Of a DNA stretch of 48,577 nt, positions 1 through 48,577 are shown one piece after another. The notes beneath the pieces are model-generated. The model did no database searches, was not told the origin of the DNA, and saw only the letters and a list, made by a program, of their open reading frames with translations. Source of the DNA: an uncultured Prevotellaceae bacterium. Lineage in GTDB: Bacteria; Bacteroidota; Bacteroidia; Bacteroidales; Bacteroidaceae. How positions within the stretch are numbered: position 1 is the first letter of the stretch; each line of letters opens with the position of its first letter. The position numbers and the translations under genes are program-made. The DNA lies in NCBI GenBank assembly GCA_902767775.1, contig CACXIP010000035.1, forward strand, positions 1-48,577. The letters are read 5' to 3'.

Positions 1-507
1 GCGTGAGTCCTCCACGTTCTGTCCGGTGAGTTGGTTTTTCAGTTCCAGTGCCACCACGGGGATGCCGTTCAGCGAGAGCACCATGTCGATGGTGTTGCGA
101 TTCTGGGTACTGTAAGCGAACTGCCTTGTCACCTGAAGGATGTTCTGCTGGTATTTCAGCATCAGTTCCTCGTTCAGTTCCGATGCCGGACGGAAATAGC
201 ACATCCTGAGTTTGATGCCTAAGTCGTCGATGCCGTTGCGCAGCACCCATATCAGACCGTAGCGCACCACGTTCTCCTGAAACACTTGGTAGAGCCGTGC
301 CTCAGCCTTGTCGCCGTATTTGCGCACATAGCGCTCCCACGGCTTCGGCTGCGTCAGCGCCAAGAATGCCGTGAGCGTCGCCATATCGATGGCCCGCTCC
401 TTGTCATAGGTGCGCTGGTCGCCTTTGGTATAGCCGCCTTCATTCAAGAGCCATTGCTCGATGTCGGCTTCAAAGTTTCTTTCCTTCAGGTCATCGTTAT
501 TATTCAT
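1..507 (-). CDS. hsdR: Type I restriction enzyme R subunit, N-terminal part (cut by window edge)
   Basis: I translated this reading frame by hand on the minus strand from the ATG at 507; it stays open for 169 codons to the window edge. HsdR is the DNA-translocating and cleaving subunit of a type I restriction complex. The visible part matches the HsdR N-terminal nuclease domain: Asp141 in a NTIDMV segment and an E-x-K pair (Glu155, Lys157) in VALELKNQ form the expected PD-(D/E)xK site. The helicase motor would lie beyond the window. It is the last gene of the hsdM-hsdS-transposase-four-helix-hsdR series, all on one strand. The start is preceded by an A-rich stretch and then the decamer array at 541-630. 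Confidence is high for the family; whether the complete gene is intact cannot be judged. Confidence 0.9.
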   Translation of the reverse strand, partial: MNNNDDLKERNFEADIEQWLLNEGGYTKGDQRTYDKERAIDMATLTAFLALTQPKPWERYVRKYGDKAEARLYQVFQENVVRYGLIWVLRNGIDDLGIKLRMCYFRPASELNEELMLKYQQNILQVTRQFAYSTQNRNTIDMVLSLNGIPVVALELKNQLTGQNVEDSR

Positions 508-540
508 CTTTTTTGAGGGTTTTATCGTTTTTTCTATGAG

Positions 541-630
541 GCTATAGGGTTATATAGGATTTCCTAGGTTCTCCTAGATTTTCCTAGATTTTCCTAGATT
601 TTCCTAGTTTTTCCTATCATTTCCTATTCT
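541..630. repeat. Decamer tandem array, unit AGGAAAATCT on minus strand
   Basis: Nine consecutive 10-base units are in register. The best conserved plus-strand units read TTCCTAGATT and they degenerate at both edges. The array fills the gap between the four-helix-bundle gene and hsdR and extends into the coding end of the former, encoding its last residues (RIGNDRKN) and stop. There are no spacers, so it is not a CRISPR. It lies 34 bases upstream of the hsdR start, so changes in copy number could alter the leader of hsdR. Confidence 0.9.
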
Positions 631-1293
631 TTTTAGTTCATCTTCCAGCTCTATGATTCTCTTTTTGAGAGTAGATATTTCTGTTTTTAGCTGAAGATTC
701 TCTTTTTCAAGGGCATGGAGACGTTCATCCTGTGCCTTGCGATAGCCAGTGCGGGCAGCGTACATGCGTTCTTTGATGCCACCTTCTTCGATGAAGATGC
801 GCTCCAACCGCTTGATATAGGCACACATCATCTTGTCGGTTTGGTGACAGAGTGTGATAGCCATATTGGCCATCTCTTCATCGTTCATCTTGCCTATCAG
901 TGGTGCATAAGCACTATAATTGTTGTGTGAACTACAGAACTTCCTGAGGCGCTGCAAACGTGGGTTATTTGTTGCCCAAGGCGTAAAGTGATGGGTGTTC
1001 AGATAGTCATAATAGTCGGAAAGCAGTTCTTTCAGACTGCCTCTGGCGATGTTGATTAGTTTGATTTCCATTTCCGAACTGGTCTGTCCGTCTTCGCTGC
1101 CCTCCACAATATTTTGTTTTCCACTGCGGGCGGCTTGAACCATCTGGTCCACCGTGCGGTCTCTATGAGCGGAAAGATACCGACGACAGAACTCCACCGT
1201 CAATTGATATAAAGTGTCGCTTTTTTGATAGAAGTATAGTTCTTCCCAAACGACGCCCTTTTTTAAAATTTTGCCTTGACTTTCGTTTTCCAT
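604..1293 (-). CDS. Four-helix-bundle (suffix-domain type) protein inside the type I RM operon
   Basis: A 229-residue cytoplasmic protein without signal peptide. The first ~120 residues (ELYFYQKSDTLYQLTVEFCRRYL... QMVQAARSGKQNIVEGSEDG) resemble the four-helix-bundle family related to 23S rRNA intervening-sequence proteins and retroelement Avd proteins; the NIVEGSEDG segment is typical. The middle continues as helices (the suffix region), and residues ~190-224 form a leucine-zipper-like coiled coil with heptad Leu/Ile. Such proteins are often embedded in restriction-modification and other defence loci of Bacteroidetes, but their role is not known to me. It sits between the transposase (stop at 1636) and hsdR. 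The C-terminal nine codons lie in the decamer array, so the end of the protein may vary between strains. Family assignment is from memory of the pattern. Confidence 0.75.
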   Translation of the reverse strand: MENESQGKILKKGVVWEELYFYQKSDTLYQLTVEFCRRYLSAHRDRTVDQMVQAARSGKQNIVEGSEDGQTSSEMEIKLINIARGSLKELLSDYYDYLNTHHFTPWATNNPRLQRLRKFCSSHNNYSAYAPLIGKMNDEEMANMAITLCHQTDKMMCAYIKRLERIFIEEGGIKERMYAARTGYRKAQDERLHALEKENLQLKTEISTLKKRIIELEDELKRIGNDRKN

Positions 1294-1418
1294 GTCTGTT
1301 AGTATGATGAAGTTGATGGCTCTTTTCTTAGTCTCTCATTCTGCAATTAATTCGTTAATGCGTTAAACAATAATGTGCCTTTCACCTTGAGCAGGTATTT
1401 CTGCCGGAGGTGCCGTGG
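1294..1418. other. Short intergenic stretch upstream of the four-helix-bundle gene
   Basis: This 125-bp segment separates the four-helix-bundle start from the 12-bp array. It is AT-rich near the start codon. I see no promoter box matching TAnnTTTG on the minus strand, so the gene is probably read through from hsdM/hsdS. Confidence 0.5.
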
Positions 1419-1535
1419 CTTGTCGGGTAACTTGTCGGATGCTTGTTCGGTACTTGTTCGGTACTTGTTCGGGTAGCTTGTCGGGTAACTTGTCGGGTAG
1501 CTTGTCGGGTAGCTTGTCGGGTAACTTGTCGGGTA
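1419..1535. repeat. Approx. 12-bp tandem array, unit CTTGTCGGGTAA/G
   Basis: About ten head-to-tail units. The five at the right end are 11-12 bp (CTTGTCGGGTAA or ...TAG); the middle units are shortened to 11 bp with CTTGTTCGGTA. It lies directly downstream of the transposase 3' palindromes. All minus-strand frames stay open across it (for example repeating YPTS or DKLP), a by-product of the repeat rather than a gene. Confidence 0.9.
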
Positions 1536-1537
1536 CG

Positions 1538-1624
1538 GCCTGAAAGGCCAACGAGCGACCAGCCCAGGGCATCGCCCTGGGTATATGACAAGGTGATCAG
1601 GGATTCGCCCTGAAAGGGCAAAAG
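1538..1624. repeat. Left palindrome cluster of the REP-type element
   Basis: It contains GCCTGAAAGGCC, then GCCCAGGGC-ATC-GCCCTGG, then ATTCGCCCTGAAAGGGCAA. Each can fold as a small hairpin. They lie just after the transposase stop on the minus strand and could act as recognition hairpins for the Y1 transposase, as known for REP/BIME and IS200-like elements. Confidence 0.8.
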
Positions 1625-1635
1625 CCCTATATCCT

Positions 1636-2091
1636 TCAATCGGACAAAACATACCGTTCATCATAATCGACATTATACAATTGTAAAAATTCCAAATATT
1701 CGTCCTTGAACGACTTCTTTTTATGATGTTCTGCTTGATTGGCAATATAATTCTTCGTCTTTTCAACAATGGATTGGCTGACTGAAAATGCCGCATATCC
1801 GCCCTGCCATGCAAACTTCTCGTAATACCGCCCCAACGTTTTTATCCATCGGCTGCTGTTTCGTTTCATTTCCTCTACAAGGTGAGAAACACACTCTGTA
1901 CTATTGAGCAACACCAATGCGTGAACATGGTTTTCGGTACCACCCACGCAAACTACATGGCAACCGGTTGTATTGACCAATTGCCCGATATATTGATGTA
2001 ATCGGGGAATGTGGTCGATGTTCACCTCAGGACTATTTGTCTTGATGTGAAAAATGATATGTAGATAGATTTTACATAATGATTGTGCCAT
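1636..2091 (-). CDS. REP-associated/IS200-like tyrosine (Y1) transposase
   Basis: A 151-residue HUH-superfamily single-strand DNA transposase. The HUH metal-binding motif is His55-Val-His57 in ENHVHALV, and the likely nucleophile is Tyr115 in KNYIANQAEHH, both in the expected places. The WQGGYAAFSVS segment before the tyrosine is typical of the Bacteroidetes branch. Length fits the family (140-160 residues), with no frameshift, so it may be active. It is embedded in the RM operon in the same orientation, between hsdS (stop at 2184) and the four-helix-bundle gene. Flanking palindromes suggest a REP-associated transposase rather than a plain IS200. In REP-associated families the protein mobilises short palindromes; other palindromes in this window may or may not be its substrates. 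Confidence 0.92.
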   Translation of the reverse strand: MAQSLCKIYLHIIFHIKTNSPEVNIDHIPRLHQYIGQLVNTTGCHVVCVGGTENHVHALVLLNSTECVSHLVEEMKRNSSRWIKTLGRYYEKFAWQGGYAAFSVSQSIVEKTKNYIANQAEHHKKKSFKDEYLEFLQLYNVDYDERYVLSD

Positions 2092-2100
2092 ATTGTAAAT

Positions 2101-2191
2101 CTTTTGCCCTTTCAGGGCGATTTGTTTTCTTTTCGCATCTCCAAACCCAAGGTGTTACCTTGGGCTGATAGCTCATTACCCTTTCAGGGCG
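2101..2191. repeat. Right palindrome cluster of the REP-type element, overlapping hsdS end
   Basis: CTTTTGCCCTTTCAGGGCG at 2101-2119 is the exact reverse complement of 1606-1624. It is followed by a CCCAAGGTG/TACCTTGGG palindrome and a second CCCTTTCAGGGCG at 2179-2191. The last covers the final codons and stop of hsdS. Confidence 0.8.
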
Positions 2192-3467
2192 TTTCCCCAA
2201 TCGACATTTTGCCCGTCACGGCTTCGTAAATCACGCTCTTCTTGTAGTCCTTCAACGTCTCGATTTTCTGCTGCTTGATGGCGATAAGGGAGTCTATCTC
2301 AGAACATTTGGTGTCGAGGTTGGTGGCGATGGATTGTTGCTCGGAAAGAGGAGGAAGTAATACAGGGAGTGATTTTAATAACTCTTGACTTAAAGAAGCT
2401 CGAGTTACAAGGTTCATTTCTTTTACAAAATATGCTCTGTGAATGTTGCTTCTAAAATAATACTTAGAGAAATTCTTATCAATTTTGTTTTTATAGGGTC
2501 TAAACCTTATCAAGAATCCAGCAAAAACGGCCTTTTCTACTGTTTGAAGACATACACTACTAAAACCTATTTCGTCAATTGTTTCCGATGTACGTGTAAA
2601 AAACACATCTCCTTCTAAAACAGAAAATAACTTTTGGTCTTGTTTGGAAGACTTTGCTAATCCGTTGAATATAGAAGGTAAAGAATAGTTCTTATATACG
2701 TCAGAGTAACTAACAAAAGGAAAACCTTCTCCAAAATAATCGCCACTTTGGCTTATTCCATTTTGAGTTCTTCCTATATAACGTAATGGTACTATTTTCC
2801 ACTCTTTTGGCACATCCCCAATCCAATCAATGCCAGAAGGAACGAGTTCTGCATCAGGATTGAGTCCTTTGGTGACAGCCTCAGTGATGACCGACTGCTT
2901 ATAGTCCGTTAACTGCGCAATCATTTGCTCCTGCAAGGCTATCAGTTCGTCTATCTCCCCACACTTCTTGTCCAGATAATCGGCTATGCGTGGAACTATG
3001 ATTGTAGCTCCCTTTATGAGTTCTTGATTTAGTATTGGAGCCCCATAGATATTATAGTTAGCATTATGAATGATTGCAAATGGAGCCATATAATATAAAA
3101 AAGGTAGAAAGCCATATCCTTCTAAAAATGTGGCAATAGCTTCATTTGTGTACATGTCATCTCCACAAAAAGACACTGTCCCAACAGATAATTTGAAAGA
3201 ATACATCAAACTACCTTTAGGAGAAATAATCATACTGCATTTTTCTACACCTGCTTTACTCAGCCTTTTCGTTGTGTCATAGATTGTTTTGGATTTTAAA
3301 TCAGCTATGCTTGCCCATTTATAATCTCCATCAAAGAAACTTTCGTTATTTGTCGGTGGAGTTGCACCTGTTTGAAATCTATATACATAATTTAGTTTGC
3401 AAGTCTTCCACTCCTTCGGAATCCTGCCAATCCACTCTATGCCACTATCCTTGAATTCTCTTTCCAT
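2184..3467 (-). CDS. hsdS: Type I restriction-modification specificity subunit S
   Basis: A 427-residue DNA-recognition subunit with two tandem target-recognition domains. Each half begins with a WIG(R/D)(I/V)PKEWK block (residues ~12-21 and ~215-225) and ends in a helical spacer of DKKCGEIDELIALQEQ...YKQSVITEAVT type; the two spacers are near copies of each other, as expected for HsdS. The recognition regions (about 2350-2780 and 3000-3400) are visibly AT-rich compared with the spacers, typical of exchange between strains. It starts 12 bp after hsdM. The last codons (GETP and stop) lie in a palindrome of the adjacent transposable element, so the natural C-terminus may have been replaced by the insertion. 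The recognised DNA sequence cannot be predicted. Confidence 0.95.
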   Translation of the reverse strand: MEREFKDSGIEWIGRIPKEWKTCKLNYVYRFQTGATPPTNNESFFDGDYKWASIADLKSKTIYDTTKRLSKAGVEKCSMIISPKGSLMYSFKLSVGTVSFCGDDMYTNEAIATFLEGYGFLPFLYYMAPFAIIHNANYNIYGAPILNQELIKGATIIVPRIADYLDKKCGEIDELIALQEQMIAQLTDYKQSVITEAVTKGLNPDAELVPSGIDWIGDVPKEWKIVPLRYIGRTQNGISQSGDYFGEGFPFVSYSDVYKNYSLPSIFNGLAKSSKQDQKLFSVLEGDVFFTRTSETIDEIGFSSVCLQTVEKAVFAGFLIRFRPYKNKIDKNFSKYYFRSNIHRAYFVKEMNLVTRASLSQELLKSLPVLLPPLSEQQSIATNLDTKCSEIDSLIAIKQQKIETLKDYKKSVIYEAVTGKMSIGETP

Positions 3468-3479
3468 ACCTTAATTCAG

Positions 3480-5489
3480 TTAGTGCAAAAGCCTTTCCAT
3501 CAGTTCACTCTCTTTCTGCTCCAAATCTTTCAGTGTTTGGAAAATCTCGCAGCTGGGCTTCAACGGTGTGTAGCGATAGAACTCACGGGTGAAAGGTATC
3601 TCGTAGCCGATTCGGGTCTTACTCTCATCCACATGGTAGTCGGGAGCGTAGGGAGCGACGTTCTTGGTCAGATACATTGCTTGGTCTTCTTTCCAAGGGA
3701 TGATTTCAGTATCTGCAAGGTCGGGGTCCCAGACGTAGGTGCGCTGAGACAGGTTGAACGGGTCCTCATACACCGGTTCCACCGTCTCGTCTTTCGTGCC
3801 GAGATACTGACGGATTTTCTTCACCTGTGCCTTCGTCACTTTCAGTCCTGCCTTGAACTTGATTTTTTGGAAGAAGTCACAGTCGAGCATCCGCTGGCCA
3901 TTGTAATAGACACGGTAACCATCGACAAACAACTTTAGCGCCATGTGGTCTGCCTCCGACAGTTTTATGCTCTCGTCTGGCATCTGCGGATTCACAAACA
4001 CCAGGCGCAGCGGACGGTCGATGAAGATTTTGCGGTATTTGAAGTCGTCGTTGTCCTTCACCCGGCTCTCCACCTGGACTTCCGCACCGTCGGGAGTGGT
4101 GGCCTTATAAACGAAGTTGTTGAAGCCGTGGTAAGCCTGTATGATGAGGTCACGGCAGAAGTCGGTAATCTCCACACGCTTGTTGCCGAGGGGCTTGCGG
4201 CGCTTCTCGAAGCACTGGCTGGCATCAATCAACTGCACCTTGCCTTGCCGCTCCGCACTCTTGTTCTTGGTGACCACCCAGACGTAGGTGGCAATGCCCG
4301 TGTTGTAGAACAGGTCGGTGGGCAACTGTACGATGGTCTCCAACCAGTCGTGGTCGAGCAAATAACCGCGGATATTGCTCTCGCCACTGCCGGCATCGCC
4401 TTTGAAGAGCGAAGAACCGTTCTGGATGATGGCCATACGCCCCTCGTCCTTCAACTTCGCCACACCGTTCAACAAAAACAGCATCTGGCCGTCTCCGATA
4501 GCGGGCAGACCTGGTTCGAAACGACCGGCACCACCCAGACGGTGTTCTTCCTCTACCTTTTGGCGTGAGGGTTTCCACTCGATGCCGAAGGGAGGATTGG
4601 AGATGATATAGTCGAACTTATAGCCAGCAAACTTGTCGTCGCCCAATGTGTCGCCCTGCCGCATGTTGTCGGCATTGCCGCCACGGATGAGGGTATCAGC
4701 CTTGGCAATGGCGAAGGTCTGGTTGTTCAGTTCCTGACCATAACTCGTGATTTCGGCATCGGGGTCAATCTGTTTGAAACGGTCGTGCAGACACGAGAGC
4801 ATCTGACTCGTGCCCATCGTCATGTCATAGTCGGTGGCGATGATGCCTTCCTCTTCCAACCGCTCCTCATCGTCGCCAATCAGCAACTCCGCCATCAGGT
4901 TGATGATGTCGCGGGCGGTGAAGTGCGCTCCTGCCTGTTCGTCGTAACTCTCAGAGAATTTCCTCACCAGTTCCTCAAAGATGTAGCCCATGTCAACACT
5001 CGAAATTTTGTCGGCGCCAAGATAGGCTTTCGTGGTGCAGAACTCCTTGATGACGAGGTAGAGCAGACCGTTGTCGGCCATCTTGTCAATCTCCTTCTGG
5101 AACTCCATGCGGTGGATGATGTCGATGACGTTCTCCGAGAAATGGTTGAGGTACGACTCAAAGTTGTCCTTGATGTTGTCGGCATCTGCCAACAGCGTTT
5201 CAAAGGTAAAGCGGCTCAGGTTATAGAATTTCTGCCCGGCAGCCCTTTCGAGGAAGCCACGCTTCATCTCGATTTTCTTCTCCTCCAACTCGCGGTTGGT
5301 CTCGATTACTTTCTCGCGAGTCGGTGCCAGCGTATCCTCAAACCGCTTGATGACGCACATCGGCAGGATGACGTTGCCATACTCATGGGGCTTATACACC
5401 CCCACCAATTTGTCGGCAATCGCCCATATTAGGTTCGCCTTCTCCTGCACGTTGATGGCAGTCTGCTGTTGTTTATCGTCTATGGTCAT
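3480..5489 (-). CDS. hsdM: Type I restriction-modification methyltransferase subunit M
   Basis: A 669-residue N6-adenine methyltransferase subunit using S-adenosylmethionine. The N-terminal helical domain (~1-160) leads to EQAGAHFTARDIINLMAEL (~184-202), a variant AdoMet motif I (DMTMGTSQML, ~222-231) and the catalytic motif NPPF at 298-301 (DYIISNPPFGIEW). The C-terminal ~200 residues make it longer than classical HsdM of about 520 residues; this long form is common in Bacteroidetes. It is the first complete gene of the hsd operon, followed by hsdS after 12 bp. A minus-strand -7 box lies at 5663-5670. Motif I has Met where Pro is usual (D-P-T in most relatives), probably neutral. Nothing suggests inactivation. 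Confidence 0.95.
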   Translation of the reverse strand: MTIDDKQQQTAINVQEKANLIWAIADKLVGVYKPHEYGNVILPMCVIKRFEDTLAPTREKVIETNRELEEKKIEMKRGFLERAAGQKFYNLSRFTFETLLADADNIKDNFESYLNHFSENVIDIIHRMEFQKEIDKMADNGLLYLVIKEFCTTKAYLGADKISSVDMGYIFEELVRKFSESYDEQAGAHFTARDIINLMAELLIGDDEERLEEEGIIATDYDMTMGTSQMLSCLHDRFKQIDPDAEITSYGQELNNQTFAIAKADTLIRGGNADNMRQGDTLGDDKFAGYKFDYIISNPPFGIEWKPSRQKVEEEHRLGGAGRFEPGLPAIGDGQMLFLLNGVAKLKDEGRMAIIQNGSSLFKGDAGSGESNIRGYLLDHDWLETIVQLPTDLFYNTGIATYVWVVTKNKSAERQGKVQLIDASQCFEKRRKPLGNKRVEITDFCRDLIIQAYHGFNNFVYKATTPDGAEVQVESRVKDNDDFKYRKIFIDRPLRLVFVNPQMPDESIKLSEADHMALKLFVDGYRVYYNGQRMLDCDFFQKIKFKAGLKVTKAQVKKIRQYLGTKDETVEPVYEDPFNLSQRTYVWDPDLADTEIIPWKEDQAMYLTKNVAPYAPDYHVDESKTRIGYEIPFTREFYRYTPLKPSCEIFQTLKDLEQKESELMERLLH

Positions 5490-5499
5490 AACAAAATAA

Positions 5500-5639
5500 T
5501 TATCTTGATTTACTTATTTTGGCCTTCAGTTTTTCCATAATCTCAAAAGTTTTGTCTGAAAACTCCGGGAATGTATCGTGCAGTTTATCGTGCAGTTTTT
5601 TCTGCCTTCTTTATCATCCTGCGGTTTGTAGTTGAGCAT
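5500..5639 (-). pseudogene. Possible small leader ORF of the hsd operon, frameshifted at an A-tract
   Basis: On the minus strand an ATG at 5639 opens MLNYKPQDDKEGRK and then meets a run of six A. Adding one base (or removing two) joins it to KLHDKLHDTFPEFSDKTFEI... ending KISKSR at a TAA (5502-5500), 11 bp before the hsdM start. The joined product would be ~46 residues, charged and probably helical. A 12-bp direct duplication (5574-5585 and 5586-5597) gives the repeated KLHD. A matching -7 box 24 bp upstream supports transcription. I do not recognise the family. It may be a broken small gene, a phase-variable one, or chance. Confidence 0.35.
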
Positions 5640-5662
5640 GGTGTAGCTAATAGACTTGGGAG

Positions 5663-5670
5663 CAAAGTTA
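5663..5670 (-). promoter_or_regulatory. Candidate -7 box (TAACTTTG) of the hsd operon
   Basis: The minus strand reads TAACTTTG, a full match to the Bacteroidetes TAnnTTTG -7 element. It is the only such box in the 320-bp gap upstream of hsdM in this orientation. No clear TTTG -33 element is seen 19-21 bases before it. Confidence 0.5.
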
Positions 5671-5775
5671 AAGAAAAAATTTTATAATGCCATGTGCTAT
5701 CGGAAATTATCCGCAAAAAGATATGGCTGCTGCATTTTTCTTCCGTTAATGCCATTTTATGCGCCAACTTATGAT

Positions 5776-5783
5776 TACCTTTG
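5776..5783 (+). promoter_or_regulatory. Candidate -7 box (TACCTTTG) of the S41 peptidase gene
   Basis: TACCTTTG matches TAnnTTTG and lies 29 bp before the ATG at 5813. A weak TTTA at ~5756 is the only -33 candidate. Confidence 0.5.
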
Positions 5784-5812
5784 CGTGGCAAAAGCGAACA
5801 AAACGTTAAGAC

Positions 5813-7777
5813 ATGAGATATTTCACATCTATCCGGCACTTGAGAAAACAGTTCCTCATCATCACCTTGACAATGGTTGCTGTTCCATCATTGGTGGCTC
5901 AGACTTCCAACCCAAAAGGACTATACAGACTGAAGGAAATCGTCCATCAAGACGGCAAACATCTGGAGGCAGGTTATCAACAGTACAAATATTGTCTGGA
6001 CAATCTCACACTCACACTGGCCTATAATCCAAGCCATTTAAAAAACCAACCGTTTAACTTCTTGATATCCAACCCAGACGGAAAGCCCTTGCATCTCACG
6101 GGCGAACTTTCCAAGACCGAGAACAAGGGCATCCAGGTGATTGGCACATCAGACAGCACCTTTACCTTGCGTTGGTATAACGACCGAAAGGGTTTGGATG
6201 AGCACCTGTTTCCCCATCAGACGAACATCGACGAGAAATACGAGTTGGTGAAAGATTCCGCAGACGCCATTCAGCGGTCATTGAACCTGCTGCAGATGAA
6301 GTTGGGCGACGGACACCATCGCCTGCAGGGAGCATGGAAATTACGGGGCATACAACAGTCGAGCAACGCCACCTCACAATATTGGATTATCCCAAGAGGA
6401 CCGGAAACATATCAGATTCTTGGCAGCCATGAAGCAGTGACCATCATGACAAATGCTGATTTCCCAAGAGCAAACTTGCAGTGCCAATATACGCCTTGCA
6501 CCTATCTGAGTGAGAATGCCTTCGATTTCAACGGGCGGCCATACATCGTCAACTGGTTTGATGGTGAGACCATTTCCGTGACGGGCATCAACGATGCAGG
6601 ACATCCTTTCGTAACAGTCTGGGACCGTTGCGGACTGCCTCAGAACATCCAAGACACATTCGGTACGCACACACCCCGTATGAAGAAGGACATCTCACGT
6701 TTCTTCACAAATGAGTTCATGAAGAAATACGGAAACCTGCCGGATTCCATCCGCCTCGCATACGAGACCTACGATTTTGCTGTGAATGCCAACGAACACA
6801 ACAACGCCATCTTCCCTGTCTTGATGCGAAATGGTTTTGAAGGCGAATACAAAAGCATGAAAGACTCGCTCCTGTCACGTCTGATGAGGGGTGAAATCAA
6901 TGTGGATGAGGCCGTGGGACGCTACATGTTCTGGTTTTACAAAAATTTCGACCGCCACACAAGCTGCTCCTCGCAATTCTTCCATCAGTTGCAGCCAGAT
7001 GCCCTTGTCGACTACAGCAAACTCATTCCGGAATATGCTCCGGAACCGGTAGGATGCAAGGTGGACAACGACACCTATCTCCTGCGTCTGCCCTCCTGCG
7101 TGGGCGACGTGCCTACATGGGAATGGATGCTGAAAAAAGAGGAGGAGTTCAAGCAGTCGGGCTGCAAATACCTGATTCTGGACCTTCGAGGAAACCACGG
7201 CGGCAGTGATGCCTTCAGCGAACTATTTGCCAAGATGATGTGCGACTGCAGTGCGCTGGAGGATGAACGGAGTTTCTATATGAACAGCACGGCAAACAAC
7301 AAAACGTTGAAAAAATACTGCGAGACCTTCCCGGGGACATTCATGGACCGGGTTCAGGCGGAAACGGCAACGGCTGAGGAGGGAAGTCTCATCAATTGGA
7401 ACACGAGTCTCAAAGGAACAGATGCATACACCCCTTTGGTGCGCAAAGGTGCCATCATCATCGACAATTGCAGTGCAAGTGCTGGTGAGACGCCTGTACG
7501 TCTTGTGCGCAACCACTCCAAGAGCCATGCCAAGGTCTATGGCCGTGAACGCTCAATGGGTTGTGAGTTGTCTGGAAACTGCAACACCATCCTCTTGCCC
7601 AACAGCAATATGACCATCACCTACCCCATGACAGTGGATGCGGAATTTGAGAAGGCGTGCAAGGATAGGAGTCCGGGCCACAAGCCTGATGTCATCATTC
7701 CCTTGCCTTACCCCAAACAACTGACGGACAACATCGACCCTTGGGTGCTCTGGGTAGCTAAAAAGATGAAGAGATAA
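5813..7777 (+). CDS. Secreted S41-family serine peptidase
   Basis: A 654-residue exported protein. Residues 1-29 form a signal peptide (hydrophobic FLIITLTMVAVPSLVA, cleavage likely after SLVAQ). Residues ~30-290 are an uncharacterised beta-rich region. The C-terminal half is an S41 (C-terminal-processing/tricorn-like) peptidase: LILDLRGNHGGS (454-465) is the conserved strand-turn, and DNCSASAGET holds the likely nucleophile Ser556 with Glu559. The usual downstream Lys of CtpA is not evident (VYGRERSMG instead of a G-x-x-T-x-G-K pattern), suggesting the Ser/Glu type seen in tricorn or IRBP relatives. No PDZ domain is obvious. It is alone on the plus strand between the RM operon and the ECF/lar cluster, with its own promoter box. 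The substrate is unknown. Confidence 0.85.
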   Translation: MRYFTSIRHLRKQFLIITLTMVAVPSLVAQTSNPKGLYRLKEIVHQDGKHLEAGYQQYKYCLDNLTLTLAYNPSHLKNQPFNFLISNPDGKPLHLTGELSKTENKGIQVIGTSDSTFTLRWYNDRKGLDEHLFPHQTNIDEKYELVKDSADAIQRSLNLLQMKLGDGHHRLQGAWKLRGIQQSSNATSQYWIIPRGPETYQILGSHEAVTIMTNADFPRANLQCQYTPCTYLSENAFDFNGRPYIVNWFDGETISVTGINDAGHPFVTVWDRCGLPQNIQDTFGTHTPRMKKDISRFFTNEFMKKYGNLPDSIRLAYETYDFAVNANEHNNAIFPVLMRNGFEGEYKSMKDSLLSRLMRGEINVDEAVGRYMFWFYKNFDRHTSCSSQFFHQLQPDALVDYSKLIPEYAPEPVGCKVDNDTYLLRLPSCVGDVPTWEWMLKKEEEFKQSGCKYLILDLRGNHGGSDAFSELFAKMMCDCSALEDERSFYMNSTANNKTLKKYCETFPGTFMDRVQAETATAEEGSLINWNTSLKGTDAYTPLVRKGAIIIDNCSASAGETPVRLVRNHSKSHAKVYGRERSMGCELSGNCNTILLPNSNMTITYPMTVDAEFEKACKDRSPGHKPDVIIPLPYPKQLTDNIDPWVLWVAKKMKR

Positions 7778-7790
7778 AAGCATATTTTTT

Positions 7791-7822
7791 AGGAGTTTAG
7801 GAGTGTAGGAGTTTAGGAGTGT
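7791..7822. repeat. 8-bp tandem array AGGAGTTT/AGGAGTGT
   Basis: Four exact 8-bp units alternate AGGAGTTT and AGGAGTGT and end in AGACGAT. The array begins 13 bp after the stop of the S41 peptidase. The same word recurs at 21093-21120, 23210-23240 and 46076-46105, and in reverse near 19709-19735. Confidence 0.85.
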
Positions 7823-7860
7823 AGACGATACTCCTACAAGAATGGGGGTGCAGCGTAGTA

Positions 7861-7883
7861 GAGACGTCCATATATGGCGTCTC
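7861..7883. repeat. GAGACG-type small palindrome
   Basis: GAGACGTCCATA pairs with TATGGCGTCTC with one bulged base. It belongs to the same shape class as 19464-19485 and 19521-19540. No T-tract follows, so it is not a typical terminator. Confidence 0.6.
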
Positions 7884-7917
7884 CATAGCCCAAATGGCTG
7901 TCCTGTCGTGATTGATT

Positions 7918-8470
7918 GAAGAGAAAATAAAAAAACGCTCCGCTCAAGAAAAAGAATAAAAAGGCTTGAAAAAAACTTGGCGTATGGGTAAACGAGAAAA
8001 AGTGCCAAGGCACTCACAAAAAGGAAGAAAAATTGATGAAAAATTCGTGAATGATTTATGGTTATTCGTGTGAATATGAAACATATAATTATCATATAAT
8101 GAATCATGAATGCTTTCGTGTTTTTCGTGGTTAAAATCTTTCGTGAATTTTCGTGACATTTCTACATACATTCTCACGAATTTGCGAATTATCGAATTTT
8201 CCAATGATAATCATTGGCTTCTACTCACAAAAAGGCAGAAAAATTGATGAAAAATTCGTGAATGATTTATGGTTATTCGTGTTATATCTTCAACATGTAA
8301 TTACCATTAATTATTCATCAATTACATTTTCGTGACATTTCGTGGTTTGTATTAGGTCAACGCCCCCTTACCCCCTCTAATCTTAGAGGGGGAACCAGTT
8401 ACTCCGATTGTTGTTTTTGTACAATTCGCTAATTCTCTAATTCGTGAGTTTCTTTCGTGAATTTTCGTGG
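7918..8470 (+). repeat. Large dispersed repeat, copy A (inverted relative to 35190-35790)
   Basis: From GAAGAGAAAATAAAAAAACG onward this ~550-bp non-coding segment matches the reverse complement of 35190-35790 over most of its length: the CGCTCCGCT start, the AAGTGCCAAGGCACTCA block, the ATTATCATATAATGAATCAT block, GTCAACGCCCCCTTACC, TACTCCGATTGT and CAATTCGCTAATTCTCTAAT. It has an internal duplication: the ~65-bp block starting CTCACAAAAAGG occurs at about 8015 and 8224. Stops occur in every frame, so it does not encode a transposase. Differences between copies are point changes and small indels. Confidence 0.8.
8371..8392. repeat. Perfect hairpin CCCCCTCTAA/TTAGAGGGGG, first copy
   Basis: A 10-bp perfect stem with a 2-base loop, inside a ~45-bp unit starting ATTAGGTCAACGCC. 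The unit is repeated 170 bp later (hairpin at 8541-8562). A third unit in the distant copy near 35355-35386 has the second arm replaced by other palindromes. Confidence 0.85.
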
Positions 8471-8681
8471 TTTTCGTGGTTAAAATCCTTCGTGTTTTTT
8501 CGTGACATTTCGTGATTTGAATTAGGTCAACGCCCCCTTACCCCCTCTAATCTTAGAGGGGGAGTTGGTTAGCACGGTCATACTTAACATTCGAGAAGAT
8601 TCGTGAGAATTCGTGGTTGTAATCTTTCGTGTATTTTCGTGACATTTCGTGGTTAAAATCTTTCGTGATTTTCGTGGTTGA
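8471..8681. other. TTCGTG-rich non-coding stretch downstream of cbiO
   Basis: Apart from the hairpin unit, this segment is made of scrambled short phrases built on TTCGTG (TTTTCGTGACATTTCGTGG, TTTCGTGGTTAAAATC and similar) at irregular spacing. The same phrases occur in the large dispersed repeat. I see no gene. Confidence 0.7.
8541..8562. repeat. Perfect hairpin CCCCCTCTAA/TTAGAGGGGG, second copy
   Basis: Identical to 8371-8392, within the duplicated unit that begins TTTGAATTAGGTCAACG. The position downstream of cbiO (stop at 8682, minus strand) could allow a terminator role, but no T-tract follows on that strand. Confidence 0.8.
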
Positions 8682-9425
8682 TTAACGGCGGGAAAAGGAG
8701 AGCGGTAGTTCCAGACCGTTGTGCTCCAGCAAGGACTGGTTGCGCAATACCTCCTCGGTGGTGCCGACGGCGACGACGCCCTTGTCGGCGAGAAGGACGA
8801 CACGGGAACAAGTGTCATAGATGAAATCAAGGTCGTGGCTGGCGATGAGTTTGGCACAAGGCAGACTGCTCAGCACCTGAATGAGCCGACGGCGGTTGCG
8901 CGGATCCAAACCCACCGTGGGTTCGTCGAGGAGCATCAGCTGACTTCCCATGGCAAGGACGGTGGCGATGCTGGCGAGTTTTTTCTCCCCGCCCGACAGT
9001 TTGTAGACCTGTTTGTCACGGCTGTCCTCCAGCCCCACCTGCCACAGGGCATCCATCACCATCCTCTCCGTCTCCTCACGGCTATAGCCATAATTGCGCG
9101 GAGCAAATGCCACATCCTCGTAGATGGTGGTCATGAAGAGTTGGCTCTCCGAATCCTGAAACACATAACCCATCTGCTGACGGATTCTCCTCAGGTTGTT
9201 TTTGTTCAGCGGCTGACCGGCAACATTGACATTGCCTTCCTGCAACGGCAGCAGACCGCCGATGATTTTCATCAGCGTGCTCTTCCCTACTCCATTGGCT
9301 CCCACCAATCCCACGTTCTCGCCCTCAGCGACGTGGATGCTGATGTTGCTCAGCACCTGAAAGGCTGGTTTGCCCCTCTCGTTCTCATAGGCAAAGGAAA
9401 GATTCTTGATCTCAAGTGCATTCAT
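8682..9425 (-). CDS. cbiO: ECF-type nickel/cobalt transporter ATPase CbiO
   Basis: A 247-residue cytoplasmic ABC ATPase that powers the ECF metal transporter. Walker A is GANGVGKST (42-50), the Q-loop is VFQDSESQLF (~88-97), the ABC signature is LSGGEKK (143-149), Walker B with catalytic Glu is LMLLDEPT (163-170), and the switch His lies in ASHD. I chose ATG 9425 (MNALEIKNL) because it overlaps the cbiQ stop as ATGA, the usual translational coupling; an upstream in-frame ATG at 9458 would lie inside cbiQ. It is the last gene of the lar/ECF operon. It could serve either nickel or cobalt; the adjacent lar genes favour nickel. Confidence 0.9.
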   Translation of the reverse strand: MNALEIKNLSFAYENERGKPAFQVLSNISIHVAEGENVGLVGANGVGKSTLMKIIGGLLPLQEGNVNVAGQPLNKNNLRRIRQQMGYVFQDSESQLFMTTIYEDVAFAPRNYGYSREETERMVMDALWQVGLEDSRDKQVYKLSGGEKKLASIATVLAMGSQLMLLDEPTVGLDPRNRRRLIQVLSSLPCAKLIASHDLDFIYDTCSRVVLLADKGVVAVGTTEEVLRNQSLLEHNGLELPLSFSRR

Positions 9426-10189
9426 AGGCATCTGATAACGACAAACAACATCATCCAAATAAAGGCATACAGATAATCGAACATTCTCGCAGGTTTCTTG
9501 TTGCGGGGCATGAACTCACCCTGAAAACCACGGAGCTGCATACTCCCATAGACCATCTCCGCCCTGTCGACACTGCGCAGGAGGAGCTGTCCCACCATAC
9601 TGCCCCATACCCGGAAAGTGACTCCCCGCTGTCCCGGCGCCCTCATGGAATAGGCGGCGCGCAGCCGACCCGTCTCCTTGAGCAGCAACATCAGATAGCG
9701 ATAGGCCAGCATCAGTATGGTGACCAGCACTGCCGGCACACGCAGACACCTGAGCGCATGGCAGATGTCGTCCATGGTGGTGGTGACAACCAACAGGTAG
9801 GCGGCAGACATGGAAAACACGCCCTTGAGCATCAGCGTGAGCATGGAGACCATGCCTCCCGTGACAGTAATTCCGCTGATGGAGAACATGGGATGGCGGT
9901 CGAAGAGCGGATTGGCCAAACCGAGCAGGCCGACGAGCAAGAGCAACAGCCAAATCCTACGGCCCATCAGACGCAAGGACACATCGCCCATTAGGAAGAG
10001 CACAATCAGGTAAACACCCATCACCAGCACTCCCGGCAGGTCATATTTGTTGAAGGAGAGCAGCACCACGAGATAGCCCAGTGTGACAAGCAACTTGCTC
10101 ACCGGATGAATGGCCTGCAGCCACCCGCCGGCCGCTGCTTCACGGTCGATGGCATGTAGTTGCATCATCGCACGGTCTATCCTGTTCAT
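9422..10189 (-). CDS. cbiQ: ECF-type nickel/cobalt transporter transmembrane subunit CbiQ
   Basis: A 255-residue integral membrane T-component linking the ATPase to the substrate-binding CbiM. Several hydrophobic helices are visible (about 35-55, 53-72, 77-95, 103-130, 150-170, 235-255). The cytoplasmic coupling region has RAAYSMRAPGQRG and DRAEMVYGSMQLRGFQG, with Arg-Gly signatures characteristic of CbiQ/EcfT. It begins with an ATGA overlap with cbiM (10186-10189) and ends with the same overlap with cbiO, so the three subunits are translationally coupled. Confidence 0.9.
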   Translation of the reverse strand: MNRIDRAMMQLHAIDREAAAGGWLQAIHPVSKLLVTLGYLVVLLSFNKYDLPGVLVMGVYLIVLFLMGDVSLRLMGRRIWLLLLLVGLLGLANPLFDRHPMFSISGITVTGGMVSMLTLMLKGVFSMSAAYLLVVTTTMDDICHALRCLRVPAVLVTILMLAYRYLMLLLKETGRLRAAYSMRAPGQRGVTFRVWGSMVGQLLLRSVDRAEMVYGSMQLRGFQGEFMPRNKKPARMFDYLYAFIWMMLFVVIRCL

Positions 10190-11172
10190 CTCGCTGCCTT
10201 TTTCATTTTCTTAATGACCACGCAGACTGCCACGCAGACCACCAGCACCAACAATGCGCCCACGATGCCTGAGAATGAGGTGCCCATGCTCCCTTCTCCA
10301 CCCAGGAAATCATAGTCGGGAAGCAGAGCCAGCCGCTCCTGTATCTGTGCCGCCCAGAGATGCAAGGATGAGGCAGACTCCAATTCAGTGCTTCCCGTCA
10401 CCTTCGCTATCGACCACTCTAATCCGTCGGGATGGGAGGAGGCAAACAACGAGAGGAAGCCGCCCGTCACTGCCGCCGTCGCCGCAATGACAGCCACCAC
10501 TGCCGAGGTCTTCATCCGCCCGCCCTCTTGCTGCCCATAGCCATGGAGCAACTGCGGACGTGACTGGAATACAAACAGCAGCACAGCCGACGTAATCAGT
10601 CCCTCTACCAGTCCGATGACCAGATGAATGGGTTGCATAAAACCAAGGAACACCGCAAAGGGGAGTTCGGTGATGCCGGATGCCAGTGTCTCCAGCGTGA
10701 CGGAGAAAGCACCCAACTGCAGTGCCAGCACACAGCCTGTCAGCGAGGCTGCGACTATGCGTTTCCGGGTCATCCCTCCACGCATGAAAGCGCTCCAGAT
10801 GAGATACCCCACGAAGCACCCATAGAAGCCCATGTTCCACATGTTGCACCCCAACGCCATCAGTCCGCCGTCGGCAAACAGCAGGCATTGGATGACAAGC
10901 ACGGCTGTCATGGTGAGGAAACCCGCCTCTGGTCCGAGCAGTGCGCTCAGCATCATGCCTCCCGTGAGATGCCCCGACGAACCCGTTCCCGGGATGGAGA
11001 AATTAATCATCTGGGCGGCAAAGACAAAAGCCCCCATCACACCCATGAGCGGCACCTTGTGGTTGAGGTCGGCTGCCCTGACTTTTTTGAGCGAATAACC
11101 TGCGGCTACTGCCGAACAGGCGTACATGGTTCCTGCCACTGCGGTGGAAACCAAAGCGTCCGCCATGTGCAT
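10186..11172 (-). CDS. cbiM: ECF-type nickel/cobalt transporter substrate subunit CbiM fused to CbiN-like domain
   Basis: A 328-residue membrane protein. The N-terminus MHMADALVS carries His2, the metal-ligating residue that must be exposed at the N-terminus in CbiM/NikM, so this start is secure. Residues ~1-215 are the CbiM domain (GSSGHLTGGMMLSALLGPEAG is its conserved core). Residues ~225-328 are a CbiN/NikN-like module with two helices flanking an external segment with PDGLEWS and LPDYDF. It imports Ni2+ or Co2+. Metal preference is not decided by sequence, but the gene starts 3 bp after the LarC-LarE fusion, so nickel for the pincer cofactor is the likely cargo. Confidence 0.9.
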   Translation of the reverse strand: MHMADALVSTAVAGTMYACSAVAAGYSLKKVRAADLNHKVPLMGVMGAFVFAAQMINFSIPGTGSSGHLTGGMMLSALLGPEAGFLTMTAVLVIQCLLFADGGLMALGCNMWNMGFYGCFVGYLIWSAFMRGGMTRKRIVAASLTGCVLALQLGAFSVTLETLASGITELPFAVFLGFMQPIHLVIGLVEGLITSAVLLFVFQSRPQLLHGYGQQEGGRMKTSAVVAVIAATAAVTGGFLSLFASSHPDGLEWSIAKVTGSTELESASSLHLWAAQIQERLALLPDYDFLGGEGSMGTSFSGIVGALLVLVVCVAVCVVIKKMKKAAR

Positions 11173-11175
11173 AGG

Positions 11176-12957
11176 CTATTTCCTTTCTTTGATATGAATG
11201 TCCATACTTCCACTGCGGAAACCCTCCAGGTCGAGGGTGATATAGGCGAAGCCCATCGCCTTGAGCCTCTCCACCACCTCTTCGCGTATCAGGAGCAGTT
11301 TTCCCATATCGCCGCCGTCTGTCTCCAAGCGCGCCACATCGCCATGGATGCGCAGTCGCACATTGCGGAAGCCCTGTTCACGCAACCATGTCTCTGCCTC
11401 GTCCACACGGCTCATCATGTCGTAGTCCAAGGGGGTGTTGTAAGGGAAACGGGTTGCCATACAGGGTGTGGATGGTCTCTCTGCCACCGAGATGCCCATC
11501 TCCTGTGCCATCCGGCGAACCTCTCCCTTGGTGATGCCCAACTCCGCCAAAGGACTCAGAATGCCCAGTTCTCTCAAAGCCCTGATGCCCGGACGGTATG
11601 CGTGCAGGTCATCCTCATTGGTTCCCTCTATCACACAGGAGGCGCCCAGTTCTGCTGCCTTCTCCTGCAACTTGCCAAAGAGGTGGCGCTTGCAGCGATA
11701 GCAGCGGTCGACGGGGTTCATGCGGATGCCGGCATCCTCCAATTCGTCGATGTGGATAACCAGATGCTGCGCTCCGGCTTCCTCCGCCACCCTGCGAGCG
11801 ATGTCCACGTCGCCATTGGGATGCATGCGGGTGTGCATGGTGACGGCGGTCACCTTGGTGCCTTTCTCCTTGGCTGCCTCACAGCTCAGGGCAAGAAGCA
11901 GACTGCTGTCCACGCCTCCGGAGAATGCCACCATGATGTCGTTTGCTGCCAATTCAAGCAGGCGACCCTTCAGGGCAAGCATTTTCTCTTTATAGTCTGA
12001 CAAGTCCGACTGGTCCGACAAGTCCGACTGGTCTGACTGCTCCGACTGCTCCGACTGCCCAGCTGTATCCTCTATCAACATGGCCCTGAGAAAACTGGGC
12101 TGACTGTATTCGCGTTTTCCTGCACCAAGACCTGTCTTCACGATTCTGAAACTGTCTGGGAGTTTGTCGGACGTGCGGATGGCTGCCACGATGGCGGCAC
12201 CCGTTGGCGTGACATATTCTCCCTTGGAGGATGTGATGGTCAGGTTCAGCCCGTGGGCTTCGGCTATGTTGACCACGGCAGGAACGGGAACAGGCAGCAC
12301 CCCATGCTGACAGCGCACGGTGCCTGTGCCCTCATAGAGCATCGGCACCACCACATCGGTGATGCCGAGGTTGTCGAGACATACGGCAACGGCAGCAATA
12401 TCGACGATGGAGTCCACCGCTCCCACTTCATGGAAATGCACCTCCTCTACGGGCAGGCCGTGAGCCTTGCTCTCTGCCTCTGCGATGATTTGGAATATCC
12501 TGACCGCCACTCTCTTTGCCCTGTCGGTCAGTGCGCTTCCATTCAATATCTCCACAATGTCGGCCAATCCCCTGTGCTCATGACTATGGCTATGGGAATG
12601 GCTGTGGCTGTGCGAATGTGAATGGCTGTGACGATGGGTGTGCGGATGGGTATGCTCGTGGTCGTGGTGACGATGAAACCAATTGAGGAAGGGCAACCAG
12701 TGGTGATGGTGGTGTCCATCGCCGTAGAGGTATTCCATGTCATGGTCGTGGTTGTCGTGCTCCAGGATGACATTGAAGTCGCACGCCTCAATCCCTGACT
12801 TGAAGACACGGGTGACGCGCGTCTCAAAACCAGTGAGCGGAAGGCTTTTCAAAGCTTTGTCGAGCACGTCGGCATCCGCTCCCAAATCAAGCAGTGCAGC
12901 CACGGTCATGTCGCCGCTGATGCCTGAATAGCATTCCAGATACAGTTTCTTACTCAT
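11176..12957 (-). CDS. LarC1-LarE fusion for nickel-pincer cofactor synthesis, LarC2 domain missing
   Basis: A 593-residue cytoplasmic protein combining two steps of nickel-pincer nucleotide synthesis. Residues 1-296 match LarC1 (MSKKLYLECYSGISGDM, VHFHEVGAVDSIVDI, GEYVTPTGAAI), with a very His-rich insert (67-128, HS repeats) for nickel binding. A Ser/Asp/Gln linker follows (299-320). Residues ~322-593 are LarE, the sulfur-transfer PP-loop enzyme: SGGVDSS (346-352), Cys419 and Cys422 in RCYRC, and Cys499 in TPCMATR. Three Cys suggest the iron-sulfur type of LarE rather than the single-Cys sacrificial type. The LarC2 part, which follows LarC1 in normal LarC and binds CTP, is absent. It overlaps larB by 8 bp and is followed 3 bp later by cbiM. 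Domain identity is confident; activity of a LarC lacking LarC2 is an open question. Confidence 0.9.
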   Translation of the reverse strand: MSKKLYLECYSGISGDMTVAALLDLGADADVLDKALKSLPLTGFETRVTRVFKSGIEACDFNVILEHDNHDHDMEYLYGDGHHHHHWLPFLNWFHRHHDHEHTHPHTHRHSHSHSHSHSHSHSHSHEHRGLADIVEILNGSALTDRAKRVAVRIFQIIAEAESKAHGLPVEEVHFHEVGAVDSIVDIAAVAVCLDNLGITDVVVPMLYEGTGTVRCQHGVLPVPVPAVVNIAEAHGLNLTITSSKGEYVTPTGAAIVAAIRTSDKLPDSFRIVKTGLGAGKREYSQPSFLRAMLIEDTAGQSEQSEQSDQSDLSDQSDLSDYKEKMLALKGRLLELAANDIMVAFSGGVDSSLLLALSCEAAKEKGTKVTAVTMHTRMHPNGDVDIARRVAEEAGAQHLVIHIDELEDAGIRMNPVDRCYRCKRHLFGKLQEKAAELGASCVIEGTNEDDLHAYRPGIRALRELGILSPLAELGITKGEVRRMAQEMGISVAERPSTPCMATRFPYNTPLDYDMMSRVDEAETWLREQGFRNVRLRIHGDVARLETDGGDMGKLLLIREEVVERLKAMGFAYITLDLEGFRSGSMDIHIKERK

Positions 12958-13708
12958 GGTTGCCTCCTTTGCAAATGGCCAAATTGATTTGTGAAGCCAT
13001 AAAACCGGCTCCGAATCCGTTGTCGATATTCAAAGTTGCCACACCGTTGGCACATGAGTTGAGCATCGTGAGCAAGGCGGACAGTCCGTGAAAACTGGCT
13101 CCGTAACCCACTGAGGTGGGCACTGCCAGCACGGGTTTGCTGACCAGTCCTCCTATCACGCTCGCCAACGCGCCTTCCATACCGGCAACCGCCACCACAC
13201 AGTTGGCGTGTTGTATATCCTCCAGACTTGCCAACAGACGGTGCAGTCCGCTCACGCCCACATCATAGACGCGCAGCACCTTGCTGCCCATGAACTCGGC
13301 CGTCTGTGCCGCCTCCTCAGCAACAGGCATGTCGGCAGAACCGGCACTGCACACGCACACCAGTCCGCTGTGCGGCTTGTCCTCCTTCTCTACTTTCAGA
13401 ATCCGGGATACGGGGTCGTAGACGGCTTCATGGAAGCGGGTCTGGATGATATCCGCCTGATGCTGGGTGGCTCGCGTGCCAAGCACCTCACCTTCCTCGG
13501 CATAGATGTGCTCATACAAGCTCAGCAGATGCTCGTCTGCCTTGCCGCCACAGAACACCACCTCGGCGGAGCCTGTGCGCAACTTGCGGTGAACGTCGAC
13601 TTTGCCGAATCCCAAATCCTCGAAAGGCTTGCGTCGGAAGAATGCCTCTGCTTCTTCCACAGACATCGTCCCTGCTTTTACAGCAAGCAATACATCATGT
13701 TCATTCAT
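12950..13708 (-). CDS. larB: Pyridinium-3,5-biscarboxylic acid mononucleotide synthase LarB
   Basis: A 252-residue cytoplasmic enzyme that carboxylates nicotinic acid adenine dinucleotide and releases AMP, the first step of nickel-pincer nucleotide synthesis. The C-terminal half is PurE-like (VCSAGSADMPVAEEAAQTAEF, VAGMEGALASVIGGLV, PTSVGYGASFHGLSALLTMLNSC). Cys219 in LNSCANGVATLNIDNGFGAG corresponds to the cysteine that attacks the pyridine ring in characterised LarB. Length is normal. It is the first gene of the lar/ECF cluster: the LarC-LarE fusion starts inside its 3' end. No convincing promoter is visible in the 49-bp gap to the upstream glucanase gene, so read-through is possible. Confidence 0.93.
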   Translation of the reverse strand: MNEHDVLLAVKAGTMSVEEAEAFFRRKPFEDLGFGKVDVHRKLRTGSAEVVFCGGKADEHLLSLYEHIYAEEGEVLGTRATQHQADIIQTRFHEAVYDPVSRILKVEKEDKPHSGLVCVCSAGSADMPVAEEAAQTAEFMGSKVLRVYDVGVSGLHRLLASLEDIQHANCVVAVAGMEGALASVIGGLVSKPVLAVPTSVGYGASFHGLSALLTMLNSCANGVATLNIDNGFGAGFMASQINLAICKGGNHE

Positions 13709-13757
13709 TGTTCAAAAATGTTCTCTTATCTATTCAAATTACGTATTTGTTCCGTCC

Positions 13758-16700
13758 CTACCGACCATTGAGGACATAGCTGACGATGGCCATGACGTCG
13801 GTGATGTTGACGGTGGTGTCGTTGTTGAAATCTGCTGCATCGTGGTCAAAAAGGTGAGGTGCCGCATCGTCATTTCCAATGGCGATGACCACGGCTCCCA
13901 TCACATCGGCGATGTTGATGTTGCCGTCGCGGTTGACATCACCGATGAAGATGAGGGTGAGGTCGGAGAAGGATTCGGCTGCCTCGGCATTCCACCGCAG
14001 CGGACGGACCGTCCCACCGTCACGATAGGTGCCCTGGAGTCGCGTCTCCTCATCACCATATTCGGCGGTGGGCTGCGCAGATATATTCTTGAGCACCAAA
14101 GTGGCATCGTCAAACCGCACGAGGGCAGGCACATTGGGTTGGCTGGCTGACGATACCAGACACCGCAGTTTTGTGCCGTCGACGCCGACGACCTGCGCCA
14201 CCTTCACGCCCTGTGATGACGTAAGGGCGAAGGGCAGGAAGAGTTCGTGCCACTCTCCTGCTCCGTCATGGCGCTCATATCTCACCTCCGCAGCCTCAAA
14301 GGATTCGAGCACCTCCAGCGATGCCTCGTCGGTGATGACCCAAAGGGCGCATTTCCCATCCTGGATGATGTTTTTCGTATGGTATGCGGCATCCACCGTG
14401 GCTCCTGGCGCTATCTTGATGAGCGCATTGTCGGGAATCTGGTCCACCTGCAGGTTGCGGCACTCGGGGAATCCCGACAGGTCGAGCCAGGCATCACCCA
14501 TGCGCCAGCACTGGTGCTGCAGCGCCCTTCCGTTGTCGAGCCATCCTCGGATGTCGTCCGTCGCCTCACCTTCCGCACACACATACTCCAATCGGAAGTC
14601 TGCCACCTTGAACCATGTGCCGTCGCTCCTCGCGCCCACCGTCATCTTGTTGTCCTTCACAAGGACATAGCACTCGTAGGGGTTGAAAGCGTTGTCGCCC
14701 GTTCCCGTGATGTTGTACGACCGAGAGATATTCCCCTCACCCGCATTGGCATAGAGGGCGGTGCGCGAGGTGGTGCGCGAATAACCATTGGTGGTGGCGA
14801 AGTCTGCCGTCAGGCGATAGACACCGTTGGGCAGATGCCTCACCTCCTGCGACAGTTCGGCGTAGTTGAGTGTTCCCGCCCAGGCGTTGAAGAACGTGCC
14901 GGTGTGTCCGTCGCTCAGCGCTGCCGTTCCCATGAAAGCGTCGTTCCATCCCTCAAAACGATGTTGGAAGTTCCAGCGGACAGGATACTCCACCCTGCCG
15001 CCGCCTGAGGGTGACCCGATGGCCGTTCCCCACGACAGGTTGGGATTGGCGATGGTGTAGGTGGCCTCCGTGTGGTGGCGGTCGGCGATATACCATTGGT
15101 TGAAGTCGGCTTTCCTCACGGCATAGATGACGAGTTGGTCGGCCTGTCCCTGACTCTTGTTGCCTGCCACCTCATCGCCTGCGGATGGTGTGCCGCCCAC
15201 GCCGCAGTAAGTGTCGGATGCCACATGTTTGATTCTCCAGCTGTCGGCAGAGGCATCATAGACTGGAATGAAAGCACTTGCGGCCGTACCGACATGCGTC
15301 TTTCCGTCGGTTTGGAATAGTGTTCCGCACAGTACGTCATCGTATTGTGCCGGACAGCGGATGGCATAACCGCCAGTAGCATTGGGTTCTATCTGCCACA
15401 CCTGCGCCAGGTTGGAACCTGCCTCAGAGGGAGCGGCATAATGCACCGACTTGAATGACGAAACGCCTGCCGACACCCCTTCGATGTCGCCCGTCCTGGT
15501 GAGCGATTTGATTTGTATGCAGTGCCATCCCGTGATGTTGGCAAGGTCGAGTCCCAGTCCCAGGGTGAGTGTGCCGTCGGTCACCCTGATGTCGCTGACG
15601 ACGCACTCAAGGGGTTCGTTGGAGAGGAATCCGGGTGTCACGCCCGATGCCGTGAAATAGGTTTTCTTGGTATTGCCCGAGGTGGTGGCGAACACATAGG
15701 CCACATCGTCGCGCGTGCCGTTGAGCGTCGCGCCGTTCTCCCCCCTGGCATTGTGCGAGGTGGCATAGAGCACCACCTTGTAGATGCCGTTGGGCACCGC
15801 CACCGTCTGTTGCATCTTGATGCCTGCCGATGCGGAGTTGTAGAGTTCGACAAGGCCGATGCCGTTGCCCGTCACCGTACCGCTTGCCCCGCTCCACGCC
15901 TCCTTTGAGGTGCCGACGAGCGACGTGTAGTCGTCGGTGGGACTGGCGTTGTCGAGCGTCCAGCAGAGGGCGGTGTTGGCCTTGCTCGACACGACATAGT
16001 AGAAGTCCTCGCAGTTGTCGGGCAGCGAGGTGATTTTCGCATATCCGTTGGGCACATCCGTTGCCGTCAGGTCGATGGTGTTGCTGTAGTGATATTGACC
16101 TTTGGCATCGACGCAGGCGATACGGAACACCTTCTTTCCCGGACAGTCGGCGACGGCGAGTGACGCGCTCCGTCCCATGTCGTCGGAAACGCCGAGGGTG
16201 GCGCGGGCGGTCCATACCGAACCGCTTGTCTGCTGCTGCACATACACCGTCTTGGTCCAGTCGGTGTTGGGGTCGCTCCACATCAGGTTGATATGCTCGC
16301 CGTCGGCGGCATACCCGCCGGCGAGATGGCGGGGGTTGCCCTGGTCGCGCCAGTCCATCCACACATCGGAGGTCTTTTTATAGGCGAAGTCGCTGTTGTA
16401 TGCGCCATAGATATCACCGCCGGCGGTGGTCCAGAAATCATCGCTTTCCCAGTGAACGAACCGTTTCTGCTCCACGTTGTTGTAGACGGCAAACCGCTCG
16501 AGCCATTCCGTGTTCTCGCTGTAGTCTGCCCTGCGCAGCACATCGGTGAGCCAGATGCCGTTCATCTCCTGGTCGTTGCCGCTGCCCCACTGATACCATG
16601 CCTTTTTGGTGTCGGTGTAGAACTGGCTCTCCGAGGTCCAGTTTGCCCCATTGTTCCACTCGGTACACCACACGGGGAGTCCGGTGGCGTTGTAGAGTGA

Positions 16701-17828
16701 TTTGAGCGAGTTGATGCACGCCTCGGGCGTCTGACCTCCGATATAATAATGCGTCGCCACGAAGTCCACTCGGTAGTTGTGCGCCTCGCACGAGTCCACG
16801 TATGCCTTCACCCATGCCGTGTTGGGGTTGCAGCAGGCAAAGGTACCGATACGCATACCGCTGCGGAGATAGTCGGCGTGGAGTCGGATGAGGTTGTCGA
16901 CGGTCATGTACATCTCGCTGCCGCTGGTGTTGTCGGGCTCATTCACGCCCAACACATGCGCCGAGGTCTGGTTGTTGAGCGCGTCCCATGAGGGCCATGC
17001 CCATGTGGCGTTCCCGGTATAGGTAGAGCCTGTCTCATGGTGCCGCTGCGGCACATAGTCGTAGTTGGACTCCACGTAGTTCTCCGCATTCCATTGGTAG
17101 AACCACGTCACACGCATCAGTCCCATGGGTGTGGGGGTGCGTCCCGCATATCCCTTCTTGCTGGGCCATCGCCACCGCAGGATACGCAGGAAACTGACGC
17201 TGCCCCGCATATCCTTGGGGAGGGTGACGGTGATGTCGCCGTCGTTGGCGATGAAGCAGTGGCTGTATCCCGTGCCATCGGCATGGTTGGCCATGGTCAC
17301 CATATACCCTCTCTTGAGCGTGAAACTGTTGATGGCGTTGTCGAAGTCGCCCAACCTGTCGTAATAGGCATTCACCTCATACTCGCTGTTGGACTCCCCT
17401 TGCTGTGCTGTCTCCTTATACACCGTCAGCGGATGGCACGTCAGGCTGTAGGGCAGCACGATGGTGCCATGGCGGTAGGTCTCCACGCGGCAGTTGGTGC
17501 CGTCAACGGCCTGTGCGCCATTGACGGAGATGAATTTCAGCCACGAAGCGGTCACCTCCGACGGACGTATGTTGGCAAAGACCACAGTCGCCCTGTCGTT
17601 GGTAATATTGACGCGCGCCGTCATCGCCGTCTGTCCCTCTCCTGCCGTGATGGTATAGTCGATGGCGGAGGAGAGCGTCATGTCGGCGGTGTGCTGCGCC
17701 ACCGTCTGTGTGGTGTTCACCGCCGTCGACAGCGTCGACCCATTGTAGGTCAGCGAACGGGTGATGGCCATAGCGTGATTCGCCATGGCACATAAGAAGA
17801 TGCAGAGGAATAGTTTCAGCCTGTTCAT
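13758..17828 (-). CDS. Secreted GH128-like beta-1,3-glucanase with accessory domains and dockerin
   Basis: A 1356-residue exported enzyme. The start at 17828 gives a clear signal peptide (MNRLKLFLCIFLCAMANHAMA); the frame is open further upstream, but that part is a shadow of umuC. Residues ~215-460 match the GH128/Asl1-like glycosidase fold: VLGVNEPDN with acid/base Glu297, THYYIGG, and VWCTEWNNG with nucleophile Glu390. The family cleaves beta-1,3-glucan. The middle (~700-1180) holds two related beta modules with LPNGVYRLTADFATT-like text, probably carbohydrate-binding. The end is a dockerin-type pair of calcium loops (DVNRDGNINIAD and ADFNNDTTVNITD). It begins 13 bp after umuC, an odd partner. 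Substrate is inferred from family only. Confidence 0.8.
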   Translation of the reverse strand: MNRLKLFLCIFLCAMANHAMAITRSLTYNGSTLSTAVNTTQTVAQHTADMTLSSAIDYTITAGEGQTAMTARVNITNDRATVVFANIRPSEVTASWLKFISVNGAQAVDGTNCRVETYRHGTIVLPYSLTCHPLTVYKETAQQGESNSEYEVNAYYDRLGDFDNAINSFTLKRGYMVTMANHADGTGYSHCFIANDGDITVTLPKDMRGSVSFLRILRWRWPSKKGYAGRTPTPMGLMRVTWFYQWNAENYVESNYDYVPQRHHETGSTYTGNATWAWPSWDALNNQTSAHVLGVNEPDNTSGSEMYMTVDNLIRLHADYLRSGMRIGTFACCNPNTAWVKAYVDSCEAHNYRVDFVATHYYIGGQTPEACINSLKSLYNATGLPVWCTEWNNGANWTSESQFYTDTKKAWYQWGSGNDQEMNGIWLTDVLRRADYSENTEWLERFAVYNNVEQKRFVHWESDDFWTTAGGDIYGAYNSDFAYKKTSDVWMDWRDQGNPRHLAGGYAADGEHINLMWSDPNTDWTKTVYVQQQTSGSVWTARATLGVSDDMGRSASLAVADCPGKKVFRIACVDAKGQYHYSNTIDLTATDVPNGYAKITSLPDNCEDFYYVVSSKANTALCWTLDNASPTDDYTSLVGTSKEAWSGASGTVTGNGIGLVELYNSASAGIKMQQTVAVPNGIYKVVLYATSHNARGENGATLNGTRDDVAYVFATTSGNTKKTYFTASGVTPGFLSNEPLECVVSDIRVTDGTLTLGLGLDLANITGWHCIQIKSLTRTGDIEGVSAGVSSFKSVHYAAPSEAGSNLAQVWQIEPNATGGYAIRCPAQYDDVLCGTLFQTDGKTHVGTAASAFIPVYDASADSWRIKHVASDTYCGVGGTPSAGDEVAGNKSQGQADQLVIYAVRKADFNQWYIADRHHTEATYTIANPNLSWGTAIGSPSGGGRVEYPVRWNFQHRFEGWNDAFMGTAALSDGHTGTFFNAWAGTLNYAELSQEVRHLPNGVYRLTADFATTNGYSRTTSRTALYANAGEGNISRSYNITGTGDNAFNPYECYVLVKDNKMTVGARSDGTWFKVADFRLEYVCAEGEATDDIRGWLDNGRALQHQCWRMGDAWLDLSGFPECRNLQVDQIPDNALIKIAPGATVDAAYHTKNIIQDGKCALWVITDEASLEVLESFEAAEVRYERHDGAGEWHELFLPFALTSSQGVKVAQVVGVDGTKLRCLVSSASQPNVPALVRFDDATLVLKNISAQPTAEYGDEETRLQGTYRDGGTVRPLRWNAEAAESFSDLTLIFIGDVNRDGNINIADVMGAVVIAIGNDDAAPHLFDHDAADFNNDTTVNITDVMAIVSYVLNGR

Positions 17829-17841
17829 GTTGATTGTTGTT

Positions 17842-19140
17842 TCATTCCACGTCGATGATGTCCGACCAGCGGGTGGTGTAGTTGGGACTTTTGCGGTCGC
17901 GGCGGATGGCGGAGGCAAAATCCGACGCCTTGCCCTTGCCGTCCTTCGCGGTGTATTGCTGCGAACCAAGGACGATGGTCTCGCGGCCGTTGATTTTGTT
18001 GATGCGGTCGACAGCCTCGTCGAGACGGCGCAGGCGTTTGTAGCGCTCTGAGTCGTAATCGAGGAAACTCGTCTGCACCGCACTGTCGGGGGTGATGTCC
18101 ATCACGATGACGCCCGCCCGCTTGTAGCCATAGCCCTGACGGAACATCCGCTCGAGGCACGCCAGTGCGCAGGATACAATGCTCACCGTGGCATTGGTGG
18201 GTGTGGGCAGGGTGAGGACATACGACATGCCATACTGCGGCAGGTCGTCGCGGAAATGGTTGGTGTCGATGAACACCTGGATGACAGAGGCGACGGAGTG
18301 CTGCCGCCGCAGTTTCTCTGCGCAGCGCGCCGCATAGTTGGCCACATGGGTGCGGATGTCCTCTATGCTGGTGAGATTGTGAGGGAACGACCTCGAGGTG
18401 CAGACGCTCTTTTTCGTCACCATCTCCATATCGTCGAAGGGGATGCAGTCGATGCCGTTGAGTTCACGCCAGGTGCGCATGCCCACGATGTTGAAATACG
18501 ACCTCACCCACGACTCGACATGGGCGGCAAAATCATAGGCGGTGCGCACATTGAGGGCAGCCAGTTTGCGCTCCCACCGCCGGCCGATGCCCCACACGTC
18601 GCCTACGGGGAAGAGACGAAGCGCCGTCTCCCGTTTGTCGTCGTTGTCGATAAGACAGCAGTGATGGTAGCCCGGGTATTTCTTGGCGAACTTGCTCGCC
18701 ACCTTCGCCAACGTCTTGGTGGGTGCGATGCCGATGCTCACCGGCATGCCCAGTCCGCGGCGAATCTGTTCATAAAGGCCCTCGCCCCACTCCTTCAGGG
18801 CATCGCCCTCCATGTCGGGCAGCAGACAGAACCCCTCGTCGATGCTGTAGCGGTGGAACTCGTGCGAGGCACGGCGCACGATGTTCATCAACCGGCGTGT
18901 CATGTCGGCATACAGTTCGTAGTTGGAGGAGAAGGCGTAGATGTGTTGCCCCGGAAAGAGGTCGGCGAGTTGGAAGAACGGTGTGCCCTCCTTGATGCCC
19001 ATCAGTTTCGCCTCGTTGCTGCGCGCGACGACACAGCCGTCGTTGTTCGACAGCACCACCACGGGTTTTCCTACCAAGTCGGGGCGGAAAGCCCGCTCAC
19101 AACTGACGAAGCAGTTATCTACATCAACGAGGGCGTACAT
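17842..19140 (-). CDS. umuC: Y-family DNA polymerase V catalytic subunit UmuC
   Basis: A 432-residue translesion polymerase. The palm carries the metal-binding residues Asp6 and Asp8 (ALVDVDNCFVSCE) and Asp101-Glu102 (YSIDEGF); SIGIAPTKTLAKVASKFAKK is the conserved polymerase segment, followed by the helix-hairpin-helix GDVWGIGRRWERKL and the little-finger region. I chose ATG 19140 (MYALVDVD), the normal start; the upstream open frame only translates repeats. It normally lies directly after umuD, but here 686 bp of repetitive DNA separates the two. A TATATTTG box on the minus strand at 19607-19614, inside that block, might restore a promoter. Confidence 0.95.
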   Translation of the reverse strand: MYALVDVDNCFVSCERAFRPDLVGKPVVVLSNNDGCVVARSNEAKLMGIKEGTPFFQLADLFPGQHIYAFSSNYELYADMTRRLMNIVRRASHEFHRYSIDEGFCLLPDMEGDALKEWGEGLYEQIRRGLGMPVSIGIAPTKTLAKVASKFAKKYPGYHHCCLIDNDDKRETALRLFPVGDVWGIGRRWERKLAALNVRTAYDFAAHVESWVRSYFNIVGMRTWRELNGIDCIPFDDMEMVTKKSVCTSRSFPHNLTSIEDIRTHVANYAARCAEKLRRQHSVASVIQVFIDTNHFRDDLPQYGMSYVLTLPTPTNATVSIVSCALACLERMFRQGYGYKRAGVIVMDITPDSAVQTSFLDYDSERYKRLRRLDEAVDRINKINGRETIVLGSQQYTAKDGKGKASDFASAIRRDRKSPNYTTRWSDIIDVE

Positions 19141-19181
19141 GGGGGAAGATTTTGAGGTTTGAGGTTTGAGATTTGAGATTT

Positions 19182-19245
19182 GAGATTTGAGATTTAAGCT
19201 TCGCTTGATTGTCGGCTGCACCTCGGCATACTGAAAGCAAGCTTT
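19182..19245. repeat. 64-bp direct repeat, copy 1
   Basis: It runs from GAGATTTGAGATTTAAGC to the sequence ending AAAGCAAGCTTT and is identical to 19321-19384. The GCTTCGCTTGATTGTCGGC core reads on the minus strand as the FQYAEVQPTIKRSL phrase of spurious ORFs, which I recall seeing repeatedly in Prevotella genomes. Confidence 0.9.
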
Positions 19246-19320
19246 GCCTTTGTCGAATTCTGTCACGACTCGGCCTAATTGATGCGAGCATCATTCGGCT
19301 ACTCGGTTGGCACGACAATT

Positions 19321-19384
19321 GAGATTTGAGATTTAAGCTTCGCTTGATTGTCGGCTGCACCTCGGCATACTGAAAGCAAGCTTT
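19321..19384. repeat. 64-bp direct repeat, copy 2
   Basis: Exact copy of 19182-19245. A flanking phrase CGGTTGGCACGACAATTGAG precedes this copy (from ~19304) and recurs at ~19394, so a longer unit was partly duplicated three times. Confidence 0.9.
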
Positions 19385-19463
19385 CGTCTGCACTCGGTTG
19401 GCACGACAATTGAGATTTGAGATTTCTCCACCATGATACAAGAACGTTTGTGCTCAGTCTATA

Positions 19464-19485
19464 GAGACGCAATATATTGCGTCTC
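19464..19485. repeat. Perfect 22-bp palindrome of the GAGACG type
   Basis: GAGACGCAATA followed by its exact reverse complement. It is preceded by TATA and followed by AGTGAC. It lies in the umuD-umuC gap and shares its ends with 7861-7883. Confidence 0.85.
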
Positions 19486-19520
19486 AGTGACATACGGGTT
19501 TTTGTAGCATTCATGGTGGA

Positions 19521-19540
19521 AGACGTGATGTATCACGTCT
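19521..19540. repeat. AGACGTGAT hairpin
   Basis: A 9-bp perfect stem (AGACGTGAT/ATCACGTCT) with a 2-base loop, 36 bp after the previous palindrome. Same family by shape: an AGACG arm and an AT-rich centre. Confidence 0.8.
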
Positions 19541-19644
19541 CTACGACGTTGCACTGCCCTTTTGCCACGTTCACCACGTTCATCGGGATTTGTAATCCCG
19601 ATGCCCCAAATATAAGGATTTGCAATCCTATCACAAGCATTCAT

Positions 19645-19735
19645 ATGTCTAAACTCCTTAAAATAATCTCCAAACGACCAAACGACCAATCTCCCAAACA
19701 ACCAGCTAATGTCTAAACTCCTAAACTCCTAAACG
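19645..19735 (-). repeat. Composite repeat GGAGTTTA + GTTTGGGAG, reverse copy
   Basis: Reading the minus strand: GGAGTTTAGGAGTTTAGACA, then TTAGCTGGTTGTTTGGGAG, ATTGGTCGTTTGGTCGTTTGG, AGATTATTTTAAGGAG and TTTAGACAT. The same order of phrases is found at 21025-21120 and 23210-23373, and in part at 46076-46224, with different numbers of the inner units. Confidence 0.75.
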
Positions 19736-19826
19736 GCTTAACTACTTTCCACCATTTGAATTTTAAATTCTTAAATCCTTAAATCTTAATCTTTAATTTT
19801 TCATCTTTAATCTTTAATTATTTTTC

Positions 19827-20279
19827 CTATTTTTTGTGCCAATTTTTGATGGTATATTGCACCACGCCCCAGATGGTGAGTTCATCATCAGCGGTGATTT
19901 TGATGACAGGGAACTTGTCGTTGGCGGGAACCAGGTTGATATATCCCTCATCGTAGTGCGTGTTGTCGAAGAACTTCACGGTGAAGCGGTTGTCGTAGTA
20001 TGCCACCACGACATCGCCGTTGCGGGGTGTGAGCGAGCGGTCGATGACGAGGATGTCGCCGTCGCAGATGCCGGCTTCCATCATCGAGTCACCCCTCACC
20101 CGTCCGTAGAACGTGGTGTCGGGATGGCGTATCATATCTTTATTGAAGTCGAGCACCTCCACCTCGTAGGCCTCAGCCGGCGAGGGGAAGCCCGCCTTGA
20201 TGCCCGGGGCGTAGCTCAACGCCAGTTGGGTGACGAACTCACTGCGTATGAACTCTACCTCATTTTCATTCTTTTCCAT
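19827..20279 (-). CDS. umuD: UmuD-type self-cleaving SOS protein (S24 peptidase)
   Basis: A 150-residue protein that becomes the UmuD' partner of UmuC after RecA-stimulated self-cleavage. The cleavage pair is Ala29-Gly30 (GIKAGFPSP), the nucleophile Ser65 (RGDSMMEAG) and the general base Lys102 (NRFTVKFF); all are in place and length is normal for UmuD. There is no helix-turn-helix, so it is not LexA. It starts 24 bp after xpt and probably shares its transcript. umuC should follow at once but is 686 bp away. No LexA box was recognised upstream. Confidence 0.93.
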   Translation of the reverse strand: MEKNENEVEFIRSEFVTQLALSYAPGIKAGFPSPAEAYEVEVLDFNKDMIRHPDTTFYGRVRGDSMMEAGICDGDILVIDRSLTPRNGDVVVAYYDNRFTVKFFDNTHYDEGYINLVPANDKFPVIKITADDELTIWGVVQYTIKNWHKK

Positions 20280-20303
20280 CCTACTCTATTTGATGATTGT
20301 TTT

Positions 20304-20900
20304 TTAATCTTCTCTTGCTTTCTGCTCACGGAAGCGGATGGTCTGTGTCTCCCAGTCCATTTCATCGATAATGGCGATTGACTCCAAATGGTATCCCTCT
20401 TCGCGCAGTTGGCGGCCGCCCTTCTGCTGACCTTTCTCTACGGCGATGCCGATGCCAGCCACCTTGCCGCCAGCCTGATGCACCAGGTCGATGAGGGCAC
20501 GCACCGCTTGTCCGTCGGCCAGGAAGTCATCAACTATCAGCACACGGTCGGTGGGGTGCAGATAAGGTTTGGACACAAACACATGGTTCATCTTCTTATG
20601 GGTGAACGAGAAGGCCTGCGACACATACTTGCTGTCAGTGCTGTTGGCGGTCTCGCTCTTCTTGGCAAACACCACGGGCACGTCATACAGATTGCCCAGC
20701 ATAGTGGCTATAGCAATACCGCTTGCCTCGATGGTAAGCACCTTGTTCACCTCCACGCCACTAAAGCGCTGTTTCAGTTCGACAGCTATCTGGCGTATGA
20801 TACCGATGTCTATCTGGTGATTCAGGAAGTTGTCAATCTTCAGGATGTCTCCTGGTTTGATAATTCCGTCACTTGCTATTCTTTCCTCTAGGAAGTTCAT
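20304..20900 (-). CDS. xpt: Xanthine phosphoribosyltransferase
   Basis: A 198-residue cytoplasmic enzyme converting xanthine and PRPP to XMP in purine salvage. The PRPP-binding loop is RVLIVDDFLADGQAV (119-133), the N-terminal KIDNFLNHQID segment is characteristic of Xpt, and the length is standard. It is the first gene of the unit with umuD 24 bp downstream, a purine-salvage gene in front of an SOS pair. A minus-strand TATTTTTG box at 20961-20968 gives a leader of about 55 nt, too short for a purine riboswitch. Confidence 0.93.
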   Translation of the reverse strand: MNFLEERIASDGIIKPGDILKIDNFLNHQIDIGIIRQIAVELKQRFSGVEVNKVLTIEASGIAIATMLGNLYDVPVVFAKKSETANSTDSKYVSQAFSFTHKKMNHVFVSKPYLHPTDRVLIVDDFLADGQAVRALIDLVHQAGGKVAGIGIAVEKGQQKGGRQLREEGYHLESIAIIDEMDWETQTIRFREQKARED

Positions 20901-20960
20901 AATCAGTTATATTTGCTTGGTGTCCATCGGATGTGGACAGCATTTTTGGTTTCTGGGAGA

Positions 20961-20968
20961 CAAAAATA
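20961..20968 (-). promoter_or_regulatory. Candidate -7 box (TATTTTTG) of xpt
   Basis: The minus strand reads TATTTTTG, matching TAnnTTTG, about 60 bp upstream of the xpt ATG. A -33 TTTG at the right spacing is not evident. Confidence 0.5.
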
Positions 20969-21024
20969 AGCATTTTTTCCCAATGATGATTACTTTCTTG
21001 CCAATTATTGAGCTTTTGGAGACT

Positions 21025-21120
21025 AGTTGGTCGTTTGGGCGTTTGGGAGATTGGGCGTTTGGGAGATTGGGCGTTTGGTCGTTTGGGTTTTTAAGGAGTT
21101 TAGGAGTCTAGGAGTTTAGA
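21025..21120 (+). repeat. Composite repeat GTTTGGGAG + GGAGTTTA, forward copy
   Basis: AGTTGGTCGTTTGGGCG, then two units of TTTGGGAGATTGGGCG, then TTTGGTCGTTTGGG and TTTTTAAGGAGTTTAGGAG, ending GGAGTTTAGACAAT. It lies between xpt and the secreted TIM-barrel gene. The remaining DNA at 20970-21024 and 21121-21148 shows no gene. Confidence 0.75.
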
Positions 21121-21148
21121 CAATACAAGTGCTTATCACAGATCAAAT

Positions 21149-21329
21149 CTCTCACCTCTCACCTCTCACCTCTTACCTCTCACCTCTCACCTCTCACCTC
21201 TTACCTCTCACCTCTCACCTCTTACCTCTCACCACTTACCTCTCACCACTCACCTCTCACCTCTCACCTCTTACCTCTCACCTCTTACCTCCCACCTCTC
21301 ACCTCTTACCTCTCACCTCTTACCTCTCT
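21149..21329. repeat. Heptamer array CACCTCT/TACCTCT, about 26 units
   Basis: About 180 bp of CACCTCT with scattered C-to-T changes at the first base and a few CACTTAC or CCACCTC variants. On the minus strand it reads AGAGGTG/AGAGGTA. The last unit forms the final codons and TAA of the 21320-23197 gene (KIER-stop), so the array abuts and overlaps a coding end. Confidence 0.92.
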
Positions 21330-23197
21330 ATCTTCAATCCCACATAGCTGTGGGCAGGCAACTGCACGTCGAAGACTGTCTGATTGTCCTTATAGCCCAC
21401 GAAGCGCCATCTGGTGTACATTACCTGGGCGGGCAGCAACTGCTTGCCGGTGAGAAGGTCGCGCAATGATTTCACCTTGTCGTTGACCACCACGCGGAGG
21501 TTCACGGCCTGGTCGTTGAAGTTCTCCACCACCATCGTCTTGTTGTCGTAGGGGAACAGCGCCACCTTCGATGGTCCCTCGATATATGCGCCCACATCCT
21601 TGCTCATGGCACCGCGGATGATGTTGAGTGCAGGAGCGGGGAAGTCATAGAGGTTGCCAAAATCATCAGGGATGGTGAGCACGAAAAGGATGCCCTTGGA
21701 ATAGGTATCGCGCAGCAGGATGGGATATCCCGACACACCGCCCGTGAGCGGACGACCGGCACTGACCACCTCCCACGCGTCGTTGGTGAAATACTTCACC
21801 TGCGGGATGATGAACTCACGCTCCGACTTGCCAGCCATGCCGAAGTCGTTGACGATGGCCTTCAGGTCGCCGCAGTACAGTTCCACCACATCGGCCAGTT
21901 GGTCTTTGATGACTTTGAGGAGTCCCGTCGTGATGATGACATCGCCGCCCTTACGCAGTTGCCGCTTGATTTTCTCCACTATCTGTGGGTCTTTGGCAGC
22001 TTGCTCGGTGAGCAGGATTTGCTGTCTGTCGTCGAGCCATTGCGGGTGCATGTCCATGGGCAGACCTATCATGCCCAGGTAGTTCTGCAAGAAGTCCTCA
22101 CCGGAGGAATGGTAGGGCTTGTAGGACACAAGACCTATGGGTTTGCCCAACTTCCCCATCAGCTGGTCGGTCTGGTGGAGCGTCACATTGGCATAGCGCG
22201 CCATGGTGGTTGGCGTGATGGTCTTGCCGTCCTTGGTATACGGTGCCACCATCTCGTCGTAACGAAAACTGTTGCCGCCCACCGACTGCCATGGTGCCCG
22301 CTGGGAAGGCGTGATTTTCACCTCAGCCAACTGCATGTAGTTCCACAGGATAATCTCGGGTGTTTTCGACAGCATGGTGAGATGCAGCTGCTCGGCATAG
22401 CGGTCCATGCTCATCTGTATGCCGCCGGCATCCACCCATCCTCCTAAATTGCGACCGGGAGCGATATTCTCAAAATACTGCATGATGTTGTAGCTCAGAT
22501 AATTCTGCAGGTGCTGCGCCGAGGCGGGGTCGCGTGTCTCCGTACCGGTCCACAGTCCGTCGAAATAGGTCGGTTCCTCCTCGAGGTTGAAACCCAGTCC
22601 GTGGAAGTGGTCATACCAGTTGGGGTATTTGATGATGACCTTCACCTTGGGGTTGACTGCCTTGGCAGGATTCACCACCAGTTCGCGCCCTGCGTCTGCC
22701 ATGAGCCGGAGACGATACTCAGTCCAACTCTTGCTGCCCTTTGCGGCTATCTCATCATCGTTTTTTAGGTCGATGAAGAAAAAGTCGTCGAGGATGAAGT
22801 CATCGAAGAACTTGGCGGTGAATTCCGAGATGTGCTTCACCATCTGCCTCTCGTCCTCGCGGGCATAGCTGTAGGTCTCGAAATCGGTGGGTTCGGAGCG
22901 TGTGAATGTGATTCCTCCGCCTACCTCCAATCCTTTGGACAGGAAGAATTTCTTCACCTTGACAAGTGTCTTCTCTGGCACAATGAAGGCGTCACGGTGT
23001 GTCTCCAGATAGATTTTGTCGAGGTCCACCTGACTGCTTACCGTCTCCCATGTGGATTTCAGGAATTTCTCATCCTCCATCCTTGCCACGTCCTGTGCGC
23101 GGATATAGGTGGATACTTTGAAGTTGTTGAACTTCCCGGCTTGGATGGATGTCGCTGCCATCAGCGCCAGAGCCATCATCATGATTGTTCGTTTCAT
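21320..23197 (-). CDS. Secreted protein, probable TIM-barrel carbohydrate-active enzyme of unknown family
   Basis: A 625-residue exported protein with signal peptide [20 protein letters not shown]. The text suggests a glycosidase-like barrel: [17 protein letters not shown] (~131-147), a strand ending in acidic residues, then [43 protein letters not shown] and [14 protein letters not shown], a series of strand-end motifs rich in Asp, Glu, Trp and His. The last ~130 residues look like a beta-sandwich. I do not recognise a named family. It lies downstream of the hybrid regulator (179-bp gap with repeats), so they may be functionally linked. The stop codon is part of the heptamer array. Confidence 0.6.
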
Positions 23198-23209
23198 ATT
23201 TTGAAGATT

Positions 23210-23373
23210 AAGGAGTTTAGGAGTATAGGAGTTTAGACATTAGTTGGTCGTTTGGGAGATTGGTCGTTTGGTCGTTTGGGAGATTGGGCGTTTGGGAGAT
23301 TGGGCGTTTGGGAGTTTGGGCGTTTGGGAGATTGGGAGATTGGGCGTTTGGGGATTTTTTAGGAGTTTAGACA
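23210..23373 (+). repeat. Composite repeat GGAGTTTA + GTTTGGGAG, long copy
   Basis: AGGAGTTTAGGAGTATAGG and AGTTTAGACATTAGTTGG, then about eight TTTGGGAGATTGG / TTTGGTCG / TTTGGGCG units, then GGGATTTTTTAGGAGTTTAG and ACAC. This is the longest copy. It fills the gap between the regulator gene and the secreted enzyme gene. Confidence 0.75.
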
Positions 23374-23376
23374 CTT

Positions 23377-26300
23377 TTAAAGTTTCTTTATTTTCCTCAG
23401 GTATTCCGATGGGGTGTCGTCATACATCTTTTTGAAATAGTGGGCAAACTGCTTGGAAGAGAGTCCCACCATGTCGGCGACCTCTGAGATGTTGGTCCTT
23501 CCCTGGTCGAGCAGGCTCTTTCCCCGTTTCAGTTTGATAATGCGCATAAACTCCAGCGGCGACTTGCCCGTGATGGCCATGAGCTTCTTGTAGAGATGGC
23601 CGCGGGTCATCCCCACCGCACTGCTGAGTTGGACAACCGAGTAGTTGATGTCGCCGATATTCTCCTCGATATAGGCGATAACATGGCTGATGAGTTCCTC
23701 GTCGAGGGAACTCACCGTGATTTCGCTGGGTTTGATTTCCACTCCCGCAGCCACCTTGGTGTGCGTCTGCTGCGACCACTCCAGTATCTTGCGGATGCGC
23801 AGCCTGAGCACCTCCAGACTGAAAGGTTTGGTGATGTAGTCTGCCGCGCCCTCCTTCAGTCCTTCCACAATGTTCTCCTCCGCGCTCTTTGCCGTGAGGA
23901 GGACAACCGGGATATGCGAATACCTGATGTCGCTCTTGAGCTGACGGAAAAGCGCCATGCCGTCCATCACAGGCATCATCACGTCGCTCACCACGATGCT
24001 CACATTGTCGTTCTTCGACAATACTTGGAGTGCCTCTTTCCCGTTGGCCGCCACAAGCACCTGGTATTCGTCGTCGAGGCTGCGCTGGAGGAAGAGCCGT
24101 GCATCTGAGTTGTCCTCCACCACCAAGAGTGTGGGACGCCCGCCGCTGCCATCAGCCACTGCCTCTTCTGCGACAGCGATGTTGTCTGCTGCCTCCTGCT
24201 CTTCCGCTGCCACCTCGGCAGCCTCCATCACCGGCAGCGACACCGTGAAGATGGTCCCTTTGGGCTTGTTGTCGGCGACATCGATGCTTCCGCCCATCAT
24301 ACTGACATATTGTCTGACGATATGCAGGCCCAGTCCGCTGCCCTCTTGCTCCTGTCCGTGCGACTCCTGCACGAAGCGGTCGAAGACATGCTTTTTGTCC
24401 TTGATGCCGATGCCGGTGTCCGCCACGCTAATGACCGCTGTACGCTGCTCATCCTGAGTGACATCGAGCGACACCGTCACGCTGCCTTTGTCGGTATTGT
24501 ATTTGAAGGCGTTGGACAGCAGGTTGGTGATGATGCGGCGCATCTTGTCCTCATCGAAGTCAATTTCTATGGATGAGGGTGGCAGGTTCAGGTGCATCTG
24601 TATCTGTTTGCCCATGGCATAATAGTCGAAACTTTCAACGGTCTGCCTCACGAAACTCACGATGTCGCCATGCTTGAGGTTGAGTTTCTCTCTGCCCACA
24701 TCCAAGCGACGGAAGTCGAGCACCTGCAGGACGAGGTCGTAGAGTTGGCGGGCATTGCGCCACGCCACGTCCACCTCCGTGCGGATAGGAGCCGGCAGAC
24801 TGAGTTTGCGTATCTTCTCAAGGGGTGCCATCACCAGGGTAAGAGGCGTCTTAAGGTCATGGCCGACATTGGTGAAGAAGCGGATTTTGTCCTCCTCCAT
24901 CTCATATTTCTTCAGGTTGACCTCCATCTGTTTCATGGCAAGTTCACGTTTCTGTCTTCTGCGCATCGCACGGTTGATATAATAGAGGAGTGCGACTAAC
25001 AACAGCAGATAGATGAGCAAGGCTGGCCGGGACAGCAGGATTGGCGGTTTTACATTGATGGGCAGTTCCGCTATCTCGCTCTCCATCAGTCCTGGTATCG
25101 CGGCTTTCACCTGCAGCACATGCTTGCCGGAGCTGAGCGACGCAAAATAGAGCATGCTGCCGGGTGCAGCCATCCACTCCTCATCACCCTTGAAGCGGTA
25201 GAAGTATTTGATTTTGTGGCTGAGGGCAGGCACCATGGCAGAGACTGCCACCCAGAACCGGTCATCGTGCTGGATGGTGAAGTCGGAGAATGGGTTGGGT
25301 TCTGCGTTGACCCAATAGTTGGTAAAGAGCACTTGCAGTTTGGGATAATAGGCGGCGGTATTCTCGGGCATGATACGCACATAGCCAGAGAAGCTGCCCA
25401 ACAGCGCCATGCCGTCGGTGGTGGTCAGTGCTGCGTTGTTGGAAAAGATGACATTGTGGAGTCCGTCGGCATCGAGATAAGGGTAGCACTTGCAGGTGAA
25501 CGGCTGCCTGTCGGACACCTGTGTGGAAATGCAGGTCAGACCGTTGTCTGTGCTTGCCCAAACGTATCTGCCGCTCTTCGCCAGCGCCCTGATGACATTG
25601 TGCGACAGTCCCTGTTCTGTGGTGAGATGGGTGACGGCGTCCTCCTTGGGATGGAGAATCCACAGTCCGTTTCTGCTGCCCACCCACAACCGGTCGTGCT
25701 CACACATCATCAGAGAGGAGACATAGGCATCTTTGAGCTGGTCGATTTGCTTGTTCTGTATGAACTGTCCCTTGGCGCAGTCATAGGCAGAGAGTCCCAA
25801 CGATGTGCCGATATAGATGATTTCGCGCAAAGAGTCGCAGGTGAGGCACAAGGTGCCGTTGGACAAGAGCGGCGAGTTCTCCGACATATATTTGACTTTT
25901 TTCCCATCAGGGGTCAACTTGACCACGCCTTTGTCTACCGTTGCCACCCACAGGTTGCCCCTTGTGTCGGTGGTCATTGCCTTGACGTAGTCGAGATGGG
26001 AACACTCGTTATAAATGGGAGTGAATCTTGAGCCATCATACTTGGCGATGCCGTTGCCATATGTGCCCACCAAAAGCGTGCCGTCGTCGAGCACAACCAA
26101 TGAGGTGATGATATCGGAGGGCAACTGATTCTGCAAAGCCGTGAAATGCCTTTCCGTCCCCGACCTCGTCTTCATCAAAACGCCCGCGCCATCAAATCCT
26201 ATCCAGAGGTTGCCCGCGTGGTCCTCCACCAGCGAACTCACATCCTCATATTCTCCGGTGGACACAACATTGAAGGTGGGGCTGCCCATATCGGTCATGG

Positions 26301-27270
26301 CAACACCCAGTTTTGCCGAACCCACCCACATGGTGTTGTTGACATCGGGATACAGACAGGTGATGTGGCTGCTCCTGGGTAAGAATGCATTCACGTTCAC
26401 CATCTTGCTCCATACCCCGTCCTGAAGAGAGAAGACGAAGATGCCTGCGGTGCCTGTACCCACCCACAGGTTGCCGTCGTTGTCCTCACAAACGACATTC
26501 AACAGGGTATTGCCCATCTGCTTCAATTCTGACGGTTGCCGCCACTGGCGTGTCTTGAGCGAGAAGAGCCATTGTGTGCCAGGAAGTGAGTGCGCCATGT
26601 AAACCCAGAGGTTCATACTGTTGTCAAGATACACACGGCTGTCCCTTTCGTGAATGGTCTCAGGTGCCTGTGTGAGCGGAACGAGACGGTGCTCCTTCAG
26701 TGCCACCTCGTATATTTTATAATCGGAGGTAATGACGGCTGCAGTGCCGTTCCTCGCAACGATATGCAAGATGGGCGACTTGCTGTAGTTGTCGATATGC
26801 AATAATTTGCGTAAGGAGTAGTCATAATGGTAAAGCCCAAATTCGGTGGTCACCCACAAGTTGTGCCTGTCATCCACATACAACACCTGCGCCGCGCCTT
26901 TCACTCCGAGCCGCGCCAACCGTTGCTGTCCGTCTTTCTTCCATGTGCCTGACTGACGCTCATAGGTAAACAAATCACCCGTGCAGGGCATCCACAACGT
27001 AGAATCGGCTGTCTCGCTGATGGAGAAGACATCGTTGGAGTGCCCACCGAAATCCATCGGCATGTAGTTGCGGAATCGGTAGCCATCGTAGCGGCTGACA
27101 CCATTGATGGTGGAGAGCCAGATATATCCGTGGCTGTCGCGGACGACATTCCTTATGAAATTGTCGGCCAGGCCATTCTTCACATCGACGGTTCTGAAGA
27201 AATAATTGGAGGCCGTGCATGTGAGCAATGGTGCCAGGAAACACCAGAAGGTTAGAAAGCGAAGCTTCAT
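23377..27270 (-). CDS. Hybrid two-component system sensor/regulator (PUL type)
   Basis: A 1297-residue inner-membrane sensor that binds DNA itself. In order: signal peptide (MKLRFLTFWCFLAPLLTCTA), ~14 two-component propeller repeats (~25-650, with WLSTINGVSRYDG and LWVGSRNGLW-type text), a Y_Y_Y domain (~680-735), a transmembrane helix (LLIYLLLLVALLYYI, ~745), HisKA with phospho-His in VGHDLKTPLT (~804), HATPase_c (LLSNAFKYN, DTGIGIKD, GSGLGLHIV), a receiver domain (VVEDNSDARLFLQ, phospho-Asp in VVSDVMMPVMDG ~1095), and AraC-type HTH (~1195-1297). The start at 27270 gives the signal peptide; the longer frame upstream is spurious. Such proteins sense glycan breakdown products and activate a nearby polysaccharide-utilisation locus. 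A TACTTTTG box lies 24 bp upstream. Confidence 0.95.
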   Translation of the reverse strand: MKLRFLTFWCFLAPLLTCTASNYFFRTVDVKNGLADNFIRNVVRDSHGYIWLSTINGVSRYDGYRFRNYMPMDFGGHSNDVFSISETADSTLWMPCTGDLFTYERQSGTWKKDGQQRLARLGVKGAAQVLYVDDRHNLWVTTEFGLYHYDYSLRKLLHIDNYSKSPILHIVARNGTAAVITSDYKIYEVALKEHRLVPLTQAPETIHERDSRVYLDNSMNLWVYMAHSLPGTQWLFSLKTRQWRQPSELKQMGNTLLNVVCEDNDGNLWVGTGTAGIFVFSLQDGVWSKMVNVNAFLPRSSHITCLYPDVNNTMWVGSAKLGVAMTDMGSPTFNVVSTGEYEDVSSLVEDHAGNLWIGFDGAGVLMKTRSGTERHFTALQNQLPSDIITSLVVLDDGTLLVGTYGNGIAKYDGSRFTPIYNECSHLDYVKAMTTDTRGNLWVATVDKGVVKLTPDGKKVKYMSENSPLLSNGTLCLTCDSLREIIYIGTSLGLSAYDCAKGQFIQNKQIDQLKDAYVSSLMMCEHDRLWVGSRNGLWILHPKEDAVTHLTTEQGLSHNVIRALAKSGRYVWASTDNGLTCISTQVSDRQPFTCKCYPYLDADGLHNVIFSNNAALTTTDGMALLGSFSGYVRIMPENTAAYYPKLQVLFTNYWVNAEPNPFSDFTIQHDDRFWVAVSAMVPALSHKIKYFYRFKGDEEWMAAPGSMLYFASLSSGKHVLQVKAAIPGLMESEIAELPINVKPPILLSRPALLIYLLLLVALLYYINRAMRRRQKRELAMKQMEVNLKKYEMEEDKIRFFTNVGHDLKTPLTLVMAPLEKIRKLSLPAPIRTEVDVAWRNARQLYDLVLQVLDFRRLDVGREKLNLKHGDIVSFVRQTVESFDYYAMGKQIQMHLNLPPSSIEIDFDEDKMRRIITNLLSNAFKYNTDKGSVTVSLDVTQDEQRTAVISVADTGIGIKDKKHVFDRFVQESHGQEQEGSGLGLHIVRQYVSMMGGSIDVADNKPKGTIFTVSLPVMEAAEVAAEEQEAADNIAVAEEAVADGSGGRPTLLVVEDNSDARLFLQRSLDDEYQVLVAANGKEALQVLSKNDNVSIVVSDVMMPVMDGMALFRQLKSDIRYSHIPVVLLTAKSAEENIVEGLKEGAADYITKPFSLEVLRLRIRKILEWSQQTHTKVAAGVEIKPSEITVSSLDEELISHVIAYIEENIGDINYSVVQLSSAVGMTRGHLYKKLMAITGKSPLEFMRIIKLKRGKSLLDQGRTNISEVADMVGLSSKQFAHYFKKMYDDTPSEYLRKIKKL

Positions 27271-27293
27271 TGTTTTTTGTATGGTTGACCTAA

Positions 27294-27301
27294 CAAAAGT
27301 A
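27294..27301 (-). promoter_or_regulatory. Candidate -7 box (TACTTTTG) of the hybrid regulator gene
   Basis: The minus strand reads TACTTTTG, 24 bp upstream of the ATG at 27270, implying a very short leader. No clear -33 TTTG is seen. Confidence 0.5.
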
Positions 27302-27684
27302 ATGAAAAAAGCCAACTTTTTCGTTCCTCGGGGACAATTATTTGTGTGCTTGACGGTATTTTTAACTTTTACCATCCAATATGTATCCATTTCCGTCCCT
27401 AATGTATCAAGAATACAAAACTGGACATATGAAATACGCCGTGGCTTGGCTGCACAGTCAATTGTACCTAAATTTGCAGCTGTAAAAGATTTCCAAGAAC
27501 AACATATATATAGATTTCCAAGAATTTCATCATATAGTTTAGTTGATGTGGTCAAGCAACAATGAACCTTAGGCCACGATTTTTCAAAAAGGGGTGATCA
27601 ATTCACCAACGGAAAAATGCACCTTCAAAAAGTTTGGTTTTTTAACAAAAAGGATTCGTGAAGAATCGGATAGGTTTCATGTAA
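27302..27684. other. Upstream region of the hybrid regulator gene, no gene seen
   Basis: An AT-rich 380-bp stretch. It holds two exact 13-bp direct repeats, AGATTTCCAAGAA at 27487-27499 and 27512-27524, spaced 25 bp start to start, a layout used by AraC-type regulators. It also has a small GATTC/GAATC inverted pair near 27652. Short open frames here lack coding character. Confidence 0.5.
27487..27524. promoter_or_regulatory. Direct repeat AGATTTCCAAGAA x2, possible regulator site
   Basis: Two identical 13-mers with 12 bp between them (25-bp period), about 190 bp upstream of the regulator promoter box. Autoregulation by the AraC-like domain is a possibility only. Confidence 0.35.
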
Positions 27685-27716
27685 AAGGGGCACGGACTTC
27701 AATGTCTGTGCCCCTT
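27685..27716 (-). terminator. Rho-independent terminator after the C10 peptidase gene
   Basis: A 13-bp stem (AAGGGGCACGGAC / GTCTGTGCCCCTT, one G-T type mismatch) with a 6-base loop. On the minus strand it is followed by TTTTAC. It lies 48 bp after the stop of the C10 peptidase gene. Confidence 0.75.
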
Positions 27717-27763
27717 GCTTTGTCATCACAGAATTTGATTCTGTGAAGGTGTGAATAGATGCT

Positions 27764-30700
27764 TCAATTCTTGCCCAGAATGTAGTCGACGATTTGCATG
27801 GCGTCTGTCACGTTGACTTCGCCATCCTCATTCCAGTTGGCATTGCTGTAGATGAAATTCTTCAGGGGTTTTCCAAGGATGTAATCGACGATGCACATGA
27901 CATCCGTCACATTGATACTTCCATCGCCGTCAGCATCGCCCTTGATTTCCCACACATCAGGATTGAACTTAAACTTGGCTGCATTCAGCACCTCATGGGT
28001 GTTCTTGTTCAACAACAACGCCACAACAGACAGGTTCTCCTTGTTCTGGATACGTGTGTTGCCCGCTATGCTGAGGGTATAGGTATACGTCATGGGCACC
28101 TCGCTCTTGATGGTGGCGGGCAGCGTGCCTGCAACGCCCGTCTTAGGCTGCCAAACCGCCACGGGCACATGGTCGTGCTTGAAATCGCTGATTACCGCAG
28201 GCTGGTCAACCATTGGCTTCAGGTTGGTATCAGTGATGTTCTTGCCCGAGAAATAGTTCTTCTGAGCGAAGCCTGTCTGTCCGTCCTCCAGCAGCAGATA
28301 ACCTATCTGATAGGGCGATGACGACACGTTCTCGACAAATGTGGTGGTGGTGGTGACCTTGATGGCTGTCTGATTCTTGTCTGTCCACTCTGCATTCACA
28401 GCTATCTCGCCGATGGTGTAATCCCGCAAGGCTGCCTCAACGTCTTTCCTGATGCCAAACGGTTGGTCATCAGAACCATAATAGGGGTCGACAAAACCGC
28501 CACGGTTGATCTGACAACCAGGGAAGCTGTTGGCGTCCAGGTAATAGTCCGACAGTTGCAAGGGGTCGTTGTGGTGAACGGCAATGGTAACCACATCATC
28601 GCGGAATGCATTGTTGAGCATCCTCATGCCCACGGCTCCACGCGGACACCATCCACACCACGTACCAGTAGCCTCCTCAACCAAAGGCACCTTCTTAGGC
28701 TTGCGCTTCACAGTGACCAATGTGCCGGTGGCTTTGTTCTCTGCCGTCTCGTTGGTCAGTCCGTTCACCTTGGTGATGGTCAGCGTCTTCGTCTTAGTGC
28801 CGACAGCGGCGTCGGCCGGGAACGGAATCAGCACCTCGGCAGTCATCATATAGGTGATGGGAGATACATCCATGTGGCCCTTGTACACATTGCTGCCCGT
28901 AGTGATGGTATAGTCGATATTGGTGATGGGTTCGACACTCTCACCCACGAGGCTGATGGGCACCACCACCAGTGAGTTGAGACCGGCATAATGCTTGCCG
29001 AAGTCTGGCTCTGACACACTGGCTGCATGATGGGCATAATCCTCATCACCGGGCTCCATCTCGACAATCTTTGGGAAAACGCTCCATCCTGATGTCATGC
29101 TGTAGGCGTTTTTGGTGCCATAAGGAACATGGAGCACAGCCGACTCCATATTGTCGCCGGCAAACACATTGGAGTTGATGGGGAACGGCTTGCGGATGTG
29201 GCTGACCACGTTGATCAGGTTGTTGCAGAGCATGAATGCGCCTTGGCCGATTTCCGTCACGCTGGCAGGAATCTCAATAAAGGACATCAATTGATACTCA
29301 AAGGCTGCTGGGGCAATCTTCACCACCGACTCAGGAATCTTTGTTGTGCTGATGCCCTGTATCAGCGAGTTGCTCGCCGTCTCGATGATGGCGTTGCAAT
29401 TGTCACGGGAGTCATAGACTGGGTTGTCGGCATCAACGACAAGTGATGTGATGCTGGAGCAACCAACAAAAATCCCCTCGCCTATCTCGGTCACGCTCTT
29501 GGAAATCCTCACAGAACTCAGGCCCGTGTCTGCCCAGAAAGCATTGATTCCGATTTTCTTCACGCCATTGGGAAGTACAACCTCCGACAGGCCTGGTACT
29601 CCACTGAACGCCGTCTGCCCTATCTCGACGACACTCGAGGGAATCACTGTAGTGCGGCAACCGACGAGCAGCACATTGCTTTTTTTATCAATGATGGCAT
29701 TGCAATTGTTGCGTGAGTCGAAAACGGTGTTGCCCGTCTCTACACTGAGAGCAGACAGGCGAGAGCAATTATACAACATGTCCCTGCCCAATGAGGTGAC
29801 CGTCTTGGGAATGACAAGCGACTTGACACCGGAAGTAAAGAAGGCGAAACTTTTGATGGTCTTCAAGGTCTTTGGCAGTCTGACCTCTTCCAAGGAGGAA
29901 ACACCCGCCAGGGCATTCTCACAAATGACATCATATTCAGAGCCATCGATTGCCCTCGCATTGGTCAGGTCTAAGACACGCAAGACAGCTTCCCCCATCT
30001 TCTCACGGATGAACTGGAAATCGTCATTGTTGAGCTCACCGGTAAGTGTCAGTTCCTCAATGGTATAGTATTCACTCTCCGAGATCAGCTTCGACAGGCT
30101 TCCGGCAGGCTTGACATTCAGCGTGCGAGATGGGTTGTATTCCGTATTCTCCAAAATGGTGGAGAACTGACTCCAGATATTGGCCGACTGATATTTCGCC
30201 TTTGTTCCAGAAGGCACGACCAATTTGGCATTTGGGGCAATGACGTTGAACACCTGAGCGGTCAGGGCAACGGGTGTCGATGACTTGACTTTCACCGCCG
30301 ACAAATACATATTGTTCGAGAATGCATCAATGCCTATCTCAGTCACGCTGGCAGGGATTTCCAACGTTCTAAGTCCGCTATTTTGGAAAGCACCTATGCC
30401 AATTCGCTTCAGCGTTTGCGGGAGGGTGATGGTGGACAATGTCCTGCTGATATAGAAAGCCCGGTTGCCGATAGCAACGATTCCCTCTGGAATCATTGAT
30501 GAGTTACAACCAAGAATAATGGTATTGGTAGCTGTTTCGATGATACAGTTGCTGTTGTCCCTGGAGTCATATACGGTGTTGTTGCTGTCAACCGTGATTT
30601 TTGACATTTCGGAGGGCAAGAAGGCATCCTCGCCGATGCTCTTGACGTTCTTGGGGATATGTACACTGACCAGAGGACAGCCATTGAAGGCACCCGCCTC

Positions 30701-32395
30701 TATCGTCGTCAGACTTTCCGGGAACTTGATGGACTTCAGGTTGATGATGGACGAGAATGCATTTCTGCCTATCGTAGTCACTCCCTCTGGGATGACTGTG
30801 GCAGGACAAGCGGCGAGGAGCTTTCCGCTCGAGCGCTCATAGACGGCATTGCTCTTGGAGTAATAATCCTTGTTGCCCGTCTCCACTTCCACCGACATCA
30901 GATTGCGGCATCCAGCAAAGACACCATTACTTATGTAGGTAACACCTTTGGGTATGACGATGGCCCTCAGTCCGGTATCTAAGAAAGGAGCGCTTGCAAG
31001 GACCGTCAAACTGCTGGGCAGGACAATCTCCTGAATGGCATTGCATCTCTCAAACATGAAAGCACCCAAGGTATTGTCCTCAGTGGTAAACGAGTCATAA
31101 TAAGCGTCGCCCCCTGCTACAATCTTGGCTTCCGACAAGTCGAGTTTTTCCAACTGTCCCCGTTCGCCGGTGTTGTCCTCGCTGTATCCTCCCAGTGCCC
31201 GAATCAGTTTGAAATCGGTGCCGTTGACCTCTCCTATGATGGTGAGTTTCCTTAGGGTGTATTTGTCTTTTTCAGTGATGTAGTTTGGCAGGGTACCCGC
31301 TTTTGTGAGCCGTATGGTGAGTTCCTCTCTGGGAATATCATCCGAATCATCATTGAGTGTTGCAGGTTGGATGGCTATCACCGCAGTCTGATGGTCGTTG
31401 AAATGCTGCTGACTGTTGGGACTGAGGTCGGTGAGGGCGAAATAGCCGTCGAAATTGCCGCTCCATCCCCAGTTGACATAGAACATGCCGTTTCGGTAGC
31501 CGTGCACGACGAAGGAGTGGCCCATTATCTCTCCCTGATTGCCGCCATAGATGACGGGGCGGCCCACACTCAGTTCACCATACATCAGTTCCTCCCATTC
31601 CGCGTCGGTGTATGAGCTGCGCTCAACGAGCTTCGCCGTCCTGCTGTAGTTGAAGACCGACACCAGGGCGTCGGGAATATTGATGGACATCGCTCCCGAC
31701 TCATTGGGCATATAGTTCATCTGCACGGATTGTCCGCAGTATCGCATGAGCCATGCCACCTCATCGTCGGACATGCCAAACCACTCGAACTTCCTGGCAG
31801 GAAGACCGGGCAAATCGACGCGCGCATCAGTTGTGGTATATGCCGCCACCGACCTTACCTCGCTGATGGGCCATTGGAAGTAGTTGATGACCTGTGCCAT
31901 GGCAGTTGCCACGCATCCCGTCGGTGGTGCCTGTCCTTGTACCTGCGGACAATGCGCGTTGTATGGCGCCCATTGGTCCCATGTGGTGGTGAGAAGCGGC
32001 TGCAGTTCCGCCCTCGTGGCGGCAGCCACATTCAACTTCCCTGTCTTCCCGTCGGAAAGGCTGTCAGCCACTTGGGCATAGTAGTCGAGCAGCCATTTCA
32101 CATTGTCAGGAAGGACATCGGTGTCGAGGTTGCCCTTTTCTGCATATCCGAGAATCTCCCTCATGCGGTTGTCGCCCGCCACGATGACGAAGCCGCCATT
32201 GTCCTCTGCATTGAAAATATAAAAAGAAGAACTGGCAGCATCTTTCTGTGGCGCACGCCGCATACCGCTTTGCTTGAAATGTCTGTTCTTCAGGAACTGC
32301 TGAGCCTTGACCAAGGCCTCCTGCTCACTGACTTTTTGTGCCTGAGCCGACAGTCCGACGATGACACAAGCCAACAAAAAAAGTAGTCTTTTCAT
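27764..32395 (-). CDS. Secreted C10 cysteine peptidase with BspA leucine-rich repeats, thioredoxin-like domain and dockerin
   Basis: A 1543-residue exported protein. After a signal peptide (MKRLLFLLACVIVGLSAQA) comes a streptopain/interpain-type prodomain (~20-125) and the C10 catalytic domain: nucleophile Cys161 (PPTGCVATAMAQV), His293 (GHSFVVHGY) and NWGWSG (308-313). Residues ~355-1110 are BspA-type leucine-rich repeats (LPKTLKTIKSFAFFTSGVKSLVIPKTV and similar). Residues ~1235-1440 resemble Omp28/thioredoxin-like proteins with a CxxC at 1247-1250 (TWCGWCPRG). The end (1485-1543) is a dockerin-type double calcium loop. It starts 4 bp after a small lipoprotein gene, so the two are coupled. 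C10 peptidases of Prevotella degrade host proteins; the repeats suggest adhesion. The four-part combination is notable. A terminator follows. Confidence 0.9.
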   Translation of the reverse strand: MKRLLFLLACVIVGLSAQAQKVSEQEALVKAQQFLKNRHFKQSGMRRAPQKDAASSSFYIFNAEDNGGFVIVAGDNRMREILGYAEKGNLDTDVLPDNVKWLLDYYAQVADSLSDGKTGKLNVAAATRAELQPLLTTTWDQWAPYNAHCPQVQGQAPPTGCVATAMAQVINYFQWPISEVRSVAAYTTTDARVDLPGLPARKFEWFGMSDDEVAWLMRYCGQSVQMNYMPNESGAMSINIPDALVSVFNYSRTAKLVERSSYTDAEWEELMYGELSVGRPVIYGGNQGEIMGHSFVVHGYRNGMFYVNWGWSGNFDGYFALTDLSPNSQQHFNDHQTAVIAIQPATLNDDSDDIPREELTIRLTKAGTLPNYITEKDKYTLRKLTIIGEVNGTDFKLIRALGGYSEDNTGERGQLEKLDLSEAKIVAGGDAYYDSFTTEDNTLGAFMFERCNAIQEIVLPSSLTVLASAPFLDTGLRAIVIPKGVTYISNGVFAGCRNLMSVEVETGNKDYYSKSNAVYERSSGKLLAACPATVIPEGVTTIGRNAFSSIINLKSIKFPESLTTIEAGAFNGCPLVSVHIPKNVKSIGEDAFLPSEMSKITVDSNNTVYDSRDNSNCIIETATNTIILGCNSSMIPEGIVAIGNRAFYISRTLSTITLPQTLKRIGIGAFQNSGLRTLEIPASVTEIGIDAFSNNMYLSAVKVKSSTPVALTAQVFNVIAPNAKLVVPSGTKAKYQSANIWSQFSTILENTEYNPSRTLNVKPAGSLSKLISESEYYTIEELTLTGELNNDDFQFIREKMGEAVLRVLDLTNARAIDGSEYDVICENALAGVSSLEEVRLPKTLKTIKSFAFFTSGVKSLVIPKTVTSLGRDMLYNCSRLSALSVETGNTVFDSRNNCNAIIDKKSNVLLVGCRTTVIPSSVVEIGQTAFSGVPGLSEVVLPNGVKKIGINAFWADTGLSSVRISKSVTEIGEGIFVGCSSITSLVVDADNPVYDSRDNCNAIIETASNSLIQGISTTKIPESVVKIAPAAFEYQLMSFIEIPASVTEIGQGAFMLCNNLINVVSHIRKPFPINSNVFAGDNMESAVLHVPYGTKNAYSMTSGWSVFPKIVEMEPGDEDYAHHAASVSEPDFGKHYAGLNSLVVVPISLVGESVEPITNIDYTITTGSNVYKGHMDVSPITYMMTAEVLIPFPADAAVGTKTKTLTITKVNGLTNETAENKATGTLVTVKRKPKKVPLVEEATGTWCGWCPRGAVGMRMLNNAFRDDVVTIAVHHNDPLQLSDYYLDANSFPGCQINRGGFVDPYYGSDDQPFGIRKDVEAALRDYTIGEIAVNAEWTDKNQTAIKVTTTTTFVENVSSSPYQIGYLLLEDGQTGFAQKNYFSGKNITDTNLKPMVDQPAVISDFKHDHVPVAVWQPKTGVAGTLPATIKSEVPMTYTYTLSIAGNTRIQNKENLSVVALLLNKNTHEVLNAAKFKFNPDVWEIKGDADGDGSINVTDVMCIVDYILGKPLKNFIYSNANWNEDGEVNVTDAMQIVDYILGKN

Positions 32396-32399
32396 GTTC

Positions 32400-33011
32400 C
32401 TAAATATTGTTCCAACTGCTTAGGGAGTCCATGAGAGGCTGCTCCTTCTCCTGACTGATTTTGTCGATGAAAGCCTGTGCCTCTTTCTCATCGTATGGTT
32501 CGCCGAATTCATCGGTGAAGGTCTTCTTGCCGTCTTTCTCGGTCACGGTGAACAACTGATTGAAGCCCTCCCTTTCCGTCTTCTCATAGTAGGTGGCCTT
32601 GTCGCCCTCGTCGCTCTTCTCTTTCACCACCAAGGCATCACCCTGGAAGGCGAGTTGCTGACCTTCGCATACGGCCAGGCCATCGAAGTTGTCGATGTCC
32701 TTCATGTCCTTGTAGAACGAGAGGAGCAGTCCCTCCTTACCATTTTCGGTGGTCAGAAACACATAATCCTTGGCAAGCGCGTATTTGGCGACTGCCTTGT
32801 CCTCACCGATAAGCGATTCCCACAAGGCAAGGATGTCCTCACGGTGTGTCTTGAGGTGGTTGTCGGCAGCCACCTCGAGCTGGGTGTCTGTTCCGGTTGC
32901 GGCGGGTTCGCCACCTTGCTGCCCTTTTTGGCCTTTGTCTGTACAGGAAACGAATGCCATTCCCAATGTCACCATGGCAAGGAATGCAAATTGTGTCAAT
33001 TCTTTTTTCAT
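32400..33011 (-). CDS. Small lipoprotein of unknown function, coupled to C10 peptidase
   Basis: A 203-residue protein. I chose ATG 33011 because MKKELTQFAFLAMVTLGMAFVSC is a clear lipoprotein signal peptide with lipobox Cys23; the frame's first ATG (33053) would add a non-signal tail. The mature part is acidic, with about half predicted helix (HREDILALWESLIGEDKAVAKYALAKDYVF) and short strands (GDALVVKEKSDEGDKATYYEKTE). I do not recognise the family. It ends 4 bp before the C10 peptidase start, so the pair is probably translationally coupled. In other C10 loci small neighbours act as propeptide-like inhibitors; that role is a guess. Confidence 0.7.
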   Translation of the reverse strand: MKKELTQFAFLAMVTLGMAFVSCTDKGQKGQQGGEPAATGTDTQLEVAADNHLKTHREDILALWESLIGEDKAVAKYALAKDYVFLTTENGKEGLLLSFYKDMKDIDNFDGLAVCEGQQLAFQGDALVVKEKSDEGDKATYYEKTEREGFNQLFTVTEKDGKKTFTDEFGEPYDEKEAQAFIDKISQEKEQPLMDSLSSWNNI

Positions 33012-33118
33012 CGTTGGTTTTTTTGGTTGAGTATAAATATGTTCAACTTTCAAGTGGTCAAATAGTTAAAGAAGCTATCGCTTCGCTCTGAAGTGAAGCC
33101 ATTACCCCTGAGTGCAGT
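33012..33118. other. Gap between FGE-like and small lipoprotein genes
   Basis: A 107-bp AT-rich spacer. On the minus strand TTTGACC is followed ~19 bp later by TATTTATA, a weak match to the -33/-7 pattern, so a secondary promoter for the lipoprotein-peptidase pair is possible. No terminator hairpin with T-tract is seen. Confidence 0.35.
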
Positions 33119-33934
33119 TTAAAACGACATGACAATGCGGAAACCCAAACTGCCGAAGACATAACCACGGGTATAACCGCGGGCAGAAACACGGAAGCAT
33201 GTCTCTGCATCTTCGCAGAAGTTACCTCCGCGGACTATTTGACCTTCGCTTTCTTCATATTCCACATTCGGGTTGGTTTGACTTTCTTTGCTGTAGGGAG
33301 CATAATCATCACTGCAATATTCATCCACGTTGCCGTTCATATCATAGATGCCCAGTTCGTTGGGCGCCTTACCCTTCACAGGGTGCGTGCCGGTTTTCAT
33401 GTCATTGAACCACGCCACATCGGCAACATGGTCTGACCCAGAATATTTGTAGCCCTTGCTCTTGTTGCCTCCCCGCGCAGCATATTCCCACTCGGCCTCT
33501 GTTGGCAGGCGGAAATTGCGGCCTGTGAGATTGCTGAGTTTTTCGGTAAAGTAATCGCAGTCACCTCCATCTACCGATTCAACAGGCAGGTCAGCCCCCA
33601 CCTTATCCGAGGGGTTTTCTCCCATCACCGCCTCATATAAGGCCTGGGTTACCTCGGTCTCGCCAATGTAGTAATCGGAGACCGTGACTTCATGAGCGGG
33701 TTTCTCGTCTTCCTCAGCGTCTTCTCCCTGCTCTTCAGTGGCACCCATGGTGAAGGTGCCTCCTTTGACAAAAATCATATTGAATGTGACGCCGTTCACG
33801 GTGAAGGTCAGTTTCTCTTCTGGGGTGTTCTCCTCTCCATCGGCATGCTCAGAGGAGGAGGGTTTGGAGCCGCACTGGGCAAACATCATGGCAAATGCCA
33901 TGAGAACCGTCACAGTAAAAAGATGTTTTTTCAT
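33119..33934 (-). CDS. Lipoprotein with formylglycine-generating-enzyme (FGE/SUMF1) fold
   Basis: A 271-residue lipoprotein: MKKHLFTVTVLMAFAMMFAQC with lipobox Cys21, an acidic linker (~25-42), then an FGE-sulfatase domain: FVKGGTFTMGATEEQ (55-69), YYIGETEVTQALYEAVMG (88-105), NFRLPTEAEWEYAARGG (140-156), LGIYDMNGNVDEYCSDDY (194-211), RGGNFCEDAETCFRVSARGY (235-254) and LGFRIV. Cys240 and Cys246 sit where catalytic FGE has its Cys pair, but with five rather than four residues between them. Most such lipoproteins in Bacteroidetes are not shown to be sulfatase activators. It is the first gene of a probable operon with the small lipoprotein and C10 peptidase and has a strong promoter at 33972-34003. 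Confidence 0.85.
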   Translation of the reverse strand: MKKHLFTVTVLMAFAMMFAQCGSKPSSSEHADGEENTPEEKLTFTVNGVTFNMIFVKGGTFTMGATEEQGEDAEEDEKPAHEVTVSDYYIGETEVTQALYEAVMGENPSDKVGADLPVESVDGGDCDYFTEKLSNLTGRNFRLPTEAEWEYAARGGNKSKGYKYSGSDHVADVAWFNDMKTGTHPVKGKAPNELGIYDMNGNVDEYCSDDYAPYSKESQTNPNVEYEESEGQIVRGGNFCEDAETCFRVSARGYTRGYVFGSLGFRIVMSF

Positions 33935-33971
33935 AAAAAATAGTATTATCTTAATCAGTGTATATGCTTTG

Positions 33972-34003
33972 CAAATATATGGCTAATTTTTGATATTTGC
34001 AAA
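33972..34003 (-). promoter_or_regulatory. Bacteroidetes promoter of the FGE-like/lipoprotein/C10 operon
   Basis: The minus strand has TTTG (34003-34000), a 20-bp spacer and TATATTTG (33979-33972), a full consensus match. The start of FGE-like translation is 38 bp beyond. Confidence 0.8.
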
Positions 34004-34019
34004 AGAATGTCCTTTTCTA

Positions 34020-34051
34020 TTTGCAAAAGTATAACAAATTACATATATTTG
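34020..34051 (+). promoter_or_regulatory. Bacteroidetes promoter of the 34090 gene
   Basis: TTTG (34020-34023), 20 bp, TATATTTG (34044-34051). This mirrors the minus-strand promoter, with only 16 bp between the two -33 boxes. Confidence 0.8.
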
Positions 34052-34089
34052 CATCGAAATTGTAAAAACACCAACTTAAAAGAATCATC

Positions 34090-35163
34090 ATGAAAAAGGC
34101 CATATTCATCCTGTTGGCACTGGTCTGCATCAACGTGCAGGCACAGAAGCCCATGTCACTCGACCCCATCCAGAAACAGTGGACGACAAAGAATATCAAA
34201 GTGAGCGGTGTTGCCAACATCCTGCAGTTGGTCAGCGCATTCCAACAGACATGGCCGACCTATTCGGGGCGCGAACTGCTCAAGTTCTCTAAGTCGAAGG
34301 TCCCGTACGACAACGCCGATAAAATCGTGGACATCAAAAACGGCTATGTTCTCTATTCAGAAGACAGCCCCGACGCTGAGTCCGACGAAATCATGTCTGC
34401 CTGCGTGTGGAACCGGCAAAACGGCCATAAACTGTTTGCCATCACGTTCAGTAGGATGACACCCTCCGAACTGGTCTTTATCTGCTTCTACGACTACGAC
34501 CCCAAGACACTGACCCTCGTTCCGGAGAAGAGCCTGGCCAATCTATTCACCCCTGCCTTCCCCAACTACCGCCACAGATACTTCCTGCCGCAAAATGGGA
34601 AGAGCCTCGAGATTAACGAGTATTACGGTGCCCTCACCATCAAGCACACCTACTCCTGGGACGGTATGAAACCTGCCCGTCCGCAAACTGCCATCGAGCA
34701 ACTGGACCTATGCCAGGGGGAGTTTAACCAAGACTATCCCGTCGTTGTCGAGAACATCTTCACCCAGTATGCCCTGATGGACATCGACCATGACGGGCAT
34801 CCTGAGCTGCTGTTGCAGACCGACGACGGGGAATACAAGGCTGTCTATTCCATCTACCTCACGGTGAGTCTGCTGGCTGCTCAGAGCGACCGCCGCTTTT
34901 TGCGTTTCTACAACGGAGCCGTCTGCCACTCGGGCACCTGCGGCGCTTTATGCATGTCCGATGTCTATGTCTTGCTGAAAAACAGCTGCCGCCAATCGAC
35001 ACTGAACGACCTCCAGGAGTATGACAACGAGAAAGAGGAATATGGCGACAGCTACTACACCCTCGACGGCGAACCGATTACCAAAGAGAAGGCTGAGAAA
35101 ATCATCAAGTCACTGGGTGAGCCGCTGGAGCCCAAGCTCAAATGGAAGAAACTGGCATTTTAG
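34090..35163 (+). CDS. Secreted protein of unknown function
   Basis: A 357-residue exported protein: MKKAIFILLALVCINVQAQ is a signal peptide, with no lipobox. The text suggests alternating strands; YALMDIDHDGHPELLLQTDDGEY (~228-250) looks like an FG-GAP-like calcium-binding strand pair, as in VCBS repeat proteins, but only one is clear. Cys pairs (VCHSGTCGALCMSDV) may form disulfides outside the cell. I do not recognise the family. It is transcribed away from the FGE-like/C10 operon from a mirrored promoter, so the two may respond to the same condition. Downstream lies the large dispersed repeat. Confidence 0.8.
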   Translation: MKKAIFILLALVCINVQAQKPMSLDPIQKQWTTKNIKVSGVANILQLVSAFQQTWPTYSGRELLKFSKSKVPYDNADKIVDIKNGYVLYSEDSPDAESDEIMSACVWNRQNGHKLFAITFSRMTPSELVFICFYDYDPKTLTLVPEKSLANLFTPAFPNYRHRYFLPQNGKSLEINEYYGALTIKHTYSWDGMKPARPQTAIEQLDLCQGEFNQDYPVVVENIFTQYALMDIDHDGHPELLLQTDDGEYKAVYSIYLTVSLLAAQSDRRFLRFYNGAVCHSGTCGALCMSDVYVLLKNSCRQSTLNDLQEYDNEKEEYGDSYYTLDGEPITKEKAEKIIKSLGEPLEPKLKWKKLAF

Positions 35164-35189
35164 TACATCTTTCGAAGTAACACCTAATC

Positions 35190-35790
35190 CCAACCACGAA
35201 ATATCACGAAAATTCACGAATTAGAGAATTAGCGAATTGTCCAAGGACAACATACGTTGTAATCACCTCCCCAATCCTTCCCTTTCACAATCGGAGTAAC
35301 GAACTCCCCGCTCCTCCCCTTATCGAGGGGAGGTGGCCGGAGGCCGGAGGAGTCTGATTAGAGGGGGTAAGGGGGCGTTGACCTAATTCAAACCACGAAA
35401 ATTCACGAATGAATTTATGATTCATTATATGATAATTATATGTTTTATATTCACATAAATTACCATAAATCATTCACGAATTTTCAAAAATTTTTCTGTC
35501 TTTTTGTGAGTAGAAGCCATTAATTTTCATTGGACAATTCGATAATTCGCTAATTCGTGAGATTGCATATAGAAATGTCACGAAAATTCACGAATGCATT
35601 TATGATTCATTATATGATAATTATATGTTTTATATTCACATAAATTACCATGAATCATTCACGAATTTTCAAAAATTTTTCTGTCTTTTTTTGAGTGCCT
35701 TGGCACTTTTTCTCGTTTCCCCTTAGAGCAAGAATTTTTCAAGCCTTTTTATTCTTTTTCCCAAGCGGAGCGTTTTTTTATTATCTCTTC
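35190..35790 (-). repeat. Large dispersed repeat, copy B (inverted relative to 7918-8470)
   Basis: The reverse complement of copy A over most of ~600 bp, ending with ...CTCTTC at 35790. It too contains an internal duplication: the ATTCATTATATGATAATTAT block occurs at ~35421 and ~35607. In place of the CCCCCTCTAA hairpin arm it carries CCTCCCCT/AGGGGAGG and GGCCGGAGGCCGG palindromes (~35310-35352). No open frame of note. Confidence 0.8.
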
Positions 35791-36040
35791 ATCCATCTCG
35801 CATTCTTAAGTCAGGAAGTCAATCTCCCGAATTAAAGAATAGTAGAATTGTCCATTGAAGACGCCCGTCGACCGTTGATTCTTGAATTCTTCATTTAGTG
35901 ACATCCATTTTATAATACATGATGCTCCCCTATCATCCAGACAAAAAAACAACGCCAACTCCCTCGCTCCTCACCCCTCCCCTCTTTCCTCTAATTTTTG
36001 ATAATTATGGACGTAAAAAGTGATTTTGCGGGAATTAAAA
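35791..36040. other. Intergenic region upstream of the first susC promoter
   Basis: Low-complexity, AT-rich at both ends with a pyrimidine-rich stretch around 35960-35990 (CTCGCTCCTCACCCCTCCCC). I see no gene. The regulator-binding site of the SusCD operon is likely to be here, but no clear direct repeat is visible. Confidence 0.4.
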
Positions 36041-36072
36041 TTTGGACGTTGGCATTTTAATTAGTATTTTTG
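36041..36072 (+). promoter_or_regulatory. Bacteroidetes promoter of the susCD operon
   Basis: TTTG (36041-36044), a 20-bp spacer and TATTTTTG (36065-36072), full consensus. The leader to the susC ATG at 36155 is about 75 nt. Confidence 0.85.
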
Positions 36073-36154
36073 CACAATACAAATATGCAAGCCGAAGACG
36101 ATACGGCAATCCAACCGAATCGAATAACCTAACAAAATACAAAGTAACCAAAAC

Positions 36155-39100
36155 ATGAAGAAAAGAAAGTATGTCACTGGGCGTGCCCTGATTATCGCAG
36201 CCTTGTTCTCAGCTTTCACTATTCCGGGCCTTTTTGGCACGTCTACTGTCTATGCAGCTCCGACAGAGCAGCAGCAATCTGACGTGATTACCGGAACAGT
36301 GATTGACGAGACCGGAGAGACGGTCATCGGAGCTACCATCACCATCAAGGGTGGCGATGCGTCCAAAGGTACGATTACCGACTTTGACGGTAATTTCTCC
36401 ATCCAATGCAAGCCTGGAACCCAATTGGTGATTTCCTATGTGGGCTATGAGACGATTACCGTGCCTGCCAAGAACGGCATGCGCGTACAACTCAAAACCG
36501 ACGCCATCTCGCTCCAGGGCGTGGAGGTCGTCGCCTACGGTGTCCAGAAAAAGGTGACCGTCACCGGCGCCCTCTCCTCTGTCAAGAGCGAGGACCTGGT
36601 GCGCACCCCTGTGTCGTCTGTCAACAATGTGCTGGCTGGTCAGCTTTCCGGTGTGACCACCGTACAGTACTCCGGCGAACCGGGCAGCGATGCCGCCTCC
36701 ATCTTCGTCCGTGGCCAGGCCACATGGGTCGACTCATCACCACTCATCCAGGTCGACGGTGTCGAGCGTGAGATGTGGGACATAGACCCCAACGAGATTG
36801 AGAGCATCACCGTGCTGAAGGACGCCTCCGCCACCGCCGTGTTCGGTGTGCGCGGTGCCAACGGTGTGGTGCTCATCACCACCAAGCGCGGTGCTGAGGG
36901 AAAGGCTAAGATTTCTGCCAACGTTTCCTTCTCCGCACTCACACCCACCAAGATGGTGGAGCAAACCTCTTCTTATGAGTATGCCACCTTCTACAACCAG
37001 ATGCAGGCCAACGACGGCAACAACCCTGCATTCTCCGACGTCGTACTGCAGAAATTCCAAGACGGCAGCGACCCCATCCGCTTCCCGAGCATGAAGTGGG
37101 ATGAGTATATCATGAAGGACGTGACTCTGCAGCAGCAGCACAACATCAACATCACCGGTGGCAACAAAAACGTGAAATACTTCATCAGCGCAGGTATGTT
37201 CACACAGGACGGCATGTTCAAGGAGTTTGGCAAGTCGTGGGACTACGGCTACCAGTACCAACGCTTCAACTACCGCTCCAACCTCGACATCAACGTGACG
37301 AAGACCACCCTGCTGAGCTTCAACATCGCCGGTAAGGTGGACGATGCCGCCAAGCCCCGCACAGGACAGGGAGCAGGAGGTATGATCAAGGCCATCTACG
37401 GCGCCACACCGTTCTGCAGCCCCGGCATCGTCGACGGACGCTACATCATCAACACCAACCAGGCTGCCGACAATGCCGACGGACTGGTGCTCCCGTTCGT
37501 GGGAGAGTCGCCCATGACCTATTACGCCTACCAGCCCGGTGCCTTCCACACCAACAACAACAAACTGTCGATGGACCTCGTGCTCGACCAAAAACTCGAC
37601 ATGATAACCAAGGGCCTGTCTGTCAAGCTCAAAGGCTCATACAACAGCAGCTTTATGGTGCAAAAGACCCTCACCGCCTCCGTCTCCACCTACACCCCGG
37701 TGTGGACATGGAACGACGACAGCAAGACCGACGGCTACCTGATGTACCGCAAGTCGGGCTCCGACGTAGAGCCGACCTACGGCTATAGCTACGGCAAGGG
37801 GCGCGACTGGTATGCTGAGGGTTCGCTCAACTACAACCGCTCATTCGGCGACCACACCATCACTGCCCTAGCACTCTACAACCAGAGCAAGCAATACTAC
37901 TTCGGCGAAGAGGATGCCTACAAGGACATCCCAAGAACATACGTTGGCTTCGTGGGACGTGTGACCTACGACTGGAAAAACCGCTACATGGCGGAGGTCA
38001 ACTTCGGTTACAACGGTTCAGAGAACTTCGCCCCCGGCAAGCGCTTCGGTTCATTCCCCGCTGGTTCGGTGGGATGGCTCATCAGCGACGAGAACTTCTT
38101 CAAACCGCTCAAGCCGGTGGTCAGCTTCCTCAAACTCCGTGCCTCATGGGGCCTCGTGGGTAACGACAAGGTGAGCGCCAAGCGATTCATGTATATCGCC
38201 GACCCCTACAACGTCAACCAGAACGCACTTCTGGAGCGTACCGGTAAGGACACCGGCGCATTCGGATACAACTTCGGTGTGGAGAACGGCACCACCTCGA
38301 TGGGCGCCGTGGAGTCGTCGAAGAACTACCCCGACGTATCATGGGAGAAAGCCTTCAAGCAGGACTACGGTTTCGACATGTATTTCCTCAACGACCGCCT
38401 GCGCACCACCTTTGACTACTACAAGGAGCACCGCAAGGACATCCTCTGGCAGGATGCCACAGTGCCCGGCATGCTCGGATTCACCGTGCCCTATACCAAC
38501 TTCGGCGAGGTGGACAGCTGGGGATGGGAACTCTCCGTCAACTGGCAGGACCACATCGGCGACAACTTCCGCTACTGGGGCAAGCTCAACATCTCGCACA
38601 ACCAGAACGAGATTATCGAGAACCGACAGACTCCTCAGCGCAATGAGTATATGTACACCAAGGGCCACCGCATCGGCTCACGCTCACTCTACCGCTTCTG
38701 GAAACTCTACTACGAGGGCTGCGAGGCTGACTATGAGCAGGAGTTCGGCTCCAAATTCCCCAAGCAGTTCGTGGGCGTGCTCAAACCCGGTGACGCTGTC
38801 TACGTCGACATGGACAAGGACGGCATCATCGACGGCAACGACGTCGTGGTGGGCACTGGCTTTACCGACGACCCGCAGTATATCGCCGGTCTGACCCTCG
38901 GATTCACCTGGAAACGCCTCACCTTCAACGCCCAACTGACGGGCGCATGGAAAGTGAGCCGCCTCATCAGCGACGTGTTCCGCCGCCCGTTTGCCAACTC
39001 AAGTGGCACCAACCAAGGCGGTCTGCTCAAATACCATATCGACAACACCTGGACACCCGACAACCAAGACCCCAATGCCGAGTACCCAAGAGCTACCGTC

Positions 39101-39367
39101 CTGAACGCTGACCAAAACTATGCCAACAGCGACCTCTATGAGAAAGACGCCAAATACCTGCGCCTGAAAACCGTACAGCTGGCCTACGACTTCCAGTTCC
39201 CGCTGATGAAGAAACTCGGCCTGACACAGCTGCAGCTCTCCCTGAGCGGCTACAACCTGCTGACCTTCACGCCATACCTCTGGGGCGACCCCGAGACACG
39301 CGCCAGCAACTCGCCCTCCTACCCGTTGCAACGCACCTACACCGCAAGCCTGAAGGTGGGATTCTAA
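36155..39367 (+). CDS. SusC-family TonB-dependent outer-membrane transporter (first copy)
   Basis: A 1070-residue outer-membrane importer that opens under TonB force. After a long signal segment (~1-34) comes a carboxypeptidase-D regulatory-like domain (~42-125, GTVIDETGETVIGATITIKG...GYETITV), then the plug (~130-245, with the SusC signature SITVLKDASATAVFGVRGANGVVLITTKRG) and the 22-strand barrel. The C-terminus ends in an aromatic (KVGF), as required for outer-membrane insertion. susD follows 21 bp later. The cargo is an oligosaccharide or peptide too large for porins; sequence does not reveal which. Strong C-ending codon bias suggests high expression. Confidence 0.96.
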   Translation: MKKRKYVTGRALIIAALFSAFTIPGLFGTSTVYAAPTEQQQSDVITGTVIDETGETVIGATITIKGGDASKGTITDFDGNFSIQCKPGTQLVISYVGYETITVPAKNGMRVQLKTDAISLQGVEVVAYGVQKKVTVTGALSSVKSEDLVRTPVSSVNNVLAGQLSGVTTVQYSGEPGSDAASIFVRGQATWVDSSPLIQVDGVEREMWDIDPNEIESITVLKDASATAVFGVRGANGVVLITTKRGAEGKAKISANVSFSALTPTKMVEQTSSYEYATFYNQMQANDGNNPAFSDVVLQKFQDGSDPIRFPSMKWDEYIMKDVTLQQQHNINITGGNKNVKYFISAGMFTQDGMFKEFGKSWDYGYQYQRFNYRSNLDINVTKTTLLSFNIAGKVDDAAKPRTGQGAGGMIKAIYGATPFCSPGIVDGRYIINTNQAADNADGLVLPFVGESPMTYYAYQPGAFHTNNNKLSMDLVLDQKLDMITKGLSVKLKGSYNSSFMVQKTLTASVSTYTPVWTWNDDSKTDGYLMYRKSGSDVEPTYGYSYGKGRDWYAEGSLNYNRSFGDHTITALALYNQSKQYYFGEEDAYKDIPRTYVGFVGRVTYDWKNRYMAEVNFGYNGSENFAPGKRFGSFPAGSVGWLISDENFFKPLKPVVSFLKLRASWGLVGNDKVSAKRFMYIADPYNVNQNALLERTGKDTGAFGYNFGVENGTTSMGAVESSKNYPDVSWEKAFKQDYGFDMYFLNDRLRTTFDYYKEHRKDILWQDATVPGMLGFTVPYTNFGEVDSWGWELSVNWQDHIGDNFRYWGKLNISHNQNEIIENRQTPQRNEYMYTKGHRIGSRSLYRFWKLYYEGCEADYEQEFGSKFPKQFVGVLKPGDAVYVDMDKDGIIDGNDVVVGTGFTDDPQYIAGLTLGFTWKRLTFNAQLTGAWKVSRLISDVFRRPFANSSGTNQGGLLKYHIDNTWTPDNQDPNAEYPRATVLNADQNYANSDLYEKDAKYLRLKTVQLAYDFQFPLMKKLGLTQLQLSLSGYNLLTFTPYLWGDPETRASNSPSYPLQRTYTASLKVGF

Positions 39368-39388
39368 TTAATAATAAGGTATACGATC

Positions 39389-41443
39389 ATGAAACTATAT
39401 CATACCATATCCAAAGGAGCCGCTGCCCTGCTCATCGCCACGATGACCATGACCTCATGCACCGACCCAATCAAGTTCGGTGATTCCTTCATCGAGAAAC
39501 AGCCCGGTGGAACCGTAACCATCGACACCGTATTCTCCAACGCCGAATACACAAGACAGTTCCTCACAGGTATCTACGCTTTGCAATACTATGGCCTGCC
39601 CTTCGGCTCCAACACCGCACACAGCCAAAACTGCTACACTGGCAAACTCGACGCACTGACCGACTGCTACCAGATTCACTGGAACGGCACTTCTATCTTC
39701 AACAACTTCTATTCTGGCACGCTCTCTGCCAACCAGGCCCCGCTGATCAGCTATACCGGCGACTTGGTATGGCAGGCTGTACGTCAGGCATGGCTGCTGA
39801 TTGCCAATGTCGACAAGGTGGCTGACATGAGCGACAGCGAGAAGAAGAACATCATCGCACAGGCCAAGTGCCTCATCGCAGCACGCTACTTCGACCTCTA
39901 CTCCGTATATGGTGGCATACCCATCGTCGACAATGCCTTCACCGGAAGCGAGGGCAGCTACGAACTGCCACGTGCCACTGCCGAGGAGACGGCCAATTTC
40001 ATCGTCAAACTGCTCGACGAGGCCATCCCCGACCTGCGCTGGGCATACAACGGCACAACGACCGACACCGATGCCACCAACAACACCGGACGCTGGACGG
40101 CTGCCGGAGCCATGGCGCTCAAGGCTAAGGTGCTCCTCTTCAACGCCTCGCCGCTCTACAATGCCGAACAGGGCTACTTCGGCGGCACAACAGAGGCTGA
40201 GCAGCAGCATCTCGTGTGGCACGGCGGATACGACGCAGCACGCTGGCAACGCGCACTGCAGGCTTGTCAGGAATTCTTCGCCCGACTTGCTTCTGAGGGC
40301 TACTACGAACTCACTCAGCCGACGGCACGCAACGCCAACGCCTACCGCCAGGCCTACCGCATGGGCTATATCTACCAAGGCAGCAAGGAAGTGCTCCACT
40401 CCACCCGCGTGGCTACGGTCTATGGCTCACAAGGCACCTACTCATGGTGGAACTGGGTGGGCATTGGGCGCAACTCCTACCTGCCCACACTGGAATACAT
40501 GAGCATGTTCCCCTGGAGCGACGGCACACCGTTCAACTGGGAGAACGACTCTCTCCGCGGACGCATCACCGGCGACAACGGACGCCTCTTCTACCAATAC
40601 AAGGAGTATCGCGGAAGCATCTCCAAAACTCCCTCACGCGACCCGCGCCTCTACGAGAACATCCTCGTCAACGGCACCACCTACCAGTTTGATTGGACTG
40701 CCGGCTCACCGACTGGCGATGCCTATGAGCTGTGGGTGAACGGCTTCGACGAGGGCATGCAGGTGATGAGCGCCACACTCAACAAGGAGACTGGCAACTA
40801 CGACCTCGCACTCCAGGAGCAGCTGACACAGAAATTCTCCACCGGTTTCGGCGTCATCAAATACTACCTCGGCGAGGAATACCACCGCAAGTACATGCAC
40901 TGGGTATACCTGAGCCTCGACGAGATGTACCTCATGTATGCTGAGGCTCTCGCACAGACAGGCAACCTCACCGAGGCCATCAAGCAGGTGGATGTCGTGC
41001 GCAGCCGCGTGGGCCTGGGTGGCCTGAGCGTGCGCAACTCCGCCCTCAAACTCAACGAGAACAAGGACAACCTCATCGAGGAAATCCTGCGTGAGCGCGC
41101 ATGCGAACTCGGCATGAGCAACAACCGCTACTACGACATGATTCGCTACAAGCGCACCGACTGGATCACCAAACCGCTCCACGGCCTGGTCACCTTCCGC
41201 ATGATTAAGGACAGCAAGGGGCAATGGGTGCGCAACTATGAGCCTTGGAAGGGCACACACAAGGACAACGGCATCATCGAGCCTTCACGCTTCGACTACT
41301 GGCGCTTCGAACTGTTCAACCGCCGCCGCGTGCAGTGGGACCAGGACCCCAACTCACCAGAAGTGAAAAAGTGGCTCCTCTTCCCCTTCCCCATCGGCGA
41401 AATCAACAAGGGCTACGGCATCATCCAAAACCCCGGATGGTAA
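39389..41443 (+). CDS. SusD/RagB-family surface lipoprotein (first copy)
   Basis: A 684-residue lipoprotein (MKLYHTISKGAAALLIATMTMTSC, lipobox Cys24) that caps the SusC barrel and delivers glycan or peptide ligand. Typical signs: the TPR-like helices (AKCLIAARYFDLYSVYGGIPIVD), the YKAKVL-type helix (AMALKAKVLLFNASPLYN), and the C-terminal block (IEEILRERACELGMSNNRYYDMIRYKRTDW ... FPFPIGEINKGYGIIQNPGW). It is longer than average SusD (~550), with extra loops around 400-520. 39 bp separate it from the second susC, so the four genes form one operon. Confidence 0.96.
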   Translation: MKLYHTISKGAAALLIATMTMTSCTDPIKFGDSFIEKQPGGTVTIDTVFSNAEYTRQFLTGIYALQYYGLPFGSNTAHSQNCYTGKLDALTDCYQIHWNGTSIFNNFYSGTLSANQAPLISYTGDLVWQAVRQAWLLIANVDKVADMSDSEKKNIIAQAKCLIAARYFDLYSVYGGIPIVDNAFTGSEGSYELPRATAEETANFIVKLLDEAIPDLRWAYNGTTTDTDATNNTGRWTAAGAMALKAKVLLFNASPLYNAEQGYFGGTTEAEQQHLVWHGGYDAARWQRALQACQEFFARLASEGYYELTQPTARNANAYRQAYRMGYIYQGSKEVLHSTRVATVYGSQGTYSWWNWVGIGRNSYLPTLEYMSMFPWSDGTPFNWENDSLRGRITGDNGRLFYQYKEYRGSISKTPSRDPRLYENILVNGTTYQFDWTAGSPTGDAYELWVNGFDEGMQVMSATLNKETGNYDLALQEQLTQKFSTGFGVIKYYLGEEYHRKYMHWVYLSLDEMYLMYAEALAQTGNLTEAIKQVDVVRSRVGLGGLSVRNSALKLNENKDNLIEEILRERACELGMSNNRYYDMIRYKRTDWITKPLHGLVTFRMIKDSKGQWVRNYEPWKGTHKDNGIIEPSRFDYWRFELFNRRRVQWDQDPNSPEVKKWLLFPFPIGEINKGYGIIQNPGW

Positions 41444-41482
41444 TCCCAAAGATGAAGTACACCATGTCAAGAATGTAAGATT

Positions 41483-44320
41483 ATGAATAAGAAAAGACAA
41501 CATATCATCACCATGACCCTGCTGGCAGCACTCTGCCTGCCGGCAGCGGCACAGACTGACAGCACAGCCCTCACCGGCAATGCCTTCATCGACCAGGTGA
41601 TTGAGATCGGCACCAACAAAAACCAGACTCGCGCGCAGTCTACAGCCGCCGTATCCGTCATCACCAACGAGACCGTCGACAAACGGTCGTCGAAGAACAT
41701 CGCCAACTCCATCCTCGGACAGGGCAACGGACTCATCTCACTCGACGGAGCCGGCATCTACTATGCCGCCAACCCCACCATGTATGTGCGAGGACTGCAG
41801 AGCCTGAGCACCAGCGCACCACTGGTGCTGGTCGACGGCATCGAGCGCGACATCACTTTGGTGAGCCCCGATGAGGTAGACCATGTGAGCATACTCAAGG
41901 ACGCTGCCGCCATCGCACTCTATGGATACAAGGGTGCCAACGGCGCCATCCAAATCGTGACGAAGCGCGGCAAGTACAACAGCAACAGCATCCGCGTCAA
42001 CTACGACCACCTCTTCAACCATCAGATAGACAGGCCGAAGTTCGTCGATGCCTACACCTATGCCAGCGCCATGAACGAGGCTCGCGCCAATGAGGGCCTC
42101 GCCCCACGCTACACCGCCGAAGAGCTCAGCGCATACCAAAACGGTACCTATCCCTTCCAGTATCCCAACGTCAACTGGGTGGATGAGACCTTCCGCAAAA
42201 AAGGCGTGACCAACAAATATGCCGTGGAGTTCAAAGGCGGCGGCGAGCGATTCCGCTACTTCGCACTGCTCAACCTGCTCTCCGACAAGGGATTCATCAA
42301 CAACACCAACCGCTACGAGGGATACTCCACTCAGGACAAGTATGTGCGTGGCAACCTGCGCACCAACCTCGACATCGACCTCACCCCCACCACCGACCTG
42401 AAGGTCAACCTGCTGGGTGTGCTGAGCGAGATGTCTCGCCCGGGTTCAGAGGCCGACCTGTGGGACATGGTCTACAGCCTCCCCTCCAACGCCTTCCCCA
42501 TCCGAAGCGAACTGGGCCACTGGGGAGGTACATCAACCTATGCCGGCACCTCCAACCCCGTAGCCATATCCTCGGATGCTGCCTACTACAAGATTCATGA
42601 GCGTGCCCTCTTCGCCGACATGACCCTGCAGCAGGACCTGAAATACTGGATTGAGGGACTCAGTCTCACTGCGCGCCTGGGATACGACACCTACTCCACC
42701 CTCTACGAGGACCACAGCAAGACCTTCGTCTATGGCAACTATCCCGTCAGCGGATGGGCCAACGGACAACCCATAACGGGCACCTACTGGTCGGGCGGAG
42801 CCGACGGCACCATGGGCAAGAATGCCAATACCAACAACTACCAGCGCCGTCTGACCTTCAATGCCGGCCTCAATTTCGACCGCCAGCTCAATGATGCCAA
42901 CTATCTGTATGCACAGGTGCGCTACGACTACGACTACACCAACTCCACCGGAGCCAACCAGAGCATCTACCGACAGAACATCTCGCTGTGGGCACACTAT
43001 GCCTACAACAAGCGCTACCTGGCCGACCTCGCACTGGTCTATTCGGGCAGCAGCCGTCTCGCTCCCGGCACCAAGTGGGCGTTCTCACCCACATTCTCAG
43101 CCGGATGGGTGCTTTCCGAGGAGAACTTCCTCAAGGACAGCAACATATTCAACTTCCTCAAACTGCGTGCCAGCGCTGGTTTGACCAATGCCGATTACCT
43201 GCCAGGCGACAACGTATGGACCTACTACACCCAGGCCTACTCACAGGCTGGTGGCGGCTATCCATTCGGCTCTGGCTACGATGCAGCCAGCTATGGTCCG
43301 GTGTCCATCGGTCAGATGGCAGCTGTCAACCCGACTCATGAGAAAGCGCTCAAGGTCAATGTAGGTGTCGACGCCGTGCTGTTCAACGGACTCAACCTCG
43401 AACTCGACTACTTCATCCAGAAGCGCAAGGACATCTGGGTGTCGGGCGACGGTTATTACTCAGCGCTCATCGGATTCTCTGCCCCCTACGCCAACGAGGG
43501 CAAGGTGAGCCAGCATGGATTTGAGGCAAAGGCCGACTACTCGAAACGCTTCGGCGACCTCACCGTCAACCTCGGCGGCAACGTGATGTTCTACAAGAGC
43601 AAGATTGACAACATGGCTGAGGAACCGCGCGCTTACGACAACCTCGTGCAGACCGGCAACCCGCTGAATTCCATCTACGGACTCATCGCCGAGGGACTCT
43701 TCACCAGCGAGCAGGAGATTGCCAGCAGTCCGACACAGACGTTCTCTGCCGTGCGCGTGGGCGACATCAAATACCGTGACGTCAACGGCGACAACAAGAT
43801 TGATGCCAACGACGTGTGCAAGATTGGTTACTCCACCGCATGCCCCGAACTGTTCTACGGCTTCCACCTCGGTGCCGACTACAAAGGCTTCGGCTTCGAC
43901 GTGATGTTCCAAGGCGTGGGTCGCTACTCCGCCATCCTCAACACGAAGAGCATGTACTGGGGACTCATCAACAACACCACCCTGTCGCAGTATGTCTACG
44001 ACAACCGCTGGTCGCCTGCCAACAACGACGCCAACGCCATGTTCCCGCGCCTGAGCTCAAGCAGCAACGCCAACAACTACCAGACCAGTACCTACTGGCT
44101 GCGCGACCGCTCCTACCTGAAGCTCCGCAACGTAGAGGTGTATTACAACTTCGACAAGGGCTTGCTCGCCAAGACCAAGATTCTCAATGCCGCCAAGATT
44201 TATCTCCGCGGTGTCGACCTCTTCACCTTCGACCATCTCGATGAGGTGGATGCTGCCTCCTACGGCGCCACCAGTCCGCTCACCCGAAGCATCGTGCTCG
44301 GATTGTCAGCCACCTTCTAA
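41483..44320 (+). CDS. SusC-family TonB-dependent transporter (second copy, lacks N-terminal regulatory-like domain)
   Basis: A 945-residue outer-membrane importer. The signal peptide (MNKKRQHIITMTLLAALCLPAAAQ) is followed almost at once by the plug: QTRAQSTAAVSVITNETVDKR and VDHVSILKDAAAIALYGYKGANGAIQIVTKRGK. The ~85-residue carboxypeptidase-like domain present in the first SusC is missing. The barrel is complete and ends LGLSATF. It differs strongly from the first copy, so this is not a recent duplication. The second susD follows after 27 bp. It probably imports a different size class or product of the same glycan. Confidence 0.95.
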   Translation: MNKKRQHIITMTLLAALCLPAAAQTDSTALTGNAFIDQVIEIGTNKNQTRAQSTAAVSVITNETVDKRSSKNIANSILGQGNGLISLDGAGIYYAANPTMYVRGLQSLSTSAPLVLVDGIERDITLVSPDEVDHVSILKDAAAIALYGYKGANGAIQIVTKRGKYNSNSIRVNYDHLFNHQIDRPKFVDAYTYASAMNEARANEGLAPRYTAEELSAYQNGTYPFQYPNVNWVDETFRKKGVTNKYAVEFKGGGERFRYFALLNLLSDKGFINNTNRYEGYSTQDKYVRGNLRTNLDIDLTPTTDLKVNLLGVLSEMSRPGSEADLWDMVYSLPSNAFPIRSELGHWGGTSTYAGTSNPVAISSDAAYYKIHERALFADMTLQQDLKYWIEGLSLTARLGYDTYSTLYEDHSKTFVYGNYPVSGWANGQPITGTYWSGGADGTMGKNANTNNYQRRLTFNAGLNFDRQLNDANYLYAQVRYDYDYTNSTGANQSIYRQNISLWAHYAYNKRYLADLALVYSGSSRLAPGTKWAFSPTFSAGWVLSEENFLKDSNIFNFLKLRASAGLTNADYLPGDNVWTYYTQAYSQAGGGYPFGSGYDAASYGPVSIGQMAAVNPTHEKALKVNVGVDAVLFNGLNLELDYFIQKRKDIWVSGDGYYSALIGFSAPYANEGKVSQHGFEAKADYSKRFGDLTVNLGGNVMFYKSKIDNMAEEPRAYDNLVQTGNPLNSIYGLIAEGLFTSEQEIASSPTQTFSAVRVGDIKYRDVNGDNKIDANDVCKIGYSTACPELFYGFHLGADYKGFGFDVMFQGVGRYSAILNTKSMYWGLINNTTLSQYVYDNRWSPANNDANAMFPRLSSSSNANNYQTSTYWLRDRSYLKLRNVEVYYNFDKGLLAKTKILNAAKIYLRGVDLFTFDHLDEVDAASYGATSPLTRSIVLGLSATF

Positions 44321-44347
44321 ACCCAACATAACAGAAAACAGAAGAAT

Positions 44348-46054
44348 ATGAAACTCAACCATTATATCATCGGTGTTTTCGCAGCCCTGTCGCTGGCATC
44401 CTGCTCCGACAAGATGGACTATCATGAGTACAAGGTCGATGGTGCCGACTACATCAAGGAGATGTTCAGCCGCACTGGCGGACTCATCACCACCATCTAC
44501 CAGAACCTCGACTCCGATTTCGGCAACTACTCGGGCGCCATGCTCAGTTCTGCAACCGACGAGTCGGCATACTCTCACCCAGGCAACCAGGTAGAGGACT
44601 TCTACAACGGAGCATGGGGACCCACCAACGCCAAGGGCTCGCTCTGGACCTCATGCTACCAGGGCATCAGCTACTGCAACCTCTTCCTCGATGAGTTCGT
44701 GGGACTTACCTTCCCCGACTACCGTCTCGACGTCGACTACCTCAAGGAGATGTACCAGTACAACAACTACCAGTGGGAGGCCCGCTGGGCACGTGCCTAT
44801 TTCTACTTCCTCCTCGTGCGCCAGTATGGTGACGTGCCTCTGAAGGTCCACAACATGGATGCCGCCGAGGCCAACGCCCTGCCACGCACATCGGCAGAGG
44901 AAATCTTCAAGTTCATCGACAGCGAGTGCGAGGCCATCAAGGACACCATCATCAAGGACTACAACAATTTAGGTAACATGGCGATGTCGATGACCGAGAG
45001 CGGACGCGCCAACAACCTCGCAGTGCTGGCTCTCCGTGCACGTGCTGCCCTCTACCACGCCAGTCCGCTGTTCAACCCGACCAACGACAAGGAACTGTGG
45101 CATCAGGCTGCCCTCCGTGCCATGGAGTGCATCAACGCCTGCAAGGCACGCAGCATGAACCTCGTCTCCGACTACATGTCGCTGTTCCAGTCCGACAACT
45201 ACAAGGACACGAAGGAAATCATCTTCGCTCGCCGTCAGAACGGCACGTCGACAAACAATAACTTTGAGAAGTACAACTTCCCCATCGGCATGGAGAATGC
45301 AGGTGGCGGCAACTGCCCCACGCAGAACCTCGTCGATGCCTTCGAGATGACCAACGGCAAGGCAATCACCGACGCCGACAGCGGATATGACCCGCAGAAT
45401 CCATATGCCAACCGCGACAAGCGCCTCTCGTGGATTGTTGCCGTCAACGGCGAGCAATGGCCCAACGCCAACCCCAAGCCGCTGGAGCTCTACTACGGCG
45501 GTGCCAACGCGGCTCCCATCACCTATGCCAGCACTACGGGCTACTACCTGAAGAAATACTGCAACCCCAGTACGGTAATCGGTGCCACCGGTGCCAACGC
45601 GTTCTACCACAACTGGGTGGTCTTCCGCCTCGCTGAGATGTACCTCAACCTGGCAGAGGCCATGCTCAACTACACCGGCTCTGGATACGCCACATCAGAT
45701 GGTCTGCCCATGTCGGCAGCAGCAGCCCTCAACGTGGTGCGCACCCGTGCAGGACAGCCCAACATCGAGGAGGGTCTGAGCGCTGCCGCCTTCAAGCAGA
45801 AGGTGGAGAACGAGCGCTTCGTGGAACTCGCCTTCGAGGGTCACCGCTTCTACGACGTACGCCGCTGGAAAGAGGCTCCGCAGTATCTCACCAACATCCG
45901 CAAGATGGACATCCGGCTCAATGCCGACAGTACATTCACCTACACCCCAGGCAAGCTCGAGCAGCGCCAGTGGGACGACAAGATGTACTTCTTCCCCATC
46001 CCGCAGAGCGAGATTCAGAAAGCCGGAAGTCTCACACAGAACCCAGGGTGGTAA
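44348..46054 (+). CDS. SusD/RagB-family surface lipoprotein (second copy)
   Basis: A 568-residue lipoprotein (MKLNHYIIGVFAALSLASC, lipobox Cys19), partner of the second SusC. Visible motifs: WEARWARAYFYFLLVRQYGDVPLKVHN, LAVLALRARAALYHASPLFNPTN, and the C-terminal NERFVELAFEGHRFYDVRRWKEAPQYL and FPIPQSEIQKAGSLTQNPGW, all standard for the family. Normal length. It ends the four-gene susCD-susCD run; the next gene starts 211 bp later beyond repeats. Confidence 0.96.
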   Translation: MKLNHYIIGVFAALSLASCSDKMDYHEYKVDGADYIKEMFSRTGGLITTIYQNLDSDFGNYSGAMLSSATDESAYSHPGNQVEDFYNGAWGPTNAKGSLWTSCYQGISYCNLFLDEFVGLTFPDYRLDVDYLKEMYQYNNYQWEARWARAYFYFLLVRQYGDVPLKVHNMDAAEANALPRTSAEEIFKFIDSECEAIKDTIIKDYNNLGNMAMSMTESGRANNLAVLALRARAALYHASPLFNPTNDKELWHQAALRAMECINACKARSMNLVSDYMSLFQSDNYKDTKEIIFARRQNGTSTNNNFEKYNFPIGMENAGGGNCPTQNLVDAFEMTNGKAITDADSGYDPQNPYANRDKRLSWIVAVNGEQWPNANPKPLELYYGGANAAPITYASTTGYYLKKYCNPSTVIGATGANAFYHNWVVFRLAEMYLNLAEAMLNYTGSGYATSDGLPMSAAAALNVVRTRAGQPNIEEGLSAAAFKQKVENERFVELAFEGHRFYDVRRWKEAPQYLTNIRKMDIRLNADSTFTYTPGKLEQRQWDDKMYFFPIPQSEIQKAGSLTQNPGW

Positions 46055-46075
46055 GATAACTTGGAGTCAGGGAAT

Positions 46076-46224
46076 AAGGAGTAAAGGAGTGTAGGAGTGT
46101 AGACATTACTCATGCAAGCACTCGGAGTCCATCAACTGAGTGTCAACAACTAACGGAGCTATTGTCTAAACTCCTCCCCTCCCCACTCCACCCCCAAACG
46201 ACCAAACGACCAAACGACCAAACA
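46076..46224. repeat. Composite repeat with AGGAGTGT and CCAAACGA arrays
   Basis: AAGGAGTAAAGGAGTGTAGG and AGTGTAGACATT (46076-46106), then a spacer, TTGTCTAAACTCCTCCCC (46163 on) and four CCAAACGA units (46194-46224, the reverse strand of the TCGTTTGG units). The GGAGTGTAGACA/TGTCTAAACTCC pair can form a hairpin around the spacer. Confidence 0.7.
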
Positions 46225-46265
46225 AAGCGTTTATCAACCTAATATTCACTTAAACATTTATTACA

Positions 46266-48395
46266 ATGAGAAAACTTTACACGATGATGGCTGTCGTAGG
46301 CGCATTCCTCTACGCTTCCACAGCCGCAGCTGGTACAAGGTACCTGGTAAAGCAGGACTTCGAGTCCGTCAAAGATCCCGCCGCCATCGGATGGGCTTCT
46401 CCCAACTACGCTGCAGGCATGTCCATCGCAGGTGATGAGGAGGGTAACTACTTCCAGTACAGCCTCGGCAACAACAACGGACGTAGTTGCTACTGGCTCT
46501 GGGGTTCTGACCTGTACACTGACCAAGTGCCCGAAGGAACTTACCACGTAGAGATGGAATGGTGCTACAAGCAAGGCAGCGACAACCAGTATGGCACACA
46601 GCTCCGCTTCCTCAACACCGACGAGGCTCCTACCAAAAATGGCGTAACAGCCAACTCCAATGACCTCAGTCAGCTCAACTGGATCTTTGCCATTACTGAG
46701 GTGGACGCCACCCGCGCATTCTATGTCTGTGATGATACCGAGAACACTTTTATGGTGAACATCGGCGAGTGGATGAAAGTGTCGCTCGACGTGAACATCA
46801 ACGCCCGCACCGTGGACTACACCATCTCTGACATTTTTGGCAACACCGAGTATGTGAAGGGACAGCGTATCGTTCCCGAGGACCAAAGTATGTATGTCAC
46901 CGGTATCAACCAGCACATGGCACGCCGCAACAGTATCGTTCAGATGGACAACATCAATGTCTCCGTCTACTCGGCAGAGGACATCGCCAACCCGCCGACA
47001 GTGGCTTTGACCGGCGTCAATGGCACCGAGCGCACCTACACCATCACCTTCGGTGAGGAAGAGGAACTGAACATCGAGGGCACCGACGGCAAGACAGAGG
47101 AAATCTTCTACATGGACTGCGACGGCAGCTACAAGTACACCACCACTACTTCAGGCATCCTGAAGGCATGGACCACCTCCGGCACAGCCACTTCTGATGT
47201 CGTGACCGTCGAAGTGGAGTGCGTGATGATTGCCCTTCCTGCCGCCACCGCCAACATCGTTGCTGTGGAGGACGGCTATGCCAAGACCTACCAGCTGATT
47301 GTTAGCAATGCTGAAGTTCCCACCCAGCCGACCATCTACCTCATGTATCAGTACAAGAACGAGAAGGGTGAGATTGAGGTTGCTGCTGAGGACAAGTTCT
47401 CTGGCGAGAAAGTCGACGTGAAGGAGAAGGGTGTGCTGACTGTCACTACTGTGGCTCCCGGCTTCACTTCCACCACTGTCGAGGTTGCCAACGACAAGGC
47501 ATTTACCACCACCCAGGAGATTGACTTCCAGCACATGACAGCTGAGGAACTCATCGCCAAGGGCTTCGAGGCATTGGATCCGCTGGACAGCGAGAGCACC
47601 TCTGGTGAGTCCAACTGGACTGGCCGTAAGCGCCTCAACTATCAGATTGCCACCGGCGAAGTGGACGAAGAGGGCAACCCCACCTACACCACCTATGTGG
47701 TCTATGGTCCTTCCACACAGGGCTTTGAGCCTATCCAGCGCTACCGCTTCCTCCAGTCGAAACTCGACGAGACTGCTGCACGCAGCCTCTTCGCCCCGCT
47801 CTACACCTGGTGGTTCAACGACGGTGTGACTCCCACCTCACTCAACGAGGAGGGCACTGGTCCTGCTGTGGATGCAAACGGCAACGAGGGTGGTACCACC
47901 AACATCCAGGTCAAACTCGGCATCGGTTTGGTACACTCTGGTATCCAGGGCGACACTGAGACTTACGACCCCGCTGGTGCTGGCTATGGCAACATCCGTG
48001 TCAACAACGCCACACTCGGTGTTGACGGTCTGACCGACGAGGACTTCATCATGATCTATAAGATTAACGACTACGGCACAACCTCCAAGCACCCGCAGTT
48101 CCCTGCAGGTACCGATCCTGAGGAGGCTAAGGCTCAGTACAAGGCCATGCACCTCGGCGACCTCCTGGAGATCTACACCGGTCTGCAGACCTTCCAGCTC
48201 TACCGTGTTGACACCGCTCTCAACTATGTCCGCATCCTGAAGGGCAACAACGAGGGTATCGAGGAGATCAACACTGGCGCCATCGTTTCTGACCACAATG
48301 CCCCGATTTACAACCTCAACGGCATCCAGGTCAACCCGAAGAGCCTCCAGCGTGGTGTTTACATCAAGCAGGGCAAGAAGTTTATCGTGAGATAA
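46266..48395 (+). CDS. Secreted surface protein with T9SS-type C-terminal domain, last gene of the susCD locus
   Basis: A 709-residue exported protein (signal peptide MRKLYTMMAVVGAFLYASTAAA). Residues ~25-235 form a beta-sandwich-like region (YLVKQDFESVKDPAAIGWASP..., RNSIVQMDNINVSVYS), typical of carbohydrate-binding modules. Residues ~240-430 look like Ig-type repeats. The end, IYNLNGIQVNPKSLQRGVYIKQGKKFIVR, has the pattern of type-A sorting signals of the type IX secretion system. It lies where SusE/SusF-like surface glycan-binding proteins occur, which fits a glycan-capturing role; no catalytic motif is visible. A 9-bp array begins 5 bp after the stop. Confidence 0.8.
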   Translation: MRKLYTMMAVVGAFLYASTAAAGTRYLVKQDFESVKDPAAIGWASPNYAAGMSIAGDEEGNYFQYSLGNNNGRSCYWLWGSDLYTDQVPEGTYHVEMEWCYKQGSDNQYGTQLRFLNTDEAPTKNGVTANSNDLSQLNWIFAITEVDATRAFYVCDDTENTFMVNIGEWMKVSLDVNINARTVDYTISDIFGNTEYVKGQRIVPEDQSMYVTGINQHMARRNSIVQMDNINVSVYSAEDIANPPTVALTGVNGTERTYTITFGEEEELNIEGTDGKTEEIFYMDCDGSYKYTTTTSGILKAWTTSGTATSDVVTVEVECVMIALPAATANIVAVEDGYAKTYQLIVSNAEVPTQPTIYLMYQYKNEKGEIEVAAEDKFSGEKVDVKEKGVLTVTTVAPGFTSTTVEVANDKAFTTTQEIDFQHMTAEELIAKGFEALDPLDSESTSGESNWTGRKRLNYQIATGEVDEEGNPTYTTYVVYGPSTQGFEPIQRYRFLQSKLDETAARSLFAPLYTWWFNDGVTPTSLNEEGTGPAVDANGNEGGTTNIQVKLGIGLVHSGIQGDTETYDPAGAGYGNIRVNNATLGVDGLTDEDFIMIYKINDYGTTSKHPQFPAGTDPEEAKAQYKAMHLGDLLEIYTGLQTFQLYRVDTALNYVRILKGNNEGIEEINTGAIVSDHNAPIYNLNGIQVNPKSLQRGVYIKQGKKFIVR

Positions 48396-48399
48396 GATT

Positions 48400-48462
48400 A
48401 TCCAGACAATCCGGATTATCCGGAGATTCCGGATTTTCCGGAGATTCCGGGCTTTCCGGAAA
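48400..48462. repeat. 9-bp tandem array with TCCGGA core, seven units
   Basis: Seven 9-bp units in register: ATCCAGACA, ATCCGGATT, ATCCGGAGA, TTCCGGATT, TTCCGGAGA, TTCCGGGCT, TTCCGGAAA. Most contain TCCGGA, itself a palindrome. It begins 5 bp after the stop of the T9SS-type protein gene. Confidence 0.9.
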
Positions 48463-48478
48463 ACCCAATCAAAAAAAT

Positions 48479-48577
48479 GAGGGTGTGTCAAAATAGGCGC
48501 ACTCTCTTTTTTGTAAAAAAAGCTCAAAGGCCGAACTTTCCCAAGCTCGGCCTTTGTTATGTCGTAAAAATTGTGTA
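48479..48577. mobile_element. Possible end of an insertion sequence, cut by window edge
   Basis: GAGGGTGTGTCAAAA at 48479 resembles terminal inverted repeats of insertion sequences that end in ...TTTTGACACACCC. The following sequence contains a strong hairpin. The element body and the other end would lie outside the window, so this is tentative. Confidence 0.45.
48525..48556. repeat. Perfect 10-bp hairpin CAAAGGCCGA/TCGGCCTTTG
   Basis: Perfect 10-bp stem with a 12-base loop. No long T-tract follows, so it may be a hairpin in an IS leader rather than a terminator for the upstream gene, though partial termination is possible. Confidence 0.65.

Follow-up and report, generated by a model that had tools for sequence, protein, structure and literature searches.

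A LarC1-LarE fusion without LarC2 in an uncultured Prevotellaceae bacterium points to an in-frame deletion at a repeat array

The nickel-pincer cofactor genes of an uncultured Prevotellaceae bacterium include one gene in which LarC1 is joined to LarE, with no LarC2 domain between them. LarC2 is the CTP-binding part of LarC. We consider it probable that this fusion arose when part of an ordinary larB-larC-larE-cbiMNQO operon was deleted in frame at a repeat array, in this lineage specifically; the event would have left LarC1 and LarE intact and removed nickel insertion by the CTP route. Judged from sequence comparisons, the evidence points to such a deletion over a selected two-enzyme design. 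The gene was found in a stretch of 48,577 nucleotides that was analysed as a whole and is hereafter called the window. What may be new here is the LarC1-LarE fusion without LarC2; genomes that carry larB, larC, and larE without larA are already on record, according to the available text of PMC11796402.

The fused gene occupies the minus strand, on which one intact frame runs from position 12957 to 11176, and the plus strand reading of the same interval contains stops (Table 1). The encoded protein consists of LarC1, a short Ser/Asp/Gln linker, and LarE. An earlier note, made from the letters of the DNA alone, had described 296 residues of LarC1 followed by LarE, and this layout was borne out by family profiles and by a solved structure. 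The NCBIfam profile nickel_LarC1 (TIGR00299) matched residues 129-294 with 195 bits (cut-off 90), and the LarE profile (TIGR00268) matched residues 338-585 with 279 bits (cut-off 150). The Pfam profile Ni_insertion (PF01969) was matched by residues 5-310 over only positions 1-243 of its 375 in the protein search, and over positions 1-274 in the DNA search. Likewise, the solved LarC chain 12bi_D (414 aa) could be aligned with the fusion only up to its residue 266. The solved LarE structures 5udq and 6b2o matched the LarE part with an E-value of about 1e-47. The SGGxDS PP-loop, the CxxC-C cysteines, and the family score together suggest that its LarE is of the [4Fe-4S] type.

Both halves of the protein appear well preserved. 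None of the 36 columns of the conserved LarC1 core deviates in the fusion, this core being defined by 95% conservation among 62 LarC1 domains accompanied by LarC2. The AlphaFold2 model of LarC1 had a mean pLDDT of 80.9, with a single segment below 50 that corresponds to residues 79-126 of the His-rich loop, and its final strand stops at residue 295, immediately ahead of the linker. When this model was compared with solved structures by fold, none matched at E<=0.001, the best E-value being 1.2. His-rich loops resembling that of the fusion were seen in most of the aligned relatives.

Table 1 Features of the fused gene and of the surrounding operon (positions in the window; residues of the fused protein)
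Feature	Residues	Positions	Strand	Description and basis
larC1-larE fused gene		11176..12957	-	593 aa plus stop, one frame
LarC1 domain	1-296	12070..12957	-	TIGR00299; complete through last predicted strand (287-295)
LarE domain	321-593	11179..11997	-	TIGR00268; solved LarE structures
Interdomain linker		11998..12069	-	Encodes Ser/Asp/Gln repeat; replaces larC2 and the start codon of larE; comparison with L031-L035
9-bp tandem array		12004..12057	.	Consensus GTCCGACTG, 6 copies; Tandem Repeats Finder
His-rich loop of LarC1	65-130	12568..12765	-	26 His; presumed metal-binding
SGGVDS PP-loop of LarE, ATP site	346-351	11905..11922	-	Motif per available text of PMC9283937
LarE CxxC	419-422	11692..11703	-	With Cys499 (11461-11463) makes up the CxxC-C cysteines of the [4Fe-4S] LarE type; motif per available text of PMC9283937
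larB, first nickel-pincer cofactor enzyme, 252 aa		12950..13708	-	NCBIfam NF033503, 279 bits (cut-off 175)
cbiMN, substrate-specific part of ECF-type nickel/cobalt importer		10186..11172	-	PF01891, 186 bits; PF13190, 99 bits
cbiQ, importer membrane part		9422..10189	-	TIGR02454, 127 bits (cut-off 112)
cbiO, importer ATPase		8682..9431	-	PF00005, 115 bits; chosen ATG start (listed ORF 8682-9458)

The genomic context of the fusion is that of a nickel-pincer operon. The minus-strand genes larB, fused gene, cbiMN, cbiQ, and cbiO stand almost end to end, and the LarB of the pathway is present. A scan of a species-genome collection with the fusion, seeded by six short peptide patterns, returned 56 loci, of which the nearest five (L031-L035, from Bacteroidaceae or Prevotellaceae bins) share 75-85% identity in LarC1. 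All five encode a full LarC made of both C1 and C2. At four of them (L031, L032, L033, and L035) larB precedes larC and a separate larE follows directly, while at L034 larC is directly followed by cbiMN and LarE is encoded on another contig. Compared with these loci, the fusion locus is missing larC2 and the ATG of larE, and has the 9-bp array instead. In a tree of 69 LarC1 domains, the fusion paired with L031 (support 99/87), and this pair was nested in the clade of full-length Bacteroidaceae LarC (99/98). As regards the importer, matches to cbiMN and cbiQ within the fetched flanks were restricted to Bacteroidaceae loci among the 56. The genes beyond the operon vary among L031-L035 and around window positions 8682-13708, a pattern that would fit a cassette transferred in one piece.

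LarC2 was searched for both within the fusion and throughout the genome, a draft of 4.64 Mb in 73 contigs with completeness of 100 and contamination of 1.56. Neither Pfam and NCBIfam profiles nor alignment with the solved chain revealed LarC2 inside the fusion protein, and PF01969 occurs at one place in the genome. A 25-row LarC2 profile, built from 25 loci, scored 18 candidates in the genome without a single match at E<=1. It was positive at E<=2e-61 in seven of seven controls, namely the genomes of L031-L035, L041, and L049, which are themselves rows of that profile. A leave-out retest was therefore made with 18 rows: the seven left-out loci scored 180-192 bits, and nothing was found on either strand of the window nor in the six LarC2-less loci described below. 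Hence, these searches detected the CTP-binding LarC2 of a LarC neither in the chain nor elsewhere in the genome. The earlier note had claimed that the fusion is devoid of LarC2 and had proposed a whole-genome search for a stand-alone copy; the former claim held and the latter search, positive in the controls, came back empty, which speaks against its option that LarC2 is encoded elsewhere. It had also named in advance two results that would overturn it, a separate larC2 gene or a LarC2 hidden within the fusion, and neither was found, LarC2 having gone undetected in both fusion and genome.

The junction itself offers a clue to how the fusion may have arisen. The array is in frame and lies exactly where LarC1 and LarE meet. 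When the genome was searched for three consecutive units, each strand gave 84 matches, the unit being near-palindromic, and the reversed control gave 0; many of the matches overlap within one array. The 15 array loci that were read correspond to 10 distinct places, two of which have no covering ORF of at least 100 aa and several others of which are near ORF ends. One array is located well inside a 339-aa ORF, identified as GldL (TIGR03513, 117.7 bits, cut-off 68.3; PF22827), and is in frame, so the genome does contain in-frame arrays of this type. The sequence of the relatives was read at the LarC1/LarC2 linker and ahead of larE, and no array was present in these stretches, so a step of recombination between two arrays is not seen. 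Arrays of the form (GTCSGACNN)n occur at positions 12004-12057 of the window, at L125:2095-2137, and dispersed genome-wide. The window also has many further arrays of short period that stand outside its main ORFs.

From the full LarC of the relatives, and from the array that stands where larC2 and the ATG of larE would be expected, we infer an array-mediated in-frame deletion. The ancestral state would have been an ordinary larB-larC-larE-cbiMNQO operon with a full LarC, from which a single deletion would have taken out the LarC2 domain, the stop of larC, and the start codon of larE. The most likely mechanism would be recombination or slippage at the dispersed 9-bp array, the unit length of which would preserve the reading frame across the deletion. 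It might be argued that the fusion is instead an artefact of assembly, with a real larC2 lost from between two flanking copies of the array. The position of the junction exactly on a repeat of the dispersed type, the fragmentation of the draft into 73 contigs, and the size of the larC2 piece (about 450 bases, removable by a length filter) would all be compatible with this explanation. However, the array spans about 60 bases, which is generally below the usual read length, the frame is intact over 593 codons, the same type of array is in frame in GldL of this very genome, and LarC1-only genes exist in other lineages. Taking both sides together, we regard an assembly artefact as improbable.

Fusions of this kind appear to be rare. 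In a draw of genomes from the phylum, PF01969 was matched by 25 out of 395, of which 24 were over the cut-off; among these, the match extends to profile positions 374-375 in 21 and to position 360 in two, and only in the fusion genome does it stop at 274. The family and genus draws each yielded two carriers (out of 399 and 398 genomes, respectively), and in both cases the carrier other than the fusion genome has a full-length frame. The one from the genus draw (G969) agrees with the L032 genome in its number of contigs and in the lengths of its frames (488 and 303 aa), and the coordinates fit. Hence, the comparison of layouts across Bacteroidetes that the earlier note had suggested brought up no second LarC1-LarE fusion in the phylum, family, and genus draws, which, being samples of larger groups next to a scan seeded by six peptide patterns, could have missed rarer carriers. 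Among plasmid records, 100 matched the fusion, all of them below 60% identity; of the eight matches listed, one had a coverage above 80%, and in it larC and larE are annotated as separate genes. The literature searched described, in the text available, neither a LarC1-LarE fusion nor a LarC that lacks LarC2, which is weak evidence of novelty given that key papers fall outside that search.

The loss of LarC2 would have consequences for the chemistry of the pathway. As described in the available text of PMC11796402, the characterised LarC cytidinylylates P2TMN with CTP and inserts nickel, while LarE adenylylates its substrate with ATP; LarE activates carboxyl groups, and the group cytidinylylated by LarC is a phosphate. 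Since LarC2 is missing, nickel insertion by the characterised CTP-dependent route should fail in this organism. In the chimera LarC1, which presumably holds substrate and nickel, is intact, as is the LarE of [4Fe-4S] type, and P2TMN is probably still made by LarB together with a LarE that would remain active. On the sequence data, it is simplest to assume that the deletion happened recently and that the pathway is still producing P2TMN.

The earlier note had also offered the option that LarE supplies the nucleotide-binding role. LarE, or some other resident nucleotide-binding protein, would then have taken over the role of CTP binding, making the fusion a channeling enzyme whose single chain inserts both sulfur and nickel. 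That LarC1 and LarE both score intact on a single chain, and that LarE already uses ATP for adenylylation, would be in line with this. Nevertheless, the idea is weakened by five LarC1-only loci of other lineages in which LarC1 is unfused to LarE, and the two enzymes act on different chemical groups, as noted above. In addition, the changes in LarE on the fusion branch amounted to 8, against 17 and 7, and thus show no excess. A deletion at the repeat array fits better, and we consider a takeover by LarE very improbable.

The loci lacking LarC2 in other lineages provide a further perspective. LarC2 was found behind LarC1 in 50 of the 56 loci and was absent in six. One of the six (L068) was excluded from the LarC1-only count, as its contig ends 185 bases past the gene; the remaining five comprise one locus from Coriobacteriaceae (L058) and four from Lachnospiraceae (L073, L074, L076, and L078). 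At these five, a stop closes LarC1, which is not fused to LarE, and the next genes are larB or unrelated ORFs; the LarC2 profile found no LarC2 in the respective genomes. The conserved LarC1 core was free of deviations in L068, L074, L076, and L078, and had one deviation each in L058 and L073. On the tree of 69 domains, the distribution of LarC2-less proteins takes six changes, at least five of them by well-supported branches, and five when L068 is left out. In a draw from the family of the L073 genome, PF01969 was present in 253 of 397 genomes. Fourteen of the 253, the L073 genome included, displayed a single match whose E-value, from 1e-60 to 1e-95, is of the size that LarC1-only proteins give, as read from the score table rather than from layouts, and 12 more had two or three matches with the best one in that range; such scores may also stem from genes that are split, duplicated, or cut by a contig end. 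In one Lachnospiraceae bin, a frame encoding a LarE-LarB fusion (L074:7914-9548) is followed by the gene for LarC1 without LarC2.

These loci raise the possibility that LarC1 can function as an enzyme by itself. If so, LarC2 would have been dropped by several unrelated lineages, that of the fusion included, which would have kept LarC1 and would make a P2TMN-derived cofactor for a protein other than LarA. LarC1, acting alone or with an unrelated helper, would yield a cofactor with nickel inserted without CTP, with another metal, or with no metal, and the deletion would have been tolerated because LarC2 was dispensable. The recurrence of LarC1-only loci supports such an activity of LarC1, as do their nearly unchanged cores, the number of changes on the tree, the 14 single-match genomes, and the five Bacteroidaceae relatives that likewise have no LarA. 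On the other hand, this explanation draws on sequence, and the characterised LarC needs CTP (PMC11796402, available text). Moreover, the L073 genome (G790) has LarB and LarC1 but yielded neither LarC2 nor a LarE over the cut-off, and the L058 genome has only a partial match to LarE (positions 4-190 of 259); both may reflect decay or gaps. A single weak PF01969 match, in turn, could come from a gene cut by a contig end. We hold the proposal that LarC1 works by itself tentatively, as a rather unlikely one, both for the fusion and as a general account of these lineages. The alternative to it is that the pathway may be in early decay.

The fused domains display signs of past constraint. Pairwise dN/dS between the fusion and L032 was about 0.10 for LarC1 (dS 0.96) and about 0.12 for LarE (dS 1.5), but the branch to the window spans time before the deletion, hence this conservation is no proof of function afterwards. 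Relaxed selection on LarC1 was considered, with a mixed outcome: a first branch count gave 14 for the fusion versus 8 and 5, and a stricter one, based on control genes and on either two or three outgroups, arrived at 6, 5, and 0. The stricter count yielded a Fisher p of 0.15 against larB, cbiMN, cbiQ, and cbiO pooled, and a nominal p of 0.014 against cbiMN alone.

The protein that would use the cofactor was also searched for. In the fusion genome the best match to LarA (PF09861) reached 16.7 bits, under the cut-off of 23.3, and belongs to a DUF362 protein; no LarA, and with it no complete lactate-racemase system, was found in the genome. Across 14 genomes, two PF09861 hits were over the cut-off, and both were DUF362 proteins. 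In a survey cited by PMC11796402 (available text), about 15% of genomes have larB, larE, and larC without larA, so the cofactor would have another user there. The fusion genome (G000) has DUF362 matches at C11:104331-105020, C7:44706-45353, and C8:91150-91581, those on C11 and C7 belonging to family proteins of 354 and 382 aa, one of which is the best Lar_N hit. These two proteins contain an H-x9-K stretch (H.MGG.GG.LKN) resembling the one that binds the cofactor in LarA, and are candidate users of the cofactor. DUF362 and LarA are members of the same Pfam clan, according to the available text of PMC11770544. DUF362 as a cofactor user tied to lar is not supported, since it is common where lar is rare (57 of 100 same-genus genomes, versus lar in 2 of 398) and missing at E<=1e-10 from 4 of the 14 lar-bearing genomes.

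The fusion raises a testable question, namely whether the cofactor can be produced without LarC2. Natural LarC1 proteins without LarC2 provide material to address the role of LarC1 itself, and whether CTP is always needed. Furthermore, this case suggests how dispersed arrays, if their unit length is a multiple of three, can remove a domain and join neighbouring operon genes into one protein.

The fusion can be compared with several known systems. With the LarC cyclometallase (PF01969, TIGR00299) of Lactiplantibacillus plantarum and Moorella thermoacetica it shares LarC1, the His-rich loop, and the conserved core; unlike the characterised LarC, no LarC2 was found for it, and CTP-dependent insertion cannot be assumed. 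Its LarE has the SGGxDS and CxxC-C motifs in common with the [4Fe-4S]-type LarE of Thermotoga maritima (PMC9283937, available text), yet it has lost its own start codon and is placed C-terminal to LarC1. The Bacteroidaceae larB-larC-larE-cbiMNQO operons (L031, L032, L033, and L035) have the same gene order and 65-88% protein identity over larB, larC1, larE, and cbiMN (larB of L031 and L032 being partial), whereas they encode a full LarC and a separate LarE, neither of which the fusion locus has. The LarC1-only genes of Lachnospiraceae and Coriobacteriaceae resemble the fusion in that no LarC2 was found in their genomes, but they are unfused to LarE and stand elsewhere on the tree. On Lacticaseibacillus plasmids, larC1 and larC2 are annotated separately and side by side, in contrast to the fusion genome, in which no larC2 was found, and separately annotated larC1 and larC2 are also described for Anaerobutyricum in the available text of PMC7702098. 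These separately encoded systems agree with the fusion in that LarC1 and LarC2 are not required to form one chain.
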